Shown: positions 1 to 53,873 of the stretch, piece by piece
How the letters are laid out: each line of letters opens with the position of its first letter
Position numbering within the stretch: position 1 is the first letter of the stretch
Assembly: GCA_030432975.1 (NCBI GenBank)
Contig: JAUILS010000002.1
Span: 1 to 53,873 of the forward strand
Direction: 5' to 3'
Length of the DNA: 53,873 nucleotides
Source: Actinomycetes bacterium
GTDB lineage: Bacteria > Actinomycetota > Actinomycetes > Propionibacteriales > Nocardioidaceae
Translations under genes and position numbers: made by a program
The notes under the pieces: model-generated
Databases searched by the model: none
The model's input: only the letters and a program-made list of their open reading frames with translations
Told to the model about the DNA's origin: nothing

Positions 1-539
1 CCGATCCGGCCGAGCACCACCATCGCCCCGGGTGAGATCGGGGCGGCGCACACCAGCGTGACGCCGTCGTCGAGCTCGGGGAGCCGGGTGGCCTGGAGCA
101 GGTCGACCCAGGGCAGCTCCGAGGGCGCGGCGTCGGTGGCGCGGACGACGTCGGCGCCCGCCCCCGACCGCTCGACCCGGGCGGCCCAGTCGACGCGGAA
201 GGTGATCGGCAGCATGCCGACCAGCCCGTCGAGCGCGTCGGCGCCGAGCGTGGTGAGCTCCTCGACGACCTCGAGGTCGAGGAAGAGGTTGCCGCCGGCG
301 GCGTAGTGGGTGATCCACACGACCGCGACCCCGTCGAGGGCGCTGCAGGCCGACACCACGGAGTCGGGCATGGTGCCGGGCTGCATCTCCAGCAGCACGT
401 CGTCGACGGCGACGCCGTCGCGACGGTGCTCGACGATCTCGATGGCCTCGATGTCGGCGCCCGCCTGGCCGATGGCGGTGGCGACGCGACCCAGCGACCC
501 GGGCACGTCGGGCAGCTCGACCCGCATCAGATAGGGCAT
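1..539 (-). CDS. ACT-domain amino-acid-binding protein, 3' part outside window
   Basis: Translating the minus strand from the ATG at 539 gives MPYLMRVELPDVPGSLGRVA, a typical ACT-domain beginning with the P-G-S-L/G-R-V ligand-loop signature. Further on come GADIEAIEIVEH and a second stretch (GVAVVWITHYAAGGN) about 75 residues in. About 179 codons are visible with no stop, so the C-terminus lies beyond the window edge. ACT domains usually bind amino acids and regulate enzymes or act as stand-alone sensors. No catalytic domain is visible, so the regulated process is unknown. The start is supported by a TAGCCT hexamer six bases upstream of the ATG, the leaderless layout seen at other genes here. 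The gene reads away from recD's 3' end in the same direction, with 23 bases between them. The family assignment is firm; the specific role is not. Confidence 0.75.
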   Translation of the reverse strand, partial: MPYLMRVELPDVPGSLGRVATAIGQAGADIEAIEIVEHRRDGVAVDDVLLEMQPGTMPDSVVSACSALDGVAVVWITHYAAGGNLFLDLEVVEELTTLGADALDGLVGMLPITFRVDWAARVERSGAGADVVRATDAAPSELPWVDLLQATRLPELDDGVTLVCAAPISPGAMVVLGRI

Positions 540-545
540 GACCCG

Positions 546-551
546 AGGCTA
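546..551 (-). promoter_or_regulatory. -10 element for leaderless ACT-domain gene
   Basis: TAGCCT followed by six bases and the ATG at 539 fits the actinobacterial TANNNT -10 pattern, with the transcription start at the initiation codon. No clear -35 was found. The site lies in the short gap just after the recD stop codon. Confidence 0.45.
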
Positions 552-562
552 TCGGCGGGCGG

Positions 563-2353
563 TTACGCCGGTGTTTCCGTGCTCGCAGTGCGGGCGAGAC
601 GCTGCCGCAGGCCCGAGGCACGCCGGGCCCGCCGCTCCACCGCCGCCCGCACGGCCTCCTCGGTGGCGACCACCCGCACCCGGCTCTGGGCCCGCGTGAC
701 GGCGGTGTAGAACAGCTCGCGCGACAGCAGCCGGGAGTCGTCGTCGGGGAGCAGCACGGTGACCTCGTCGGCCTGGCTGCCCTGGCTCTTGTGGACGGTC
801 ATCGCGTGCATCGTCTCGACGTCGGACAGCCGGGCCGTGGCCAGGGACACCGGCGCGGCGGCGCTCGCCACGATCGCCCGCAGCCCCCCATCCGCCTGGC
901 GTACGACGACTCCGGTGTCGCCGTTGTAGAGGCCGAGGCCGTAGTCGTTGGCCGTGACGAGCAGCGGGCGGCCGGCGTACCACTCGCGACCCCACCCGGC
1001 CCCCACCGGAGAGCCGAGCTCGTCGCCGAGCCACCGCTCCACCTGGCGGTTCCAGTGGCCGGCGCCGAAGGGCCCTTCGCGGTGCGCGCAAAGCAGGCGG
1101 TGCCGGTCGAGTGCCGCCAGCGAGCCCGCCACGTCGCCGGCCTCGGCGGCCGCCCGGACCGACCGCGCCGAGCCGAGCACCACCTCACGCAGCACGCCCT
1201 CGGCGTCGGCCCGCGTCGGGTCGACCAGCTCGACCTCGCCGGCGGCGCGCAGCAGGTCGAGCGCCGCGTCGGCCTCGCCGTCGCGGACGGCGGCGGCGAG
1301 CGCCCCGATCCGCTCCCCGAAGCGGTGGGAGGTGCGCAGCGCGACGACCGCGCCGGGGTCGTGGCCGCCGAGACCCGCGACGAGGTCGGCGAGCACCGCG
1401 CCGGCCTCGACGGAGGCGAGCTGGTCGGGGTCGCCGACGAGCACCAGCCGGGCGTCGGGCCGGACCGCCTCGAGCAGGCGGGCCATCATCGTCAGCGACA
1501 CCATCGAGGTCTCGTCGACGACGACCACGTCGTGGGGCAGCCGGTTGCCCCGGTGGTGGCGGAAGCGGGTGCGGGTGTCGGGGCGGGAGCCGAGCAGCCG
1601 GTGCAGCGTGGCCGCGGTGAGCGTGCCGAGCCGGTCGCGGTCGTCGGCGGGGAGGGCACGGGTCGCGGCGGCGACGGCCTCCTGGAGGCGAGCCGCCGCC
1701 TTGCCGGTGGGCGCGGTGAGGGCGACCCGCGGGGCGCTCGCCGACCCTCCGTCGGCGGCCTGGTCGGCGAGCAGCGCCAGCAGCCCCGCGACGGCGGTGG
1801 TCTTGCCGGTGCCGGGGCCGCCGGTGAGCACCGTCGTCCAGCGTCGCGCGGCGGCGGTCGCGGCGGCCCGCTGCTCGGCGTAGCCCTCGGGGAAGAGCCG
1901 CGCGGCGGCCCGCTCGAGCCGCTGCTCGTCGACGGTCGGCGCCGGCTGCGCGGCCCGAGCGACGAGGTCGTCGGCGACCTGCTTCTCCTCGCGCCAGTAG
2001 CGGTCGAGCGACACCAGCCCGTCGTCGACGTGGACGACCGAGGCCGCGGCGAGCGGGCTGGCCGCGACCGCCGCCAGCCACGACTCGGGGTCGGGCCACG
2101 GCAGGGTCGCGTCGAGGTCGCGGACCTCGGCGAGGTCGAGCGCCACCGAGCCGCGGCGGACCGCGCGCACCGCCAGCGCCACGGCCAGCCGGACCGCCTC
2201 GTCGGGCTCGTCGACCAGCGCGGCGACCCGCTGCGCCACCAGCACGTCGGGCGCCTCGAGCACCCCCGCCTCGTTGAACGCGCGCAACAGCCCGGCGGCC
2301 GATGCGGCGAGCCGCCGGTCGTGGGAGCCCTCGGGCTCGAACAGCTCGGTCAT
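563..2353 (-). CDS. recD: Exodeoxyribonuclease V alpha subunit RecD (5'-3' helicase)
   Basis: A 596-residue protein starting [14 protein letters not shown]. It has a helical N-terminal domain of about 170 residues, then Walker A TGGPGTGKTT, a DETSMVS Walker B/motif II, a VGDPDQLASVEAGAVL motif III region, and near the C-terminus MHAMTVHKSQGSQ and LFYTAVTRAQ (motifs V/VI of SF1 helicases). RecD is the fast 5'-3' motor of RecBCD, which processes double-strand ends for recombination and degrades foreign linear DNA. The ATG overlaps the recB stop codon as ATGA, so translation is probably coupled. The long upstream extension in the ORF track (to 3718) is recB read in another frame. RecD is normally about 550-610 residues, so this copy is full length. 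It is the last gene of a recC-recB-recD transcript. Confidence 0.95.
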   Translation of the reverse strand: MTELFEPEGSHDRRLAASAAGLLRAFNEAGVLEAPDVLVAQRVAALVDEPDEAVRLAVALAVRAVRRGSVALDLAEVRDLDATLPWPDPESWLAAVAASPLAAASVVHVDDGLVSLDRYWREEKQVADDLVARAAQPAPTVDEQRLERAAARLFPEGYAEQRAAATAAARRWTTVLTGGPGTGKTTAVAGLLALLADQAADGGSASAPRVALTAPTGKAAARLQEAVAAATRALPADDRDRLGTLTAATLHRLLGSRPDTRTRFRHHRGNRLPHDVVVVDETSMVSLTMMARLLEAVRPDARLVLVGDPDQLASVEAGAVLADLVAGLGGHDPGAVVALRTSHRFGERIGALAAAVRDGEADAALDLLRAAGEVELVDPTRADAEGVLREVVLGSARSVRAAAEAGDVAGSLAALDRHRLLCAHREGPFGAGHWNRQVERWLGDELGSPVGAGWGREWYAGRPLLVTANDYGLGLYNGDTGVVVRQADGGLRAIVASAAAPVSLATARLSDVETMHAMTVHKSQGSQADEVTVLLPDDDSRLLSRELFYTAVTRAQSRVRVVATEEAVRAAVERRARRASGLRQRLARTASTETPA

Positions 2354-5300
2354 CCGCGCACCTCCCCCGCCAGCAGGTCGGAGGCGCCGGTCACCAGCGC
2401 GGCGGGCGGCGCCCAGCTGAACACCCCGCTCGGATGGCCGTCGACCACCGGCGAGTCGGGCCCGCACATGCCGCGGAGATAGAGGTAGAGCACGCCGCCG
2501 AGGTGCTGCTCCGGGTCGTAGCCGGGCAGCCTCCACCGCAGGAAGCGGTGGAGCACGACGGAGTAGAGGAGGGCCTGGAGCGGGTAGTGCGAGTGCAGCA
2601 TCGCCGCCGCCAGCTCGGCGGGGCCGTAGTCGGCGGCCGTGATCGGACGGCCCGGCTCGCCCAGCAGGTTGGTCTTGTAGTCGGCGACGACGTACGACGG
2701 CCGGCCGTCGACGCCGGTGGCCCGGAGCACCACGTCGATCGACCCGGAGAGGTAGCCCCGCAGCGCCTGCCCGCCGAGCACCGGCCGCTCCAGCACGGCG
2801 GCGTAGGGCGCGAGCGGGTCGTCGCCGGGTAGCGCGTCGCGCCACACCGCGGCAAGGTCGCGGAGCAGGACCGACGGCCCGGCGCCGCGGGTGTCGCCGC
2901 CGACCAGCGGCAGCTCGAAGTCGAGCTCGCAGAGTCGGTCGGCCAGCGGCACGTCGGCGAGCGTGCGCCCCGGGAGCAGGGGGCCGAGCGGGGTGTGGTG
3001 GAGCGGCACGAGCGCGTCGGCGAGCGCGTCCGCCGGCGCATCGACCGGCCACCATGCCAGCTGCTCGGCGACCCGCGCCCGCAGCTCCTCGCGAAGGTCG
3101 GGAGCGTCGGGGTCGGCGTGCTCCAGCACGGCGTGCACCAGGCTGCCGAACGCCGCGCCCGCGGGCAGCTCGGCCATCGGCGACACCGGCGACCCGACGG
3201 CATCGGCGGTCTCGTCCGGCGCGGCGAGCGCCGCCGCCGGAGGCCCCTCGTCCTCCCGCTCGACCGGCTCGTCCTCCAGCGGCTGCTGCTCCGGCTCGCT
3301 GCCGACCCCGGGGTCGGCCTCCTCGGCCCGGATCAGCCCGGAGTACGACGTCCGGCGCCAGTCGGCGTCGATCGCCCGGTCGAAGCGTCGCGCCTCCAGC
3401 GGCGGCGCCGCCCCCGGCGCCGGGACCGGCGGGGGCTGCGCGACGTCGCTCCGCTCGTGGACGGGGCCGCCCAGCTCGGCGATCAGGCCGAGCACCCGGT
3501 GGGCGTAGTCGTCGTCCTTGACGGGCATCCGGTCGGGCACCGCGGCGTCGCCGGGCTGCCGACCGAAGAGCAGCCGGTGCAGCCCGCCGTCGGGGGTGTT
3601 GGGCGTCGGCGCCCACCACGCGACGACCTGCGACTGCGCGCGGGTGAGGGCGACGTAGAGCTCGCGCAGCTCCTCGCCCGCCTCCTCCGCCTGGTGCCGG
3701 CTGACGTGGTCGTCCCACTGCGGGCCCGACCCGGACACGTCCAGCGTGCGCACGCCGGCGTCGTCGTGGAAGAGCGCCTCGTCGACGGAGTGGACGAACT
3801 TCTCGAAGGCGAAGGGGAGGTAGACCAGGGGGTACTGCAGCCCCTTGCTCGCGTGGATCGTGACGATCTGCACCGCCGCGGCGTCGCTGTCGAGCCGGCG
3901 GGTCCGCTCGCTGGTCGGGGCGTTGCGCTCGCGCTCGTCGTGGAGCCAGTGGAGCAGGCCGGTCAGCCCGAGCCGCTCGCGCAGCGCGACGTCGTGGAGC
4001 AGCTGGGCGAGATGCCGCAGGTCGGTCAGCAGCCGCTCGCCGTCGGTGCGGGCGAGCACGCGCGGCGTCAGCCCGCGCTCGTCGGCCGCCTCGAACAGCG
4101 CCGCCACCCCGCGGCCGCGGAGCAGCAGCGCCCAGCCGCGCAGGGTGTCGGCGACGGCGTCGGTGACGTCGTCGCCGGCCTCGTCGAGCTCGGTCGTGGT
4201 GTGGCCGAAGAACGCCGTCAGCGCGGCCGCGCGGACCCGCCCCGACCGGTGTGGCTGGTCGAGCGCCTCGAGCAGGGTGACCACCTCGTCGGCGGCCGGG
4301 GTGAGCAGCACGTGGCCGCCGCCGGCGACGACCGCCGGCACCCCCCGCTCGACCAGCCGGGTCTGCACCAGCTGGCCCTGGTCGCGGGTGGCCACCAGCA
4401 CCGCGATGTCGCCTGCCACGAGCGGCCGGCCGTCGTACGTCGGCTCGGCGGCAAGGACGGCGGCGATGTCGGCCGCGCAGTCGGCGGCGATGTGGGCCCG
4501 GGCCTGGCGGATCGGGATGTCGCCGGACCGGGTGAGCCGGAAGCCGTCGCGCGCCACGGCGCGCAGCCGGAACGGCGCCGGATGAGGCAGGCCCGAGACG
4601 CGGGAGCCCTCGTGGGCCGCGACGACCTCACGGACCGTGATCTCGTCGTCGCCGAGGGCGGCGTTGCGCAGCACCACCTGAAGCGGCTCGACCAGCGCGG
4701 CGTCGGAGCGCCAGTTGGTGCCGAGCGTGGCGCGATGGGTCGCCGTCGCGGCCGCCGCGAGGTAGGTGACGACGTCGCCCCCGCGGAAGGCGTAGATCGC
4801 CTGCTTGGGGTCGCCGATCAGCACCACGATCGCGTGGCCGACGAACGCCCGCTCGATCACCTGCCACTGGACCGGGTCGGTGTCCTGGAACTCGTCGACC
4901 AGCACGATCCGCCACCGGGCGCGCATCCGGTCGCGGGCCGGCGCCGCACCGCCGCCGGCCGGGGTCTCCAGAGCCTGGGCGAGCCGGGCGAGCAGGTCGT
5001 CATAGCTGAGCACCCCGAGCCGGCGCTTGCGCCGCTCGACCTCGCGGCGCACCTCCTGGGCGAACGCCGCCCTGGCGCCGCCGCGGGTGTCGGGGTCGGG
5101 GTCGGCCGGCGCGAGCACGGCCTGCGGGTCGTGGACGGCGGCGTAGGCCAGCCGCAACGCGGTCGCTCGGTCATAGGGCGGCCGGTCGGTGCGCTGCCCG
5201 AAGCGCTGGAGGTAGAGGTCGTCGACGACCTCCTCGACGAGGTCGTCGAGGTTCTCGACCAGCGCGGCGCCGGCCTCGGTGTCGCCCGCGACGCCGAGCG

Positions 5301-5706
5301 AGCGCAGCACCAGGTGGCAGAACTGGTGGGTGGTGGCGATGGTCGCGGTGTCGAACTCCGCCAGGGCGTCGCGCAGCCGCCGACGGCGGGTCGCGAGCTC
5401 GGCGGCGTCGGCGTCGAGGAGCAGCGCGGTGACGGCCTGCCGGCGGTCGGCCGAGGCGGGGTCGGCGAGCGCGCGCTCGGCCGCGACGAGGTGCTCGCGG
5501 ACCCGCTCGCGCAGCTCCTGGCTGGCGGCCCGCCCGAAGGTGATGACGAGCAGCTCGTCGAGGCGGGCGACGCCCTCGGCGACGTAGCGGGTGACGAGGG
5601 CGGCGACGGTGTAGGTCTTGCCGGTGCCGGCGCTGGCCTCGAGCAGGGTGGTGCCGGTCGGCAGCGGCCCGGTCAGGTCGAAGGGCTCGAGCTCGGACGC
5701 GGCCAT
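2350..5706 (-). CDS. recB: Exodeoxyribonuclease V beta subunit RecB (helicase-nuclease)
   Basis: 1118 residues from the ATG at 5706 ([15 protein letters not shown]). Walker [11 protein letters not shown] lies near residue 25. It is followed by [12 protein letters not shown] (UvrD-type motif II), [15 protein letters not shown] (motif III), [16 protein letters not shown] (motif V) and [10 protein letters not shown] (motif VI). The C-terminal nuclease has SIDVVLR and VVADYKTN at about residues 990-1015, the D...D-x-K catalytic pattern of RecB nucleases. RecB is the 3'-5' motor and the only nuclease of RecBCD, and it loads RecA after Chi. The start overlaps the recC stop as TGATG, and the stop overlaps the recD start as ATGA. 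The longer ORF-track start (6276) would run through the recC C-terminus and is rejected. The gene looks intact, with helicase and nuclease residues present. Confidence 0.95.
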
Positions 5707-8700
5707 CACCAGCTCCCCTGCTCGGACTGCAGCACCGGGCTCCACAGCCGCATCGCCAGCGCGCCGAACCGGTCGGTCTCGCCGGGATGCTCCTCGCCGT
5801 CGTGCGGCGGCTGGTCGGTGCCGGGCAGCGGGGCGCGGGGGCCGTAGACGCGGAGGTGTCCGGCGTCGGAGCACTCGCCGGGGAAGCGCCCGTCGTCCCA
5901 GTCGAAGCCCGCCTTGCGGCGTGCCTCGGTGACGGTCGCGTCGGTGCGGCGGAAGCGGGCGTAGGCGAACGACGCCTTGACCGGCAGCGGCAGCGGCTCG
6001 GTCAGCCCGCGGTCGCGCAGCTCGACCAGGTCGCGGAGCAGGTCGCGCGCCTGGTGGTCGGCGACCGGGCCCAGCAGCGAGACGGCGTGGTCGGCGTGGG
6101 AGCGGCTGTTGGACGGCCGGCCGACCGTGTGGGCGGTCCAGTTGCGGTCGGGGTCGGCGGCCGACAGCGCCAGCAGCCGCAGCCACGACTGGAGCCGGTG
6201 GCCGGCCCCGAGCCGGGAGTAGCTCACCGGGACCAGCCGGTCGCCGTAGACCTCCGGAACGGTGCCGCGCAGCCAACGGCCGCCGCCGAGGTCGACGTCG
6301 ACGTCAACGGCCGCGGCGGGGCGGGTACGCCGGTCGAGCGCGGCCCGCGCGAGGGGCACGGCGCGGTCGAGGATCTCGCCGAGCGACCGCCAGCCCAGCC
6401 TTCCGGGGGGCAGCACGCCGCGCCGCCACTCCTGCTCGCGGGCGGTCGGGGGCGGCACGCCGGCGAGCAGGTCGTCGACCAGCCGCTCGCCGACCCCCCA
6501 CTGGGCGAGCTGGTCGATCTCGACCGGCAGGCCGTCGAGCGGCTGGTCCTCCTCGTAGGTCAGGGCGACGTCGAGGCGGGTGCGGAGGAAGTCGCGCACC
6601 GGGTGACGGAAGAAGCGGAGCAGGTCGTCGAGGGCGACCTCCGGCTGGGGCTGCGGTCGGAGTGGGCCGGGCAGGAACGCCGGTGGAGGCGTGCGTGGGC
6701 CGGCGGCCGCGCGAGCCCCGGCGACAGCAGTGGTGTCGAACGTGAACGGCCGGTCGCCGACCAGCGCTCCCGGCTCGGCGTTGCGACGGTCGAAGGACTG
6801 CAGCGGGTGGCGGACCGTGACCGCGCGGCTGACCGGACCGTCGGGGCCGGCGGCGGTGTCGTCGAGGGCGTCGAGGAGCTCGCCCAGCGGGACCGCGGGT
6901 GGCCGCGGCTGGCCGGAGTAGGGGTCGGCGCCGGTGTAGGTGACGACCAGAGTCTCGGTGGCGGCCATGATCGCGTCGAGGAGCAGCTGGCGGTCCTCGC
7001 TGCGCGGGTCGCGCTCGCCGGTGACGGGGTCGCGGGCCAGCAGGTCGTCGCCGTCGACGACGCCGGCGCGCGGGAAGACGCCGTCGTCGAGGCCGAGCTG
7101 ACAGACGACGCGGTGCGGCACCGAGCGCATCGGCACCATGGTGCAGACGGTGAGGGTGCCGGTGCGGAAGTTGGCCCGGGTGGGCCGGCCGGCGAGGCGG
7201 TGGCCGAGCAGCGCCCGGACGTCGGGGAGCCGCAGGTCGCCGCCGGTCGGGCCCGCCTCGGTGGCGATGCGGGACAGCTCGCGCTGCACCTGGCCGGGCT
7301 GCCAGGCGTCGTCGGGCGCTACGTCGGTGAGCGCGTCGACGCCGTCGCCGAGAGCCCGCAGCCAGTGGTCGAGCGGGTGGCTACCCACCAGCGCGTCGGT
7401 GGCGGTCACCAGCCGGTCGACGTACTCCGCGAGGCGGCCGGCCAGGTCGATCTGGGCGCTGCCGACGTCGTCGAGGGGGAGGGTGCGGTCGAGCCAGGTC
7501 TGCGCGTCGGCCGACATCGTGACGCCGGCGAGCACCCGGTCGAGGCCGAACCGCCAGGTGTTCTGGACGACCTCGGCGAGCCCGAAGTCGGCGCGGTGCT
7601 CGGCGTCGAAGGCCCAGCGCACGCCGGAGTCACGCGCCCAGGTGGCGAGCTGCTCGAGGTCGTCGTCGGTGAACCGGAAGCGGCGCCGCACCGGCGGCGC
7701 GTGGGCCAGGTCGAGCACCTCGCTCGCGGTGGCGCGGCCACCCGCGAGGTCGAGCAGCCGGGAGGCGACCGAGAGCAGCGGGTTGGTCTGGGTGAGCGCC
7801 CGGTCGGCGAGCCGCACCCGAAGGCGATGGGCCGGGTGGCCGGCCTCGCCGACGACCTCGGCCAGCCCGAACCCGGCCTGGATCAGCGGGGCGTAACTCT
7901 CGATGTCGGGGCACATCACGAGGATGTCGCGCGGCTCGAGCGTGGGGTCGTCGGCGAGCAGCCCCAGCAGCACCTCGCGGAGCACCTCGACCTGGCGGGC
8001 CGGGCCGTGGCAGGCGTGCACCTGCACGCTGCGGTCGTCGCGCGCGGCCGTGCGTGCGGCGGCGCGGCCGGTGGCGTTGGCGGCCAGGTCGGACTGCAGC
8101 CAGCCGAGCAGGGTGTCGGGCCGGCTGGGGTCGTTGCGGGCCTCGGTGGTCGCCCAGGCGGCGGGGGCGAGCGTGCGCTGCAGCTCACGGGTGTCGCGGC
8201 CCAGGGTGGCCAGCAGCGGGTGGGCGACGCGCTCGTGGCTGTCGTCGTCGCGCCGCGGGACGGGGCCGGGCAGGTCCTCGAGCGCCTGCCAGAGGGCCTC
8301 CGACGGGTGCGGCAGCCAGAGGTGGACGTCGCGGTGCTCGGCGAGGGCTCCGAGCAGCTCGACCTCGGTGGTCGGCAGCCGGGTGTGCCCGAACAGCGAG
8401 AGCCGCTGGGGCAGGTCGACGGCGTCGGGCTCGTCGGCGAGGCGGGCCAGGGCGGCGGCGTGGAGCTCGTGGGGTGGTGGGGCGTCGACGCGCGCGACGA
8501 GGCGGCGCCACAGCGGCGGCTGCCAGGCGAGATCGTCGGGGACGGCGGCGTCGGTGCCGTCGCTGTCGGTGCCTGCGGTCCAGTCGGCGAGGACCTGCGG
8601 GCGCTGCTGGGCGTAGGCCGCGAACAGGCCGGCGAGCCGGCGCGCCACGGCGTACCTCCGGCCCCGGCGCTGGTCGCCCGCCTCTCCGGTCAGCCCGTGG

Positions 8701-9056
8701 CCGAGGTGGCGGGCGAGAGTGTCGGCCCAAGGCTCGTCGAGGCAGGCGTCGAGCACGCCGAGGACCGCCCAGGCGAGCGGGTCGGGCGCCCACGGGTCGT
8801 CGTCGCGGGTGCCGGTGATCTCGGCGCGGAGGGACCAGGGGGTGCGGAAGTCGACGCCCGCGCAGACGCCGTCGTCTGCGGGGGCGGCTGCGCCAAGGAT
8901 GTGGGAGAGGCGTTGGGAGAGCCACCGCTCCATGCCCCGCGCCGGGACCACCACCACCTCGGTGGCGAACGGGTCGGCCATCGGGGTGACCAGCAGCGCT
9001 GCGACGCCGTCGGCGAGGACGTCGGCGCGCCCGGCCCGATGGAGGTGCAGTCCCAC
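5706..9056 (-). CDS. recC: Exodeoxyribonuclease V gamma subunit RecC
   Basis: About 1116 residues starting [22 protein letters not shown]. It has the RecC N-terminal pattern [23 protein letters not shown], then [46 protein letters not shown] and, near residue 630, [18 protein letters not shown], all characteristic of RecC. RecC is helicase-like but catalytically inactive; it splits the duplex and recognises Chi inside RecBCD. Two GTG starts are possible (9065 or 9056). I chose 9056 because TAGGGT sits exactly seven bases upstream, the leaderless spacing used at other genes here; that hexamer would overlap the 9065 codon. RecC is the first gene of the recC-recB-recD operon, and the product has the usual length of the family. 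The divergent fhs gene lies across a 309-base spacer. Confidence 0.93.
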
Positions 9057-9063
9057 GCACGGC

Positions 9064-9069
9064 ACCCTA
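9064..9069 (-). promoter_or_regulatory. -10 element for leaderless recC
   Basis: TAGGGT, seven bases, then GTG at 9056. This fits TANNNT-N7-start and selects the shorter recC start. No convincing -35 was seen. Confidence 0.45.
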
Positions 9070-9131
9070 CGGCCCGGTGCCGACGTGCTCTCGCGCCGCT
9101 GCGCCGCTGCCCGGCCGTCCGTGGTCCCCGT

Positions 9132-9176
9132 GGCTGCGTCATACGGAGCGGTCGCTCGGGTCGTATGACGTCAGCC
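9132..9176. repeat. Dispersed palindromic repeat, family 1, copy A1
   Basis: The arms GGCTGCGTCATACG and CGTATGACGTCAGCC pair apart from one bulged base, around a 16-base loop that begins GAGCGGTCGC. The same CGTCATACG/CGTATGACG arms and GCGGTCGC loop recur at four other intergenic positions in this window. This copy has a loop eight bases shorter than the others. It lies in the recC/fhs divergent spacer. Confidence 0.8.
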
Positions 9177-9189
9177 CCAGCCAGCCCGA

Positions 9190-9233
9190 GACGTCATACG
9201 GAGCGGTCGCCCCGGCGCGCGGATCGTATGACG
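9190..9233. repeat. Dispersed palindromic repeat, family 1, copy A2
   Basis: Left arm GACGTCATACG, 24-base loop beginning GAGCGGTCGC, right arm CGTATGACG. It lies 14 bases after copy A1 in the same divergent spacer (9057-9365), which holds no gene I can support. Both palindromes sit more than 100 bases upstream of fhs. Confidence 0.8.
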
Positions 9234-9352
9234 CAAGCCCCTGAGGCCGGCTGCGGGCGACTCATCGCTCCTCCGAGGAACCCATCCAGCACCCACGGTT
9301 GCGCGCTCCGCAACTCGATGCGCGATGCGAGACAAACACAAGAGCCCAGGAG

Positions 9353-9358
9353 TAGCGT
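9353..9358 (+). promoter_or_regulatory. -10 element for leaderless fhs
   Basis: TAGCGT, seven bases, then the ATG at 9366. An AGGAG at 9348-9352 could instead act as a Shine-Dalgarno for a GTG at 9357 (three codons longer), so the start is not fully settled. GAGACA about 19 bases upstream is a weak -35 candidate. Confidence 0.45.
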
Positions 9359-9365
9359 GCGCGGC

Positions 9366-11045
9366 ATGTTGTCCGACATCGAGATCGCCGACGCAGCCGA
9401 TCTCCGCCCCATCGTTCCGCTGGCCGAGGAGACCCTCGGGATCGAGGCCGAGGCCCTGTCGCCCTACGGCCACACCAAGGCCAAGGTCTCCCTCCCCTAC
9501 ATCCGCTCCCTCCAGGACCGCGACGACGGCACGCTGATCCTGGTCACGGCCATCTCGCCGACCCCGGCGGGCGAGGGCAAGACCACCACCTCGGTCGGCC
9601 TCGCCGACGGGCTGTCGCGGATCGGCAAGAAGGCGATGGTCGCGCTGCGCGAGCCGTCGCTGGGCCCGGTCTTCGGCATGAAGGGCGGGGCGGCCGGCGG
9701 AGGCTACGCCCAGGTGGTGCCGATGACCGACATCAACCTGCACTTCACCGGCGACTTCGCCGCCATCGCCCTGGCCAACAACCTGCTGGCCGCCCTGATC
9801 GACAACCACCTCCACCACGGCAACACGCTCGACATCGACCCGCGCACCGTCAGCTGGAAGCGCGTCGTCGACCTCAACGACCGGGCGCTGCGCGACCTCG
9901 TCGTCGGGCTGGGCGGGGTGGCCAACGGCTACCCCCGCGAGGACGGATTCGACATCGTCGTCGCCTCGGAGGTGATGGCGATCTTCTGCCTCGCCGAGTC
10001 GATCGCCGACCTGAAGAAGCGGCTCGGCGACATCGTCATCGGCTACAACCGCAGCAAGCAGCCGGTCACCGCGCGCGACCTCAACGCCCACGGCGCGATG
10101 ACGGTCCTGCTGCGCGACGCCTTCGCGCCCAACCTCGTGCAGACCCTCGAGCACACGCCCGCGATGATCCACGGCGGGCCGTTCGCCAACATCGCCCACG
10201 GCTGCAACTCCGTGGTCGCCACGCGTACGGCGCTCAAGCTGGCCGACTACGTCGTCACCGAGGCGGGCTTCGGCGCCGACCTCGGGGCGGAGAAGTTCAT
10301 CGACATCAAGTGCCGCGCCAGCGGGCTGCGCCCCGCGGCCGTCGTCCTGGTGGCCACGGTGCGGGCGCTGAAGTACCACGGCGGCGTCCCCGCGGCCGAG
10401 CTCCAACAGGAGAACGTCGACGCGGTCGCTGCCGGCATGGCCAACCTGCGCCGCCACATCCGCAACGTGCGTGACGTCTACGGCCTGCCGCTGGTGATCG
10501 CGGTCAACCGCTTCCCGAGCGACACCGACCTCGAGATGAAGACGGTCGTCGACCTGGTCGCCGAGGAGGGCGTCCAGGCGGTCCCGGCCACCCACTTCGC
10601 CGACGGCGGCGCCGGCGCCGAGGCCGTCGCGCACGCCGTCCTCGAGACCATCGACGGCGCGGGAGACGACCGCTTCTCGTTCGTCTACCCCGACGAGATG
10701 CCGCTGGCCGACAAGGCCGAGGCGGTCGCCACCTGGGTGTACGGCGCCGGTCACGTCTCCTGGGACGCGAAGGCGCGGCGCCGGCTGGAGCGGATCGAGG
10801 CCGAGGGCTACGGCCACCTGCCGATCTGCGTCGCGAAGACGCAGTACTCCTTCTCCACCGACCCGGCCGCCCACGGCGCACCCACGGGCCACACGGTCAA
10901 CGTCCGCGAGGTGCGGCTCGCGGCCGGCGCCGGGTTCGTCGTCCTCGTCACGGGCGACGTGATGACGATGCCGGGCCTGCCGAAGGTGCCGGCGTCGGAG
11001 CACATCGACATCGACGACGAGGGCCGCATCACCGGCCTCTCCTGA
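9366..11045 (+). CDS. fhs: Formate--tetrahydrofolate ligase
   Basis: 559 residues. The enzyme makes 10-formyl-tetrahydrofolate from formate, THF and ATP in the cytosol, feeding one-carbon units to purine and formyl-Met synthesis. The ATP-site stretch [14 protein letters not shown] lies near residue 65, followed by [20 protein letters not shown] and [15 protein letters not shown], all diagnostic of the family. Also present are [13 protein letters not shown] and [16 protein letters not shown] in the middle and [16 protein letters not shown] at the C-terminus. The length is normal for the bacterial monofunctional enzyme. The ORF-track start at 5787 is an artefact of the long antisense frame through recC; the real start is the ATG at 9366 or possibly the GTG at 9357. 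A strong hairpin follows directly, so the gene is probably monocistronic. Confidence 0.96.
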
Positions 11046-11056
11046 GGACAGACGAA

Positions 11057-11091
11057 GGCCCCGCACTTGCCCGAGATGGAAGTGCGGGGCC
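11057..11091. terminator. Hairpin terminator after fhs
   Basis: A perfect 12-bp inverted repeat GGCCCCGCACTT / AAGTGCGGGGCC with an 11-base loop begins 12 bases after the fhs stop. There is no U tract, as is common in high-GC actinobacteria. It also faces the 3' end of the convergent DUF6458 gene and may serve both strands. Confidence 0.8.
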
Positions 11092-11147
11092 GCCGGTCTC
11101 CCCCAGGTCGAAGCCCTTCCGGGTGCTGGTCCGATCAGCGGCTCCGG

Positions 11148-11357
11148 TCAGCGAGCGACGTCGCGCCGCTCCTCGACGTGCGTCACGCGCTGCCGCTGCT
11201 GGTTCATCACCAGCGCGAGCATGATCGCGAGCGCACCGACGGCGATCAGGATCCAGCCGAGCGGACCCTCGTCCACCCAGCCCGTGCCGACGTTCACCAC
11301 GTCGAAGGCGAGCACCAGCCCCGCGAGCAGCAGGATGATTCCCAGTCCGACTCCCAT
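11148..11357 (-). CDS. DUF6458-family small membrane protein
   Basis: 69 residues: MGVGLGIILLLAGLVLAFDV, then GTGWVDEGPLGWILIAVGALAIMLALVM, and a short charged tail. The two hydrophobic segments (about residues 3-20 and 33-52) predict a hairpin membrane protein. The layout matches the DUF6458 family common in Nocardioides and relatives, whose function is unknown. It lies 10 bases after the stop of the 47-residue DUF6131-like gene on the same strand, so the two probably form a dicistronic unit. An AGGAGGCTGAC purine-rich stretch precedes the ATG. Confidence 0.8.
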   Translation of the reverse strand: MGVGLGIILLLAGLVLAFDVVNVGTGWVDEGPLGWILIAVGALAIMLALVMNQQRQRVTHVEERRDVAR

Positions 11358-11367
11358 GTCAGCCTCC

Positions 11368-11511
11368 TCAGAACACTCGCCGACGGCTGCCGCCGATCGG
11401 CACGAAGTTCAGGATCAGACCGACCACGAGCAGGATCAGCCCGATGGTGGTCAGGATCGAGATGCTGGCCACGAGTCCCACGATCAGCAGGATCAGACCC
11501 AAGACGATCAT
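11368..11511 (-). CDS. DUF6131-like mini membrane protein (47 aa)
   Basis: This gene is too short for the ORF track. Reading from the ATG at 11511 gives MIVLGLILLIVGLVASISIL, a second hydrophobic stretch TTIGLILLVVGLILNFV, and a basic tail GGSRRRVF. The repeated G-L-I-L-L-x-V-G-L pattern and length match the DUF6131 family of tiny two-helix membrane proteins in actinobacteria, of unknown function. AGGAAG precedes the start by six bases. The gene is first in a two-gene unit with the DUF6458 gene and is divergent from the LuxR regulator. The pairing of these two tiny families suggests a membrane stress or envelope role, but that is inference. Confidence 0.75.
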   Translation of the reverse strand: MIVLGLILLIVGLVASISILTTIGLILLVVGLILNFVPIGGSRRRVF

Positions 11512-11631
11512 TCAGTCACTTCCTTCTGGCTTGGTGCCCCGTCCGGCGCCGGAGAGGCACAGCGAGTCAAGCGACTCCGCTGGAGACTCGGTACCCCCCA
11601 AGGGGTGGGGCCATGCCACCCGGAACGGCAG

Positions 11632-11637
11632 TAGGAT
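11632..11637 (+). promoter_or_regulatory. -10 element for leaderless LuxR-type regulator
   Basis: TAGGAT, six bases, then GTG at 11644. The upstream spacer (11512-11631) also carries short inverted repeats such as GAGTC-AAGC-GACTC that could be operators. It is the divergent control region shared with the two mini membrane proteins. Confidence 0.45.
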
Positions 11638-11643
11638 CTCGTC

Positions 11644-12297
11644 GTGACGATCCGGATGGCTGTGGTCAACGACTACGAGGTGGTCGTTCACGGCGTCGCG
11701 GCGATGCTGCGGTCCTACACCGACCGGATCGAGGTGGTCGAGCTCGACGCCGACTCCTCCGTGGTCTCCCCGGTCGACATCGCGCTCTACGACACCTTCG
11801 CCCAGCCGCAGGGCGACCAGGCGGCGGTCGGGCGACTGGTCACCAACCCGCAGGTGCGCAGGGTCGTCGTCTACACCTGGAACCTCGACCCCGACCTCGA
11901 GCAGGCCAGCCTCCGCAAGGGTGCCTCGGGATACCTCTCCAAGCGGCTCACCGCCGCCGAGCTGGTCTCGGCGCTGGAGGCGGTCCACGAGGGCGAGGTG
12001 ATCGCCTCCGCCGACGACGCCACCAAGGCCCCGATCGCGGGCGACTGGCCCGGCCGCGAGGAGGGGCTCACCCCGCGCGAGTCGGAGGTGCTCTCGCTGA
12101 TCACCCAGGGGCTCTCCAACAAGGAGATCCTCGACCGCACCGGCCTCTCCATCAACTCGGTGAAGTCCTACATCCGCTCGTGCTACCGCAAGATCGGCGT
12201 CACCAGCCGGTCGCGCGCGGTGCTCTGGGGCATCGACCACGGCTTCCAGCCCGACCGCACCCGCACCGTCGGCCCGCAGATCCCCGGCGCCGACTGA
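11644..12297 (+). CDS. LuxR/NarL-type response regulator
   Basis: 217 residues. The N-terminal receiver-like domain (about 1-125) has the acidic site VVNDYE, a candidate phospho-acceptor Asp in IALYDTF near residue 50, the Thr in VVVYTWN and the conserved Lys in GYLSKRLT, so phosphotransfer may be retained. The C-terminal LuxR helix-turn-helix begins GLTPRESEVLSLITQGLSNK and continues SINSVKSYIRSCYRKIGV. No histidine kinase is adjacent, so this is an orphan regulator. GTG at 11644 is supported by the TAGGAT six bases upstream; an ATG at 11656 is the alternative. The divergent DUF6131/DUF6458 pair is a plausible target by position only. A strong hairpin follows the stop. Confidence 0.87.
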   Translation: MTIRMAVVNDYEVVVHGVAAMLRSYTDRIEVVELDADSSVVSPVDIALYDTFAQPQGDQAAVGRLVTNPQVRRVVVYTWNLDPDLEQASLRKGASGYLSKRLTAAELVSALEAVHEGEVIASADDATKAPIAGDWPGREEGLTPRESEVLSLITQGLSNKEILDRTGLSINSVKSYIRSCYRKIGVTSRSRAVLWGIDHGFQPDRTRTVGPQIPGAD

Positions 12298-12313
12298 CAC
12301 CTCCGGTTCTCGG

Positions 12314-12347
12314 GCCGGGTCCCCACGTACGCCGCTGGGGGCCCGGC
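12314..12347. terminator. Hairpin terminator after LuxR-type regulator
   Basis: A 12-bp stem GCCGGGTCCCCA / TGGGGGCCCGGC with one G-U wobble and a 10-base loop starts 16 bases after the regulator stop. It separates the regulator from the CapA gene. Confidence 0.75.
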
Positions 12348-12433
12348 ACGACCCTCCCGAGTGCCCGCGCGCGAGCCGCCGTGAGGTCGTCACGGATTGT
12401 CCGAAAACCCCTCTAGACCAGTCGCTTCACTCC

Positions 12434-12439
12434 TATCCT
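12434..12439 (+). promoter_or_regulatory. -10 element upstream of CapA-family gene
   Basis: TATCCT, six bases, then GTG at 12446, the leaderless spacing. It competes with a Shine-Dalgarno-led ATG at 12464 as the real start. Confidence 0.4.
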
Positions 12440-12445
12440 CGACGG

Positions 12446-14509
12446 GTGCGTGGAGAGCGGGGGATGGCCCGCCTGATCCTCCCCGCGGTCGTCGCGCTGA
12501 CGGTGTGCAGCCTCTTCCTCGGGTTCGTCTGGTCGCAGGCGGCCCCCAGCCCGGAGCCCACGCCGAGCCAGGCCGCGGTGGTCGACCCTGTCCTGAACAC
12601 GCCGACGACGGTCGTCGACGCCGACACCGGCAAGCCGCTCCCCGCCGGCTGGGTCGCGGAGATCGGCGGCGACGCCGACCCGCACCGCGTCGACGGACGC
12701 GGCCGCGTCACCCTGCGGCTCGACGCCCCCACCCTGATCCGGGTCGGCGCACCCGGGTACGCCGAGCGCGTCCTCGCGGTGGCCCCCGGACAGCAGCCGG
12801 CCGTCGACCTGGTGCGGCGTACCGCCGACAGCCTCTCCATCCGCTTCGGCGGCGACGTGATGCTGGGCCGCCGCTTCTACGAGCCGCTGGCGAACGGCGA
12901 GACCCGCCTCGAGGGCGGGGCCGGCGTCCAGCAGCACCTCGCGGTGCTCCAGGAGATCACCCCACTGCTCGGCGACGCCGACCTGACCGTCGTCAACCTC
13001 GAGACGTCGCTGGTGCGCGACCCCTACTTCCGCGGCACCCGCCCGCAGCGCTTCCACCAGACCAAGGACCTGGTCTTCGCGACCGCGCCCGCGGCGGCCA
13101 TCGCCCTCAAGCGCGCCGGCGTCGACGTCGTCGACCTCGGCAACAACCACGTGTACGACGCCCTCGGTGCCGGCCTCGACTCCACCCTGCGCACCGTCGA
13201 GGCGGCCGGGCTGGCGCACTTCGGAGCGGGGCGGACGCCCGAGGAGGCCTGGCGCCCGGCGTACGTCGAGGCACGCGGCCAGACCATCGCGTTCATCGGC
13301 TGCACCACCGTCACGGGTGACGCCCACCCCGTGCTCTACGTCGCGTCCGAGACCCAGGGCGGCGCGGCAGACTGCGCGCCGACGCCGATGCGCCGCGCCA
13401 TCGCCACCGCGCAGGCCGAGGCCGACACCGTCGTCGTGATGATGCACGGCGGCACGGAGTACCAACAGACCCAGGATCGCGAGGTCCGCGAGCTCAGCTC
13501 CGTCGCCGCCGACGCCGGCGCGACGCTCGTCGTCAACGGACACCCGCACGTGATCGGCGGCGTGGTCCGCGACGGTGACGCGCTCGTCGCCGAGACGCTG
13601 GGCAACCTGGTGTTCGACCAGAACCTCTGGTCGACGCTGCGGTCCTACCTGCTCCGCGTCGACCTGCGCGACGGCGCCCCGGTGCGCACCGTCGCCGACC
13701 CGTTCGCGATCTCCGACTACGCGCCGGTGCCGACCACCGGCGCGCTGGCCGACTCCTCCGCCCGGGTCGCGGCGGGGCTGCTCGAGGGGCCGCTGCTGCT
13801 CGGCTCGGGCGCCGCGACGACGACCCGCCTCCCGACCGCCGGCACCCCGCCGATCACCGGCGCCGCGGGCGAGGTGGTGCCGCTGCCGCCCGGCGCCTGG
13901 CTGACCGCCGGCCAGGACGGCGTCCTCCTCGGCGAGGACCTGCTCTACGGCACGGGCAGCATCGAGCGGATGGACACCGGCACCGACGGCGGCACCCCGC
14001 TGCTGTGGAGCCTGGGGAAGTACACCCAGGTCGGCAACGACGCCGCCTGCACCGGCAGCCGCGGCCTGCACGCCGTCCGCCAGCCCGCCCGCGACTTCGA
14101 CGTCGTCGCCTACCCGGCCCACCGGGTGCCGGTCTCCCCCGGCGACCGGCTGAGCCTCGTCGTCAGCGTGGCGAAGGCCTCGCGCGGCGCCCAGGCCGAG
14201 ATCCGGTGGTACGCCGAGATGGCCGGCGCCAGCAAGGACGTCGTGGTGCTGCCCCTCGGCCCGACCGACGGCCCGGCCGACGGCGACTGCCGGCAGGTGC
14301 GGCTCGACGTGGTCGTGCCCGACGGCGTGACGGCCGCGCAGCCCTATCTCCGGCTCGGCGACCCCGGCGGCGTCACCCGCGCCGGCGAGGTGATGGCCGA
14401 CGACATCCGACTCGTCCGCTGGGCCGAACCCGGTGCCGGCGGCCGCCTCTACGACGTCGTCGACTTCCAGCGCGACACCACCGTCGCCCCCGCCACCGAC
14501 GCCCGCTGA
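12446..14509 (+). CDS. Secreted CapA-like protein (PGA_cap metallophosphoesterase fold)
   Basis: 687 residues. An N-terminal signal/anchor (ARLILPAVVALTVCSLFLGF) precedes a Pro-rich linker and a carboxypeptidase-regulatory-like domain (VVDADTGKPLPAGW to about residue 120). The CapA domain starts near 131 with RFGGDVMLGRRF and has NLETSL, DVVDLGNNHVYDALGAG, VMMHGGTEY and NGHPHVIGG, the metal-site motifs of the family. The last 200 residues look like a beta-sandwich appendage. CapA proteins act in poly-gamma-glutamate synthesis, but no capB/capC is nearby. Actinobacterial homologues of this layout are generally uncharacterised, so a capsule role is not claimed. GTG at 12446 fits the leaderless pattern; the ATG at 12464, with GGAGAG six bases upstream, is equally plausible and gives a cleaner signal peptide. 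Confidence 0.82.
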   Translation: MRGERGMARLILPAVVALTVCSLFLGFVWSQAAPSPEPTPSQAAVVDPVLNTPTTVVDADTGKPLPAGWVAEIGGDADPHRVDGRGRVTLRLDAPTLIRVGAPGYAERVLAVAPGQQPAVDLVRRTADSLSIRFGGDVMLGRRFYEPLANGETRLEGGAGVQQHLAVLQEITPLLGDADLTVVNLETSLVRDPYFRGTRPQRFHQTKDLVFATAPAAAIALKRAGVDVVDLGNNHVYDALGAGLDSTLRTVEAAGLAHFGAGRTPEEAWRPAYVEARGQTIAFIGCTTVTGDAHPVLYVASETQGGAADCAPTPMRRAIATAQAEADTVVVMMHGGTEYQQTQDREVRELSSVAADAGATLVVNGHPHVIGGVVRDGDALVAETLGNLVFDQNLWSTLRSYLLRVDLRDGAPVRTVADPFAISDYAPVPTTGALADSSARVAAGLLEGPLLLGSGAATTTRLPTAGTPPITGAAGEVVPLPPGAWLTAGQDGVLLGEDLLYGTGSIERMDTGTDGGTPLLWSLGKYTQVGNDAACTGSRGLHAVRQPARDFDVVAYPAHRVPVSPGDRLSLVVSVAKASRGAQAEIRWYAEMAGASKDVVVLPLGPTDGPADGDCRQVRLDVVVPDGVTAAQPYLRLGDPGGVTRAGEVMADDIRLVRWAEPGAGGRLYDVVDFQRDTTVAPATDAR

Positions 14510-14530
14510 CTGGGCCTTCCCTCGGCCCCC

Positions 14531-14547
14531 GCGGCGGTGGTCGCCGC
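14531..14547. terminator. Possible weak terminator hairpin after CapA gene
   Basis: A GCGGCG / CGCCGC stem with a five-base loop, 22 bases past the stop; a smaller GGGCC/GGCCC hairpin lies just upstream. The stems are short for this genome, so the call is tentative. Confidence 0.35.
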
Positions 14548-14696
14548 CCCTTGCCCACTTCCGCGCCCGTGCGGCGACTCCCGCGCGTCCCGGGCGAGGC
14601 TGACGTCGCCGTGCACCCGCGGGAGTGGGCATCGGAGAGCTCGCCGGCCGGGTCCTGCCGGGAGGTGCCTACCATGGAGGAGAGGGGTGGATCCCC

Positions 14697-15068
14697 ATGA
14701 GTCACGCACCGAAGGTCACGGCAGCGGCCCTGGTCATCGTCGGCCTCCTCGGGCTCGTCGGCGCCGTCATCGTCATCCTCAACCTGCACATCTACGCCGG
14801 CCTGGAGGAGGGGTACGCCGCCAGCCCCGCCGAGGTCTGGAGCTGGTCGAAGCTCCTCGCAGTGGTCGACGTCGGACTCCTCGTCGGGTGCCCCGCCCTG
14901 GGGATCTACGCCGTGGCGAGGTCGCGCCACCGACGCGAGCCCGCCGCCCCCGATGGCCCAGTGCCCGGTGCGGCTGGCCCGAGACCTCGCGGGGTGCAGT
15001 CCGAAGACGGCGTCACCGGTGCCGGCGCGGTCACGCGCCGCGCCCCTCAGATCAGTACTCGCCCTTGA
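14697..15068 (+). CDS. Hypothetical small membrane protein (two TM segments)
   Basis: 123 residues from the ATG at 14697 (MSHAPKVTAAALVIVGLLGL). GAGGAGAGG about 11 bases upstream is the best Shine-Dalgarno; the ORF-track start at 14625 has no such support. TM1 spans about residues 8-30 and TM2 about 50-72 (LLAVVDVGLLVGCPALGIYAV). A polar, Pro/Arg-rich tail follows and is probably disordered. I recognise no family. The 3' end overlaps the convergent 153-residue gene by 17 bases, so the tail codons are shared with the other strand. Confidence 0.6.
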   Translation: MSHAPKVTAAALVIVGLLGLVGAVIVILNLHIYAGLEEGYAASPAEVWSWSKLLAVVDVGLLVGCPALGIYAVARSRHRREPAAPDGPVPGAAGPRPRGVQSEDGVTGAGAVTRRAPQISTRP

Positions 15069-15513
15069 CCACGAAGAACGACCCGCGGATGGTGCCGGCC
15101 AGCTTCGACTTCTGCCGGGCCCACTTGAACGCGCTGAGCTCCTCGGGCGGGTCCATGCCCTCGGAGAGCTTGAACCCCACGGCGCGCTTCCCAGCATCGG
15201 CGAGGGTGTACATCACGTTGACGGCCAGGCCGGACTCGTAGAACACGTGGGTCCAGCGGATGCCGTCCACCTCGACCTCGGCCGCCTCCAACGCAGGCGA
15301 CTCGATGACGATGCCGCGCTCCTGGTCGAGCACCCGCGCGACGTAGTCCACGAGCGCCGTGGCGTCGTCCGCGGCGGCGACGGCGAAGTCGACGTCGTAC
15401 TTGTTCTTGAAGTAGCGCGCCTCGTTGGCGCGCAGCCCGGCGAGGGCCTCCGCGACCGGAGACGACTCCAGTCCGGCAGTGGAGACGTCCTTGAAGTCGA
15501 CGATGTGCGTCAT
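15052..15513 (-). CDS. Hypothetical cytoplasmic protein, 153 aa
   Basis: Starts MTHIVDFKDVSTAGLESSPV at an ATG with AGGAG about six bases upstream. It continues LRANEARYFKNKYDVDFAVA and VDYVARVLDQERGIVIES, ending WARQKSKLAGTIRGSFFVVKGEY. It has no signal peptide or TM segment and looks like a compact alpha/beta domain. I do not recognise the family. Codon usage matches the neighbours, and the mix of residues argues for a real gene rather than a shadow. It converges on and overlaps the preceding plus-strand gene by 17 bases; 207 bases separate its start from the next plus-strand gene. Confidence 0.65.
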   Translation of the reverse strand: MTHIVDFKDVSTAGLESSPVAEALAGLRANEARYFKNKYDVDFAVAAADDATALVDYVARVLDQERGIVIESPALEAAEVEVDGIRWTHVFYESGLAVNVMYTLADAGKRAVGFKLSEGMDPPEELSAFKWARQKSKLAGTIRGSFFVVKGEY

Positions 15514-15720
15514 GGCTCCTCCTTGTCGTGGGCCGACTGTCCGGCGGCCGGGCTCATCCAGATGACGCCACGAGTCATCGAGCTGTGACACCCGGTGGCG
15601 CATCCGTGGCCTCACGTCACGCGGCGGCGCAGGCGAGTATCGCGGATCGAGCGTCGGCACGTCGCCGTCGCCGTAGCATGCCGACCGCAACGTCTTGACC
15701 TTCGGCGACGGGGAGACATC

Positions 15721-16113
15721 GTGGGCAACGCTCAAGCAGGCTGGTACGACGACGGCGCGGGCCGGCAGCGCTGGTGGGACGGCGAGAAGTGGACGGAGGA
15801 GTTCCGGCAGCCACCCGCCGACACCGGTGGGGGCCTGTCGGGGATGGTCCGCAAGATCGAGGCCGACGCGGTGGCGGGGGCGCAGCCGCGCCCAGCCCCG
15901 CAGGGCGCTAGCTACGTCGTCCTCCAGGTGATCCTCAAGGAGAAGCTCTGGGGCACCGGCTCGGGCAACCTCACCGAGCTGGAGCACGCCATCAACAGCC
16001 AGGCCGCGCTCGGGTACCGGCTGCACACCATCAGCACCTCCTCCTCTGGGAGCAAGGGCCTGGGCGGAGGGGACCGGATCCAGGCCACCATGGTCTTCGA
16101 GCGCCTCACCTAG
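15721..16113 (+). CDS. DUF2510-DUF4177 domain protein
   Basis: 130 residues from the GTG at 15721, with GGGGAG six bases upstream. Residues about 5-25 (QAGWYDDGAGRQRWWDGEKW) are a textbook DUF2510 W-Y-D-D/P-G...R-W-W-D-G motif, common at the N-terminus of actinobacterial membrane or envelope proteins. The C-terminal 75 residues (SYVVLQVILKEKLW, LEHAINSQAALGYRLHTIS, MVFER) match the DUF4177 layout. There is no TM segment. The function is unknown; the longer ORF-track start lacks a ribosome site. It converges on the secreted EEP gene across a hairpin. Confidence 0.75.
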   Translation: MGNAQAGWYDDGAGRQRWWDGEKWTEEFRQPPADTGGGLSGMVRKIEADAVAGAQPRPAPQGASYVVLQVILKEKLWGTGSGNLTELEHAINSQAALGYRLHTISTSSSGSKGLGGGDRIQATMVFERLT

Positions 16114-16142
16114 CCACCACCGATCCGCCCGCGGCCGGGCGA

Positions 16143-16179
16143 CGGCCGCCGGGGCCCGCGCACAAGCCCCGGCCGGCCG
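16143..16179. terminator. Bidirectional hairpin terminator between convergent genes
   Basis: CGGCCGCCGGGGC pairs with GCCCCGGCCGGCCG with a single bulge and a 10-base loop. It sits between the DUF2510 gene (plus) and the EEP gene (minus), where a shared terminator is expected. Confidence 0.7.
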
Positions 16180-16182
16180 GCC

Positions 16183-17406
16183 TCAGCGGTGCTTGCCCGC
16201 CCCCAGCCGCAGCCGCAGCACCACGCCGCCGTGGTCGGAGGGCCACAGCCCCGTGGCGGGGTCGCGGTCGGCGACGGAGGTGCCCGTGACGCGGCCCTTG
16301 TCGACGGCGTACCCCTTGCCCCGGGCCGAGCGCGCGAAGACCATGTCGATCCGGTGGTCGAAGCCGTCGCCGGTGGCGTCGTCGACGGTCTCCGACAGCC
16401 CGGAGGTCCAGCCCTGCTCGGCCGGCCGCCAGCGCAGCCACTCGTCGGTGAAGCCGGCGGGCCCGGTGACCAGGTCGTACGCCGCCTTGTGCGGCACCGT
16501 GTCGACCGGCTTGACCCGGTCGTCGAGCGGGTCGGAGTTGCAGTCGCAGACGAAGATCACGTTGCGGTCGGTCGGCGTCGCGGCCAGCAGCTCGCTCACC
16601 TGCGCCAGCGCGAGGTCGGAGCTGAACGCCTCGAGGTGGGTGTTGACGAAGCGGAAGCGCTGGTGCCCCTTGCGCACGTCGACCCACTGGAAACCACGGT
16701 CGAAGCTCATCGGCACGCCGGCCACGCTGACCTGGAGGTTGTAGGCGTAGATCGTGTCGCCGCTGTCGAGCACCCGCGCCTTGCCGGCGCGCATCAGGAT
16801 CACGTCGCGCATCGTCATCCGCACGTCGCGGACGGTGCCGCCCATCGTGCCGTCGAAGGGGCTGCCGGTGAAGCTCGGTGCCTCTACGTCGGCGCGCTCC
16901 CCGACGTTGACGGCGACGTAGTGCTGGCCTCGCGCGGCGAGCGCGTCGAGCAGGATCTGCAGGTAGTCGTAGTCGACCTCGGTCGCGTTGGGCACGCCGA
17001 CCTGGGTGAGCTCGAGCGGCCCGCTGCGCCACAGCGCCACCTCCTGGAGCCCGACCAGGTCGGGCCGGGTGCGCGCGATCTCCTTCGCCAGCAGCCCGGT
17101 CCGCACCGGGAAGTCCGTCCGGTCGACGATGTCGCGGGTGACGTGGGTGGCGTTGGCCAGCGCGACCAGCACCTGCTGCGGGGTGCCGCCCGCCGCCTGG
17201 GCCGCGAGCGCGGCGTTGACCGGGCGGTTGATGTCGGCCCCGAGGTAGAGGTTCCGCGTCATCACCGTCACCGGTTGGCCGCGGTGGTCGTGCCCCTTCT
17301 TGCCGGCGTACGCCGGCCCGGTCAGGCCTCCGGTCAGGGCGAGGGCCAGGACCGCGGTGAGGACCACCGCGACCCCTCCTCGCCAGGTGCCGCGCGTCGT
17401 CCCCAT
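16183..17406 (-). CDS. Secreted endonuclease/exonuclease/phosphatase-fold protein
   Basis: 407 residues. A Sec signal peptide (GVAVVLTAVLALALTGGLTGPAYA, cleavage near residue 34) is followed by a complete EEP fold: VTVMTRNLYLGADIN (motif I region), DLVGLQEVALWR (Mg-binding Glu), FVNTHLEAF, FVCDCNSDP (Asp/Asn pair), DHRIDMVF and WPSDHGGVVL (catalytic Asp-His). All core residues are visible. Family members include DNases, sphingomyelinases and phosphatases; the substrate cannot be told from sequence. The ATG at 17406 has GGAGGATCTC just upstream. It is divergent from the malic enzyme gene, with 119 bases of shared control region. Confidence 0.88.
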   Translation of the reverse strand: MGTTRGTWRGGVAVVLTAVLALALTGGLTGPAYAGKKGHDHRGQPVTVMTRNLYLGADINRPVNAALAAQAAGGTPQQVLVALANATHVTRDIVDRTDFPVRTGLLAKEIARTRPDLVGLQEVALWRSGPLELTQVGVPNATEVDYDYLQILLDALAARGQHYVAVNVGERADVEAPSFTGSPFDGTMGGTVRDVRMTMRDVILMRAGKARVLDSGDTIYAYNLQVSVAGVPMSFDRGFQWVDVRKGHQRFRFVNTHLEAFSSDLALAQVSELLAATPTDRNVIFVCDCNSDPLDDRVKPVDTVPHKAAYDLVTGPAGFTDEWLRWRPAEQGWTSGLSETVDDATGDGFDHRIDMVFARSARGKGYAVDKGRVTGTSVADRDPATGLWPSDHGGVVLRLRLGAGKHR

Positions 17407-17525
17407 GAGATCCTCCTTGATCCACTCCTGGGGCGATCCTGACCCTCGCGGCGCTGGATGGCAATGGTGGACGGAGGACCCGGCGCGAGTTGTGGCGCGG
17501 CCCCGGGACGGCCAAGGTAGGGGCC

Positions 17526-19235
17526 ATGGGCACCCGCGAGTACGAGCAGGACACCACCACCCGCGGTGGGCCGTTGCGGGTCCGCACCCGCGGTCGCGCC
17601 GTGCTGTCCAACCCGATGACCAACCGCGGCACGGCGTTCACCGACGCGGAGCGGCGGATGCTCGACCTGGTCGGGCTGCTGCCCACCGGCGTCACCAGCA
17701 TGGAGAACCAGTGCCGGCGGCTCTACGACCAGTTCCGCCGCACCTCGACCCCGCTGGGCAAGTACCTCCACCTGTCGGCCGTCCGCGACCGCAACGAGGT
17801 GCTGTTCTACCGCCTCCTCGCCGACCACCTCGAGGAGATGCTGCCGATCGTCTACACCCCCACCATCGGTGAGGCGATCGAGCGGTTCAGCCACGAGTTC
17901 AACCGGCCGCGCGGGGTGTTCCTCAGCATCGACCGGCCCGAGGACGTCGAGCGCTCGCTGCTCGACTACGGGCTCGGCGCCGACGACGTCGACCTGCTGG
18001 TGGCCACCGACTCCGAGGGCATCCTCGGCATCGGCGACCAGGGCGTCGGCGGCATCCAGATCGCGATCGGCAAGCTGTCCCTCTACACCGCCGCCGCCGG
18101 AATCCACCCGCGGCGGGCCATCCCCGTGGTGCTCGACGTCGGCACCGACAACCTCGGTCTGCTCAACAACGAGATGTACCTCGGTGAGAGGCATGCCCGC
18201 GTCCGCGGCCAGCGGTACGACGACTTCGTCGACCACTTCGTCACCACCGCCCACCGGCTGTTCCCCCACGCGATGATCCACTGGGAGGACTTCGGCCCGG
18301 CGACCGCGCACCACCTGCTCGAGCGCTACGCCGACCGGTGCACCTTCAACGACGACATCCAGGGCACCGCGGCCGTCGTGCTGGCCGCGATCATGGCGGG
18401 CGTCGACGTCACCGGCCACGACCTCGCCGACCACCGGATCGTGATCTACGGCGCCGGCAACGCCGGCATCGGCATCGCCCAGCTGGTCCGCGAGCGGCTG
18501 GTGCGCAGCGGGCTCACCCAGGCGCAGGCGCTCGCCCGGTTCCACGCCATCGGCATCAACGGCCTCTACGTCGACGACCAGCCCGAGCTGATGGGCTTCC
18601 AGCGGCCCTATGCCCGGACCCGCGGGGAGCTGGCGGGGTGGAGCGTGCGCGACCCCCGGCACATCACCCTCGAGGAGGTCGTCCGCGAGGTGCAGCCCAC
18701 GATCCTGATCGGCACCTCCACCCGCGGCGGCTCGTTCTCCCGCGAGGTGGTGCAGGAGATGGCCGCCCACTGCCAGCGGCCGATCATCATGCCGCTCTCC
18801 AACCCGACCAGCCGCGCCGAGGCCACCCCCGCCGAGGTCCTGGAGTGGACCGACGGCCGCGCCCTGGTCGCCACCGGTAGCCCGTTCGGCGCGGTGGACC
18901 ACGAGGGGGTGCGCTACCAGATCGCGCAGGCCAACAACGCGCTGATCTTCCCGGGGCTCGGGCTCGGTGTCGCCGCCTGCCGGGCCACCCGGGTCACCGA
19001 GGGCATGGTCGGCGCGGCCGCCGACGCGCTCGCCGGTCTCGTCAACGCCTACCGGCCGGGGGCCTCGCTGCTGCCGTCGCTGGCCGACCTGCGGATGGTG
19101 TCGGCGACGGTCGCGGTCGCGGTGGCCCGCGCCGCCGAGGCCGAGGGCGTGGCCGCCGAGCCGCTCACCGACCCGGTGCAGCAGGTGTTCGCGCGGATGT
19201 GGCAGCCGGCCTACCCGCCCATCGAGGCGATCTGA
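17526..19235 (+). CDS. NAD-dependent malic enzyme (decarboxylating)
   Basis: 569 residues from the ATG at 17526 (MGTREYEQDTT). It oxidatively decarboxylates L-malate to pyruvate in the cytosol. The signature YTPTIGEAIERFSHEF (substrate/Tyr motif) is near residue 110, then FNDDIQGTAAVVLA (metal-binding Asp pair) near 275, a Rossmann motif IYGAGNAGIGIA near 310, and MPLSNPTSRAEATP and FPGLGLGV further on. Length and layout match the large SfcA/MaeA-type enzyme rather than the short MaeB type. The 36-base upstream extension in the ORF track is unlikely, since AAGGTAGGGG lies just before the chosen ATG. With PEP carboxykinase later in the window it supports anaplerosis/gluconeogenesis. It converges on topoisomerase IB with a 13-base gap. 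Confidence 0.94.
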   Translation: MGTREYEQDTTTRGGPLRVRTRGRAVLSNPMTNRGTAFTDAERRMLDLVGLLPTGVTSMENQCRRLYDQFRRTSTPLGKYLHLSAVRDRNEVLFYRLLADHLEEMLPIVYTPTIGEAIERFSHEFNRPRGVFLSIDRPEDVERSLLDYGLGADDVDLLVATDSEGILGIGDQGVGGIQIAIGKLSLYTAAAGIHPRRAIPVVLDVGTDNLGLLNNEMYLGERHARVRGQRYDDFVDHFVTTAHRLFPHAMIHWEDFGPATAHHLLERYADRCTFNDDIQGTAAVVLAAIMAGVDVTGHDLADHRIVIYGAGNAGIGIAQLVRERLVRSGLTQAQALARFHAIGINGLYVDDQPELMGFQRPYARTRGELAGWSVRDPRHITLEEVVREVQPTILIGTSTRGGSFSREVVQEMAAHCQRPIIMPLSNPTSRAEATPAEVLEWTDGRALVATGSPFGAVDHEGVRYQIAQANNALIFPGLGLGVAACRATRVTEGMVGAAADALAGLVNAYRPGASLLPSLADLRMVSATVAVAVARAAEAEGVAAEPLTDPVQQVFARMWQPAYPPIEAI

Positions 19236-19248
19236 GGCCTGCCCCGGG

Positions 19249-20244
19249 TCAGGCGAGCAGCTCCAGCACGGCCTTCTCGGCGGCCTCCTGCCTGCGAGCC
19301 GGGCTGCGGAAGGCTCGCTGCGGCATCTCCATGACCGTCCCGGACTCGTAGAGGTCGAGCACCCGCGGGTCGATGTAGGAGCTCTTCGCCACCGTCGGGG
19401 TGTTGCCGAGGTACGACGCCACCTCGGCCACCGCCGACCGGACCGCCCGCTTCCGCGAGGCCGCCGAGCCGCCCGCCTCCGGGGTCTCCGCGAGGGCGAG
19501 GGCGGCCAGCACCGTGGCGTGCCAGGTGCGGAAGTCCTTGGCGGTGAAGTCGCCCTCGAAGAGCTCGTCGAGGTAGTCGTTGACGTCGGCCCCGGTGAGC
19601 GGCCGCCACCGGCGCCCGTCCTTCCAGGCCAGCAACCGCGAGTCCCCGCCGCGTCGCCGGCGCAGCGGCTGCAGCGCGGCCGCCACCTCGGGGTCCTCGA
19701 TCAGCACCTCGTGCTCGACGCCGGACTTGCCGGTGAAGCAGAAGCGCAGGCCGCGCGGCGTCTGTCGCACGTGGTCGCGCTGGAGCGTGGTGAGACCGAA
19801 GGAGCCGTGCGCGTCGGCGTACACGTCGGAGCCGATGCGGAAGTAGCCCTGGTCCAGCAGGCGCACCGCGATCGCCAGGGCATGGTCGCGGGTCGGCTCC
19901 CCGAGCTGGAGGTCGCGCCGCACCCGGCGGCGTACGCGCGGCAGCTCGGCGGCCGCCTCGCGCACCCGGTCGAACTTCTTGCGGTCGCGGAGCACCCGCC
20001 AGTAGGGGTGGTAGAGGTACTGCCGACGCTCCGCCTCGTCGGTGCCGACGGCCTGGAGGTGCCCGTTGTCGAAGCGGCAGATCCACACGCCCGACCACGC
20101 CGGGGGGATGGCGAGCGAGACGATCCGCTCGACCGCGACGCCCTCCAGCCGCGCGCCCCGCTCGTCGAGGTAGACGAAGCCGCGTCCCGCCCGCCGGCGG
20201 GTCCAGCCCGGGTCGTGCGGCGAGACCGTGCGCAGTCTGGGCAT
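19249..20244 (-). CDS. DNA topoisomerase IB (poxvirus/bacterial type)
   Basis: 331 residues from the ATG at 20244, chosen because AGGAGG lies eight bases upstream; the GTG two codons earlier would be too close to it. The N-terminal domain has IPPAWSGVWICRFDNGHLQA and YHPYWRVLRDRKKF, and the catalytic domain has FRIGSDVYADAHGSFGLTTL, FTGKSGVEHEV, KDFRTWHATV and the Tyr motif KSSYIDPRVLDLY with the nucleophile near residue 290. The Arg/Lys/His/Tyr set of type IB enzymes is present. It relaxes supercoils through a 3'-phosphotyrosine intermediate. Bacterial IB enzymes are patchily distributed and non-essential. Confidence 0.93.
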   Translation of the reverse strand: MPRLRTVSPHDPGWTRRRAGRGFVYLDERGARLEGVAVERIVSLAIPPAWSGVWICRFDNGHLQAVGTDEAERRQYLYHPYWRVLRDRKKFDRVREAAAELPRVRRRVRRDLQLGEPTRDHALAIAVRLLDQGYFRIGSDVYADAHGSFGLTTLQRDHVRQTPRGLRFCFTGKSGVEHEVLIEDPEVAAALQPLRRRRGGDSRLLAWKDGRRWRPLTGADVNDYLDELFEGDFTAKDFRTWHATVLAALALAETPEAGGSAASRKRAVRSAVAEVASYLGNTPTVAKSSYIDPRVLDLYESGTVMEMPQRAFRSPARRQEAAEKAVLELLA

Positions 20245-20315
20245 CGACACTCCCTCCTCCTCCGACCCGGGCGGTACCCGCTCGGGCGTCGAGCCACGCG
20301 CGTGGCGGCGCCGGA

Positions 20316-20321
20316 TACCAT
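20316..20321 (+). promoter_or_regulatory. -10 element for leaderless rhomboid-like gene
   Basis: TACCAT, six bases, then GTG at 20328. No Shine-Dalgarno is visible upstream of this GTG, so leaderless initiation is the simpler reading. Confidence 0.5.
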
Positions 20322-20327
20322 GCCCGC

Positions 20328-21239
20328 GTGGCGAGAGGATTCCGGTTCCCCGGCTCCGCGGGTGGGCAGCACGACTCGTGGTTCCGCATCGGCACGCTCG
20401 AGGTGACCACCAGCTGGCTGGTCGTGATCGCCTCGTCGTTCTTCCTCGTCGTCGGCGCGTTCGCGCCGGCGGTGACGGTTGCGCTCGGGCTCTTCCCCGA
20501 CGCCGTCCGCAGCGGGCAGATCTGGCGGATCGTGACCTGGCCGCTGGCCAACGACATCCGCGGCGGCATCTGGCCGGTCGTCACGATCTTCTTCTTCTGG
20601 TACTTCGGCGGGATGCTCGAGGAGAACCTCGGGCGCGTGCGGATGGCGCGGCTGCTCCTCTGGCTGACGGTGCTCGTCGGCATGCTCGCCGTCATCCTCA
20701 GCCTGCCGTTCGGCGCGTTCGAGCCGATCCTGCTCGGGCTCGACACCCTCCAGCTGCTGGTCCTGCTGATCTGGATCGCGGAGCGCCCGCAGGCCCGCTT
20801 CCTGTTCAACATCCCTGCCTGGGTGTTCGGCGCGGTGATCGTGGCGATCCAGCTGCTCCAGCTGACGGCGTTCCGCTCCTGGCTGGTGCTGCTGCACTTC
20901 GTGCTCAGCCTGGTGATCGGCGCGCTGGTGGCGCGACAGTTCGGCATGCTCGAGGAGTACGCCGCCATCCCCCGGCTCGGCTCGGGCGGCAGCCGCCAGC
21001 CCCGGCCCCGCAAGCCGCGCCGGTCGCGCGGCTTCGGCGGCGGCTCGCGGGGCGGCTCGCGCGGCAGCGGAGGCGTGGTCGCCGGGCCGTGGGCAGGGTC
21101 GTCGGCCCCCCGGGTCGACTCCGACCGCGCCAAGCTCGACGCCCTGCTCGACAAGATCAGCGAGTCCGGGATGGACTCGCTGACCTCCGGTGAGCGCAAG
21201 CAGCTCGACGTGCTGCGCCGCCGGATCCGCGGCGAGTAG
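20328..21239 (+). CDS. Rhomboid-fold membrane protein with C-terminal DUF6576-like tail
   Basis: 303 residues. About six TM segments span residues 25-205. The stretch QIWRIVTWPLAN followed by FFFWYFGGMLEENLGRVRMA is the rhomboid L1/TM2 pattern. The catalytic GxSG expected in TM4 is absent (that region reads LLGLDTLQLLVLLIW), and no clear TM6 catalytic His motif is seen, so this is probably a non-proteolytic rhomboid-like protein. A Gly/Arg/Ser-rich linker (about 215-255) leads to SDRAKLDALLDKISESGMDS LTSGERKQLD, the short helical domain often annotated DUF6576. The GTG start is supported by TACCAT at leaderless spacing. It may recruit or retain membrane clients; that is inference. Divergent from topoisomerase IB. 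Confidence 0.8.
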   Translation: MARGFRFPGSAGGQHDSWFRIGTLEVTTSWLVVIASSFFLVVGAFAPAVTVALGLFPDAVRSGQIWRIVTWPLANDIRGGIWPVVTIFFFWYFGGMLEENLGRVRMARLLLWLTVLVGMLAVILSLPFGAFEPILLGLDTLQLLVLLIWIAERPQARFLFNIPAWVFGAVIVAIQLLQLTAFRSWLVLLHFVLSLVIGALVARQFGMLEEYAAIPRLGSGGSRQPRPRKPRRSRGFGGGSRGGSRGSGGVVAGPWAGSSAPRVDSDRAKLDALLDKISESGMDSLTSGERKQLDVLRRRIRGE

Positions 21240-21373
21240 GCCGCTCCCCCGCCGCCGCCCCCGGCGCGGCGGGCCCGTCGATTCGGCCACGAACGAGAGG
21301 CCCGTGGGGCAGGATTGGCCTGTCAGCGACGATCCGGCCGCGCCCAGGGCGGCCACCGGGGAAAGGCGAGCGG

Positions 21374-22783
21374 ATGCCGGTCCTGCGCCTTCTGGTGCTC
21401 GCCGTCCTGACCGCCGCGCCCTTGCTGCTCGCCGTGCCACCGGCGTCGGCCGAGGGCACCCGCGCCGACGTCAACGACTATCTCGACGAGGTCGCCGACC
21501 GAGCCACCAAGCCCGGGGTCTACGTCGACCCGGCCGTCCTCGAGGACGACCTGCTGACCGGCGACCAGGTCACCGCACTGACCCGCCAGGCCCAGCGCGC
21601 CCCGGGACCGCTGCGGATCCTGGTGCTCCCCGTCGACCGGCTGACCGTCGACGACGGCGGCAGGACGGCAGCGGATCTGGCCTACGGGCCGCGCCAGCTG
21701 GTGCGCGAGATCTACGACCGCGTCGACCGCAAGGGCACCTACGCCGTGCTGGTGGCCGCGCCCAGCGAGGAGGAGGGGCAGTCGCTCTACGCCGCGCAGT
21801 GGCCGCGCGGCGGGCCGGCGTACGACATCCGGGACGCGGCCGACCAGGCGCTGAGCTGCTGCGCCCCCGACTACGCCCCGATGCTGCGGCGCTTCGTGCG
21901 AGAGGCCGACGACCGGCTGCCGCGCGGCGCCGCGGCGAAGGGCGGCACCTCGGGCGGCGGCGGGTTCGCCGCCGAAGGCGAGGGCGGCGAGCCGGCCTCG
22001 TCCGGCGCCGACGGTCCGGGCGGCTGGGCGTTCGCGGGGATCCTGGGGCTGGCGCTGGCGATGCTCGGCCTGGGCGCGTGGTCCCACATCCGCCGATCCG
22101 GCCGCAGCACCCAGCGCCTCGACGACGACAGCGCCTCGACGCTGCGCACGGCCCTGTCGGAGGAGCTCGACCAGCTCCGACACCGGCTGGACGGCCTGGG
22201 CTCCGTCTCCAGCGGCGACGCCGAGGCGGCCGAGACGCACGCGGCGTCCATGCGGCGGCTGCTCGACCAGGCGTCGGGTCGGCTGCGCGACCTGCGCACC
22301 TCCACCGACGCCCAGTCGGTGGCGCGGACCCTGGCCGACGCGCGCTACGAGTACGCCGCGGCGTCCGCGCTCCGCGACGGCCGGCCTCGGCCGACCCGCA
22401 CCCCGCCGTGCTTCGTCGACCCCCGGCACGGGCTGAGCGTCGCCACCACGACCTACGGCCCGGCCGAGCTGAGCTCGCCGGTGCCGGTGTGCGCGGCCTG
22501 CCGCGCCGAGCTGGAGGCCGGCCAGGAGCCGCGGCCCCGGCTGCTGAACCTGCACGGCTCGTGGGTCGAGCACTGGCGGGCCGGGGCGCCGGCGTGGGTC
22601 TACCTGCACGGCTACTGGGCGGGTCAGCCGTTCATGCACGAGCACTTCTCGATGCCCCCGTCGGGCTGGGCGTCCCCCGCGGCTCCGGCACCGGCCGCGT
22701 CGTCGGAGCCTGCGTCGGAGTCGTCGACGGCGCCGTCGTCCGCGCCGTCGTCCGCGCCGTCGTCGGAGTCTCCCGCCTCCTGA
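21374..22783 (+). CDS. Secreted, membrane-anchored hypothetical protein
   Basis: 469 residues. A signal peptide (RLLVLAVLTAAPLLLAVPPASA) is followed by an extracytoplasmic domain (about 27-185) reading VNDYLDEVADRATKPGVYVD and LRILVLPVDRLTVDD, a Gly-rich linker, and one TM segment (about 215-235, WAFAGILGLALAMLGLGAW). The cytoplasmic part has a coiled-coil-like stretch (about 255-315) and a domain with CFVDPRHGLS and VCAAC cysteine motifs (about 345-375), then a Ser/Pro/Ala-rich tail of 40 residues. The layout resembles actinobacterial hypothetical proteins loosely related to TPM-domain proteins. I recognise no function. GAAAGG lies upstream of the ATG. The gene precedes the subtilase by 161 bases. 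Confidence 0.7.
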   Translation: MPVLRLLVLAVLTAAPLLLAVPPASAEGTRADVNDYLDEVADRATKPGVYVDPAVLEDDLLTGDQVTALTRQAQRAPGPLRILVLPVDRLTVDDGGRTAADLAYGPRQLVREIYDRVDRKGTYAVLVAAPSEEEGQSLYAAQWPRGGPAYDIRDAADQALSCCAPDYAPMLRRFVREADDRLPRGAAAKGGTSGGGGFAAEGEGGEPASSGADGPGGWAFAGILGLALAMLGLGAWSHIRRSGRSTQRLDDDSASTLRTALSEELDQLRHRLDGLGSVSSGDAEAAETHAASMRRLLDQASGRLRDLRTSTDAQSVARTLADARYEYAAASALRDGRPRPTRTPPCFVDPRHGLSVATTTYGPAELSSPVPVCAACRAELEAGQEPRPRLLNLHGSWVEHWRAGAPAWVYLHGYWAGQPFMHEHFSMPPSGWASPAAPAPAASSEPASESSTAPSSAPSSAPSSESPAS

Positions 22784-22944
22784 CCGCCGGGCGCGGCGAT
22801 CCTCCCGTCGCACCATGCCACCGCCGGACGTTCTCCGGTGGGGTGGGGGTTCCGCCCTCGGCGCACCCCCGCTATGGTCCGGCGAGTGGGCCGCTCGGGC
22901 CCACCTCACCTCGTGAGACGGATCATCAACCGAGGAGCAGTCGC

Positions 22945-25900
22945 ATGCTGCGAAGGACGGTGGCAGCGCTCAGCGCCCTGCCGCTGGTGCTCGGGGTGGG
23001 AGCGTTCACCAGCGCTCACGCCGCCGACGACCAGGAAGCCACGAACGCCCCCGAGTACACCGACGGCATCTACGTCGTCCAGATGCTCGAGCCCCCCGTC
23101 GCCGGCTACACCGGCGGCAAGGCGGGTCTGAAGGCCACCAGGCCCGCGCCGGGCCGGAGCCTGGACCCGCAGGCTCCCCGGGTGCGTGACTACGTCAGCC
23201 ACCTGAAGGCCCAGCAGCGCGACGCGCTCGGCTCGGTCGGCAGCCCGCGCACGCTCTACCGCTACCAGTACGCCTTCAACGGCTTCTCGGCGAAGCTCAC
23301 CGCGGAGCAGGCGGCCGCGCTCGCGAAGCAGAAGGGCGTGCTCGCGGTCACCAAGCAGCGGATCTACACGACCGACACCTCGACGACCCCCGACTTCCTG
23401 GGCCTCACCAAGCCCGGCGGGCTGTGGAACAAGCTCGGCGGCCCGAAGAAGGCCGGCGAGGACGTCGTCATCGGCATCATCGACTCCGGCATCACCCCCG
23501 AGTCGCTCTCCTTCTCCGACCGCGTCAAGCGTCGCGGCGTCCCGTCCGAGTCCGGGCGCCTGGCCTACCAGCCGCTGGCCGGCTGGGCCGGCACCTGCGT
23601 GACCGGTGAGGAGTGGGACACCTCCGACTGCAACAACAAGCTCGTCGGTGCCCGCTACTACAACGCCGGATACGGCGGCGACGCCGGCATCGACGCCGAG
23701 CGTCCCTGGGAGTACAACTCCGCCCGCGACTACCAGGGCCACGGCACCCACACCGCCAGCACCGCGGGCGGCAACTACCGGACGCCGACGACCGGTGAGG
23801 CCCAGGGCCTGGGCGACAGCGTGAGCGGCATGGCGCCGCGGGCGCGGATCGCCGCCTACAAGGCGCTCTGGTCGACCGAGGCGGCCGACACCGCCGGCGG
23901 CACCACCTCCGACCTCGTCGCCGCCATCGACGACGCGGTCGCCGACGGTGTCGACGTGATCAACTACTCGATCAGCGGCACGCGGACCTCCTTCCTCGAC
24001 CCGGTCGAGGTGTCCTTCCTGTTCGCCGCCGACGCGGGCGTCTTCGTCTCCGCCTCGGCCGGCAACAGCGGCCCCACCGCCGCGACGGTGGCCCACCCCT
24101 CGCCGTGGATCACGACCGTGGCCGCGGGCACCCACCCGCGCAACGGCTCCGGCTCGGTCACCCTCGGTGACGGGTCGACGTACACCGGCGCCTCGCTGGC
24201 GGCCGAGGAGGTCTCCGCCGAGCTGGTCAACTCCAAGGACGTCCCGGCGGCGGGCGCCGCCCCCGACGAGGCGCGGCTGTGCTACTCCGACGCCGACGGG
24301 GGCAACGCTCTCGACCCGGCCCAGGTGGCCGGCAAGATCGTGGTCTGCGAGCGCGGCGCTATCTCGCGGATCAACAAGAGCCTGGCGGTCAAGGAGGCCG
24401 GCGGCGTCGGGATGATCATGATCAACCCGACGACGAGCTCGGTCAACGCGGACCTGCACTTCGTGCCGTCGATCCACCTGCAGAGCGACGCGCTCGCCCC
24501 GGTCGAGGCGTACGCCGCCACGCCGGGCGCCACGGCGACGATCGCCGAGGGCGTGCTGACCTTCGACGACCCGGCGCCGTACACCGCGGCGTTCTCGTCG
24601 CGCGGTCCGCTCATCGCGGGCGACGGCGACCTGCTCAAGCCCGACCTGATCGCGCCCGGGCAGGACATCCTGGCCGCGGTGTCGCCGATCGGCAACCACG
24701 GTCGCGAGTTCGACGTCTACAGCGGCACCTCGATGTCGGCGCCGCACGTCGCCGGTCTGGCCGCGCTGCTGCGGGACAGCCACCCCGACTGGTCGCCGAT
24801 GGCGATCAAGTCGGCGCTGATGACGTCGGGCTACGACGTCCTCGACGGGCCGCGGACCGACCCGTCGGTGATGTTCAGCGCCGGCGCGGGTCACGTGTTC
24901 CCCAACAAGGCCAACCGCACCAAGCTGGTCTACGACAGCGACTTCTACGACTGGCTGGCGTTCCTGTGCGGCACCAACCCGGAGGGCGTCAACCCGGCGA
25001 CCTGCGCCTCCCTCGAGGGCAGCGGCTACTCGCTCGACCCGAGCGACCTCAACACGCCGTCGATCTCGATCGGCGCGCTGGCCGGAAGCCAGACGGTGAC
25101 CCGTCGGGTGACCAACGTCGGCCCGCGCGCGACGCTCTACCGCGCGAGGGTCGAGCAGATGGACGGCGTCAAGGTGCAGGTGTCGCCGCGGAAGATGTGG
25201 CTGCGCAAGGGCGAGACCAAGGAGTTCACGGTCACCTTCACCCGGACCGACGCCGCGCTCAACGCCTACACCGGCGGCTACCTCACCTGGTGGGGCAAGC
25301 GGGTCGCCAAGGTGCGGATCCCGATGGTCGCGAACCCGGTCGCCCTGGCCGCGCCGAGCGAGGTCTTCAGCAACGGTGACCCGACGACGTTCCAGGTGGG
25401 CTTCGGCTACGACGGCCCGTTCACGGCGACGCCGGCCGGGCTGGTCCCCGCCACGGCGCAGGACGGGACGGTCGCGGACGACCCGAACGACTCGTTCGTG
25501 AAGGACGGGCCCGGCACCGACCTCAAGATCGTCGAGATCCCGGCCGGGACGACGTACGCGCGGATGTCGCTGTTCGACGAGTTCACCGACGGGGACGACG
25601 ACCTGGACCTCTACGTCTACAACCCCGCCGGCAACCTCATCGCGATCAGCGGCAGCGGCACCTCCAACGAGGAGGTCAACCTCGTCAACCCGCCGCCGGG
25701 CACGTACTCCGTCTATGTGCACGGCTTCGCGACCGAGGGTCCGGACGCCAACTACACGCTGTTCTCGTGGGCGCTCGGCAGCGCCGACGAGGGCAACATG
25801 TCGGTGACCGCGCCTGCGGCGGCGACCACGGGCGGCACGGGCGAGGTCTCGCTGACCTTCAGCGGCCTCGCGCCGGCGACGAAGTACCTCGGGTCGGTGT

Positions 25901-25959
25901 CCTTCAGCGGCTCCGACGCGATGCCGGCGCCGACGATCGTCCGGGTCGACACCCCGTAG
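22945..25959 (+). CDS. Secreted S8 subtilase with PA insert and C-terminal PPC-like domain
   Basis: 1004 residues. A signal peptide ends near ...TSAHA (about 28). An I9 inhibitor prodomain (about 38-145, YRYQYAFNGFSAKLT) precedes the catalytic domain, with Asp in IGIIDSGI near 180, His in GHGTHTAS near 266 and Ser in SGTSMSAPHVAG near 594. A PA-like insert (about 430-530, KIVVCERGAISRINKS) splits it, as in plant cucumisin-type subtilases. Then come an Fn3-like TVTRRVTNVG domain and a PPC-like domain (DDDLDLYVYNPAGNL) near 880-950. It is an exported protease for nutrient peptides. GAGGAG seven bases before the ATG fixes the start; the ORF-track extension is false. A strong hairpin follows. Confidence 0.95.
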   Translation: MLRRTVAALSALPLVLGVGAFTSAHAADDQEATNAPEYTDGIYVVQMLEPPVAGYTGGKAGLKATRPAPGRSLDPQAPRVRDYVSHLKAQQRDALGSVGSPRTLYRYQYAFNGFSAKLTAEQAAALAKQKGVLAVTKQRIYTTDTSTTPDFLGLTKPGGLWNKLGGPKKAGEDVVIGIIDSGITPESLSFSDRVKRRGVPSESGRLAYQPLAGWAGTCVTGEEWDTSDCNNKLVGARYYNAGYGGDAGIDAERPWEYNSARDYQGHGTHTASTAGGNYRTPTTGEAQGLGDSVSGMAPRARIAAYKALWSTEAADTAGGTTSDLVAAIDDAVADGVDVINYSISGTRTSFLDPVEVSFLFAADAGVFVSASAGNSGPTAATVAHPSPWITTVAAGTHPRNGSGSVTLGDGSTYTGASLAAEEVSAELVNSKDVPAAGAAPDEARLCYSDADGGNALDPAQVAGKIVVCERGAISRINKSLAVKEAGGVGMIMINPTTSSVNADLHFVPSIHLQSDALAPVEAYAATPGATATIAEGVLTFDDPAPYTAAFSSRGPLIAGDGDLLKPDLIAPGQDILAAVSPIGNHGREFDVYSGTSMSAPHVAGLAALLRDSHPDWSPMAIKSALMTSGYDVLDGPRTDPSVMFSAGAGHVFPNKANRTKLVYDSDFYDWLAFLCGTNPEGVNPATCASLEGSGYSLDPSDLNTPSISIGALAGSQTVTRRVTNVGPRATLYRARVEQMDGVKVQVSPRKMWLRKGETKEFTVTFTRTDAALNAYTGGYLTWWGKRVAKVRIPMVANPVALAAPSEVFSNGDPTTFQVGFGYDGPFTATPAGLVPATAQDGTVADDPNDSFVKDGPGTDLKIVEIPAGTTYARMSLFDEFTDGDDDLDLYVYNPAGNLIAISGSGTSNEEVNLVNPPPGTYSVYVHGFATEGPDANYTLFSWALGSADEGNMSVTAPAAATTGGTGEVSLTFSGLAPATKYLGSVSFSGSDAMPAPTIVRVDTP

Positions 25960-25985
25960 GCCACGCGCCTCGGTGAACCACCACG

Positions 25986-26023
25986 GTCAGGGAGGCCCCG
26001 GCAGCGCCGGGGACCTCCCTGAC
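25986..26023. terminator. Strong hairpin terminator after subtilase
   Basis: A stem of 17 pairs with one bulge (GTCAGGGAGGCCCCGGC against GCCGGGGACCTCCCTGAC) and a three-base loop begins 26 bases after the subtilase stop. It lies inside the ORF-track version of the next gene, which argues for a later start of that gene. Confidence 0.85.
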
Positions 26024-26395
26024 GTGCGTCCGGGGGCGGCGGGCGGCCCGGCGGAGGGCGGCTCTGCTGCGCCGGAGGGCGGCGACGCGGACGCCGCCCG
26101 GGACGCGCTGCGGCGGCTGCGGGACGAGGTCGTGGGGGCCGGTTCGTCCGCGACCGCAGGGCCGGTGACGGTCGCCGGTGTCGTGCGGTGGCTCGACCTC
26201 GAGGGCGGGGTGTGGGTGCTGGACCCCCGGGAGGGCGCCGACTCCGGCGGGAGGCTGCAACTGCTCGGCCTGGTCGAGCCCGGCTGGGCGGGGCGGAAGG
26301 TCGTGCTCACCGGCGTGCTCCGGCCTGACGTGATGACGACGGCCCAGGTGGGACCGGTCCTCGAGGTAGCCGCGGGCGAGCTGGCCGACGGCTGA
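26024..26395 (+). CDS. Small hypothetical protein, possible OB-like beta domain
   Basis: 123 residues from the GTG at 26024; the ORF-track start at 25973 would place the subtilase terminator hairpin inside the gene. The N-terminal 25 residues are Gly/Ala/Pro-rich, then a helix (DAARDALRRLRDEVVGAG), then a compact beta-rich part: GPVTVAGVVRWLDLEGGVWVL, LQLLGL and GRKVVLTGVLRPDVMTTAQ VGPVLEV. The alternating pattern and G-V-L turns resemble OB-fold tag proteins, but I cannot name a family. There is no signal peptide. Codon bias is normal. The start is uncertain, because no ribosome site precedes either candidate. Confidence 0.5.
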   Translation: MRPGAAGGPAEGGSAAPEGGDADAARDALRRLRDEVVGAGSSATAGPVTVAGVVRWLDLEGGVWVLDPREGADSGGRLQLLGLVEPGWAGRKVVLTGVLRPDVMTTAQVGPVLEVAAGELADG

Positions 26396-26488
26396 CCGCC
26401 TCGCGAGCGCGGCGCTGCGCAGCGCGGCGCAGGGCAGCTCCGCGCAGGGCACGGGAGGCGGGCTGGTGCGCGCGCCGCCCGGGGTGGG

Positions 26489-26543
26489 GATGTCTACTGG
26501 TGCGTACGACGCGCCTGGTGCGTCGTACGCACCAGTAGACATC
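26489..26543. repeat. Dispersed palindromic repeat, family 2, copy D (24-bp perfect arms)
   Basis: Two perfect 24-base arms, beginning GATGTCTACTGG and ending CCAGTAGACATC, flank a seven-base loop GCCTGGT. The core GTACGACG(C)G(C)CTGGT(G)CGTCGTAC is shared with the copy at 38879-38923. It lies in the 196-base gap between two plus-strand genes. There is no T-run, and it is far from the previous stop, so a simple terminator is less likely than a repeat. Confidence 0.8.
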
Positions 26544-26597
26544 GCCGCGCCCCCTCGCCTCACCAGGGGTCCGGCATGATCGAGGGCGGAGGTGCCG

Positions 26598-27737
26598 ATG
26601 CTGCGAGCCACCCGCCTGGTCCTGACCGCGCTGGTCGCGACGGCGCTCACTGCCTGCACCGACGGGGCCGCACAGCCGGGCGAGCCGGCCGCGCAGTCGT
26701 CCGCGGTCGCCGAGAGCCAGGCCTCCACCTCGCCCTCCGGCGCCTCCTCCGAGGAGCCGATCGACGGCGCCGCCGACGAGTCGACACCGGCCGAGGAGGC
26801 GACGCCCACCGACGACGTCTCGCCCGTCGAGGAGCCCTCCGCCACCCCGAAGCCGTTCCCGGTCTCGCTGCCGGCCTACTTCGACCGCTCCTTCTCCGGC
26901 GGGGGTCTGCGCCTCGGCGCGGTGCGGGAGCGCACCGCCGCCTACACGTCGTACGCCGCGAGCTATCGCAGCGGCGACCTGCGGATCACCGGCGTGCTCA
27001 ACGTGCCGACCGGGCGGGGGCCCTTCCCGGCGGTGGTGCTGGCGCACGGCTACATCGACCCGGCCATCTATGTCACCGGGCAGGGCATGACCCGCGAGCG
27101 CGGGGTGCTGGCGTCGCGGGGATACGTCGCCTTCCATGTCGACTACCGCGGGCATGCAGGCTCCGACAGCGACCCGGCGACGGCGCGTCGGCTGCGGACC
27201 GACTATGCCGTCGACGTGATCAACGCCGTGCAGGCGCTGCGCAAGACCCGTGCCGTGCCGGTGGACGACGACCGGATCGCCCTGATGGGGCGGTCGATGG
27301 GTGGCGGCGTGGTCTACAAGGCGCTGGAGATGTCGCCCGGGCTGGTCGGCGGGGCAGCGGTCTGGGCGCCGGTCAGCTCGCTGGAGGCCGACAACTTCAA
27401 CCGCTGGATCCGCAACGACCCCTCGCGCGACGGCCTGGCCGCCGAGATCGAGCGCCGCTACGGGCTGCCGGGCCAGCCGGGCAGCCGGCGCTTCTGGCGG
27501 GAGATCAGCGCACGGACCTACTTCGACCGGATCACCGAGCCGCTGCTGATCGTGCAGGGCGGCAGCGACGACACCTGCCCGCCGCGCTGGGCGCGGGCGA
27601 CCCATCGCGCGCTGCTGGCGGCCGGCGTCGAGGCCCGGCTGGCGTGGTACGACAACGAGGAGCACGCCTTCGGGCCGCAGTTCTTCGCGGCCATGGACCG
27701 CACCATCGGGTTCTTCGACCGCCAGCTCGCCGGCTGA
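26598..27737 (+). CDS. Lipoprotein alpha/beta hydrolase (prolyl-oligopeptidase/DLH-like)
   Basis: 379 residues from the ATG at 26598, with GGAGG five bases upstream; the GTG at 26592 in the ORF track overlaps that site. The signal peptide ends in a lipobox LTAC (Cys near residue 18), followed by a 75-residue Ser/Thr/Glu/Pro-rich spacer typical of surface lipoproteins. The hydrolase domain has VVLAHGYIDP (oxyanion region), GRSMGGGVVYKAL (nucleophile Ser), IVQGGSDDTCPP (acid Asp) and NEEHAFGP (His), so the triad is complete. The probable activity is a cell-surface esterase or peptidase; the substrate is unknown. It converges on lutC across two repeat units. Confidence 0.85.
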   Translation: MLRATRLVLTALVATALTACTDGAAQPGEPAAQSSAVAESQASTSPSGASSEEPIDGAADESTPAEEATPTDDVSPVEEPSATPKPFPVSLPAYFDRSFSGGGLRLGAVRERTAAYTSYAASYRSGDLRITGVLNVPTGRGPFPAVVLAHGYIDPAIYVTGQGMTRERGVLASRGYVAFHVDYRGHAGSDSDPATARRLRTDYAVDVINAVQALRKTRAVPVDDDRIALMGRSMGGGVVYKALEMSPGLVGGAAVWAPVSSLEADNFNRWIRNDPSRDGLAAEIERRYGLPGQPGSRRFWREISARTYFDRITEPLLIVQGGSDDTCPPRWARATHRALLAAGVEARLAWYDNEEHAFGPQFFAAMDRTIGFFDRQLAG

Positions 27738-27780
27738 CCGTCGCACCTCCCGCCGCAGGGCGTCGTCTCGGCGGCACCCC

Positions 27781-27905
27781 GGGTCGGCGTGGGACGTCAT
27801 ACGAAGCGGTCGCCCCGACGACCCCTCCGTATGACGCAACCCCGGGTCGGCGTGGGACGTCATACGAAGCGGTCGCCCCCACGACCCCTCCGTATGACGC
27901 AACCC
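27781..27905. repeat. Tandem pair of family 1 palindromic repeats (copies B1 and B2), 63-bp period
   Basis: Two units starting GGGTCGGCGTGGGACGTCAT differ by a single base over about 62 positions. Each contains the family 1 palindrome: arms GACGTCATACG and CGTATGACG around a 24-base loop that begins AAGCGGTCGC (palindromes at 27793-27836 and 27856-27899). The pair lies between the convergent hydrolase and lutC genes and may also act as a transcription terminator there. Confidence 0.85.
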
Positions 27906-27947
27906 GCGGCGTCCCCGGGCCCCGGCGCACCGCGCAGCCTCGCGCCC

Positions 27948-28547
27948 TCAGCCGTCGACGAGCACCACGGTCAGCTGCCGGGGACCGTGGACCCCCTCGA
28001 CCCGGTCGAGCTCGATGTCGCTGGTGGCCGAGGGGCCGCTGATCCAGGTCTGCGGGCGCCCGGGATCGAGGCGAGCCACGCCCTCCGGTACGCCGGCCAC
28101 CACCTGGTCGCCGAACACCACGCACACGTGCCGGTCGGGCACCAGGCTGAGGGCGCGCCGCCCCTGACCGGGGCCGTGGTCGAGCACGATCGTGCCGGTG
28201 CGCGCGATGCCGACCGCGGCGGCCGTCACGACGACGTCGACGGCGTCGAGCCCGGCGGCGGAGAGCGAGTCCCCGACCGTCGCGCGCGGCACCTCGAACG
28301 GCAGCCCCGCCGGCACCACCACGGACGTCAGGTCCGCGAGCACCGTCTCCAGCGTCTCGGCCAGCCCGGCCGGCGCACAGCGGACGACGGTGGCGCGGTA
28401 CTCCGCCACCCGCTCGGCGAACCGGTCGAGCACGACCGCACGGTCCTCCGACGGCGACTCGCGATAGCCGCGCGACACCTCCGGCGGCACGGGCGCCTCC
28501 CGCAGCGCCGCCCGCACGGCGGCCAGGATCTCCTCGCGGGCGCTCAT
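27948..28547 (-). CDS. lutC: LUD-domain protein LutC (lactate utilisation)
   Basis: 199 residues starting MSAREEILAAVRAALREAPV. The C-terminal LUD domain has GDSLSAAGLDAVDVVVTAAA VGIARTGTIVL, ALSLVPDRHVCVVFGDQVV and ISGPSATSDIELDRVEGVHGP, the family signature of LutC/YkgG. LutC is a required partner of the LutAB iron-sulfur L-lactate dehydrogenase that makes pyruvate. Its ATG overlaps the lutB stop as ATGA, so it is the last gene of a coupled lutA-lutB-lutC operon. Length is normal. Confidence 0.93.
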   Translation of the reverse strand: MSAREEILAAVRAALREAPVPPEVSRGYRESPSEDRAVVLDRFAERVAEYRATVVRCAPAGLAETLETVLADLTSVVVPAGLPFEVPRATVGDSLSAAGLDAVDVVVTAAAVGIARTGTIVLDHGPGQGRRALSLVPDRHVCVVFGDQVVAGVPEGVARLDPGRPQTWISGPSATSDIELDRVEGVHGPRQLTVVLVDG

Positions 28548-30049
28548 GACGACGCACCCTCGTCGCGCCCGCCCGTCCGCCGCCACCAGACGCGGAACGA
28601 CTCCTCCGGCGGCGCCGGGAGGTCGCGGGCTCCGGTCCAGGCGGCGCCGGGACCGGGCACCCGCCCGAGGGCGGCCCGCCCGCCGGGCAGGGTACGCCGG
28701 CCGAAGCGACCCGCCGCCCGGCCCACCAGCCCGGCGGCCCGCTCCACCGCGGCCAGCCGGCTCGCGCGTCCGAACGTCCAGCCGGCGGCCTTCATCGCGA
28801 CCGCCTCCCCGACGTGGGACCCCGCCCCGGGGCCACGACCCCGATGCGCGTCGACGACCTGTGCCCGGAGGTCGACCAGCACCGACGGGATGTCGATCCG
28901 CACCGGGCACACCTCGAAGCACGCCCCGCACAGCGACGAGGCGTAGGGCAGCGAGTCGACCTGCTCGGACTCCCCGACACCGCGCAGCAGCGGGTTGAGG
29001 ATGGCCCCGATCGGGCCGGGATAGACCGAGCCGTAGGCGTGCCCGCCCACCCGCTCGTAGACGGGGCACACGTTGAGGCAGGCCGAGCAGCGGATGCAGC
29101 GCAACGCCTGGCGGCCGACCTCGTCGGCGAGGGCGCGGGTGCGGCCGTTGTCGAGCAGCACGACGTGCAGCTCCTGCGGGCCGTCGCCCGGGGTCACGCC
29201 CGACCAGGTCGAGGTGTAGGGGTTCATCCGCTCCCCCGTCGACGACCGCGGCAGCAGCTGGAGGAAGACGTCGAGGTCCTCCCAGGTGGGCACGACCTTC
29301 TCGATGCCGACGACCGAGACCAGCACGTCGGGCAGGGTCAGGCACATCCGGCCGTTGCCCTCGGACTCGACCACCACCAGCGTCCCGGTCTCGGCCACGG
29401 CGAAGTTGGCGCCGGACACCGCCATCCGCGCCCGCAGGAACTTCTCCCGCAGGTGCTCGCGGGCGGCCGCCGCCAGCACGGCGGGCTCGTCGGTCAGGTC
29501 GTCGGGCGCCGGACGCCCGGCCGCGGCCATCGACCGACGGAAGATCTCCCGGATCTCGGCGCGGTTGCGATGGATCGCCGGCACCAGGATGTGCGACGGG
29601 AGGTCGTCGCCCAGCTGCACGATCAGCTCCGCGAGGTCGGTCTCCCAGGCCGCGATCCCGGCCGCCTCGAGGGCGCCGTTGAGGTCGACCTCCTGGGTGG
29701 CCATCGACTTGATCTTCACGACCTCGTCGACGGCGTGGTCACGCGCCACCCGGGCCACGATCTCGCCCGCCTCCTCGGCGTCGCGGGCCCAGTGCACGAC
29801 CGCGCCGCGCGCCGTCAGGGACGACTCCAGCCGCTCCAGGTGCTCGTCGAGCGCGAGCAGCGCGCGGTCCTTGATCGCGGCGCCCGCGACCCGCAGCTCC
29901 TCCCACTCCTCGACCTCGCCGACCACCGCCGCCCGCTTGGCGCGGATGGTGCCGGTGGCGTGGGCGAGGTTGCGGCGCAGCTGGGTGTCGGCGAGCGCGT
30001 CCCGCGCGGCCGTCGGAAACGCGGGCATGCCCACGAAGGTGTGGCCCAT
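28544..30049 (-). CDS. lutB: Iron-sulfur LUD-domain protein LutB
   Basis: 501 residues from the ATG at 30049 (MGHTFVGMPAFPTAARDALA). The LUD domain covers about residues 70-300 (VVKIKSMATQEVDLNGAL, GANFAVAETGTLVVVESEGNG). Two 4Fe-4S motifs follow, CIRCSACLNVCPVYE near 310-325 and CGACFEVCPVRID near 365. LutB acts with LutA and LutC in flavin-independent L-lactate oxidation, linked to the respiratory chain. The start overlaps the lutA stop as TGATG and the stop overlaps the lutC start. The C-terminus has a positively charged, Gly/Ala-rich tail of about 70 residues longer than a minimal LutB. Confidence 0.95.
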   Translation of the reverse strand: MGHTFVGMPAFPTAARDALADTQLRRNLAHATGTIRAKRAAVVGEVEEWEELRVAGAAIKDRALLALDEHLERLESSLTARGAVVHWARDAEEAGEIVARVARDHAVDEVVKIKSMATQEVDLNGALEAAGIAAWETDLAELIVQLGDDLPSHILVPAIHRNRAEIREIFRRSMAAAGRPAPDDLTDEPAVLAAAAREHLREKFLRARMAVSGANFAVAETGTLVVVESEGNGRMCLTLPDVLVSVVGIEKVVPTWEDLDVFLQLLPRSSTGERMNPYTSTWSGVTPGDGPQELHVVLLDNGRTRALADEVGRQALRCIRCSACLNVCPVYERVGGHAYGSVYPGPIGAILNPLLRGVGESEQVDSLPYASSLCGACFEVCPVRIDIPSVLVDLRAQVVDAHRGRGPGAGSHVGEAVAMKAAGWTFGRASRLAAVERAAGLVGRAAGRFGRRTLPGGRAALGRVPGPGAAWTGARDLPAPPEESFRVWWRRTGGRDEGASS

Positions 30050-30786
30050 CAGGAGATCCCCTCCTGCGCGGCGAGCACCTCGGCCAGGTGCGCCACCCGC
30101 ACGCCCGCGCGCTGCCGCGACAGCAGCCCGGACAGGTGCATCAGGCACGACGAGTCGCCGGCGACCAGCACCTCGGCGCCGGTCTCGCGCACGTGCCGCA
30201 CCTTGTCCCCGCCCATCGCGACCGACGTGTCGGCGTTCTTGACCGCGAAGGTGCCGCCGAAGCCGCAGCACTCCTCGGCGTGCGGGAGCTCGACGAGGTC
30301 GATCCCGCGCACCGCCCGGAGCAGCCGCAGCGGCCGGTCGCCGACGCCGAGCATCCGCAGCGAGTGGCAGGTGGGGTGGTAGGTCACCCGGTGGGGGTAC
30401 GACGCCCCGACGTCCTCGACCCCGAGCACGTCCACCAGGAACTCGCTGAGCTCCAGCGCCCGCGGCGAGGTCTCGGCCACGGCGCGCACCAACCCCTCGT
30501 CGCCCGACCGCCGGGCGACCAGGGCGTGCTGGTGCCGCACCGATCCGGCGCAGGAGCCGGACGGGGCGACCACGTGGTCGTAGTCCGCGAACGCGTCGAC
30601 GTAGGTGCGGACCAGGGGCACCGCCTCGTCGAGGTAGCCGGTGTTGACCATCGGCTGCCCGCAGCAGGTCTGCGCGTCGGGGAAGTCGACCTCCACCCCC
30701 AGCCGGCGCAGCAGCCGGACCGTCGCCTTGCCCGCGTCGGGGAACAGCCCGTCCGCCAGACAGGTGACCATCAGCGCGACCCTCAC
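30049..30786 (-). CDS. lutA: Cysteine-rich Fe-S protein LutA
   Basis: 245 residues starting with GTG (MRVALMVTCLADGLFPDAGK). Two CCG-type cysteine domains are visible, TCCGQPMVNTGY near residue 40 and ECCGFGGTFAVKNADTS near 180. Additional conserved pieces are SGSCAGSVRHQH and YHPTCHSLRMLG. This is the glycolate-oxidase-like iron-sulfur subunit of the LutABC lactate oxidation complex. A GAGAGG lies about eight bases before the GTG. As the first gene of lutABC it should carry the operon promoter; no adjacent lutR/GntR gene is visible to explain regulation. Confidence 0.94.
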   Translation of the reverse strand: MRVALMVTCLADGLFPDAGKATVRLLRRLGVEVDFPDAQTCCGQPMVNTGYLDEAVPLVRTYVDAFADYDHVVAPSGSCAGSVRHQHALVARRSGDEGLVRAVAETSPRALELSEFLVDVLGVEDVGASYPHRVTYHPTCHSLRMLGVGDRPLRLLRAVRGIDLVELPHAEECCGFGGTFAVKNADTSVAMGGDKVRHVRETGAEVLVAGDSSCLMHLSGLLSRQRAGVRVAHLAEVLAAQEGIS

Positions 30787-30804
30787 GGGCCTAGCCTCTC
30801 ATCG

Positions 30805-31086
30805 TCACTCCCAGACGACGTCGAGCTCCTCGCGGTGCCCGAAGCGCTGGAGGTGCTCGGCGACGACCTGCGCGAAGCGGTCCGCGTCGTCGTCATCGGG
30901 CACGGACGCCGCGATGACCAGCCAGCCCGCTTCGGCGCGCAGCTCGACGACCTGCCCGGTGTCGAAGCGGATCACCGTTGCGCCCTCCTCCTCGCCGGCC
31001 GAGCCCTTGCGGGCCCAGTGGCCGGCAAGCTGCTTGGCATAGCGCTCAGGGCGGTCGGTGAGCATGGTGCCGTGGCGAGTCTGCAT
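30805..31086 (-). CDS. DUF2218 family protein
   Basis: 93 residues from the ATG at 31086, with AGGAGACCC directly upstream; the longer ORF-track start is unsupported. The sequence TDRPERYAKQLAGHWARKGS then VIRFDTGQVVELRAEAGWLVI and VVAEHLQRFGHREELDVVWE is the DUF2218 pattern. These are small cytoplasmic proteins of unknown function, often near siderophore or redox genes. It lies 18 bases upstream of lutA on the same strand and may be co-transcribed with lutABC. Confidence 0.85.
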   Translation of the reverse strand: MQTRHGTMLTDRPERYAKQLAGHWARKGSAGEEEGATVIRFDTGQVVELRAEAGWLVIAASVPDDDDADRFAQVVAEHLQRFGHREELDVVWE

Positions 31087-31150
31087 GGGTCTCCTCGGGC
31101 TGGTCGCCTCGTCGGTCGATGGAGTCGACGGTACGGCGGACCGAAACCAC

Positions 31151-31199
31151 GGATCGGGGAGGGTTCCGGTCACCAGATGACGGCAACCCTCCCCGATCC
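31151..31199. repeat. Long palindrome in divergent spacer (15-bp perfect arms)
   Basis: GGATCGGGGAGGGTT pairs perfectly with AACCCTCCCCGATCC around a 19-base loop that itself contains GTCA...TGAC. The 304-base gap 31087-31390 separates two divergent genes, so a terminator is not expected. Apart from this hairpin and a TAGCGT at about 31302 I see nothing else in the gap. Confidence 0.75.
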
Positions 31200-31390
31200 C
31201 GCCCGGCGGGCTCCTCGGTCGTCGTGACCGCTGCGACGCGGCGCCGCGCGGCCGCGTGAGCGAGTGAACAGCCGAAGCCCTGGGTCGTCGCGAGATCCGG
31301 GGCTAGCGTGAAGGTGGACCAGCCCGGAAGGCCGACGTGAGGCCTGCGTTCGGGCACGCCACAGTCCTCCGGGGGCCCGCGGAGGCGATC

Positions 31391-32707
31391 ATGTGGGTCC
31401 GGCGCACACTCTGTCTGCTGACGGTGGCCGCACTCGGGCAGGGGGTGGTGGGGGCGCCCCCGGTCGCTGCGGCCGGTCCGGCGCCAGCCTCGCCGGCCGT
31501 CGGCGCGGTCGCGGCCGAGGACACCTGGGGTCCGGTGCAGCGCTTCGAACGCAACCCGTGGGGTGAGGCGATGACCGTCGACTCCCGCGGCGCCACGTTC
31601 GCGGTGTGGGCATCGACCAAGACCTGGCCGCACAGCATCAAGGTCGCGCGGCGTACCGCCGCCGGCACCTGGAAGGACCCCGTGACGATCGGGCGCGGCA
31701 ACAACCCGGTCGTCGGCGTCGACGCCAAGGGCACCGTCACCGTCGCCTGGGAGCGGGAGCGGACCGGCCTGACGACCGGGGTGTGGGCGGCCCGCAAGGT
31801 GGTCGGCAAGCCCTGGGGCAAGCCCGTCCACCTGTCGGCCGACAAGGCGGCCCCCGGCTACCCCGACGGGGGTGACGTCCGAGGGGTCGCCAACCTCGCG
31901 CTCGCTGTCCACCCGAAGGGCGCGACCCTGGTCGCCTGGGAGTGGAGCAACCGGACGTTGCCCAAGATCCAGACCGTCTTCCGGCCGGTCCGCGGTCCGT
32001 GGCGCGGCGTCGTCGGCCTGACCCCCGCCTCGAACGCCACCGGACCCCTGGTGGCCTTCGGCCCCACCGGACGTGCCTGGGTGGCCTTCAGCCGCACACC
32101 CGTCGACGGTCCGACCGCGGTGAAGGTGCGCGACCGCCGGCTCGACGGCTCGTGGATCGCCCCGGTGCGGGTCGGCATCGGCCAGCTCGGCGGACTCGAA
32201 GTCAACCGCTTCACGGAGGTGACCGTGGCGATTCGCAGAGCCGGCGCGGTGCGGACGGCGCTCTGGTCGCCCGTGGCGGGGTGGCAGATCCCGATCCTGG
32301 CGACGCCCGCGGACGCTCATGTGCAGGAGTGGTCGTTCGCGAGCAACCGGCATGGGGATGCCGTCGTCGTCTACAACCGGCCCAACGGTCGCATCGATGT
32401 CGCCCGCCGGGTCGGCAAGAACGTCTGGCTGTCACCCGTGACCCTGGCCGACCCCGGCGGCAACTCGCTGCCGACCGCGGCCGTGAACGCCGCCGGCGAC
32501 ATGTTCGCCGCCTGGGGCAGCTACGGCCTGTGGGCGGCCTATCGACCCGCCGACGGGGACTGGCATGCCACGACGACGGTGCAGCCCGACACGGGAGTCG
32601 ACGTGCTGGAGTCGACCCTGTCGCAGGTCACCCCGGCCGGCGACGCCGTGCTGATGTGGGACCAGGAGGCGCGGCCGTTGCGGGTGCGCGTGATGACCCC
32701 GTCGTGA
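31391..32707 (+). CDS. Secreted hypothetical protein with repeated beta-blade-like segments
   Basis: 438 residues from the ATG at 31391, with GGAGG five bases upstream; the ORF-track start 18 codons earlier lacks one and would spoil the signal peptide. The signal peptide is WVRRTLCLLTVAALGQGVVG..VAAAG. The mature part contains recurring motifs of the form (G)TxTVAWE / ATLVAWEWS / RAWVAFSRT / DAVVVYNRP / MFAAWGSYG / DAVLMWDQE spaced about 45-55 residues apart. This is the pattern of a six- or seven-bladed propeller such as those found in secreted actinobacterial proteins. No catalytic motif is visible. The function is unknown. Confidence 0.75.
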   Translation: MWVRRTLCLLTVAALGQGVVGAPPVAAAGPAPASPAVGAVAAEDTWGPVQRFERNPWGEAMTVDSRGATFAVWASTKTWPHSIKVARRTAAGTWKDPVTIGRGNNPVVGVDAKGTVTVAWERERTGLTTGVWAARKVVGKPWGKPVHLSADKAAPGYPDGGDVRGVANLALAVHPKGATLVAWEWSNRTLPKIQTVFRPVRGPWRGVVGLTPASNATGPLVAFGPTGRAWVAFSRTPVDGPTAVKVRDRRLDGSWIAPVRVGIGQLGGLEVNRFTEVTVAIRRAGAVRTALWSPVAGWQIPILATPADAHVQEWSFASNRHGDAVVVYNRPNGRIDVARRVGKNVWLSPVTLADPGGNSLPTAAVNAAGDMFAAWGSYGLWAAYRPADGDWHATTTVQPDTGVDVLESTLSQVTPAGDAVLMWDQEARPLRVRVMTPS

Positions 32708-32746
32708 GATCGCGAGGCGGCTGGTGTGACGTGTCACGATCGGGGC

Positions 32747-33133
32747 ATGTCGGCCAGCCGCTTCCCGTTCCTCTTCGCCCCGAGCTATCGCCTGCCCGCG
32801 GCGGCGTTCGGCGTGACGCCGTGGACGGCGTACGTCGACGTGGACGACGAGCACCTCACGGCTCGGTTCGGCCTCTGGCGGTTCAGCACGCCGCGGAGCA
32901 ACATCGCCCAGGTCTGCGTCACCCATGACTACGCCTGGCTGAAGACGGCCGGGCCTGCCCATCTGTCCTTCTCCGACCAGGGCGTCACGTTCGCGACCAA
33001 CGGCGACCGGGGCGTGTGCGTGCAGCTCCACGAGCCGGTGCCGGCGATCGCGCCGTTCGGGATGCTCCCCCACCCGGGGATCACCCTGACCGTCGCCGAC
33101 TGCGACGGCTTGGCCGCGCTGCTCCGCGGCTGA
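32747..33133 (+). CDS. Conserved actinobacterial hypothetical protein
   Basis: 128 residues starting MSASRFPFLFAPSYRLPAAA at an ATG preceded by CGGGGC. Conserved-looking blocks are FGVTPWTAYVDVDDEHLTARFG, RSNIAQVCVTHDYAWLKTAGPAHLS and DQGVTFATNGDRGVCVQLHEPV. This matches a widespread actinobacterial family with no known function that I recall from mycobacteria and Streptomyces. There is no signal peptide or TM. It ends three bases before the convergent tspO stop. Confidence 0.75.
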   Translation: MSASRFPFLFAPSYRLPAAAFGVTPWTAYVDVDDEHLTARFGLWRFSTPRSNIAQVCVTHDYAWLKTAGPAHLSFSDQGVTFATNGDRGVCVQLHEPVPAIAPFGMLPHPGITLTVADCDGLAALLRG

Positions 33134-33136
33134 CCG

Positions 33137-33610
33137 TCAACCGCTCGGGTTGAGACGCGCGTAGCCGAAGGCCAGCGCCGTGGCGATGCTCAGCCAGCAG
33201 GCGTACGGCGTCAGCAGGGCGCCCAGCCACCAGGCGACGCGCGCCTCGAGCACGAGCAGCAGCCAGGTCAGGACCGCGGCGCCGGCCAGCGACCAGGCGG
33301 CCGCATCGAGCCGGTGCGGCACGTAGAAGAGGTAGGCCCAGGCCAGGGCCAGCACCACGGAGACGACCAGCACCCCCAGGATGCGCAGCCCGGCGCCGGT
33401 GGTCGCCTGCTGCGCGACGACGAGTCCGGTGCCCGCGAGGGCCAGGAAGTTCAACGGCCAGATGACACCGAAGACGAGGTCGGGCGGCTGGAACGACGGC
33501 TTGTCCAGGGCGGCGTACCACCCGGGCTCGTGGCTGACCCAGACGGTCGACAGCACGGCGTAGGCCACCACGACGGCGACGAACGCCACGCTCAGCAGGG
33601 TGCGGTCCAT
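33137..33610 (-). CDS. tspO: TspO/MBR family membrane protein
   Basis: 157 residues and five TM segments. The family signature PGWYAALDKPSFQPPDLVFG VIWPLNF is near residues 29-55, and the Trp/Tyr-rich LAWAYLFYVPHRLD, WWLGALLTPYACWLSIA and FGYARLN segments follow. TspO proteins bind porphyrins and sterol-like ligands and are linked to oxidative and osmotic stress. The ATG has GAGGAGCCG just upstream. The length is typical of bacterial TspO. Downstream of the sortase gene on the same strand with 22 bases between, so possibly co-transcribed. Confidence 0.92.
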   Translation of the reverse strand: MDRTLLSVAFVAVVVAYAVLSTVWVSHEPGWYAALDKPSFQPPDLVFGVIWPLNFLALAGTGLVVAQQATTGAGLRILGVLVVSVVLALAWAYLFYVPHRLDAAAWSLAGAAVLTWLLLVLEARVAWWLGALLTPYACWLSIATALAFGYARLNPSG

Positions 33611-33632
33611 CGGCTCCTCGAGTCGGATCGGG

Positions 33633-34361
33633 TCACCCGGCCTGCGGACGCAGGCTCCACCGGACCAATACCCCGATCTTGTCGATCCGGTGCTCGGGGT
33701 TGCCGAACCGGTCCGACCAGTAGTTCCCGGCCGCGCGGTCCTCCGGCGTCGCGCAGGTGGAGAGCGTGATCATCGCGCGTGTCGGACGGGCGCCGGGCCG
33801 GCCCGGGACCGCGGCCCGCTGGGCGGCCAGCGAGGCGGCCGATCGGAACGAGGTCTGCCGGGTCTGCACGATCCGGTAGACGTAGCGGACCTGACGCGTG
33901 GTGACCACGACGCGGTCGCCGCGGCGCAGCTCGGGGAGCCGGGCGAACGCGCGAGTCGAGGAGGTGCGGTGGGCGGTGACCTGGTAGTTGCCGACGCCGC
34001 CCGGGCCGACGCCGCCGCGCGGCCCGTGCGGGCTGGCGGCGCGCCCGCGGTCCTGGATCACGGTGCCCGGGGCGTCGTCGGTGCGGCCGCGGTAGGGCAC
34101 CACCGTCAGACCCGCCACACCGATGGTGGGGATCGCCATCGTGGCGCGCTGCGGGCTGCCGGCACGCGGGGGTTCGGGATCGGCCTCGGGGGTGGGCGTC
34201 GGGGCGGGTGCCGAGGACGGAGGCGGCCGCATCGCCGGCGCGGCGGCGGGCTGCCGTGAGCCGTGCTCCGCGGCCGGCTCGCCGGCCCCGCGACCGGCGT
34301 CCGCACACGCGGAGACGACGGTCGCCGTCACGACCGCCGCGGCCATCCGTGCCCACACCAC
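33633..34361 (-). CDS. Class E sortase-like lipoprotein
   Basis: 242 residues. Starts at GTG 34361, supported by TAGCGT seven bases upstream. A lipoprotein-type signal ends in VVSAC (Cys near residue 19), an unusual anchor for a sortase. A Pro/Ala-rich linker (about 30-70) precedes the sortase domain: AIPTIGVAGLTVVPYRG, NYQVTAHRTSS (catalytic His), FARLPELRRGDRVVV and MITLSTCATPEDR (catalytic Cys), with the Arg supplied downstream. The L-S-T-C-A-T context fits class E, which usually anchors LAXTG proteins in high-GC actinobacteria. No substrate gene is adjacent. Confidence is high for the fold, moderate for the class. Confidence 0.85.
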   Translation of the reverse strand: MVWARMAAAVVTATVVSACADAGRGAGEPAAEHGSRQPAAAPAMRPPPSSAPAPTPTPEADPEPPRAGSPQRATMAIPTIGVAGLTVVPYRGRTDDAPGTVIQDRGRAASPHGPRGGVGPGGVGNYQVTAHRTSSTRAFARLPELRRGDRVVVTTRQVRYVYRIVQTRQTSFRSAASLAAQRAAVPGRPGARPTRAMITLSTCATPEDRAAGNYWSDRFGNPEHRIDKIGVLVRWSLRPQAG

Positions 34362-34368
34362 CCCCTCG

Positions 34369-34374
34369 ACGCTA
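34369..34374 (-). promoter_or_regulatory. -10 element for leaderless sortase gene
   Basis: TAGCGT, seven bases, then GTG at 34361. It lies right after the terminator hairpin of the upstream hydrolase, as expected for an independent promoter. Confidence 0.5.
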
Positions 34375-34406
34375 GCGCGGGCGCCCTGACAGCCGGGCGC
34401 CCGCGC
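34375..34406. terminator. Hairpin terminator after lipase-like hydrolase
   Basis: A perfect 12-bp stem GCGCGGGCGCCC / GGGCGCCCGCGC with an eight-base loop starts 17 bases past the hydrolase stop on the minus strand. Confidence 0.8.
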
Positions 34407-34423
34407 CGTACGTCGCCGAGCAC

Positions 34424-35692
34424 TCAGGGCACACGGGTGGTGGCGTACTCCACGTCCACGAGGGGAGGCTGGTCACCCGCCAGGGCCGCCCTCGCTCGTG
34501 GGTCGTCGTCGAGCGTGTCGCGGAGGAACGCCGTGGTGTAGTGCGCGACGACGTCGAGGGGTCGCTCCTCCCACACCGCGTCGGCGCACAGCGCGTCGCG
34601 CCAGAACGAGTCCTGGGTCCAGGGCAGGCCCTCGCACGAGTCGAGGAAGATCATGTGGCCGGCACCGGGGAAGCTGACCAGCGACCTGCTCTCGCTGCCC
34701 GCGTGGTCGTAGGCAAGCTGGGCACCCCACGTGTACGGCGTACCGTCGTCGACCGTGCCGCCGAGCGCCAGCACGGGGACCGTCAGCTCCCCGAGGCCGC
34801 GCTCGTCGAACGGGTAGGCGTCGCCGGCCATGGAGACGACCGACGTCACCCGCGGGTCGCCGAGGGAGGGCCACAGGCCGGAGGGCACCTCGGGAAGTCC
34901 GGCCCGGGCGGCCATGTCCGCCTCCCGGGGGAGGACGGGGTCGCAGAAGAACCTGAGGGGATCCTCCTCGGTCAGCCCGGAGCACCGCGCGCGGTAGGCG
35001 TCGAAGTCGAACCGGGCGCCACCGGCGGCGAGGGCGGTGTAGCCGCCGTAGGAGTGGCCCACCACGGCGATGTGGTCCAGGTCGACCAACCCCGCGAGGG
35101 GCGCCCGCGGCCGGGTGAGACGCTCGGCGTGGTCGATGGCCCGACGGATGTCGGCGGGCCGGTCGACCAAGGCCTTCCAGAACCCGGTGAGCGAGCCGTC
35201 GAAGATCTCGCGGTGCTCGGGCCCGAGCACGATGTAGCCGCGGGAGGCGTAGTGCTCGGCCAGCGCGCTGTAGACGATCGGGCTGAGGCCGTAGCCGTGG
35301 GAGAGGACCACCAGGGGGTAGGGCCCGCCGTGGCGGCGCGGTCGGGCGTTGCGGATCGCCCGGCCCTCGGAGGTGATGACCGTGCCCGGCGTGAACTGCT
35401 CGTCGAACTTGTTGGGCGCGGTGTAGGTGATGCTCGCGGGCGCGTTGTCGGACCGGGAGGTGGGATACCACGCGCGCAGCGTCAGGCGGTGGTGGTGGCC
35501 GCCGGGGACGGTGAAGACGCGGTAGCCGACGGCTCGCGGGCCACGGTCGGCGTACGCCAGCGACGGCGACGCCGGGTCCGGCGCTGCGGCGACCGTTGAC
35601 GGGTCAGCCGAGCTGGACCCGCTGACCAGCATCGCCGTCGCGAGGACGGCGACGAAGCCGAGCGCGGCGATGAGTCGAGGTGGGCGGTCCAT
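34424..35692 (-). CDS. Secreted PAF-acetylhydrolase-like lipase/esterase
   Basis: 422 residues from the ATG at 35692, with GAAAGGAACC upstream. An N-terminal signal (LIAALGFVAVLATAMLVSGSSSA) precedes an alpha/beta hydrolase with YPLVVLSHGYGLSP (oxyanion loop), VVGHSYGGYTALA (nucleophile Ser near residue 220), VLALGGTVDDGTPY (acid) and FPGAGHMIF (His near 350). The large N-terminal beta part (YRVFTVPGGHHHRLTLRAWYPT) and lid fit the platelet-activating-factor acetylhydrolase-like family. The probable role is extracytoplasmic lipid or ester hydrolysis. It is transcribed alone, bracketed by hairpins on both sides. Confidence 0.87.
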   Translation of the reverse strand: MDRPPRLIAALGFVAVLATAMLVSGSSSADPSTVAAAPDPASPSLAYADRGPRAVGYRVFTVPGGHHHRLTLRAWYPTSRSDNAPASITYTAPNKFDEQFTPGTVITSEGRAIRNARPRRHGGPYPLVVLSHGYGLSPIVYSALAEHYASRGYIVLGPEHREIFDGSLTGFWKALVDRPADIRRAIDHAERLTRPRAPLAGLVDLDHIAVVGHSYGGYTALAAGGARFDFDAYRARCSGLTEEDPLRFFCDPVLPREADMAARAGLPEVPSGLWPSLGDPRVTSVVSMAGDAYPFDERGLGELTVPVLALGGTVDDGTPYTWGAQLAYDHAGSESRSLVSFPGAGHMIFLDSCEGLPWTQDSFWRDALCADAVWEERPLDVVAHYTTAFLRDTLDDDPRARAALAGDQPPLVDVEYATTRVP

Positions 35693-35772
35693 GGGGTTCC
35701 TTTCGAGAGGGCTCCGGGGCGCGGCGCGGCCGGAGGTGGGCCGCACCGACGGCGCGGACCTGGGGAGGAGGT

Positions 35773-35792
35773 GCCCCTCCCGCGGGAGGGGC
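35773..35792. terminator. Palindromic terminator after ABC transporter pair
   Basis: GCCCCTCCCGCGGGAGGGGC is a perfect 20-base palindrome eight bases after the permease stop. The remaining spacer to the lipase start (35693-35772) shows no gene. Confidence 0.6.
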
Positions 35793-35800
35793 CGCGGGGC

Positions 35801-36613
35801 CTACTTGATCTCGGAGCGGCGGAGCGTCGTCAGCCCGATGGCGAGGGGTACGACGATCCAGATCGCGGTGGTCGAGGCGAGCATCGCCCACTCCTCACCC
35901 GTGTTCGTGGTGCCCTCGAAGAGCGCCACCTGGGTGTCGTTCCAGTCGATCCACGGCTGGAGGTCGGAGAACCACTCACGCACCAGGGCGAGCAGCTCGA
36001 GGACCCCGGGCAGCACGAGGGAGACCACGAAGTAGCCGACGATCGCCGGCGCCGAGGCCCTCAGCACCACGCCCAGGGTGAAGCCGATCGCCATCCCGAC
36101 CAGGTTGCCGAGCACGATCTGAGGGGCTGCCGAGAGCGACACGTCCCAGACGGTGTCGACGCCGGCGATCGCGGAGCCGGCCAGGTTGCCGACCGCGCCC
36201 ACGGCGAACGCCACCAGCATCGAGCCCACGCCGACCAGGGCCGTGGCCATCGCCTTGGCCCCGATCACCCGGCCGCGACTCGGCACGAGGGTGAACGTCG
36301 TCAGCCCGCTGCGCTGGCTCCACTCACTGGTGACGGCCAGGATCGCGATCATCGGGAGGATCACCGACATGGGGAGGCCGATCGCGGACGTGAAGCGCGC
36401 ATAGGTCACGGAGCTGTCGGGGGCGAACACGATGACCGCGCCGGTGGCGAGGAGCGACAGCGCGCCGATGCTGATGAGCATCCAGAACCCCGCGCGGGTG
36501 TCGAACATCTTGCGCAGCTCGATCCGCACGAGCCGGGCGGTCGGGATGGCCGGAGCGGCGCGGCCTGACGGGGCGGCGTCGGTGGTGGTCGGGGGGACGG
36601 TGGTGGCGGTCAT
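35801..36613 (-). CDS. ABC-2 type transporter permease
   Basis: 270 residues and about six TM segments (for example FWMLISIGALSLLATGAVIV, LPMSVILPMIAILAV, MLVAFAVGAVGNLAGSAIA, IVGYFVVSLVLPGVLELLAL, and AMLASTTAIWIVVPLAIGL at the C-terminus). The cytoplasmic start RLVRIELRKMFDTRAGFW is typical of ABC-2 permeases. SEWSQRSGLTTFTLVPSRGRV is the conserved loop between TM2 and TM3. Its ATG overlaps the stop of the upstream ATPase as ATGA, so the two make one exporter. The substrate is unknown; no resistance or biosynthesis genes are adjacent. Confidence 0.88.
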   Translation of the reverse strand: MTATTVPPTTTDAAPSGRAAPAIPTARLVRIELRKMFDTRAGFWMLISIGALSLLATGAVIVFAPDSSVTYARFTSAIGLPMSVILPMIAILAVTSEWSQRSGLTTFTLVPSRGRVIGAKAMATALVGVGSMLVAFAVGAVGNLAGSAIAGVDTVWDVSLSAAPQIVLGNLVGMAIGFTLGVVLRASAPAIVGYFVVSLVLPGVLELLALVREWFSDLQPWIDWNDTQVALFEGTTNTGEEWAMLASTTAIWIVVPLAIGLTTLRRSEIK

Positions 36614-37509
36614 GCGGCTGCTCCTTCGCGCTGGGTGTCGGCCGTGAGGGACAGGAACATGTCCTCGAGCCCGGCGGCCTCGGCGGACCGGAGCTCGGTG
36701 AGGGCGACGCCGGCGGCCAGCGCCACCGCTCCGACCGTGGCAGGGTCGGCGTCGGTGCGCAGGGAGCCGTCGCCGGCGAGGGTGCTGGGGATCCCGGCCT
36801 GCTCGAGCGCGTGCGCGAGGTCTCGGGGCGACGTCGACCGGGCCAGGGTGCCCGCCGCGGCCAGGAGCTCGTCCTTGCTGCCGGACGCGACGATCCTGCC
36901 GTTGCCGATGACGACCAGGTCGTCGGCGACGACCTCGACCTCGTGGAGCAGGTGGGAGGAGAGCAGCACGGTGCCACCCCGCTGCGCGAAGCCCGCCAGC
37001 AGGTCGCGCATCCACCTGATGCCGGCGGGGTCGAGGCCGTTGGCCGGCTCGTCGAGGATCAGCACCCTGGGGTCGCCGAGCAGCGCGGTGGCGAGGCCGA
37101 GGCGCTGCCGCATCCCGAGGGAGTAGTTGCGCACGCGCCGCTTCGCCTCGGTGGGCGTCAGCCCGACCAGCTCGACCATCTCGTCGACCCGTCGCCGAGG
37201 CAGGCCCATGGTGTCCGAGGCGAGCGTGAGGATCTCGCGTCCGGTGCGGCCGGCGTGCTGGGCGGAGGCGTCCAGCAGGACCCCGACCTCCCGGCCGGGG
37301 TTGGGGAGGTCGGCGAAGCGGACGCCGTCGATGGTGGCGGAGCCGGCCGTCGGTGCGGTCAGCCCGACGACGACCCGCAGGGTGGTGGACTTGCCGGCGC
37401 CGTTGGGGCCGAGGAAGCCCGTGACGCGGCCGGGCCGGGCGGTGAAGGAGACGTCGTCGACGGCCGTGAAGCCGGCGTACCTCCGGGTGAGTGATTCGAC
37501 AGTGATCAT
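36610..37509 (-). CDS. ABC transporter ATP-binding protein (exporter type)
   Basis: 299 residues. Walker A GFLGPNGAGKSTTL near residue 35, signature YSLGMRQRLGLA near 130, Walker B VLILDEPANGLDP near 150 and switch His LLSSHLLHEVE. The C-terminal 80 residues match the accessory domain of drug/bacteriocin-type exporters. It powers the permease encoded next to it (ATGA overlap). The ATG at 37509 has no clear Shine-Dalgarno and no TANNNT at leaderless spacing. Confidence 0.92.
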   Translation of the reverse strand: MITVESLTRRYAGFTAVDDVSFTARPGRVTGFLGPNGAGKSTTLRVVVGLTAPTAGSATIDGVRFADLPNPGREVGVLLDASAQHAGRTGREILTLASDTMGLPRRRVDEMVELVGLTPTEAKRRVRNYSLGMRQRLGLATALLGDPRVLILDEPANGLDPAGIRWMRDLLAGFAQRGGTVLLSSHLLHEVEVVADDLVVIGNGRIVASGSKDELLAAAGTLARSTSPRDLAHALEQAGIPSTLAGDGSLRTDADPATVGAVALAAGVALTELRSAEAAGLEDMFLSLTADTQREGAAA

Positions 37510-37661
37510 GGCGTCAAGCCTGGTGGCCGGGCTTGCCGCACGGATCGGTCCCGCGGCCGGTCTTGTGTCGACCTAAAGGAGGAGTCCGCACCGGCCCCTG
37601 GGCTCGGGGCAACGGCTTGCGCAAAGCTGCGCCGCAGCGACGCCATCCGGTCGCTGCGACC

Positions 37662-37943
37662 GTGACCACCGACGGGCCCGACGAGCTCGTCCTGACCCCG
37701 CCCGCCGTTCAAGCGATTCAGGGACAACTGCCCGAGGCCGTCGCGGCAGCAGTCATCCGGTTCCTGACCGACGCCTTGATGGAGCACCCGCAGCGCGTGG
37801 GGAAGCCGCTTCGTGGCGACCTGGCCGGCATCTGCTCCGGGCGGCGCGGTACCTATCGGGTTCTGTGTCGCATCAACGAGGGCACGCACGAAGTAGTCGT
37901 GCCTCGGATCGACCACCGCCGCATCGTCGACCGCGGCTCCTGA
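37662..37943 (+). CDS. RelE/ParE-type toxin, apparently without antitoxin
   Basis: 93 residues from the GTG at 37662; the ORF-track start 43 codons upstream is not supported. The sequence DELVLTPPAVQAIQGQLPEA, LMEHPQRVGKPLRGDLAGI, SGRRGTYRVLCRINEG and VPRIDHRRIVD is a clear RelE-family fold with the conserved basic active-site residues (K, R, R, H). RelE toxins cleave mRNA on the ribosome. The upstream 152 bases are too short for a usual antitoxin, and the downstream gene on the other strand is a SLATT-like protein, so no partner is visible. It may be a solitary remnant, or its antitoxin may lie elsewhere. Confidence 0.72.
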   Translation: MTTDGPDELVLTPPAVQAIQGQLPEAVAAAVIRFLTDALMEHPQRVGKPLRGDLAGICSGRRGTYRVLCRINEGTHEVVVPRIDHRRIVDRGS

Positions 37944-38110
37944 ACGCCGCCCCCAGCGGCCAGCCCAGCAGGCCGCGGTAGTACATGGCCGCCGTCGCGG
38001 CGGATGGAAGTGGCAGGATTCCCCGCAACTCCGCGAGCGGCCCCTCAGAGCTGATCGCGGGGCACCGCGTCCACCAATTCCTCGAGGTTGCTCCGGGTGC
38101 CCAGGTGGGC

Positions 38111-38596
38111 TCACCCGGGGAAATGATCGGGATCAACGGCCGGGGAGGTCTTCTTCAATTCTGTGAAGCGTGCGTAGGCGGAGTCGTACAACTTCTGAGC
38201 CACCCGGAGATCCGTGGCGGTAGGACCCGTTCGAGGTAGGTCGTAGTTTGAGTCGCGCATTGCGTCTTGGACGGCCTCAAAGCCGACGCGAGAGGAGTTG
38301 TGGGCACCCGCACGCTCGGCCGGTTTGACAGCGGCAATGAACGTCGAAAGGCCCGCCGCTGCAATGGTGAGCGCCGCCGCCCAGGCCGTGTGGTCCGCGA
38401 CAACCGTCAATGTGCTGATAGCCGCGGCGAAAGCTGCCGCCCAAGCAGTCCACAGCGCTGCGGATGCCCACCGCCCCGCGCGCCGCGCATGCGGCCCAGT
38501 CCGTGACCACGAAGCGAGTTCGACAAGCTCCATCTTGACCCGTAGCTGATGCGCTCGCGTTGACATGTCATCGGGCCTGCTGTTCGCACTCTCCAT
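38111..38596 (-). CDS. SLATT-like two-TM effector-type protein, orphan
   Basis: 161 residues from the ATG at 38596, with GGGAG five bases upstream. A short N-terminal helix (MSTRAHQLRVKMELVELASW) precedes TM1 (about 42-66, ASAALWTAWAAAFAAAISTL) and TM2 (about 70-90, WAAALTIAAAGLSTFIAAV), joined by a very short loop. The C-terminal helical part has KPAERAGAHNSSRVGFEAVQ, DAMRDSNYDL and AQKLYDSAYARFTELKK. The 2TM-plus-helix layout and the A-x-x-H...F-x-x-V...D pattern resemble SLATT domains, the pore-forming effectors in CBASS-like and other nucleotide-signalling defence systems. No SMODS/CD-NTase or SLOG gene is adjacent. GC is about 60 percent in the lines I counted, lower than the flanks. Family call moderate; defence role is inference. 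Confidence 0.5.
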   Translation of the reverse strand: MESANSRPDDMSTRAHQLRVKMELVELASWSRTGPHARRAGRWASAALWTAWAAAFAAAISTLTVVADHTAWAAALTIAAAGLSTFIAAVKPAERAGAHNSSRVGFEAVQDAMRDSNYDLPRTGPTATDLRVAQKLYDSAYARFTELKKTSPAVDPDHFPG

Positions 38597-38808
38597 GATC
38601 GCTCCCATCGTCCGAGTCCCAGGAAGTCTCACGCTGATTGTCTCGTCCGGGTGCCGACGCCCAAAAAGGGTCGCGTTGCGCGGATGGCGGCGCCGCCGGA
38701 TCCAATCTTGCCCTCCCTTGCTGAAATACGGCCGCGGGCGCACGCGGCGGTAGGGCAGAGCGGGGGCGCAGGCTAGACGGCGATATGGGCCACACGCGTC
38801 ACGGGGAA

Positions 38809-38848
38809 GTCATACGTGGCGGTCGCCGGGACAGCCGGAACGTATGAC
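38809..38848. repeat. Dispersed palindromic repeat, family 1, copy C
   Basis: Arms GTCATACG and CGTATGAC around a 24-base loop that contains GGCGGTCGCC, matching the other four family 1 copies. This is the most diverged copy. It lies in the 438-base gap 38597-39034, which contains no gene I can support. Confidence 0.75.
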
Positions 38849-38878
38849 GTCAGCGCGCCTGAGCCCGGTGGCCAGCGG

Positions 38879-38923
38879 ATACGGGTCAGTACGACGTGTC
38901 TGGTACGTCGTACCAACCCGTAT
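38879..38923. repeat. Dispersed palindromic repeat, family 2, copy E
   Basis: Arms ATACGGGT-CA-GTACGACGT and ACGTCGTAC-CA-ACCCGTAT with a two-base mismatch and a seven-base loop GTCTGGT. The core is shared with copy D at 26489-26543; at one position the stem pair is C-G there and T-A here. It lies 30 bases from family 1 copy C. Confidence 0.78.
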
Positions 38924-39034
38924 GGCCGACTCCCCACCGTCCGGATGTGTCTTGGTGGCGGTGCCGCACCATGAGACGGCGCCGACGAGCCGGAGTCGAG
39001 CAGGACAAGCCCGGCCACCGCCGCCCGCCGAAGA

Positions 39035-39976
39035 TCAGCGCAGCAGCGCGTCCACCCAGACCATCTTGTCGACGACGGCGGGGGCGAGCACGAACGGGTA
39101 GAGGTCGCCGTGGCCGAGCGAGCGGTTCATCTGGTTGAGCGCCGCGGAGAGCGGGACCCAGGTGCCGCCGACGACGTCGCCGAAGTCGCGGGTGGCGAGC
39201 TGCGGGTCGACGCTGAGGCCGGTCTGATGCGCGGTCTCGAGCGCGTCGCGGATGTGCAGCACGTGGGCGAAGGTCTCGGCGAAGTCCTCCCAGGGATGCA
39301 TCGTGGCGTACGCCGACACGAAGCTCTCCTCCCAGCCGGCGGGCGGTCCCTGGGCGTAGTGACGGTCGACCGCGTCGGCGTACGACGCCCGCTCGTCACC
39401 GAAGACGGCGCGGAAGGCCTCGACGTCGCCTCCCTCGACCAGCACCGTCCAGTAGTAGTGGCCGATCTCGTGGCGGAAGTGACCGAGCAGGGTGCGGTAG
39501 GTCTCGCCCAGGTCGAGCCGGACCTTCTCGCGGTGCACGGTGTCGCCCTCGGCCAGGTCGAGGGTGATGATGCCGTTGGCGTGGCCGGTGGTGACGTCCT
39601 CGGCGACGCTGGAGAGAAGGTCGAAGGCCAGCCCCCGCTCGGTGTCAGGGTCGTGCGGCTCCACGGGCAGCCCGATCCGGTCGAGCTCGTAGAGCAGCCG
39701 CCGCTTGGCCTGCTCAGCCCGGTAGTACTGCGGCAGGCCCTCGAGGTCGCCGTCGTTCGGCCGGGTGCGGGTGAGCGAGCAGGCGAAGCACTGCTCGCCG
39801 GCGACGTCGGGGATCCAGTTGCATCCGTTGAGGTCGAGGTTGACGCACCCGGCGAGCCCGTCGAGGGGCCGCAGGTCGCGCTCGACACGGGAGTAGCCGA
39901 GGGCGCGGCCGCAGCGCAGGCAGACGGTGTTCTCGTAGGCGAGCGTCTGGCCGCAGACGCAGGTGAAGGAACGCAC
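39035..39976 (-). CDS. Zinc-ribbon metallopeptidase (Peptidase_Mx-like)
   Basis: 313 residues from the GTG at 39976, with TAGGGT six bases upstream. The N-terminal zinc ribbon C-V-C-G...C-L-R-C (about 6-24) is followed by NLDLNGCNWIPDVAGEQCFAC and the protease motif GHFRHEIGHYYW near residue 165 (HExxH), with ESFVSAYATMHPWEDFAETFAHVLH supplying the third ligand region. This matches the putative zinc-binding metallopeptidase family that is often beside transglutaminase and ATP-grasp/alpha-E genes. The -10 hexamer overlaps the stop codon of the upstream transglutaminase gene, so it may be transcribed separately as well as by read-through. Confidence 0.85.
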   Translation of the reverse strand: MRSFTCVCGQTLAYENTVCLRCGRALGYSRVERDLRPLDGLAGCVNLDLNGCNWIPDVAGEQCFACSLTRTRPNDGDLEGLPQYYRAEQAKRRLLYELDRIGLPVEPHDPDTERGLAFDLLSSVAEDVTTGHANGIITLDLAEGDTVHREKVRLDLGETYRTLLGHFRHEIGHYYWTVLVEGGDVEAFRAVFGDERASYADAVDRHYAQGPPAGWEESFVSAYATMHPWEDFAETFAHVLHIRDALETAHQTGLSVDPQLATRDFGDVVGGTWVPLSAALNQMNRSLGHGDLYPFVLAPAVVDKMVWVDALLR

Positions 39977-39982
39977 CGGACG

Positions 39983-39988
39983 ACCCTA
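39983..39988 (-). promoter_or_regulatory. -10 element for metallopeptidase gene, overlapping the upstream stop codon
   Basis: TAGGGT, six bases, then GTG at 39976. Its TAG is the stop codon of the transglutaminase gene, an economical internal promoter. Confidence 0.5.
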
Positions 39989-40912
39989 CGGGGTGGTGGG
40001 TTGCCCGCCCGGCTGCCCGGCCGGGTCCCCGTCCGAGACCGGCACCACGTCCACCTCCACGGCCATCGTCGACTCGGTCGCCTCGGTGAAGATGACGCCC
40101 TTCACCGGCGGCACGTCGGCGTAGTCGCGGCCCCACGCGACGGCGATGTGCCGGTCGCCGGTCTCGGTGTCGTTGGTGGGGTCGACCGACAGCCAGCCGT
40201 GGCCGGGGATCCAGCACTGCACCCAGGCGTGGGTGGCGTCGGCGCCGACCAGCCGCGGCTGCCCCGGCGGCGGGTCGGTGGCCAGATAGCCGCTGACGTA
40301 GCGGGCAGCGAGGCCGTGGCTGCGCAGCCCGGCGATGGCGACGTGGGCGAAGTCCTGACAGACCCCGCCGCGCAGCCGCAGCACCTCGGGCACGCGGGTG
40401 CTGACGCTGGTGGCCTCGGGGTCGTAGTCGAACTCGTCGTGGATGCGGTGCACCAGGTCGAGCACCGCCTCGACCAGCGGGCGGCCGGGGGTCAGCGACC
40501 GGCCGGCGTACTCGTGGACCTCGGGGCCGAGGTCGACCAGCGGCGAGCCCAGCGTCACCTCCGCGACCAGCGCCGCCTCGGGCAGGTCGCCGCGGCCGAG
40601 CGGGCGGGCGTCCTCCCAGCGCACCTCGGCCCGAGCCGGATCGGGCTCCTCGAGGCCGCAGTCGACGACCGAGCGGGCGCCGACCCGGAGGGTGCGGTGC
40701 GGCTCGGTGACGTGGAAGTACGTCGCGTGGTTGCCCTGCGCGTCGAGGTGGCCGCCGAGGTCGGCGTGCCCGGGGTCGGTCCACAGCTCGTGCTCGACCA
40801 CGGCCTGGCCGCCACCGTCGCGCGGCCGGCAGTAGGCGAGGCCGAAGGAGTCGGTGACGTCGTCGTCGTAGGTGTACGTCGTCACATGGGAGACCTGGTA
40901 GCGCCGGCTCAT
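39986..40912 (-). CDS. Transglutaminase-like cysteine protease-fold protein
   Basis: 308 residues starting MSRRYQVSHVTTYTYDDDVT, the usual beginning of bacterial transglutaminase-like proteins with the N-terminal domain. The catalytic core has RLRGGVCQDFAHVAIAGLRS (Cys near residue 180), GADATHAWVQCWIPGHGW (His) and LSVDPTNDTETGDRH (Asp), a complete Cys-His-Asp triad. The family is predicted to form, cleave or transfer amide bonds in peptides. Its ATG overlaps the stop of the ATP-grasp/alpha-E gene as ATGA, so expression is coupled. It is third in the DUF2126, ATP-grasp, transglutaminase, peptidase order. Confidence 0.92.
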   Translation of the reverse strand: MSRRYQVSHVTTYTYDDDVTDSFGLAYCRPRDGGGQAVVEHELWTDPGHADLGGHLDAQGNHATYFHVTEPHRTLRVGARSVVDCGLEEPDPARAEVRWEDARPLGRGDLPEAALVAEVTLGSPLVDLGPEVHEYAGRSLTPGRPLVEAVLDLVHRIHDEFDYDPEATSVSTRVPEVLRLRGGVCQDFAHVAIAGLRSHGLAARYVSGYLATDPPPGQPRLVGADATHAWVQCWIPGHGWLSVDPTNDTETGDRHIAVAWGRDYADVPPVKGVIFTEATESTMAVEVDVVPVSDGDPAGQPGGQPTTP

Positions 40913-43497
40913 GACGCCACCCCCGTCGCCCGCAGCCGCAGCGCCGGGCCGAGCGGCCGGGGCGCGACCGGGTGCCAGAACCAGGTGGCCGCCACCGCGT
41001 CGGACAGCGCGGCCAGCCCCTGCTCGAGCTGCCCGCAGACCTCGACCAGCGCCTCGCGCCGCGCCAGGTGGAAGTGCTCGACGTCGCCCTCGGCGGCGGT
41101 GGGCGCGGCGAGCTGGGGGCCGGTGTGCGAGGCGAGCAGCCCCGCCAGCTCGTCGAGCCGTGCGGTGACCCGCTCGACGCGGCCGCCGCCGGGGAGCCGG
41201 CCGAGGTCGGCGCGGACCCGGTTGAGCTGGAAGGCGACCGACCGCGGGTTGCTCTCGTCGAGCAGCAGGAGGTCGAGCATCGTCTCGACGCCCTGCGTGC
41301 CGGCCGACCGGCGGCGGTGGGTGAGGACGCTCTCGGCGGCGGTGAGCACCGACGTGACGAGGTGCCGCTCGATCCACAGCGGCTGCGCCTCCCCCATCGT
41401 CCACTTCACCAGCGTGGTCAGCTGGGTGGCGCGCTCGATGCCGCGACCGATGTCGAGGAGGTGCCATCCGACATCGTGGACCATGTTCTCGACGGTGATG
41501 CCGGCCAGCGCGAGGGTGCCGGAGAGCACCTGGCTGCCGGCGTCGAGGATCTGCGGGCCGCGGACGACGGGGGCCTCGGCGAGCCCGTCGAGGGCGCGGT
41601 CGATCCCGCCGATGACCGTGAAGACGTCGGTGGACAGCTGGTCGCGCACGGCGCCGGTCGCGCCGGTGAGCGCCTCGATGGCCTGCGCGACCGAGCCCGG
41701 GCGGCTCTCGTCGACCAGCAGCGCACGCAGCTCGGCGTCGAGGGCGGAGTCGGCGACGGCCGTCTCGCCGACGAAGCCGGGATAGGTCGCGGTCGCGTGG
41801 GTGAGCGCCCGCGCCAGCACGTCGACCGCACCACGCCCCGGGTCGGCGTACCAGACGGGGAGCTCGGTCGCGAGCCGGCGCAGCGCCAGCAGGTGCCGGG
41901 TGGTGCCCTCGGCACGCTCGGTGTAGCGGCCCATCCAGTAGAGGTTCTCCAGGGCGTGCGGCACCATCGGCACGCCCGCCGGCGCGGCGACGGCGTGCTC
42001 GGCCGGACCGGGGAGGCCGCCCGCCCCCTCGCCCGCCTTGAGCACCCAGACGTCCTTGCTGAGCGGCACCCGCTCGCGGCGACCGGTGGCGGCGTCGAAC
42101 GTGTCGGGCACGATCCGGCCCAGGGCCCCCGGCAGCACGGCGTACGACGACCGGTGGGCGACCCCGAACAGCCGTAGCGTCAGCGGTCGCGCGCCCAGCC
42201 CGAAGCCGGCGACGGTCGGTGTCGTCGAGAGCGGTAGCACCTCCTGGCCGACGTAGCCGCCCGGGTCGGCCCGCAGCCGGTCGCGCCAGCCCTCGCGCTC
42301 CTCCTCGCTGAGCCCGGGCCCGAAGGCGCCACGGTCGCGGCCGGGGTTGACCGGCCGGATCACCAGCCGGTCGAGGTGGGAGACCAGATGGTCGAGCCCG
42401 GCGGGGGTGCCGCCCCACCAGGCGTCGGCCGACGGCAGCAGCAGGCTCTCGTCGAGCAGCGCCTCGCACAGGGCCGGGAGCAGCGGCGCGAACGCCGGCG
42501 ACTCGACCAGCCCCGCGCCGAAGCCGTTGGCGCAGACGACCGCCCCGCGCCGGCAGGCCTCGAGGAAGCCGGGCACGCCCAGCTCGGAGTCGGGCCGCAG
42601 CTCCAGCGGGTCGCACCACACGTCGTCGACGCGGCGCAGCACCACGTCGACCGGCCGGCGGCCGTCGAGCTCGCGGGTCCAGACCCGCCCCTCGCGCATC
42701 TCGAGGTCGGCGCCGGTCACCAGGGGGAAGCCCAGCAGGGAGGCGATGTAGGCCTGGTCGAACGCGGTCTCGCTGTGCCGGCCGGGGGTGAGCACCACGA
42801 CCCGCGGGCCCTCGATGCCGGGCGCCGCCAGGTCGGTCAGCGCGTCGCGCACGACCCCGAAGTACGCCGTCAGCCGGTGCAGCTCGGCCGACTGGTAGGC
42901 GTCGGGGAGCAGCCGGGCCACCACTCGCCGGTTCTCCATGGCGTAGCCCAGCCCCGACGGCGCCTGGGCGCGGTCGCTGATCACCCGCCACGATCCGTCG
43001 GCGGCGCGGCCCACGTCGGTGGCGGCGACGACCAGCCGGGGCCGGCCGGCGGGCAGCCCCCAGGCGGGGCGGACGTAGCCGTCGAGCCGCCAGAGGAGCT
43101 CGGGCGGCACCAGCCGCGAGGTGAGCAGCCGGCGCGGGCCGTAGAGGTCGGCGAGCACCGCCTCGAGCAGCCGCGCGCGCTGGCTCGCCCCGCGCTCGAG
43201 GTCGGACCACTCGTCGTGGGTGAGGACCGTCGGCAGCGGGTCGAGCCGCCACTCGGTCAGCCCGCCCCGGCGGGCGAGCGCGTCGCCGGTGGCGGTGGCC
43301 GGCAGCGGGTTGTAGGTGACGCCGTCGTCCTCGAGCAGGCGGTGGGCCTGGCTGCGGGCGGCGCGGAAGGACTCGGCGTCCCAGGTGTCGAGGGCGAGCG
43401 TCTCCCAGCCGGGTCGCGGGTCGCCGTCGGCGCCGACGAGCTCGTCGTAGCGGCTGCCGACCGCGTCGCGGTAGGGGCCGAGGAACGCTGCCGTCAC
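40909..43497 (-). CDS. Circularly permuted ATP-grasp / alpha-E fusion protein
   Basis: 862 residues from the GTG at 43497. The N-terminal 480 residues are a circularly permuted type 2 ATP-grasp domain (DUF404/DUF407): RLDGYVRPAWGLPAGRPRLVV, SGLGYAMENRRVV, VVVLTPGRHSETAFDQAYIA, FGAGLVESPAFAPLLPALC and VIRPVNPGRDRGAFGP. The C-terminal half is the alpha-E domain (DUF403), ENLYWMGRYTERAEGTTRHL, LLLLDESNPRSVAFQLNRV. ATP-grasp enzymes make peptide or amide bonds; permuted versions with alpha-E are predicted from genome context (Iyer and Aravind's amidoligase work) to act in peptide synthesis or tagging with transglutaminases. Fusion of both domains in one chain is common in actinobacteria. One base separates it from the DUF2126 gene stop. 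Confidence 0.93.
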   Translation of the reverse strand: MTAAFLGPYRDAVGSRYDELVGADGDPRPGWETLALDTWDAESFRAARSQAHRLLEDDGVTYNPLPATATGDALARRGGLTEWRLDPLPTVLTHDEWSDLERGASQRARLLEAVLADLYGPRRLLTSRLVPPELLWRLDGYVRPAWGLPAGRPRLVVAATDVGRAADGSWRVISDRAQAPSGLGYAMENRRVVARLLPDAYQSAELHRLTAYFGVVRDALTDLAAPGIEGPRVVVLTPGRHSETAFDQAYIASLLGFPLVTGADLEMREGRVWTRELDGRRPVDVVLRRVDDVWCDPLELRPDSELGVPGFLEACRRGAVVCANGFGAGLVESPAFAPLLPALCEALLDESLLLPSADAWWGGTPAGLDHLVSHLDRLVIRPVNPGRDRGAFGPGLSEEEREGWRDRLRADPGGYVGQEVLPLSTTPTVAGFGLGARPLTLRLFGVAHRSSYAVLPGALGRIVPDTFDAATGRRERVPLSKDVWVLKAGEGAGGLPGPAEHAVAAPAGVPMVPHALENLYWMGRYTERAEGTTRHLLALRRLATELPVWYADPGRGAVDVLARALTHATATYPGFVGETAVADSALDAELRALLVDESRPGSVAQAIEALTGATGAVRDQLSTDVFTVIGGIDRALDGLAEAPVVRGPQILDAGSQVLSGTLALAGITVENMVHDVGWHLLDIGRGIERATQLTTLVKWTMGEAQPLWIERHLVTSVLTAAESVLTHRRRSAGTQGVETMLDLLLLDESNPRSVAFQLNRVRADLGRLPGGGRVERVTARLDELAGLLASHTGPQLAAPTAAEGDVEHFHLARREALVEVCGQLEQGLAALSDAVAATWFWHPVAPRPLGPALRLRATGVAS

Positions 43498-43498
43498 G

Positions 43499-46400
43499 CT
43501 AGCCGCCCCACGCCCTCGGGACCTGGCGTCGCAGGTCGAGGGTGTGGGGGTACTCGGCGGACCGGGTGCGGCGCGCCTCGGCCTCGACGGCCGCCACGTC
43601 GACCTCCCCGGTCATGAACCCACGCTCCTCGAAACGGCTGGCCCGCCGCGCCTCCGCCTCCTGGGCGTTGACGGGGGGCACGTCGTAGGACCTACCCCCG
43701 GGGTGCACCACATGGTAGGTGCAGCCGCCGAGCGAGAGACGGCGGGACAGGTCGACGACATCGAACTGCAACGGGGAGTGGACGCCGATGGTCGGGTGCA
43801 GCGCGGAGTGCGGCTGCCAGGCGCGGTAGCGCACCCCCGCGACCAGCTCGCCGGTGCGGCCCGTCGGGGTCAGCGGGAGCGGGACGCCGTTGCAGGTGAC
43901 CGCGTGCCGGCCGGGCACCGCGGAGGAGACGCGCACCTGGAGCCGCTCGACCGAGGAGTCGACGTAGCGGGCGGTTCCGGTGCCGGTGGCCTCCTCGCCG
44001 AGCACCCGCCACGGCTCGATGGCCTGGCGCAGCTCGAGCTCGACGCCACCGCGCACGACGGTGCCGATGCGAGGGAAGCGGAACTCCAGGAACGGCGCGA
44101 ACCACTCCTCCTCCAGCGGGAAGCCGTGGGCGCGCAGGTCGGCGACGACCTCGGCGATGTCGGCCTCCGCCCCATAGGGCAACAGGAAGCGCTCGTGCAG
44201 CTCGGTGCCCCAGCGGATCAGCGGGGCGACGTACGGCGACTCCGCGAAGCGCGCCACCAGCGCCCGCACCAGCAGCGCCTGCACCAGCCCCATCTGGGCG
44301 TGCGGCGGCATCTCGAAGCCGCGCAGCTCCAGCAGCCCGAGGCGGCCCCGCGAGGAGTCGGGGCTGTAGAGCTTGTCGATGCAGAACTCCGCCCGGTGGG
44401 TGTTGCCGGTCAGGTCGGTGAGCAGGTGGCGCAGCGCCCGGTCGACCACCCACGGCGGGCACTCGCCGTCGTCGCGGGTGAGCCGCTCGATCTCGGCGAA
44501 GGCGATCTCCAGCTCGTAGAGCGACTCGGGCCGCCCCTCGTCGACCCGCGGCGCCTGGCTGGTCGGGCCGACGAAGCGGCCGGAGAACAGGAACGACAGG
44601 CTCGGGTGGTGCTGCCACCAGGTGAGCATGCTGACCAGCAGGTCGGGGCGCTGCAGCATCGGCGAGCGCTCGGGCGCGGGCCCGCCCAGCGTCAGGTGGT
44701 TGCCACCGCCGGTGCCGGTGTGGAGGCCGTCGAGGTCGAACTTCTCGGTGCCGAGCCGGGCCTGGCGGGCCACGTCGTAGAGCAGCTCGGTGACCCGGGT
44801 GAGCTCGCCCCAGGACGCGGTCGGCTGCAGGTTGACCTCGATGACGCCCGGATCGGGCGTGACCATCAGCGAGACGACGCGGGGGTCGGGCGGCGGGCCG
44901 TAGCCCTCGATGACGAGGGGGACGCGGACGTCGGCGACGGTCTCGTCGACCAGGGCGAGCAGGGCCGCGAAGTCGTCGAGGTGGTCCAGCGGCGGGAGGA
45001 AGAGATGGACGAAGCCGTCGCGAGCCTCGACGACCAGGGCGGTGCGGGGCGCGTCGGCGGCCTCGTCGACCGGGAGCACCCTGGCGTGCGGGCGGCCGTG
45101 GCCGAGCGGCTCGCGCTCGTGGAGGTACGACGGCTCCGGGTCGACGCGTGGGTCCACCCAGGACACCGAGTCGAGCGGGAGGCGCAGGCCCGCCGGGGAG
45201 TCGCCGGGGAGCAGCACCAGCCGGCCCCGCCGGAAGCGCCACTGCGGGCTCACCCAGGCGCCCTCGCCCTCCTCGTCGGGGTGGAGCGGGAGCACCCACG
45301 CGACCGGGTCGCCGGCCGCCTCGTCGAGCCTCGCCACGTCGGCGAGGGTCGGCTCGTCCGCGTCGGGCGGGTCGCCGGCCGGCCGGCGTACGTCGGCTAC
45401 GAGGGTGGCGAGCGGGTCCTCGTGGGCCGCCACGACCTGGTCGAGCGGCAGCCCGAGGCGCTCGGTCAGCGCCGCCGCGAGCAGCTCGGCCGCCCGGTCG
45501 GCCTCGTCGTCGGGCTCGTCGGCCCACGGGTCGGCGAGCAGCTCGGGGTGCTGCCACAGCGCGACGCCGTCGGTGCGCCAGAGCAGGGCGATCTGCCAAC
45601 GGGGCAGCGGCTCGCCCGGGTACCACTTGCCCTGGGCGCGCTGGACCACGGCGCCGAGCCCGAACACCTCGCCCAGCCGCCGCGCCAGGTCGGTGGCCAG
45701 CTCGCGCTTCTCGGGTCCGTCGGCGTCGGTGTTCCACTGCGGGCTCTCCATGTCGTCGATCGACACGAAGGTCGGCTCGCCGCCCATGGTGAGCTCGAGG
45801 TCGGCCTCGGCCAGCCGCTCGTCGACCAGCTCGCCGACGTGCTGCACGCGGTGCCACTGGTCGGGGGTGTAGGGCAGGGTGACCCGCGGGTCCTCGTGGA
45901 AGCGGGTGACGACGTTGGCGTAGTCGAGGGTCGACTCGCACGGGTCGACCAGCCCGGTGATCGCCGCGGCGCTGGTGGGGTGCGGCGTCGCGGACAGCGG
46001 GATGTGCCCCTCCCCCGCGAACAGCGCGGAGGTCGGGTCGAGACCGATCCAACCGGCGCCGGGCACGAACACCTCGGTCCAGGCGTGCAGGTCGGTGAAG
46101 TCGGCGGTCGGGCCGCTGGGGCCGTCGAGGGCCTCCTGGTCGGCCGCGAGCTGGACGAGGTAGCCGGAGACGAAGCGCGCGGCCAGGCCCAGCTCGCGCA
46201 GCACGCTGACCAGCAGCCAGGCGGAGTCACGACACGAGCCGATGCCGATCTGCAGCGTCTCGTCGGGCGTCTGCACGCCGGGCTCGAGGCGGATGGTGTA
46301 GCCGACGGCGTCGTGGACGGTCTTGTTGACGTGCCAGAGCAGGTCGACGATCGGGCGGCCGCCGAGGTCGCCGAGCCTGTCGACGAGGGCTCGGACCAAG

Positions 46401-46804
46401 GGGCCCGGGCCGGCACTCACCCCGGAGGGGCCGCCGGGCTCGGGGACGCTGCGCAGGTAGGGCTCGAGGTCGACGGCCTGGTCGCCGTACGGGAACGGGT
46501 AGTGCTCGGCCCACTCCTCGACGAAGAAGTCGAACGGGTTGATCACCTGGAGGTCGGCGATCAGCCCGATCACGACCTCCAGCCGGTCGGTCTTCTCCGG
46601 GAACACCAGCCGGGCGACGTGGTTGCCGAACGGGTCCTGCTGCCAGTTGAGGAAGTGCTCCTCGGGGATGACGGTCATCGAGTAGGCCTCGATCGGCGTC
46701 CGCGAGTGCGGCGCCGGCCGCAGCCGCACCGAGTGCGGGCCCAGCGAGACGCGCCGGTCGAAGGTGTACGTCGTCCGGTGCTCGATCGACACCTTGATGC
46801 CCAT
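43499..46804 (-). CDS. Large DUF2126/transglutaminase protein
   Basis: 1101 residues. The ATG at 46804 has TAGGGT six bases upstream (leaderless layout). Residues about 1-300 are a transglutaminase domain: IEHRTTYTFDRRVSLGPHSV, GIGSCRDSAWLLVSVLRELG (catalytic Cys), TDLHAWTEVFVPGAGWIG (His) and LDPTSALFAGEGHIPL (Asp). The remaining 750 residues are DUF2126: LTMGGEPTFVSIDD, KRELATDLARRLGEVF, KWYPGEPLPRWQI, HTGTGGGNHLTLGG and DGECPPWVVDRALRHLLTDL, family landmarks. It is first in the four-gene operon. DUF2126 has no known activity; the setting points to amide-bond chemistry. All expected catalytic residues of the transglutaminase part are present. Confidence 0.93.
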   Translation of the reverse strand: MGIKVSIEHRTTYTFDRRVSLGPHSVRLRPAPHSRTPIEAYSMTVIPEEHFLNWQQDPFGNHVARLVFPEKTDRLEVVIGLIADLQVINPFDFFVEEWAEHYPFPYGDQAVDLEPYLRSVPEPGGPSGVSAGPGPLVRALVDRLGDLGGRPIVDLLWHVNKTVHDAVGYTIRLEPGVQTPDETLQIGIGSCRDSAWLLVSVLRELGLAARFVSGYLVQLAADQEALDGPSGPTADFTDLHAWTEVFVPGAGWIGLDPTSALFAGEGHIPLSATPHPTSAAAITGLVDPCESTLDYANVVTRFHEDPRVTLPYTPDQWHRVQHVGELVDERLAEADLELTMGGEPTFVSIDDMESPQWNTDADGPEKRELATDLARRLGEVFGLGAVVQRAQGKWYPGEPLPRWQIALLWRTDGVALWQHPELLADPWADEPDDEADRAAELLAAALTERLGLPLDQVVAAHEDPLATLVADVRRPAGDPPDADEPTLADVARLDEAAGDPVAWVLPLHPDEEGEGAWVSPQWRFRRGRLVLLPGDSPAGLRLPLDSVSWVDPRVDPEPSYLHEREPLGHGRPHARVLPVDEAADAPRTALVVEARDGFVHLFLPPLDHLDDFAALLALVDETVADVRVPLVIEGYGPPPDPRVVSLMVTPDPGVIEVNLQPTASWGELTRVTELLYDVARQARLGTEKFDLDGLHTGTGGGNHLTLGGPAPERSPMLQRPDLLVSMLTWWQHHPSLSFLFSGRFVGPTSQAPRVDEGRPESLYELEIAFAEIERLTRDDGECPPWVVDRALRHLLTDLTGNTHRAEFCIDKLYSPDSSRGRLGLLELRGFEMPPHAQMGLVQALLVRALVARFAESPYVAPLIRWGTELHERFLLPYGAEADIAEVVADLRAHGFPLEEEWFAPFLEFRFPRIGTVVRGGVELELRQAIEPWRVLGEEATGTGTARYVDSSVERLQVRVSSAVPGRHAVTCNGVPLPLTPTGRTGELVAGVRYRAWQPHSALHPTIGVHSPLQFDVVDLSRRLSLGGCTYHVVHPGGRSYDVPPVNAQEAEARRASRFEERGFMTGEVDVAAVEAEARRTRSAEYPHTLDLRRQVPRAWGG

Positions 46805-46810
46805 GGCCAG

Positions 46811-46816
46811 ACCCTA
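46811..46816 (-). promoter_or_regulatory. -10 element for leaderless DUF2126 operon
   Basis: TAGGGT, six bases, then the ATG at 46804. This marks the probable promoter of the ATP-grasp/transglutaminase operon. Confidence 0.5.
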
Positions 46817-46892
46817 GGCCGTGGATGTCACGACCGTGTTTCGGTGTCCGGCCCGGCGTGTGGGCCCCGGCCGGTGGCCCTCGCGGCGCGGG

Positions 46893-47354
46893 TCAGCCGC
46901 TGCCGCCGACGTCGAACTCGTAGGCCTCGTAGACCAGGTCGGCGCCGCGCTGCCGGTGGCCCATCAGGAGGTTGAGCACCGCGGTGCCCGCGTCGCGCAC
47001 CGCGCGGACGTCGACGTCCGGACCGCCGACGAGGTCGAGCAGCGCGGCCACCTGCTCCTGCATCGTCTCGTGCTCCGCGGTCAGCTGGGCGACCGGTCCG
47101 GACAGTCGTGGGGCCGCGACGACGAGCTCGCGGTGGAGTCCGTCGGGCCCCTCCGTCACCGCGATGTGCTCCCGCAGGCCGACCTCCAGCCCCCGGACGG
47201 CGGCCCGCACCTGCTCCGCCCAGCGGCCGGCCTGGCCGTTGGACGGAGCGGCCAGGGCGAGCTCCAGGTCGCTCATCGCCGCTCTCAGCTCGACGCGACG
47301 CTGCCGCAGCGTCGTGCCGAGATCCCGGTCGAGGTCTGTCGAGTGCGAAGACAT
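46893..47354 (-). CDS. Hemerythrin-like helical protein
   Basis: 153 residues from the ATG at 47354, preceded by GGAGGGCGTC. Predicted four-helix protein: VRGLEVGLREHIAVTEGPDGLHRELV, LTAEHETMQEQVAALLDLV and LLMGHRQRGADLVYEAYEFD supply the spaced His/Glu residues of a hemerythrin-type di-iron site (H...E...H...E, H). The final GHRQRGADLVYEAYEFDVGG block is conserved in actinobacterial relatives as I recall. It could sense oxygen or store iron. A GATAAT hexamer at 47396-47401 is a possible -10. It is transcribed toward the DUF2126 operon but has its own start region. Confidence 0.7.
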   Translation of the reverse strand: MSSHSTDLDRDLGTTLRQRRVELRAAMSDLELALAAPSNGQAGRWAEQVRAAVRGLEVGLREHIAVTEGPDGLHRELVVAAPRLSGPVAQLTAEHETMQEQVAALLDLVGGPDVDVRAVRDAGTAVLNLLMGHRQRGADLVYEAYEFDVGGSG

Positions 47355-47395
47355 GACGCCCTCCGATCCGCGCGCCCCTCGGGGCTGATGCCCCC

Positions 47396-47401
47396 ATTAT
47401 C
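47396..47401 (-). promoter_or_regulatory. Possible -10 element for hemerythrin-like gene
   Basis: GATAAT about 41 bases upstream of the ATG, allowing an ordinary leader with the GGAGG ribosome site. No clear -35 is seen. Confidence 0.35.
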
Positions 47402-47433
47402 CCTCGCGGGGCGGCTCGCGGCAGCGGCGCTTC

Positions 47434-48351
47434 TCACACCTCCAGCGCGACCCCGGTCTCCCGCTCGGAGAACGCCCACAGGCTGTCGAGCACCCGGTCG
47501 GACGTGCGACGCGGGTGCGGCACCTTGACGGCCGGGCCGCGGGTGACGAACAGCGGGCCGTAGAGCTCGCCGCTCGCGGCCGCCGGGTCGGTCGCCGCCC
47601 GGATCTGGGGCATCGCGCCGTCCTCCAGGCTCATCCCGGTGTAGCGGGCCGCCCACGCCCAGAAGGGCCCGGATCGGCCGCCGCCGCCCTCGCGGACGGT
47701 GCGCGTCTGCAGGTCGCTGTGGGTGAGGCCCGGGTGGGCGGCCAGGCTGAGGGCGTCGGCACCGGCCCGCTCCAACGTGCGGTGCAGGCCGAGGGCGAAC
47801 TCGTAGTTGGCGAGCTTGGAGGTGCCGTAGGCCTGCCACGGGTCGTAGCGCTCCTGCTGGTGCGGGTCGTCGGGACGGACCCGGCGCCCGGCCATCATCG
47901 CCATCGAGGTGACGGTGACGACGCGGGCCCGCGGGGCGGCCAAGATCGCCGGCATGAGCAGGGCGGTCAGGGTCCAGTGGCCGAGGTGGTTGACGCCCAG
48001 CTGCATCTCGAAGCCGTCCTCGGTCTGCCGCTGCGGCGTCGCCATCAGGCCGGCGTTGTTGACCAGGATGTCGAGCCGCTCGTGGCTCGCGCGGATCTGC
48101 TCGGCCGCGCGGCGCACCGAGGCCTGCGAGGCGAGGTCGAGCTCGACGAGCTCGAGCGACGCGTCCGAGGTCGCCGCCCTGACCTCGTCGACGGCTCGGG
48201 CGGCCTTCTCCTGGTCGCGCGCCGCCATCACCACGTGGGCACCCCTGGCGGCCAGCACCGTCGCCGTCTGCAGGCCGAGGCCGCCGTTGGCGCCGGTGAC
48301 GACCGCCGTACGCCCGGTCAGGTCGGGCACGGAGTCGGAGGTGAAGGTCAT
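47434..48351 (-). CDS. Short-chain dehydrogenase/reductase
   Basis: 305 residues. The nucleotide-binding motif TGANGGLG is near residue 19, NNAGLMA near 97, and the catalytic motif YGTSKLANYEF (Y-x-x-x-K) near 175, with the Ser in VVTVTSMAMM about 20 residues earlier. The long C-terminal part (AAHPGLTHSDL and on) fits the retinol-dehydrogenase-like or oxidoreductase-like SDR group rather than FabG. NADP preference is suggested by the AARD stretch after beta-strand 2 (Arg). GGAAGGA upstream of the ATG fixes the start. Substrate unknown. Divergent from the multi-TM gene at 48474. Confidence 0.9.
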   Translation of the reverse strand: MTFTSDSVPDLTGRTAVVTGANGGLGLQTATVLAARGAHVVMAARDQEKAARAVDEVRAATSDASLELVELDLASQASVRRAAEQIRASHERLDILVNNAGLMATPQRQTEDGFEMQLGVNHLGHWTLTALLMPAILAAPRARVVTVTSMAMMAGRRVRPDDPHQQERYDPWQAYGTSKLANYEFALGLHRTLERAGADALSLAAHPGLTHSDLQTRTVREGGGGRSGPFWAWAARYTGMSLEDGAMPQIRAATDPAAASGELYGPLFVTRGPAVKVPHPRRTSDRVLDSLWAFSERETGVALEV

Positions 48352-48473
48352 GTGGCGGGTCCTTCCGCGTCGTGTCCTCCCAGCCTGCCCCGCCGGTGGT
48401 GACGGCGCCCCACCGACGGCGCCACGCCGACGGCGCGTCGCCGACCTCGCCGGAGCCCTGGGAGGATCGGGAC

Positions 48474-49568
48474 ATGAGCCCGGAGGTTGCGACCGTCTTC
48501 TGGCTGGTCGTCGCGGCGCGGTTCGTGTTGCCGCTGTTCATCCCGAAGTATCCGCTGCCGGCGCTGCTGGCCTGTCTGGTGTTGGACGCAGCGGACCAGA
48601 CGATCTTCCAGTCCTTCGGTTTCGACCCGCCGGGCTACCAGGGCTACGACAAGGCCATGGACAACTTCTACCTGGCGATGGCCTTCCTGTCGTCCATGCG
48701 GAACTGGACGAGCCTTCCCGCGATGGGCGTCGCCCGCTTCCTGTTCTTCTATCGGATGGTCGGGGTGGTCCTCTTCGAGCTCACCGGATGGCGGGCGGTG
48801 CTGCTGCTGTTCCCCAACACCTTCGAGTACTTCTTCATCGCCTACGAGCTCGTCCGGACCAGGTGGAACCCGCTCCGGGTCTCGCTGCGGTCCTGGATCC
48901 TCACCGCCGCGACGATCTGGGTCGTCATCAAGCTGCCCCAGGAGTACTGGCTGCACGTCGCCCAGCTCGACTTCACCGACACGGTGCGCGACGTGCCCTG
49001 GTTCGGCCCGGCCGTCGTCGTGGGCGTGCTCGCGCTGCTCGCGGTGCTGCTCCTCGTCGTGCGCCCCCGGCTCCCGCAGCCCGACTGGAGCCTGCGCATC
49101 GCGGCGGACCCCTTGCCGTCGGCGATGGACGGTGCGGACGAGCGCTCCGCCTGGGCGAGAGCGCACGGCAGGGTCTGGTCGGCCGACACGCTCGAGAAGG
49201 TCGCGCTGGTCGGGCTGCTCAGCCTGGTCTTCGCCCAGGTCCTCGACCTGGAGGCCTCGAACCTGGAGCTCGTCCTCGAGCTGGCGGCACTCGTTCTCGC
49301 GAGCACCTGGGTCAGCCTGGCGCTGGCGCGCCGCGGTGCCCTCGGCATCGAGTCGCTGGCCCTGGCCCTGCTGGTCAGGCTCGCGCTCAACTTCGGGATC
49401 GTCATGCTTGCCGTGTGGAGCCCGCTGAGCACCGGCCCGGGGCCGGACACCCGCTGGACCGCCGTGGCGTTCTTCGTCGTGCTGCTCAGCCTGCTCACCA
49501 CGGTCCACGACCGCTTCAGCCCGGTGAGCGGCTATCGGCGGGAGCAGGCGCTGCTCGCAACGGCGTAG
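48474..49568 (+). CDS. Multi-TM membrane protein, unknown function
   Basis: 364 residues from the ATG at 48474, with GGGAGG about nine bases upstream. Eight to ten hydrophobic segments are visible, for example VATVFWLVVAARFVLPLFI, VVLFELTGWRAVLLLFPNTF, FFIAYELVRTRWNPL, AVVVGVLALLAVLLLVV, VALVGLLSLVFAQVL and FFVVLLSLLTTVH. A polar loop with SADTLEK sits between the two halves (about residues 205-240). I recognise no family and no transport or enzyme motif. Codon use is normal. It reads toward the tRNA-Arg gene, which lies on the opposite strand. Confidence 0.7.
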   Translation: MSPEVATVFWLVVAARFVLPLFIPKYPLPALLACLVLDAADQTIFQSFGFDPPGYQGYDKAMDNFYLAMAFLSSMRNWTSLPAMGVARFLFFYRMVGVVLFELTGWRAVLLLFPNTFEYFFIAYELVRTRWNPLRVSLRSWILTAATIWVVIKLPQEYWLHVAQLDFTDTVRDVPWFGPAVVVGVLALLAVLLLVVRPRLPQPDWSLRIAADPLPSAMDGADERSAWARAHGRVWSADTLEKVALVGLLSLVFAQVLDLEASNLELVLELAALVLASTWVSLALARRGALGIESLALALLVRLALNFGIVMLAVWSPLSTGPGPDTRWTAVAFFVVLLSLLTTVHDRFSPVSGYRREQALLATA

Positions 49569-49589
49569 CCGCCGCGCGCAGCGCATCGG

Positions 49590-49662
49590 CGCGCCCGTAG
49601 GGATTCGAACCCCAAACCTTCTGATCCGTAGTCAGATGCTCTATCCGTTGAGCTACGGGCGC
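49590..49662 (-). tRNA. tRNA-Arg (anticodon ACG)
   Basis: The minus strand folds into a complete cloverleaf: acceptor GCGCCCG/CGGGCGC, D arm GCTC-AACGGATA-GAGC, anticodon stem TCTGA/TCAGA around loop CTACGGA with anticodon ACG, a five-base variable loop AGGTT, and T arm with loop TTCGAAT. The length is 73 with discriminator G. CCA is not encoded. It reads CGN codons (A34 becomes inosine in bacteria). tRNA genes are common integration targets, but no integrase is nearby. Confidence 0.97.
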
Positions 49663-49748
49663 CTGTCACGAGGACTGCACGAGGATAGCCGAACGGGTGG
49701 GGGATGCCGAAATCCCTTCCGGCCGCCCGAGCCGCCCACCGATCGCTC

Positions 49749-50981
49749 TCAGTCGGCGGCGCGCGGGTCGACCTCCGCCGCGACGCCGTCGGGTGAGTCC
49801 TCGTCGCCGTGCCAGTGCGGGGTCTCCTCCTCGTCGTCGAAACCGCGGGCGACGACGATGTCGGTGGACGAGTGCAGCAGGATCGACAGCACCACCGTCA
49901 TCGCGACCAGGTGGAACAGCTCGTCGCCGCTGTCGATGCCCGCGTTGAGGACGTAGAGGCCATAGACCACGGACGCGAAGCCCTTCGGGCCGAACCACAT
50001 CGCGGCGAACTGCTCCCGCTTGGTGAGCTCCGCGCCCCAGAAGGACACCCACAGCGCCACGGGCCGGGCGACGAAGATCGCCAGCACCACGAACACCCAC
50101 CCGCCGAGAGGTACGTCGGCCACGAACGACGGCGTGATCAGCGCGCCGAAGACCAGCAGCGCCGCCAGCTTGAGCAGCTCGGCCACCAGCTCGCCGAACT
50201 CCACGAACGTCTCGCGCTGCCGCTCCCCGGTGGTGGCGATCGTGATGCCTGCCGCGAAGGCGGCGAGGAAGAGGTTGGCGTGGGTGGCCTCGGCCAGCGC
50301 CAGCACCAGCAGCCCGATCGCGACGGCGTTCAGCGGCTCGTAGTGGGCCGACGCCCGGAACCACCGGGTGCGCTCGAGCCGGATCGCGGCGTAGGGCACC
50401 ACGATCCCGATCACCAGCCCGAGGGCGAGCTCGGCGGAGAGCTCGCCGACGTGCAGGTCCTCCTCGCCGGCGGCGATGGCGAGGAGCACCACGACGAACG
50501 GCAGCGCCAGCCCGTCGTTGACCCCGGACTCGACGTTGAGCAGGTGACGCAGCCGGCCGGGCACCTTGTCGTTGCCGACCAGCGCGGCGGCGAAGACCGG
50601 GTCGGTCGGGGCCAGCACCGCCCCGAGCAGCAGCGCGTCCACCCAGTCCAGGCCCGCGACGTAGTGGGCGAGCACCGCCGTGACGACGAGGGTCAGCGGG
50701 AGGCCGAGCAGCAGCGCGCGGCCGGGGAGCCGCCAGGCGGAGCGGAGGTCCTGGAAGCCCACCCGCATCCCGTCGGTGAAGAGCACCGCAAAGAGCGCCA
50801 GCTCGGCGAGGAGGCCGACGATGTCGTCGTCGCCGGTCACGTCGATGACGTCGAGCACCCCCGGGCCGAGCGCGAACCCCGCCACGAGGAACAGCACGGC
50901 GGTCGACAGCACCGTGCGATGGGCGAGGTGCGAGACCAGGACCGCCAGCAGCAGCACGGCGGCGTACGCCAGCAACAGCAC
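49749..50981 (-). CDS. Cation:proton antiporter (CPA1/NhaP-like Na+/H+ exchanger)
   Basis: 410 residues from the GTG at 50981, chosen because AGAGGGGGA lies six bases upstream and a TAGGAT (51019-51024) would give a leader of about 30 bases. About eleven to twelve TM segments. Family marks are LALFAVLFTDGMRVGFQDLR, GAVLAPTDPVFAAALVGNDKVPGRLRHLLNVESGVNDGLALP (the A-P-T-D-P and E-S-G-x-N-D exchanger motif) and FVEFGELVAELLKLAALLVFG. It exchanges Na+ (or K+) for protons for pH and salt homeostasis. The ORF-track start far upstream is read through PEP carboxykinase and is wrong. Divergent from the PEPCK gene. Confidence 0.9.
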   Translation of the reverse strand: MLLLAYAAVLLLAVLVSHLAHRTVLSTAVLFLVAGFALGPGVLDVIDVTGDDDIVGLLAELALFAVLFTDGMRVGFQDLRSAWRLPGRALLLGLPLTLVVTAVLAHYVAGLDWVDALLLGAVLAPTDPVFAAALVGNDKVPGRLRHLLNVESGVNDGLALPFVVVLLAIAAGEEDLHVGELSAELALGLVIGIVVPYAAIRLERTRWFRASAHYEPLNAVAIGLLVLALAEATHANLFLAAFAAGITIATTGERQRETFVEFGELVAELLKLAALLVFGALITPSFVADVPLGGWVFVVLAIFVARPVALWVSFWGAELTKREQFAAMWFGPKGFASVVYGLYVLNAGIDSGDELFHLVAMTVVLSILLHSSTDIVVARGFDDEEETPHWHGDEDSPDGVAAEVDPRAAD

Positions 50982-51018
50982 GGCAAATCCCCCTCTGCGT
51001 GTGGCCTGGGACACACGA

Positions 51019-51024
51019 ATCCTA
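51019..51024 (-). promoter_or_regulatory. -10 element for antiporter gene
   Basis: TAGGAT on the minus strand, about 30-38 bases before the SD-led GTG at 50981. Consistent with an ordinary leadered transcript. Confidence 0.4.
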
Positions 51025-51028
51025 CGGA

Positions 51029-51040
51029 TGGATCGATCCA
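51029..51040. promoter_or_regulatory. Candidate operator palindrome TGGATCGATCCA
   Basis: A perfect 12-base palindrome between the two divergent -10 candidates of the antiporter and PEPCK genes. It would overlap the antiporter promoter spacer. Function unproven; chance occurrence is possible. Confidence 0.35.
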
Positions 51041-51064
51041 ATAGGCGGACCGGTCCCCGCTCCC

Positions 51065-51070
51065 TATCGT
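51065..51070 (+). promoter_or_regulatory. Possible -10 element for PEP carboxykinase gene
   Basis: TATCGT, giving a leader of about 58 bases before the ATG at 51135. No clear -35. Confidence 0.35.
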
Positions 51071-51134
51071 CGCCCCCAAGACCGGGCGACAACGAGGTCC
51101 TCCGCCGATCCAGAAAGGTGCGAGGGGAACGAAC

Positions 51135-52964
51135 ATGGTCGATGTGGATGAAGTCCTCGACGAGGCAGGCCTGAAGAACCAGCACGTGCGCGACTACGTC
51201 GCCCACTGGGCCGCGATCACCCAGCCCGAGCGCATCGAGGTCGTCACCGCAGACGACGACGCGCGCCTGCTGGCCGAGGCGGTCGAGGCCGGCGAGCTGC
51301 TGCCGGCCGGCGAGGGCCGCTACTACTCCCGCAGCTACTACAAGGACACCGCCCGCTCCGAGGAGCGCACCGTCGTGGCCACCAGCCGCCCCGACGACAA
51401 GGGCGTCTACAACAACTGGAAGCCCGCCGCCGACGTCACCGCGATCCAGGTGGAGCGGATGCGCGGCGCCTCGGCCGGCAAGACGATGTACGTCATCCCC
51501 TACCTGATGGCGCCTCCCGGCTCGCCGCTGGAGAAGTACGCCGTGGGCGTCCAGCTGACCGACACCCGCCCGGTCGTGCTGCACATGATCCGGATGTCGC
51601 GGGTCGGCATCGAGTACGTCGACAACCTCGCCGAGCCGGAGACGTTCGTCCGCGCCGTGCACGTCACCGGCGACCTGGAGAACCTCGGCCAGGGCACCGA
51701 CGACGACCAGCGCCTCTTCGCCACGGTCGCCGACGAGCGGACGATCCTGCACTTCGGGTCGTCGTACGGCGGCAACGCCCTGCTCGGCAAGATCGCCCAC
51801 GGCCTCCGGCAGGCGTGCTACGACGGCCGCGAGTCCGGCATCTTCCTGGCCGAGCAGTTCATGCTGCTCGGCATCACCGACAAGCAGACCGGCCAGCGCT
51901 GGCACATCTGCGGCGGCTTCCCCAGCGCCTCGGGCAAGACCAACCTGGCGATGACGCTCGCCCCCGACGCGCTCGGCGACCGCTACCACGTCGAGTTCTA
52001 CGGCGACGACATCGCCTGGCTGTGGGTCAACCCCGACGACGGCCGGGTCTACGGCATGAACCCGGAGTACGGCGTCTTCGGCGTCGCCAAGGACACCAAC
52101 GAGAAGACCAACCCGACGGCCGTCGACTCGATCGGCGAGGGCTCCGGCGTCATCTTCACCAACGTGGCCTACAACGAGCAGACCCAGGAGGTCTGGTGGG
52201 AGGGACGCACCCCGCAGCCGCCGGCCGACCTCGAGGGCTGGCTGGACTGGAAGGGCGAGCGGATCTCCGACCGCGAGGCCGGCGACGACTCCCCGTGGGC
52301 CCACCCCAACAGCCGGTTCACCACGACGCTGGCCAACGTGCCCAACGTCGCGAAGGACTTCGCCGACCCGGCCGGCGTGCCGATCGACGCGATCATCTTC
52401 GGCGGCCGCACCCGCGACCGCGAGCCGCTGGTGCGCGCGATCACCGACCTGGCCGAGGGCGTCTACGACGGGCTGACGCTGGGCGCCGAGGCGACGTTCG
52501 CCGCCGAGGGCGTCGACGGCCACCTGCGCTACGACCCGATGTCCATGCGGCCGTTCATGGCCTACGCCGAGGGCGACTACGCCGCCCACTGGCTGAAGAT
52601 CATCGGCGCGGCGACCGAGCAGCCGATCTTCGCCCACGTCAACTGGTTCCAGCGCGGCGACGACGGGCATTTCCGGTGGCCCGGCTACCGCGAGAACCTC
52701 CGCGCGCTGCTGTGGCTGATGCGCTTCAAGGACGGCGACGTGACCGGCGTGCCGACGCCGGTCGGCGTGCTGCCGACGCAGGAGGAGCTCGAGCTCACCG
52801 ACGTCGACATCACGCCGGAGGACCTCGAGCTCATCCTCAGCGTCGACACCGACCGGTGGCGCCAGGAGATGGGCTTCCGCGAGGAGCACCTCGCCCAGTT
52901 CGACCGCCTTCCCGAGGCGATCTGGGAGGCCCACCGCCGGGTCGCGAGCGACCTGGAGGGCTGA
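51135..52964 (+). CDS. pckG: Phosphoenolpyruvate carboxykinase (GTP)
   Basis: 609 residues starting MVDVDEVLDEAGLKNQHVRD, with GAGGGGAAC upstream. It interconverts oxaloacetate + GTP and PEP + CO2 + GDP, the first committed step of gluconeogenesis. The P-loop GGFPSASGKTNLAMT is near residue 260, YGDDIAWLWVN near 290, NPEYGVFGVA and NEKTNPTAVDS follow, and FGGRTRDREPLV near 420 is part of the GTP-enzyme signature. The Tyr-rich RYYSRSYYKDTARSEERTV start is conserved. Length matches actinobacterial and animal GTP-dependent enzymes (about 600-620) and not the ATP type. Transcribed alone: a stem-loop follows its stop. Confidence 0.97.
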   Translation: MVDVDEVLDEAGLKNQHVRDYVAHWAAITQPERIEVVTADDDARLLAEAVEAGELLPAGEGRYYSRSYYKDTARSEERTVVATSRPDDKGVYNNWKPAADVTAIQVERMRGASAGKTMYVIPYLMAPPGSPLEKYAVGVQLTDTRPVVLHMIRMSRVGIEYVDNLAEPETFVRAVHVTGDLENLGQGTDDDQRLFATVADERTILHFGSSYGGNALLGKIAHGLRQACYDGRESGIFLAEQFMLLGITDKQTGQRWHICGGFPSASGKTNLAMTLAPDALGDRYHVEFYGDDIAWLWVNPDDGRVYGMNPEYGVFGVAKDTNEKTNPTAVDSIGEGSGVIFTNVAYNEQTQEVWWEGRTPQPPADLEGWLDWKGERISDREAGDDSPWAHPNSRFTTTLANVPNVAKDFADPAGVPIDAIIFGGRTRDREPLVRAITDLAEGVYDGLTLGAEATFAAEGVDGHLRYDPMSMRPFMAYAEGDYAAHWLKIIGAATEQPIFAHVNWFQRGDDGHFRWPGYRENLRALLWLMRFKDGDVTGVPTPVGVLPTQEELELTDVDITPEDLELILSVDTDRWRQEMGFREEHLAQFDRLPEAIWEAHRRVASDLEG

Positions 52965-52973
52965 GCTCCGACG

Positions 52974-53020
52974 TCACACGAATTGGCCGTCGACGGCTCA
53001 GACCGGCCGAATCTGTGTGA
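52974..53020. terminator. Imperfect hairpin after PEP carboxykinase
   Basis: TCACAC-GA-ATTGGCCG pairs with CGGCCGAAT-CT-GTGTGA except for a small internal mismatch; a short A run follows. Placed 10 bases past the PEPCK stop, so a terminator is likely. Confidence 0.65.
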
Positions 53021-53053
53021 AAATCTGCCCAGGGCGGGCAGAGGAGGGGCGAC

Positions 53054-53873
53054 GTGACGGGGTTCGGCCCGGGTGACCGGGCTCTCTTCGAGGCCGAGGC
53101 GACCGCGCTCTACGAGACCGCGGTGGCCGCCGGCGGCCTGCCCACCGACGACCCCCGGATCCACCCGCGCAGCGCCCTGCGACCGGCGTTCGAGCTGCTG
53201 CAGCGGCTCGGCCTGCTGATGCTCGACGAGGAGACCGAGACCTGGTTCCCGGTCGACCCGACGACCGTCCAGTCGCGGGTCGTGTCCCCGATGAGCCAAG
53301 AGGGCGCGGAGCTGCTCACCGAGTCGTCCCAGTGGGCCACGGCGTTCTCGGGGCTGGCGCAGACCTGGCGGCGCACCCCGGGCAGCGACCGCGGACCGAT
53401 CACCGAGGTGCGCGGCGACGCGATCGGCCCCTACATCACCTCCCTGGTCGCCGACGCCGAGAAGGAGCTGCTCACCGCGCAGCCGCAGACCGGCCGCAAC
53501 GCGACCAGCCTGGCCGCCGCCGCGGTGCGCGACCTGGCGGCGCTCGAGCGCGGGGTCCACATGCGCACGCTCTACCAACACTCGGCCCGGCGCAGCTCCA
53601 TCACCCACAAGTACGTCGCCTCCGTCACCGCGCGCGGCGCCGAGGTCCGCACGCTCGACGAGTTCTTCAAGCGGATGATCGTGGTCGACCGGCGGGTGGT
53701 GGTGATCCCGAGCCACGAGGGCGACGGGGCCGCGCTGGCGATCCGCGAGCCGTCGCTGGTGGCCTACCTCGTCGACATCTTCGAGCGCACCTGGGAGCGC
53801 GCGCGGCCGTTCAGCAACCGCGAGACGACGATGATGCGCCAGGTCGCCGCCGAGCAGCGCGCGATGACGATCC
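53054..53873 (+). CDS. Transcriptional regulator with TrmB-like N-terminus, 3' end outside window
   Basis: Not in the ORF track because it runs off the window. From the GTG at 53054 (GAGGAGGGG upstream) about 273 residues are open: FEAEATALYETAVAAGGLPTD and LRPAFELLQRLGLLMLDEET form a winged-helix-like start. A middle domain has SLVADAEKELLTAQPQTGRN and MRTLYQHSARRSSITHKYV, with RTLDEFFKRMIVVDRRVVVIPS resembling the PLD-like part of TrmB-type regulators. The visible end (FSNRETTMMRQ) is where a LuxR helix-turn-helix would normally follow in this actinobacterial family, but that part is not in the window. Target genes unknown. Confidence 0.72.
   Translation, partial: MTGFGPGDRALFEAEATALYETAVAAGGLPTDDPRIHPRSALRPAFELLQRLGLLMLDEETETWFPVDPTTVQSRVVSPMSQEGAELLTESSQWATAFSGLAQTWRRTPGSDRGPITEVRGDAIGPYITSLVADAEKELLTAQPQTGRNATSLAAAAVRDLAALERGVHMRTLYQHSARRSSITHKYVASVTARGAEVRTLDEFFKRMIVVDRRVVVIPSHEGDGAALAIREPSLVAYLVDIFERTWERARPFSNRETTMMRQVAAEQRAMTI

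Follow-up and report, generated by a model that had tools for sequence, protein, structure and literature searches.

Does the compact four-gene locus carried by this Nocardioidaceae bacterium encode a system that forms amide bonds, and if so, which of its proteins would form them and under what condition? We analysed the 53,873-nucleotide stretch of DNA containing the locus (hereafter the window), which belongs to a 3.43 Mb genome assembled in 358 contigs (92% complete). The genes are arranged in a tight operon on the minus strand and transcribed in the order A, B, C, D (Table 1). Their place and order, as well as the coupled or abutting arrangement described in the first-pass annotation, were confirmed by the ORFs, by Pfam matches far over cut-off and by the junctions themselves: a single nucleotide separates A from B, B and C share 4 nt (ATGA) and 9 nt separate C from D. 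Gene A matched DUF2126 (1145 bits) together with Bact_transglu_N and Transglut_core, gene B matched CP_ATPgrasp_2 (412 bits) and Alpha-E (201 bits), gene C matched Bact_transglu_N and Transglut_core, and gene D matched Peptidase_Mx (326 bits) and Zn_ribbon_DZR_6. An NCBIfam search returned no matches. DUF2126 and Mx each occur in one copy in the genome.

Table 1 Positions in the window of the operon genes, their domains and the adjacent sequence elements
Feature	Position	Strand	Description
Gene A	43499..46804	(-)	TGase-like N-terminal part (residues 6-257) and DUF2126 putative amidoligase (residues 287-1092)
DUF2126 domain of gene A	43529..45946	(-)	Remaining bond-forming candidate in the operon
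Gene B	40909..43497	(-)	Predicted inactive (pseudo) circularly permuted ATP-grasp fused to alpha-E
Alpha-E domain of gene B	40978..41967	(-)	Pfam match and family signature
Gene C	39986..40912	(-)	TGase-like cysteine peptidase/transferase, triad intact
Gene D	39035..39976	(-)	Zinc ribbon (8 conserved Cys) and Peptidase_Mx with HExxH
Candidate GlnR-type box	46827..46842	(-)	GAAAC-n6-GTGAC (AC-n9-AC), -38 to -23 from gene A start
-10-like TAGGGT	46811..46816	(-)	Six nt before gene A ATG, leaderless-type promoter element
Hemerythrin-like gene	46893..47354	(-)	Outside the system

All catalytic residues that could be checked had been reported as present. This held for the transglutaminase (TGase) triads of gene A (C191/H240/D256) and gene C (C185/H228/D244), both conserved in ≥95% of homologues (89 for gene A), and for the HExxH motif of gene D (H169-E170, H173), whose zinc ribbon cysteines are also present, but not for the ATP-grasp domain of gene B (described below). 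DUF2126 had been called unknown, yet Pfam already names it a putative amidoligase. The broader description of a poorly characterised amide-bond set agrees with what is a conserved gene set, and the operon is the actinobacterial form of an already predicted DUF2126/ATP-grasp/alpha-E/TGase amidoligase system; its kind is not new.

A scan of GTDB genomes identified at least 584 DUF2126 relatives. The best 80 of these and nine further genomes gave 89 loci, which were compared with tblastn and by grouping their 3909 ORFs into clusters. The order DUF2126, fused ATP-grasp-alpha-E, TGase (A-B-C) recurred among them in Actinomycetota, Proteobacteria, Campylobacterota, Bacteroidota and Poribacteria, which excludes a gene set brought together by chance. 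The genes were not frequently separated, and no homologue with a different established function was found. DUF2126 was 51–68% identical to the window protein across phyla, with Nocardioides sp. 1609 (66%) the closest named relative among the matches listed. Its occurrence was patchy (4/13 genomes of the genus, 6/120 of the phylum sample). Among further conserved neighbours, Mx was present in 16 loci and a proteasome homologue of the Anbu type in 26. A stand-alone alpha-E was present in 48 loci, in most cases adjacent to a stand-alone ATP-grasp (53 such proteins). A literature search for mycobacterial homologues found nothing relevant.

The hemerythrin-like gene upstream had been proposed as an added partner. 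This was rejected, as a counterpart occurred in 0/89 loci and no similar ORF was found among the 3909 ORFs at E ≤ 10. An 88-nt gap parts it from gene A, which has a separate promoter-like element of its own. Directly downstream of the operon lies a 210-aa ORF (38114-38743, minus strand) with no Pfam match. Elsewhere, the window encodes a RecC-type exodeoxyribonuclease V gamma subunit (5709-9065, minus strand), a type IB DNA topoisomerase with a eukaryote-like catalytic core and a bacterial N domain (19252-20250, minus strand) and a PGA_cap protein of the CapA-like, poly-gamma-glutamate capsule family (12446-14506, plus strand), about 25 kb from the operon and with no evident link to it.

The ATP-grasp domain of gene B, previously taken for the bond-forming enzyme, aligned to PDB 3n6x (phmmer, 1e-64), with substitutions at sites where proteins of this fold conserve the residues that bind nucleotide and metal. 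We aligned 56 fused homologues with the 53 stand-alone ATP-grasps that these loci encode, 3n6x and the window protein, and scored 11 diagnostic residues (3n6x-fragment numbering: E125, N127, D283, D284, K285, G338, G341, D392, S424, Q426, G429). All 11 were present in 53/53 stand-alone proteins. Amongst the fused homologues, 41 kept none, 14 kept one and a single protein kept two, which equates to 9 to 11 losses in each. The window protein kept 0/11: it lacks the ExN metal ligand pair, DDK, the glycine loop, the D in HVDLRPF and NSSQGGG, and its ATP lysine is replaced by arginine (R381). Seven positions (E125, N127, D284, K285, G341, D392, N423) were retained in 0% of fused and 100% of canonical ATP-grasps. 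For glutathione synthetase, Asp130/Glu146/Glu386/Glu442 of the yeast enzyme and a lysine pair have been listed (PMC2845819), and by analogy of motifs with that enzyme, ExN would bind magnesium, and the lysines and glycine loop ATP.

In the maximum-likelihood tree, which was unrooted and had several long branches including that of the window protein, one branch (length 1.42, support 100) parted all fused from all canonical proteins. All fused proteins fall on one side of it, so the residue loss is old and shared rather than the decay of a single genome. The alpha-E half of gene B keeps its family signature (W21 R24 R28 ... G184 E188 R189, domain numbering; W..GR..ER present), as it does in both the fused and stand-alone groups. 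Residue loss, the single-branch split and retention of this signature together lead us to regard gene B as a pseudoenzyme whose conserved role is not catalytic, its ATP-grasp probably being no working ligase. No earlier mention of a pseudo-ATP-grasp was found in the literature searched; Iyer et al. 2009 lay outside this search and may contain one.

The AlphaFold model of the alpha-E domain (m569a4486e702, window 40912-41997; pLDDT 89) was all-helical with a repeated GRxxER motif and had no fold match in the PDB at E < 0.05; as modelled, this fold is perhaps undescribed so far. Four Campylobacterota loci (L026, L054, L060 and L063; Sulfurimonas/Sulfuricurvum/Sulfurovum) carried a short, strongly diverged stand-alone alpha-E of about 220 aa with a partial Pfam match, and the accompanying ATP-grasp formed its own branch.

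A canonical set was found at a second locus. Among 21 relatives, 5/5 genomes with DUF2126 had two alpha-E domains each, 15 without DUF2126 had none and one had the stand-alone set alone (Fisher test, P = 0.0003). Alpha-E was present in 52/52 DUF2126 genomes scanned, mostly as a fused copy in a long frame plus a second copy in a short frame; the exceptions were eight with stand-alone alpha-E alone (no fused gene B) and one MAG with the fused form alone. A canonical ATP-grasp was detected in 36/37 DUF2126 genomes checked (43–70% identity to the query), and fused proteins matched separately at 30–38%. This co-occurrence and the canonical matches indicate that DUF2126 goes with the canonical set, the fused gene B being an additional component. 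The comparison of loci suggests that this canonical form, encoded away from the operon, is the working ATP-grasp. In the genome studied here its gene is split by contig ends and lies on two other contigs (C358:3933-4955 and C43:5-547). On C43 the canonical fragment is followed by alpha-E and TGase genes, behind a 5-kb reverse-strand NHL-propeller gene. The latter (C43, locus L111, 1227-6020) encodes a 1598-aa NHL/teneurin-like beta-propeller on the opposite strand and interrupts the usual pairing of ATP-grasp with alpha-E-TGase.

Within the operon, DUF2126 would be the remaining bond-forming candidate. Its AlphaFold model (pLDDT 84) gave glutamine synthetase (GS) and Dop as top PDB matches in Foldseek, with a best E of 0.04 that is not significant. 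By eye, the DUF2126 motifs DPGVIEVN, TGTGGGNH, NTHRAEF and LLELR follow the order of PGQxEI, PGSGMH, NNRSAM and ELR in GS. Candidate residues for a GS-like active site are H703, E656, E826 and R828. Recognition of DUF2126 as a GS by profile, built from the genome's own three GS, failed (score 15.3 versus a shuffled mean of 14.0; best shuffle 22). Iyer and colleagues are said to have assigned DUF2126 in 2009 as GS-like and circularly permuted, an assignment we find plausible.

We further investigated when the operon might be expressed. The TAGGGT -10-like element puts the operon start at gene A, and four congeners have NAGGNT at almost the same position. Upstream of it, GTTAC-n6-GCAAC begins at -38 in three of these (L018, L099, L100) and GTCAC-n6-GAAAC at -50 in the fourth (L098). 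The consensus GTnAC-n6-GnAAC was thus found upstream of gene A in 4/4 congeners, accounting for four of the six such sites in 289 kb. The window carries GAAAC-n6-GTGAC at the same -38/-27 positions as L018, L099 and L100, with the half-sites swapped, a match made post hoc; across these four sequences 15/60 upstream columns were invariant, including both GnnAC half-sites and the -10 element. GlnR boxes on record include gTnAc-n6-GaAAc, t/gTAAC-n6-Gc/aAAC, GAAAC-n6-GTATC and an AC-n9-AC core (PMC10704036, PMC3662644). Judged by its sequence, the window box is a candidate GlnR-type site that GlnR may bind, and from -38 to -23 it could as feasibly serve repression as activation. No such box was found before gene A outside the genus, nor upstream of the canonical set in any of 16 actinobacterial genomes, and papers on the GlnR regulon of M. 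smegmatis and of Streptomyces do not name transglutaminases in their main text.

The canonical set has its own probable link to nitrogen. Sigma54-type sites (TGGCAY-N5-TTGCW) were found within 300 nt upstream of 11/48 canonical ATP-grasps compared to 8/843 control ORFs (P = 2e-10, a value that ignores kinship; the sites represent about seven lineages, and those of related species are not independent). These sites fit the NtrC-dependent induction of the Burkholderia cenocepacia H111 cluster I35_5080-83 (DUF404/407-DUF403-TGase-large TGase; PMC5491218), under NtrC/sigma54 control, and the induction of Pseudomonas putida Anbu under nitrogen limitation, as cited in PMC5666114 and PMC6376114. Nitrogen status probably controls the system, and the best clue to function is that two unrelated regulators both point to nitrogen.

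Taken together, we favour a two-locus amidoligase system under nitrogen control with gene B as a pseudoenzyme partner, to which we assign a probability of about 0.5. Nitrogen shortage would lead to expression of the operon, although the direction of this response is presumed. The canonical ATP-grasp-alpha-E pair (C358/C43) and DUF2126 would then form amide bonds at the expense of ATP, the targets being either small amino compounds or peptides and proteins, and the two TGase-fold cysteine enzymes together with Mx (Anbu in other lineages) would act on the product, processing or releasing it, and thereby mobilise the nitrogen of peptides or amines. Gene B would be an ancient duplicate that lost its metal and nucleotide residues and kept its fold and alpha-E, and more likely serves the active ligases as a scaffold or as an allosteric partner. 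This reading offers three handles for testing, namely active versus inactive subunits, the paired loci and a condition (nitrogen limitation, through GlnR or NtrC/sigma54). The stand-alone ATP-grasp and perhaps DUF2126 are expected to be active and the fused gene B inactive; if gene B is indeed a pseudoenzyme, assaying it alone would mislead. A wider generalisation is more tentative: across several phyla, a probably regulatory pseudo-ATP-grasp-alpha-E, the active pair and DUF2126 may constitute a widespread nitrogen-starvation response, a common amide-conjugation cycle independent of Pup that recycles nitrogen.

The nitrogen signals would also suit the use of amines or polyamines, in which DUF2126 gamma-glutamylates an amine like PuuA/GlnA and the peptidases free ammonia or glutamate under nitrogen starvation, with no protein tagging. 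Marine metagenomes have linked these domains to urea metabolism (PMC3597751), and the canonical ATP-grasp is annotated as glutathionylspermidine-synthase-like. However, the commonest conserved neighbour clusters contained no recognisable amine transporter, oxidase or aldehyde dehydrogenase, and four hydrolases suggest peptide bonds, so we consider amine use rather unlikely.

Pup-like tagging of proteins for degradation by Anbu or the 20S proteasome is a little less probable again. Iyer et al. 2009 predicted it, according to PMC6376114 and PMC5666114, and Anbu-type proteins (identity checked against PDB Anbu entries for one member) were found in 23/56 genomes. However, none was found in the window's genome or in the genus members searched, and many other DUF2126 loci also had none. 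According to PMC6376114, Anbu cleaved none of the peptides tested and bound no operon partner. The genome does encode a 20S proteasome pair, but on another contig (C308), unlinked to the operon. Mx was found in 20/55 genomes, plus fragments. Mutual exclusion of Anbu and Mx was considered and rejected (both in 5/55 genomes, neither in 17; P = 0.09); as genomes carry Anbu, Mx, both or neither, the peptidase partner is variable. In nine methanotroph loci (L039, L040, L042, L057, L059, L064, L078, L095, L097) a ParA/MinD-like ATPase was found between the TGase genes beside Anbu.

It is improbable that gene B forms the bonds with its own fused ATP-grasp, by means of altered metal and nucleotide ligands. 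The match to 3n6x is at fold level over 446 residues, and the fused domain retains some active-site-like residues, including the ATP lysine in 86% of homologues and the equivalents of Q, R394, K431 and D432, alongside new conserved acids (E243; E332, 53/56; E419, 44/56); given these, an altered activity is possible. Against a ligase stand the seven key residues absent from every fused protein, the missing lysine and glycine loop in the window protein and the canonical copy present in nearly all genomes. A small peptide-like metabolite made from a ribosomal precursor, which the combination of ligase and peptidase might suggest, is very unlikely, as no conserved small ORF was found nearby (save ORFs shadowing a neighbouring gene in Methylococcaceae), and the spread of highly identical proteins over many phyla speaks for a part in core physiology.

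Several known systems share some features with the operon and differ from it in others. The best PDB matches of the DUF2126 model, GS and Dop, belong to the GS/PafA-Dop superfamily, and the motifs PGxxE, GxGxxH and ExR are similar, but the resemblance is not significant by fold or sequence. Gene B has the fold and domain order of the glutathionylspermidine/glutathione synthetase-type ATP-grasps (3n6x; PMC2845819) and differs from them in lacking the metal and nucleotide residues, all of which its canonical partners keep. The B. cenocepacia H111 cluster, expressed when nitrogen is limiting, likewise combines a DUF404/DUF407 ATP-grasp, a DUF403 alpha-E, TGase and a large TGase protein, the last of which we infer to be a DUF2126 protein; however, ATP-grasp and alpha-E are separate genes there and no Mx was reported (PMC5491218). 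The Anbu operon is composed of ATP-grasp, alpha-E, TGase and Anbu (Iyer 2009; Valas & Bourne 2008, described in PMC6376114 and PMC5666114). Its ATP-grasp, alpha-E and TGase come from the same families, and 26/89 loci contain both DUF2126 and Anbu. The window operon differs in possessing Peptidase_Mx in place of Anbu and in the fusion of its ATP-grasp, which has lost its catalytic residues, to alpha-E, whereas the canonical set resembling the Anbu operon resides at the other locus.
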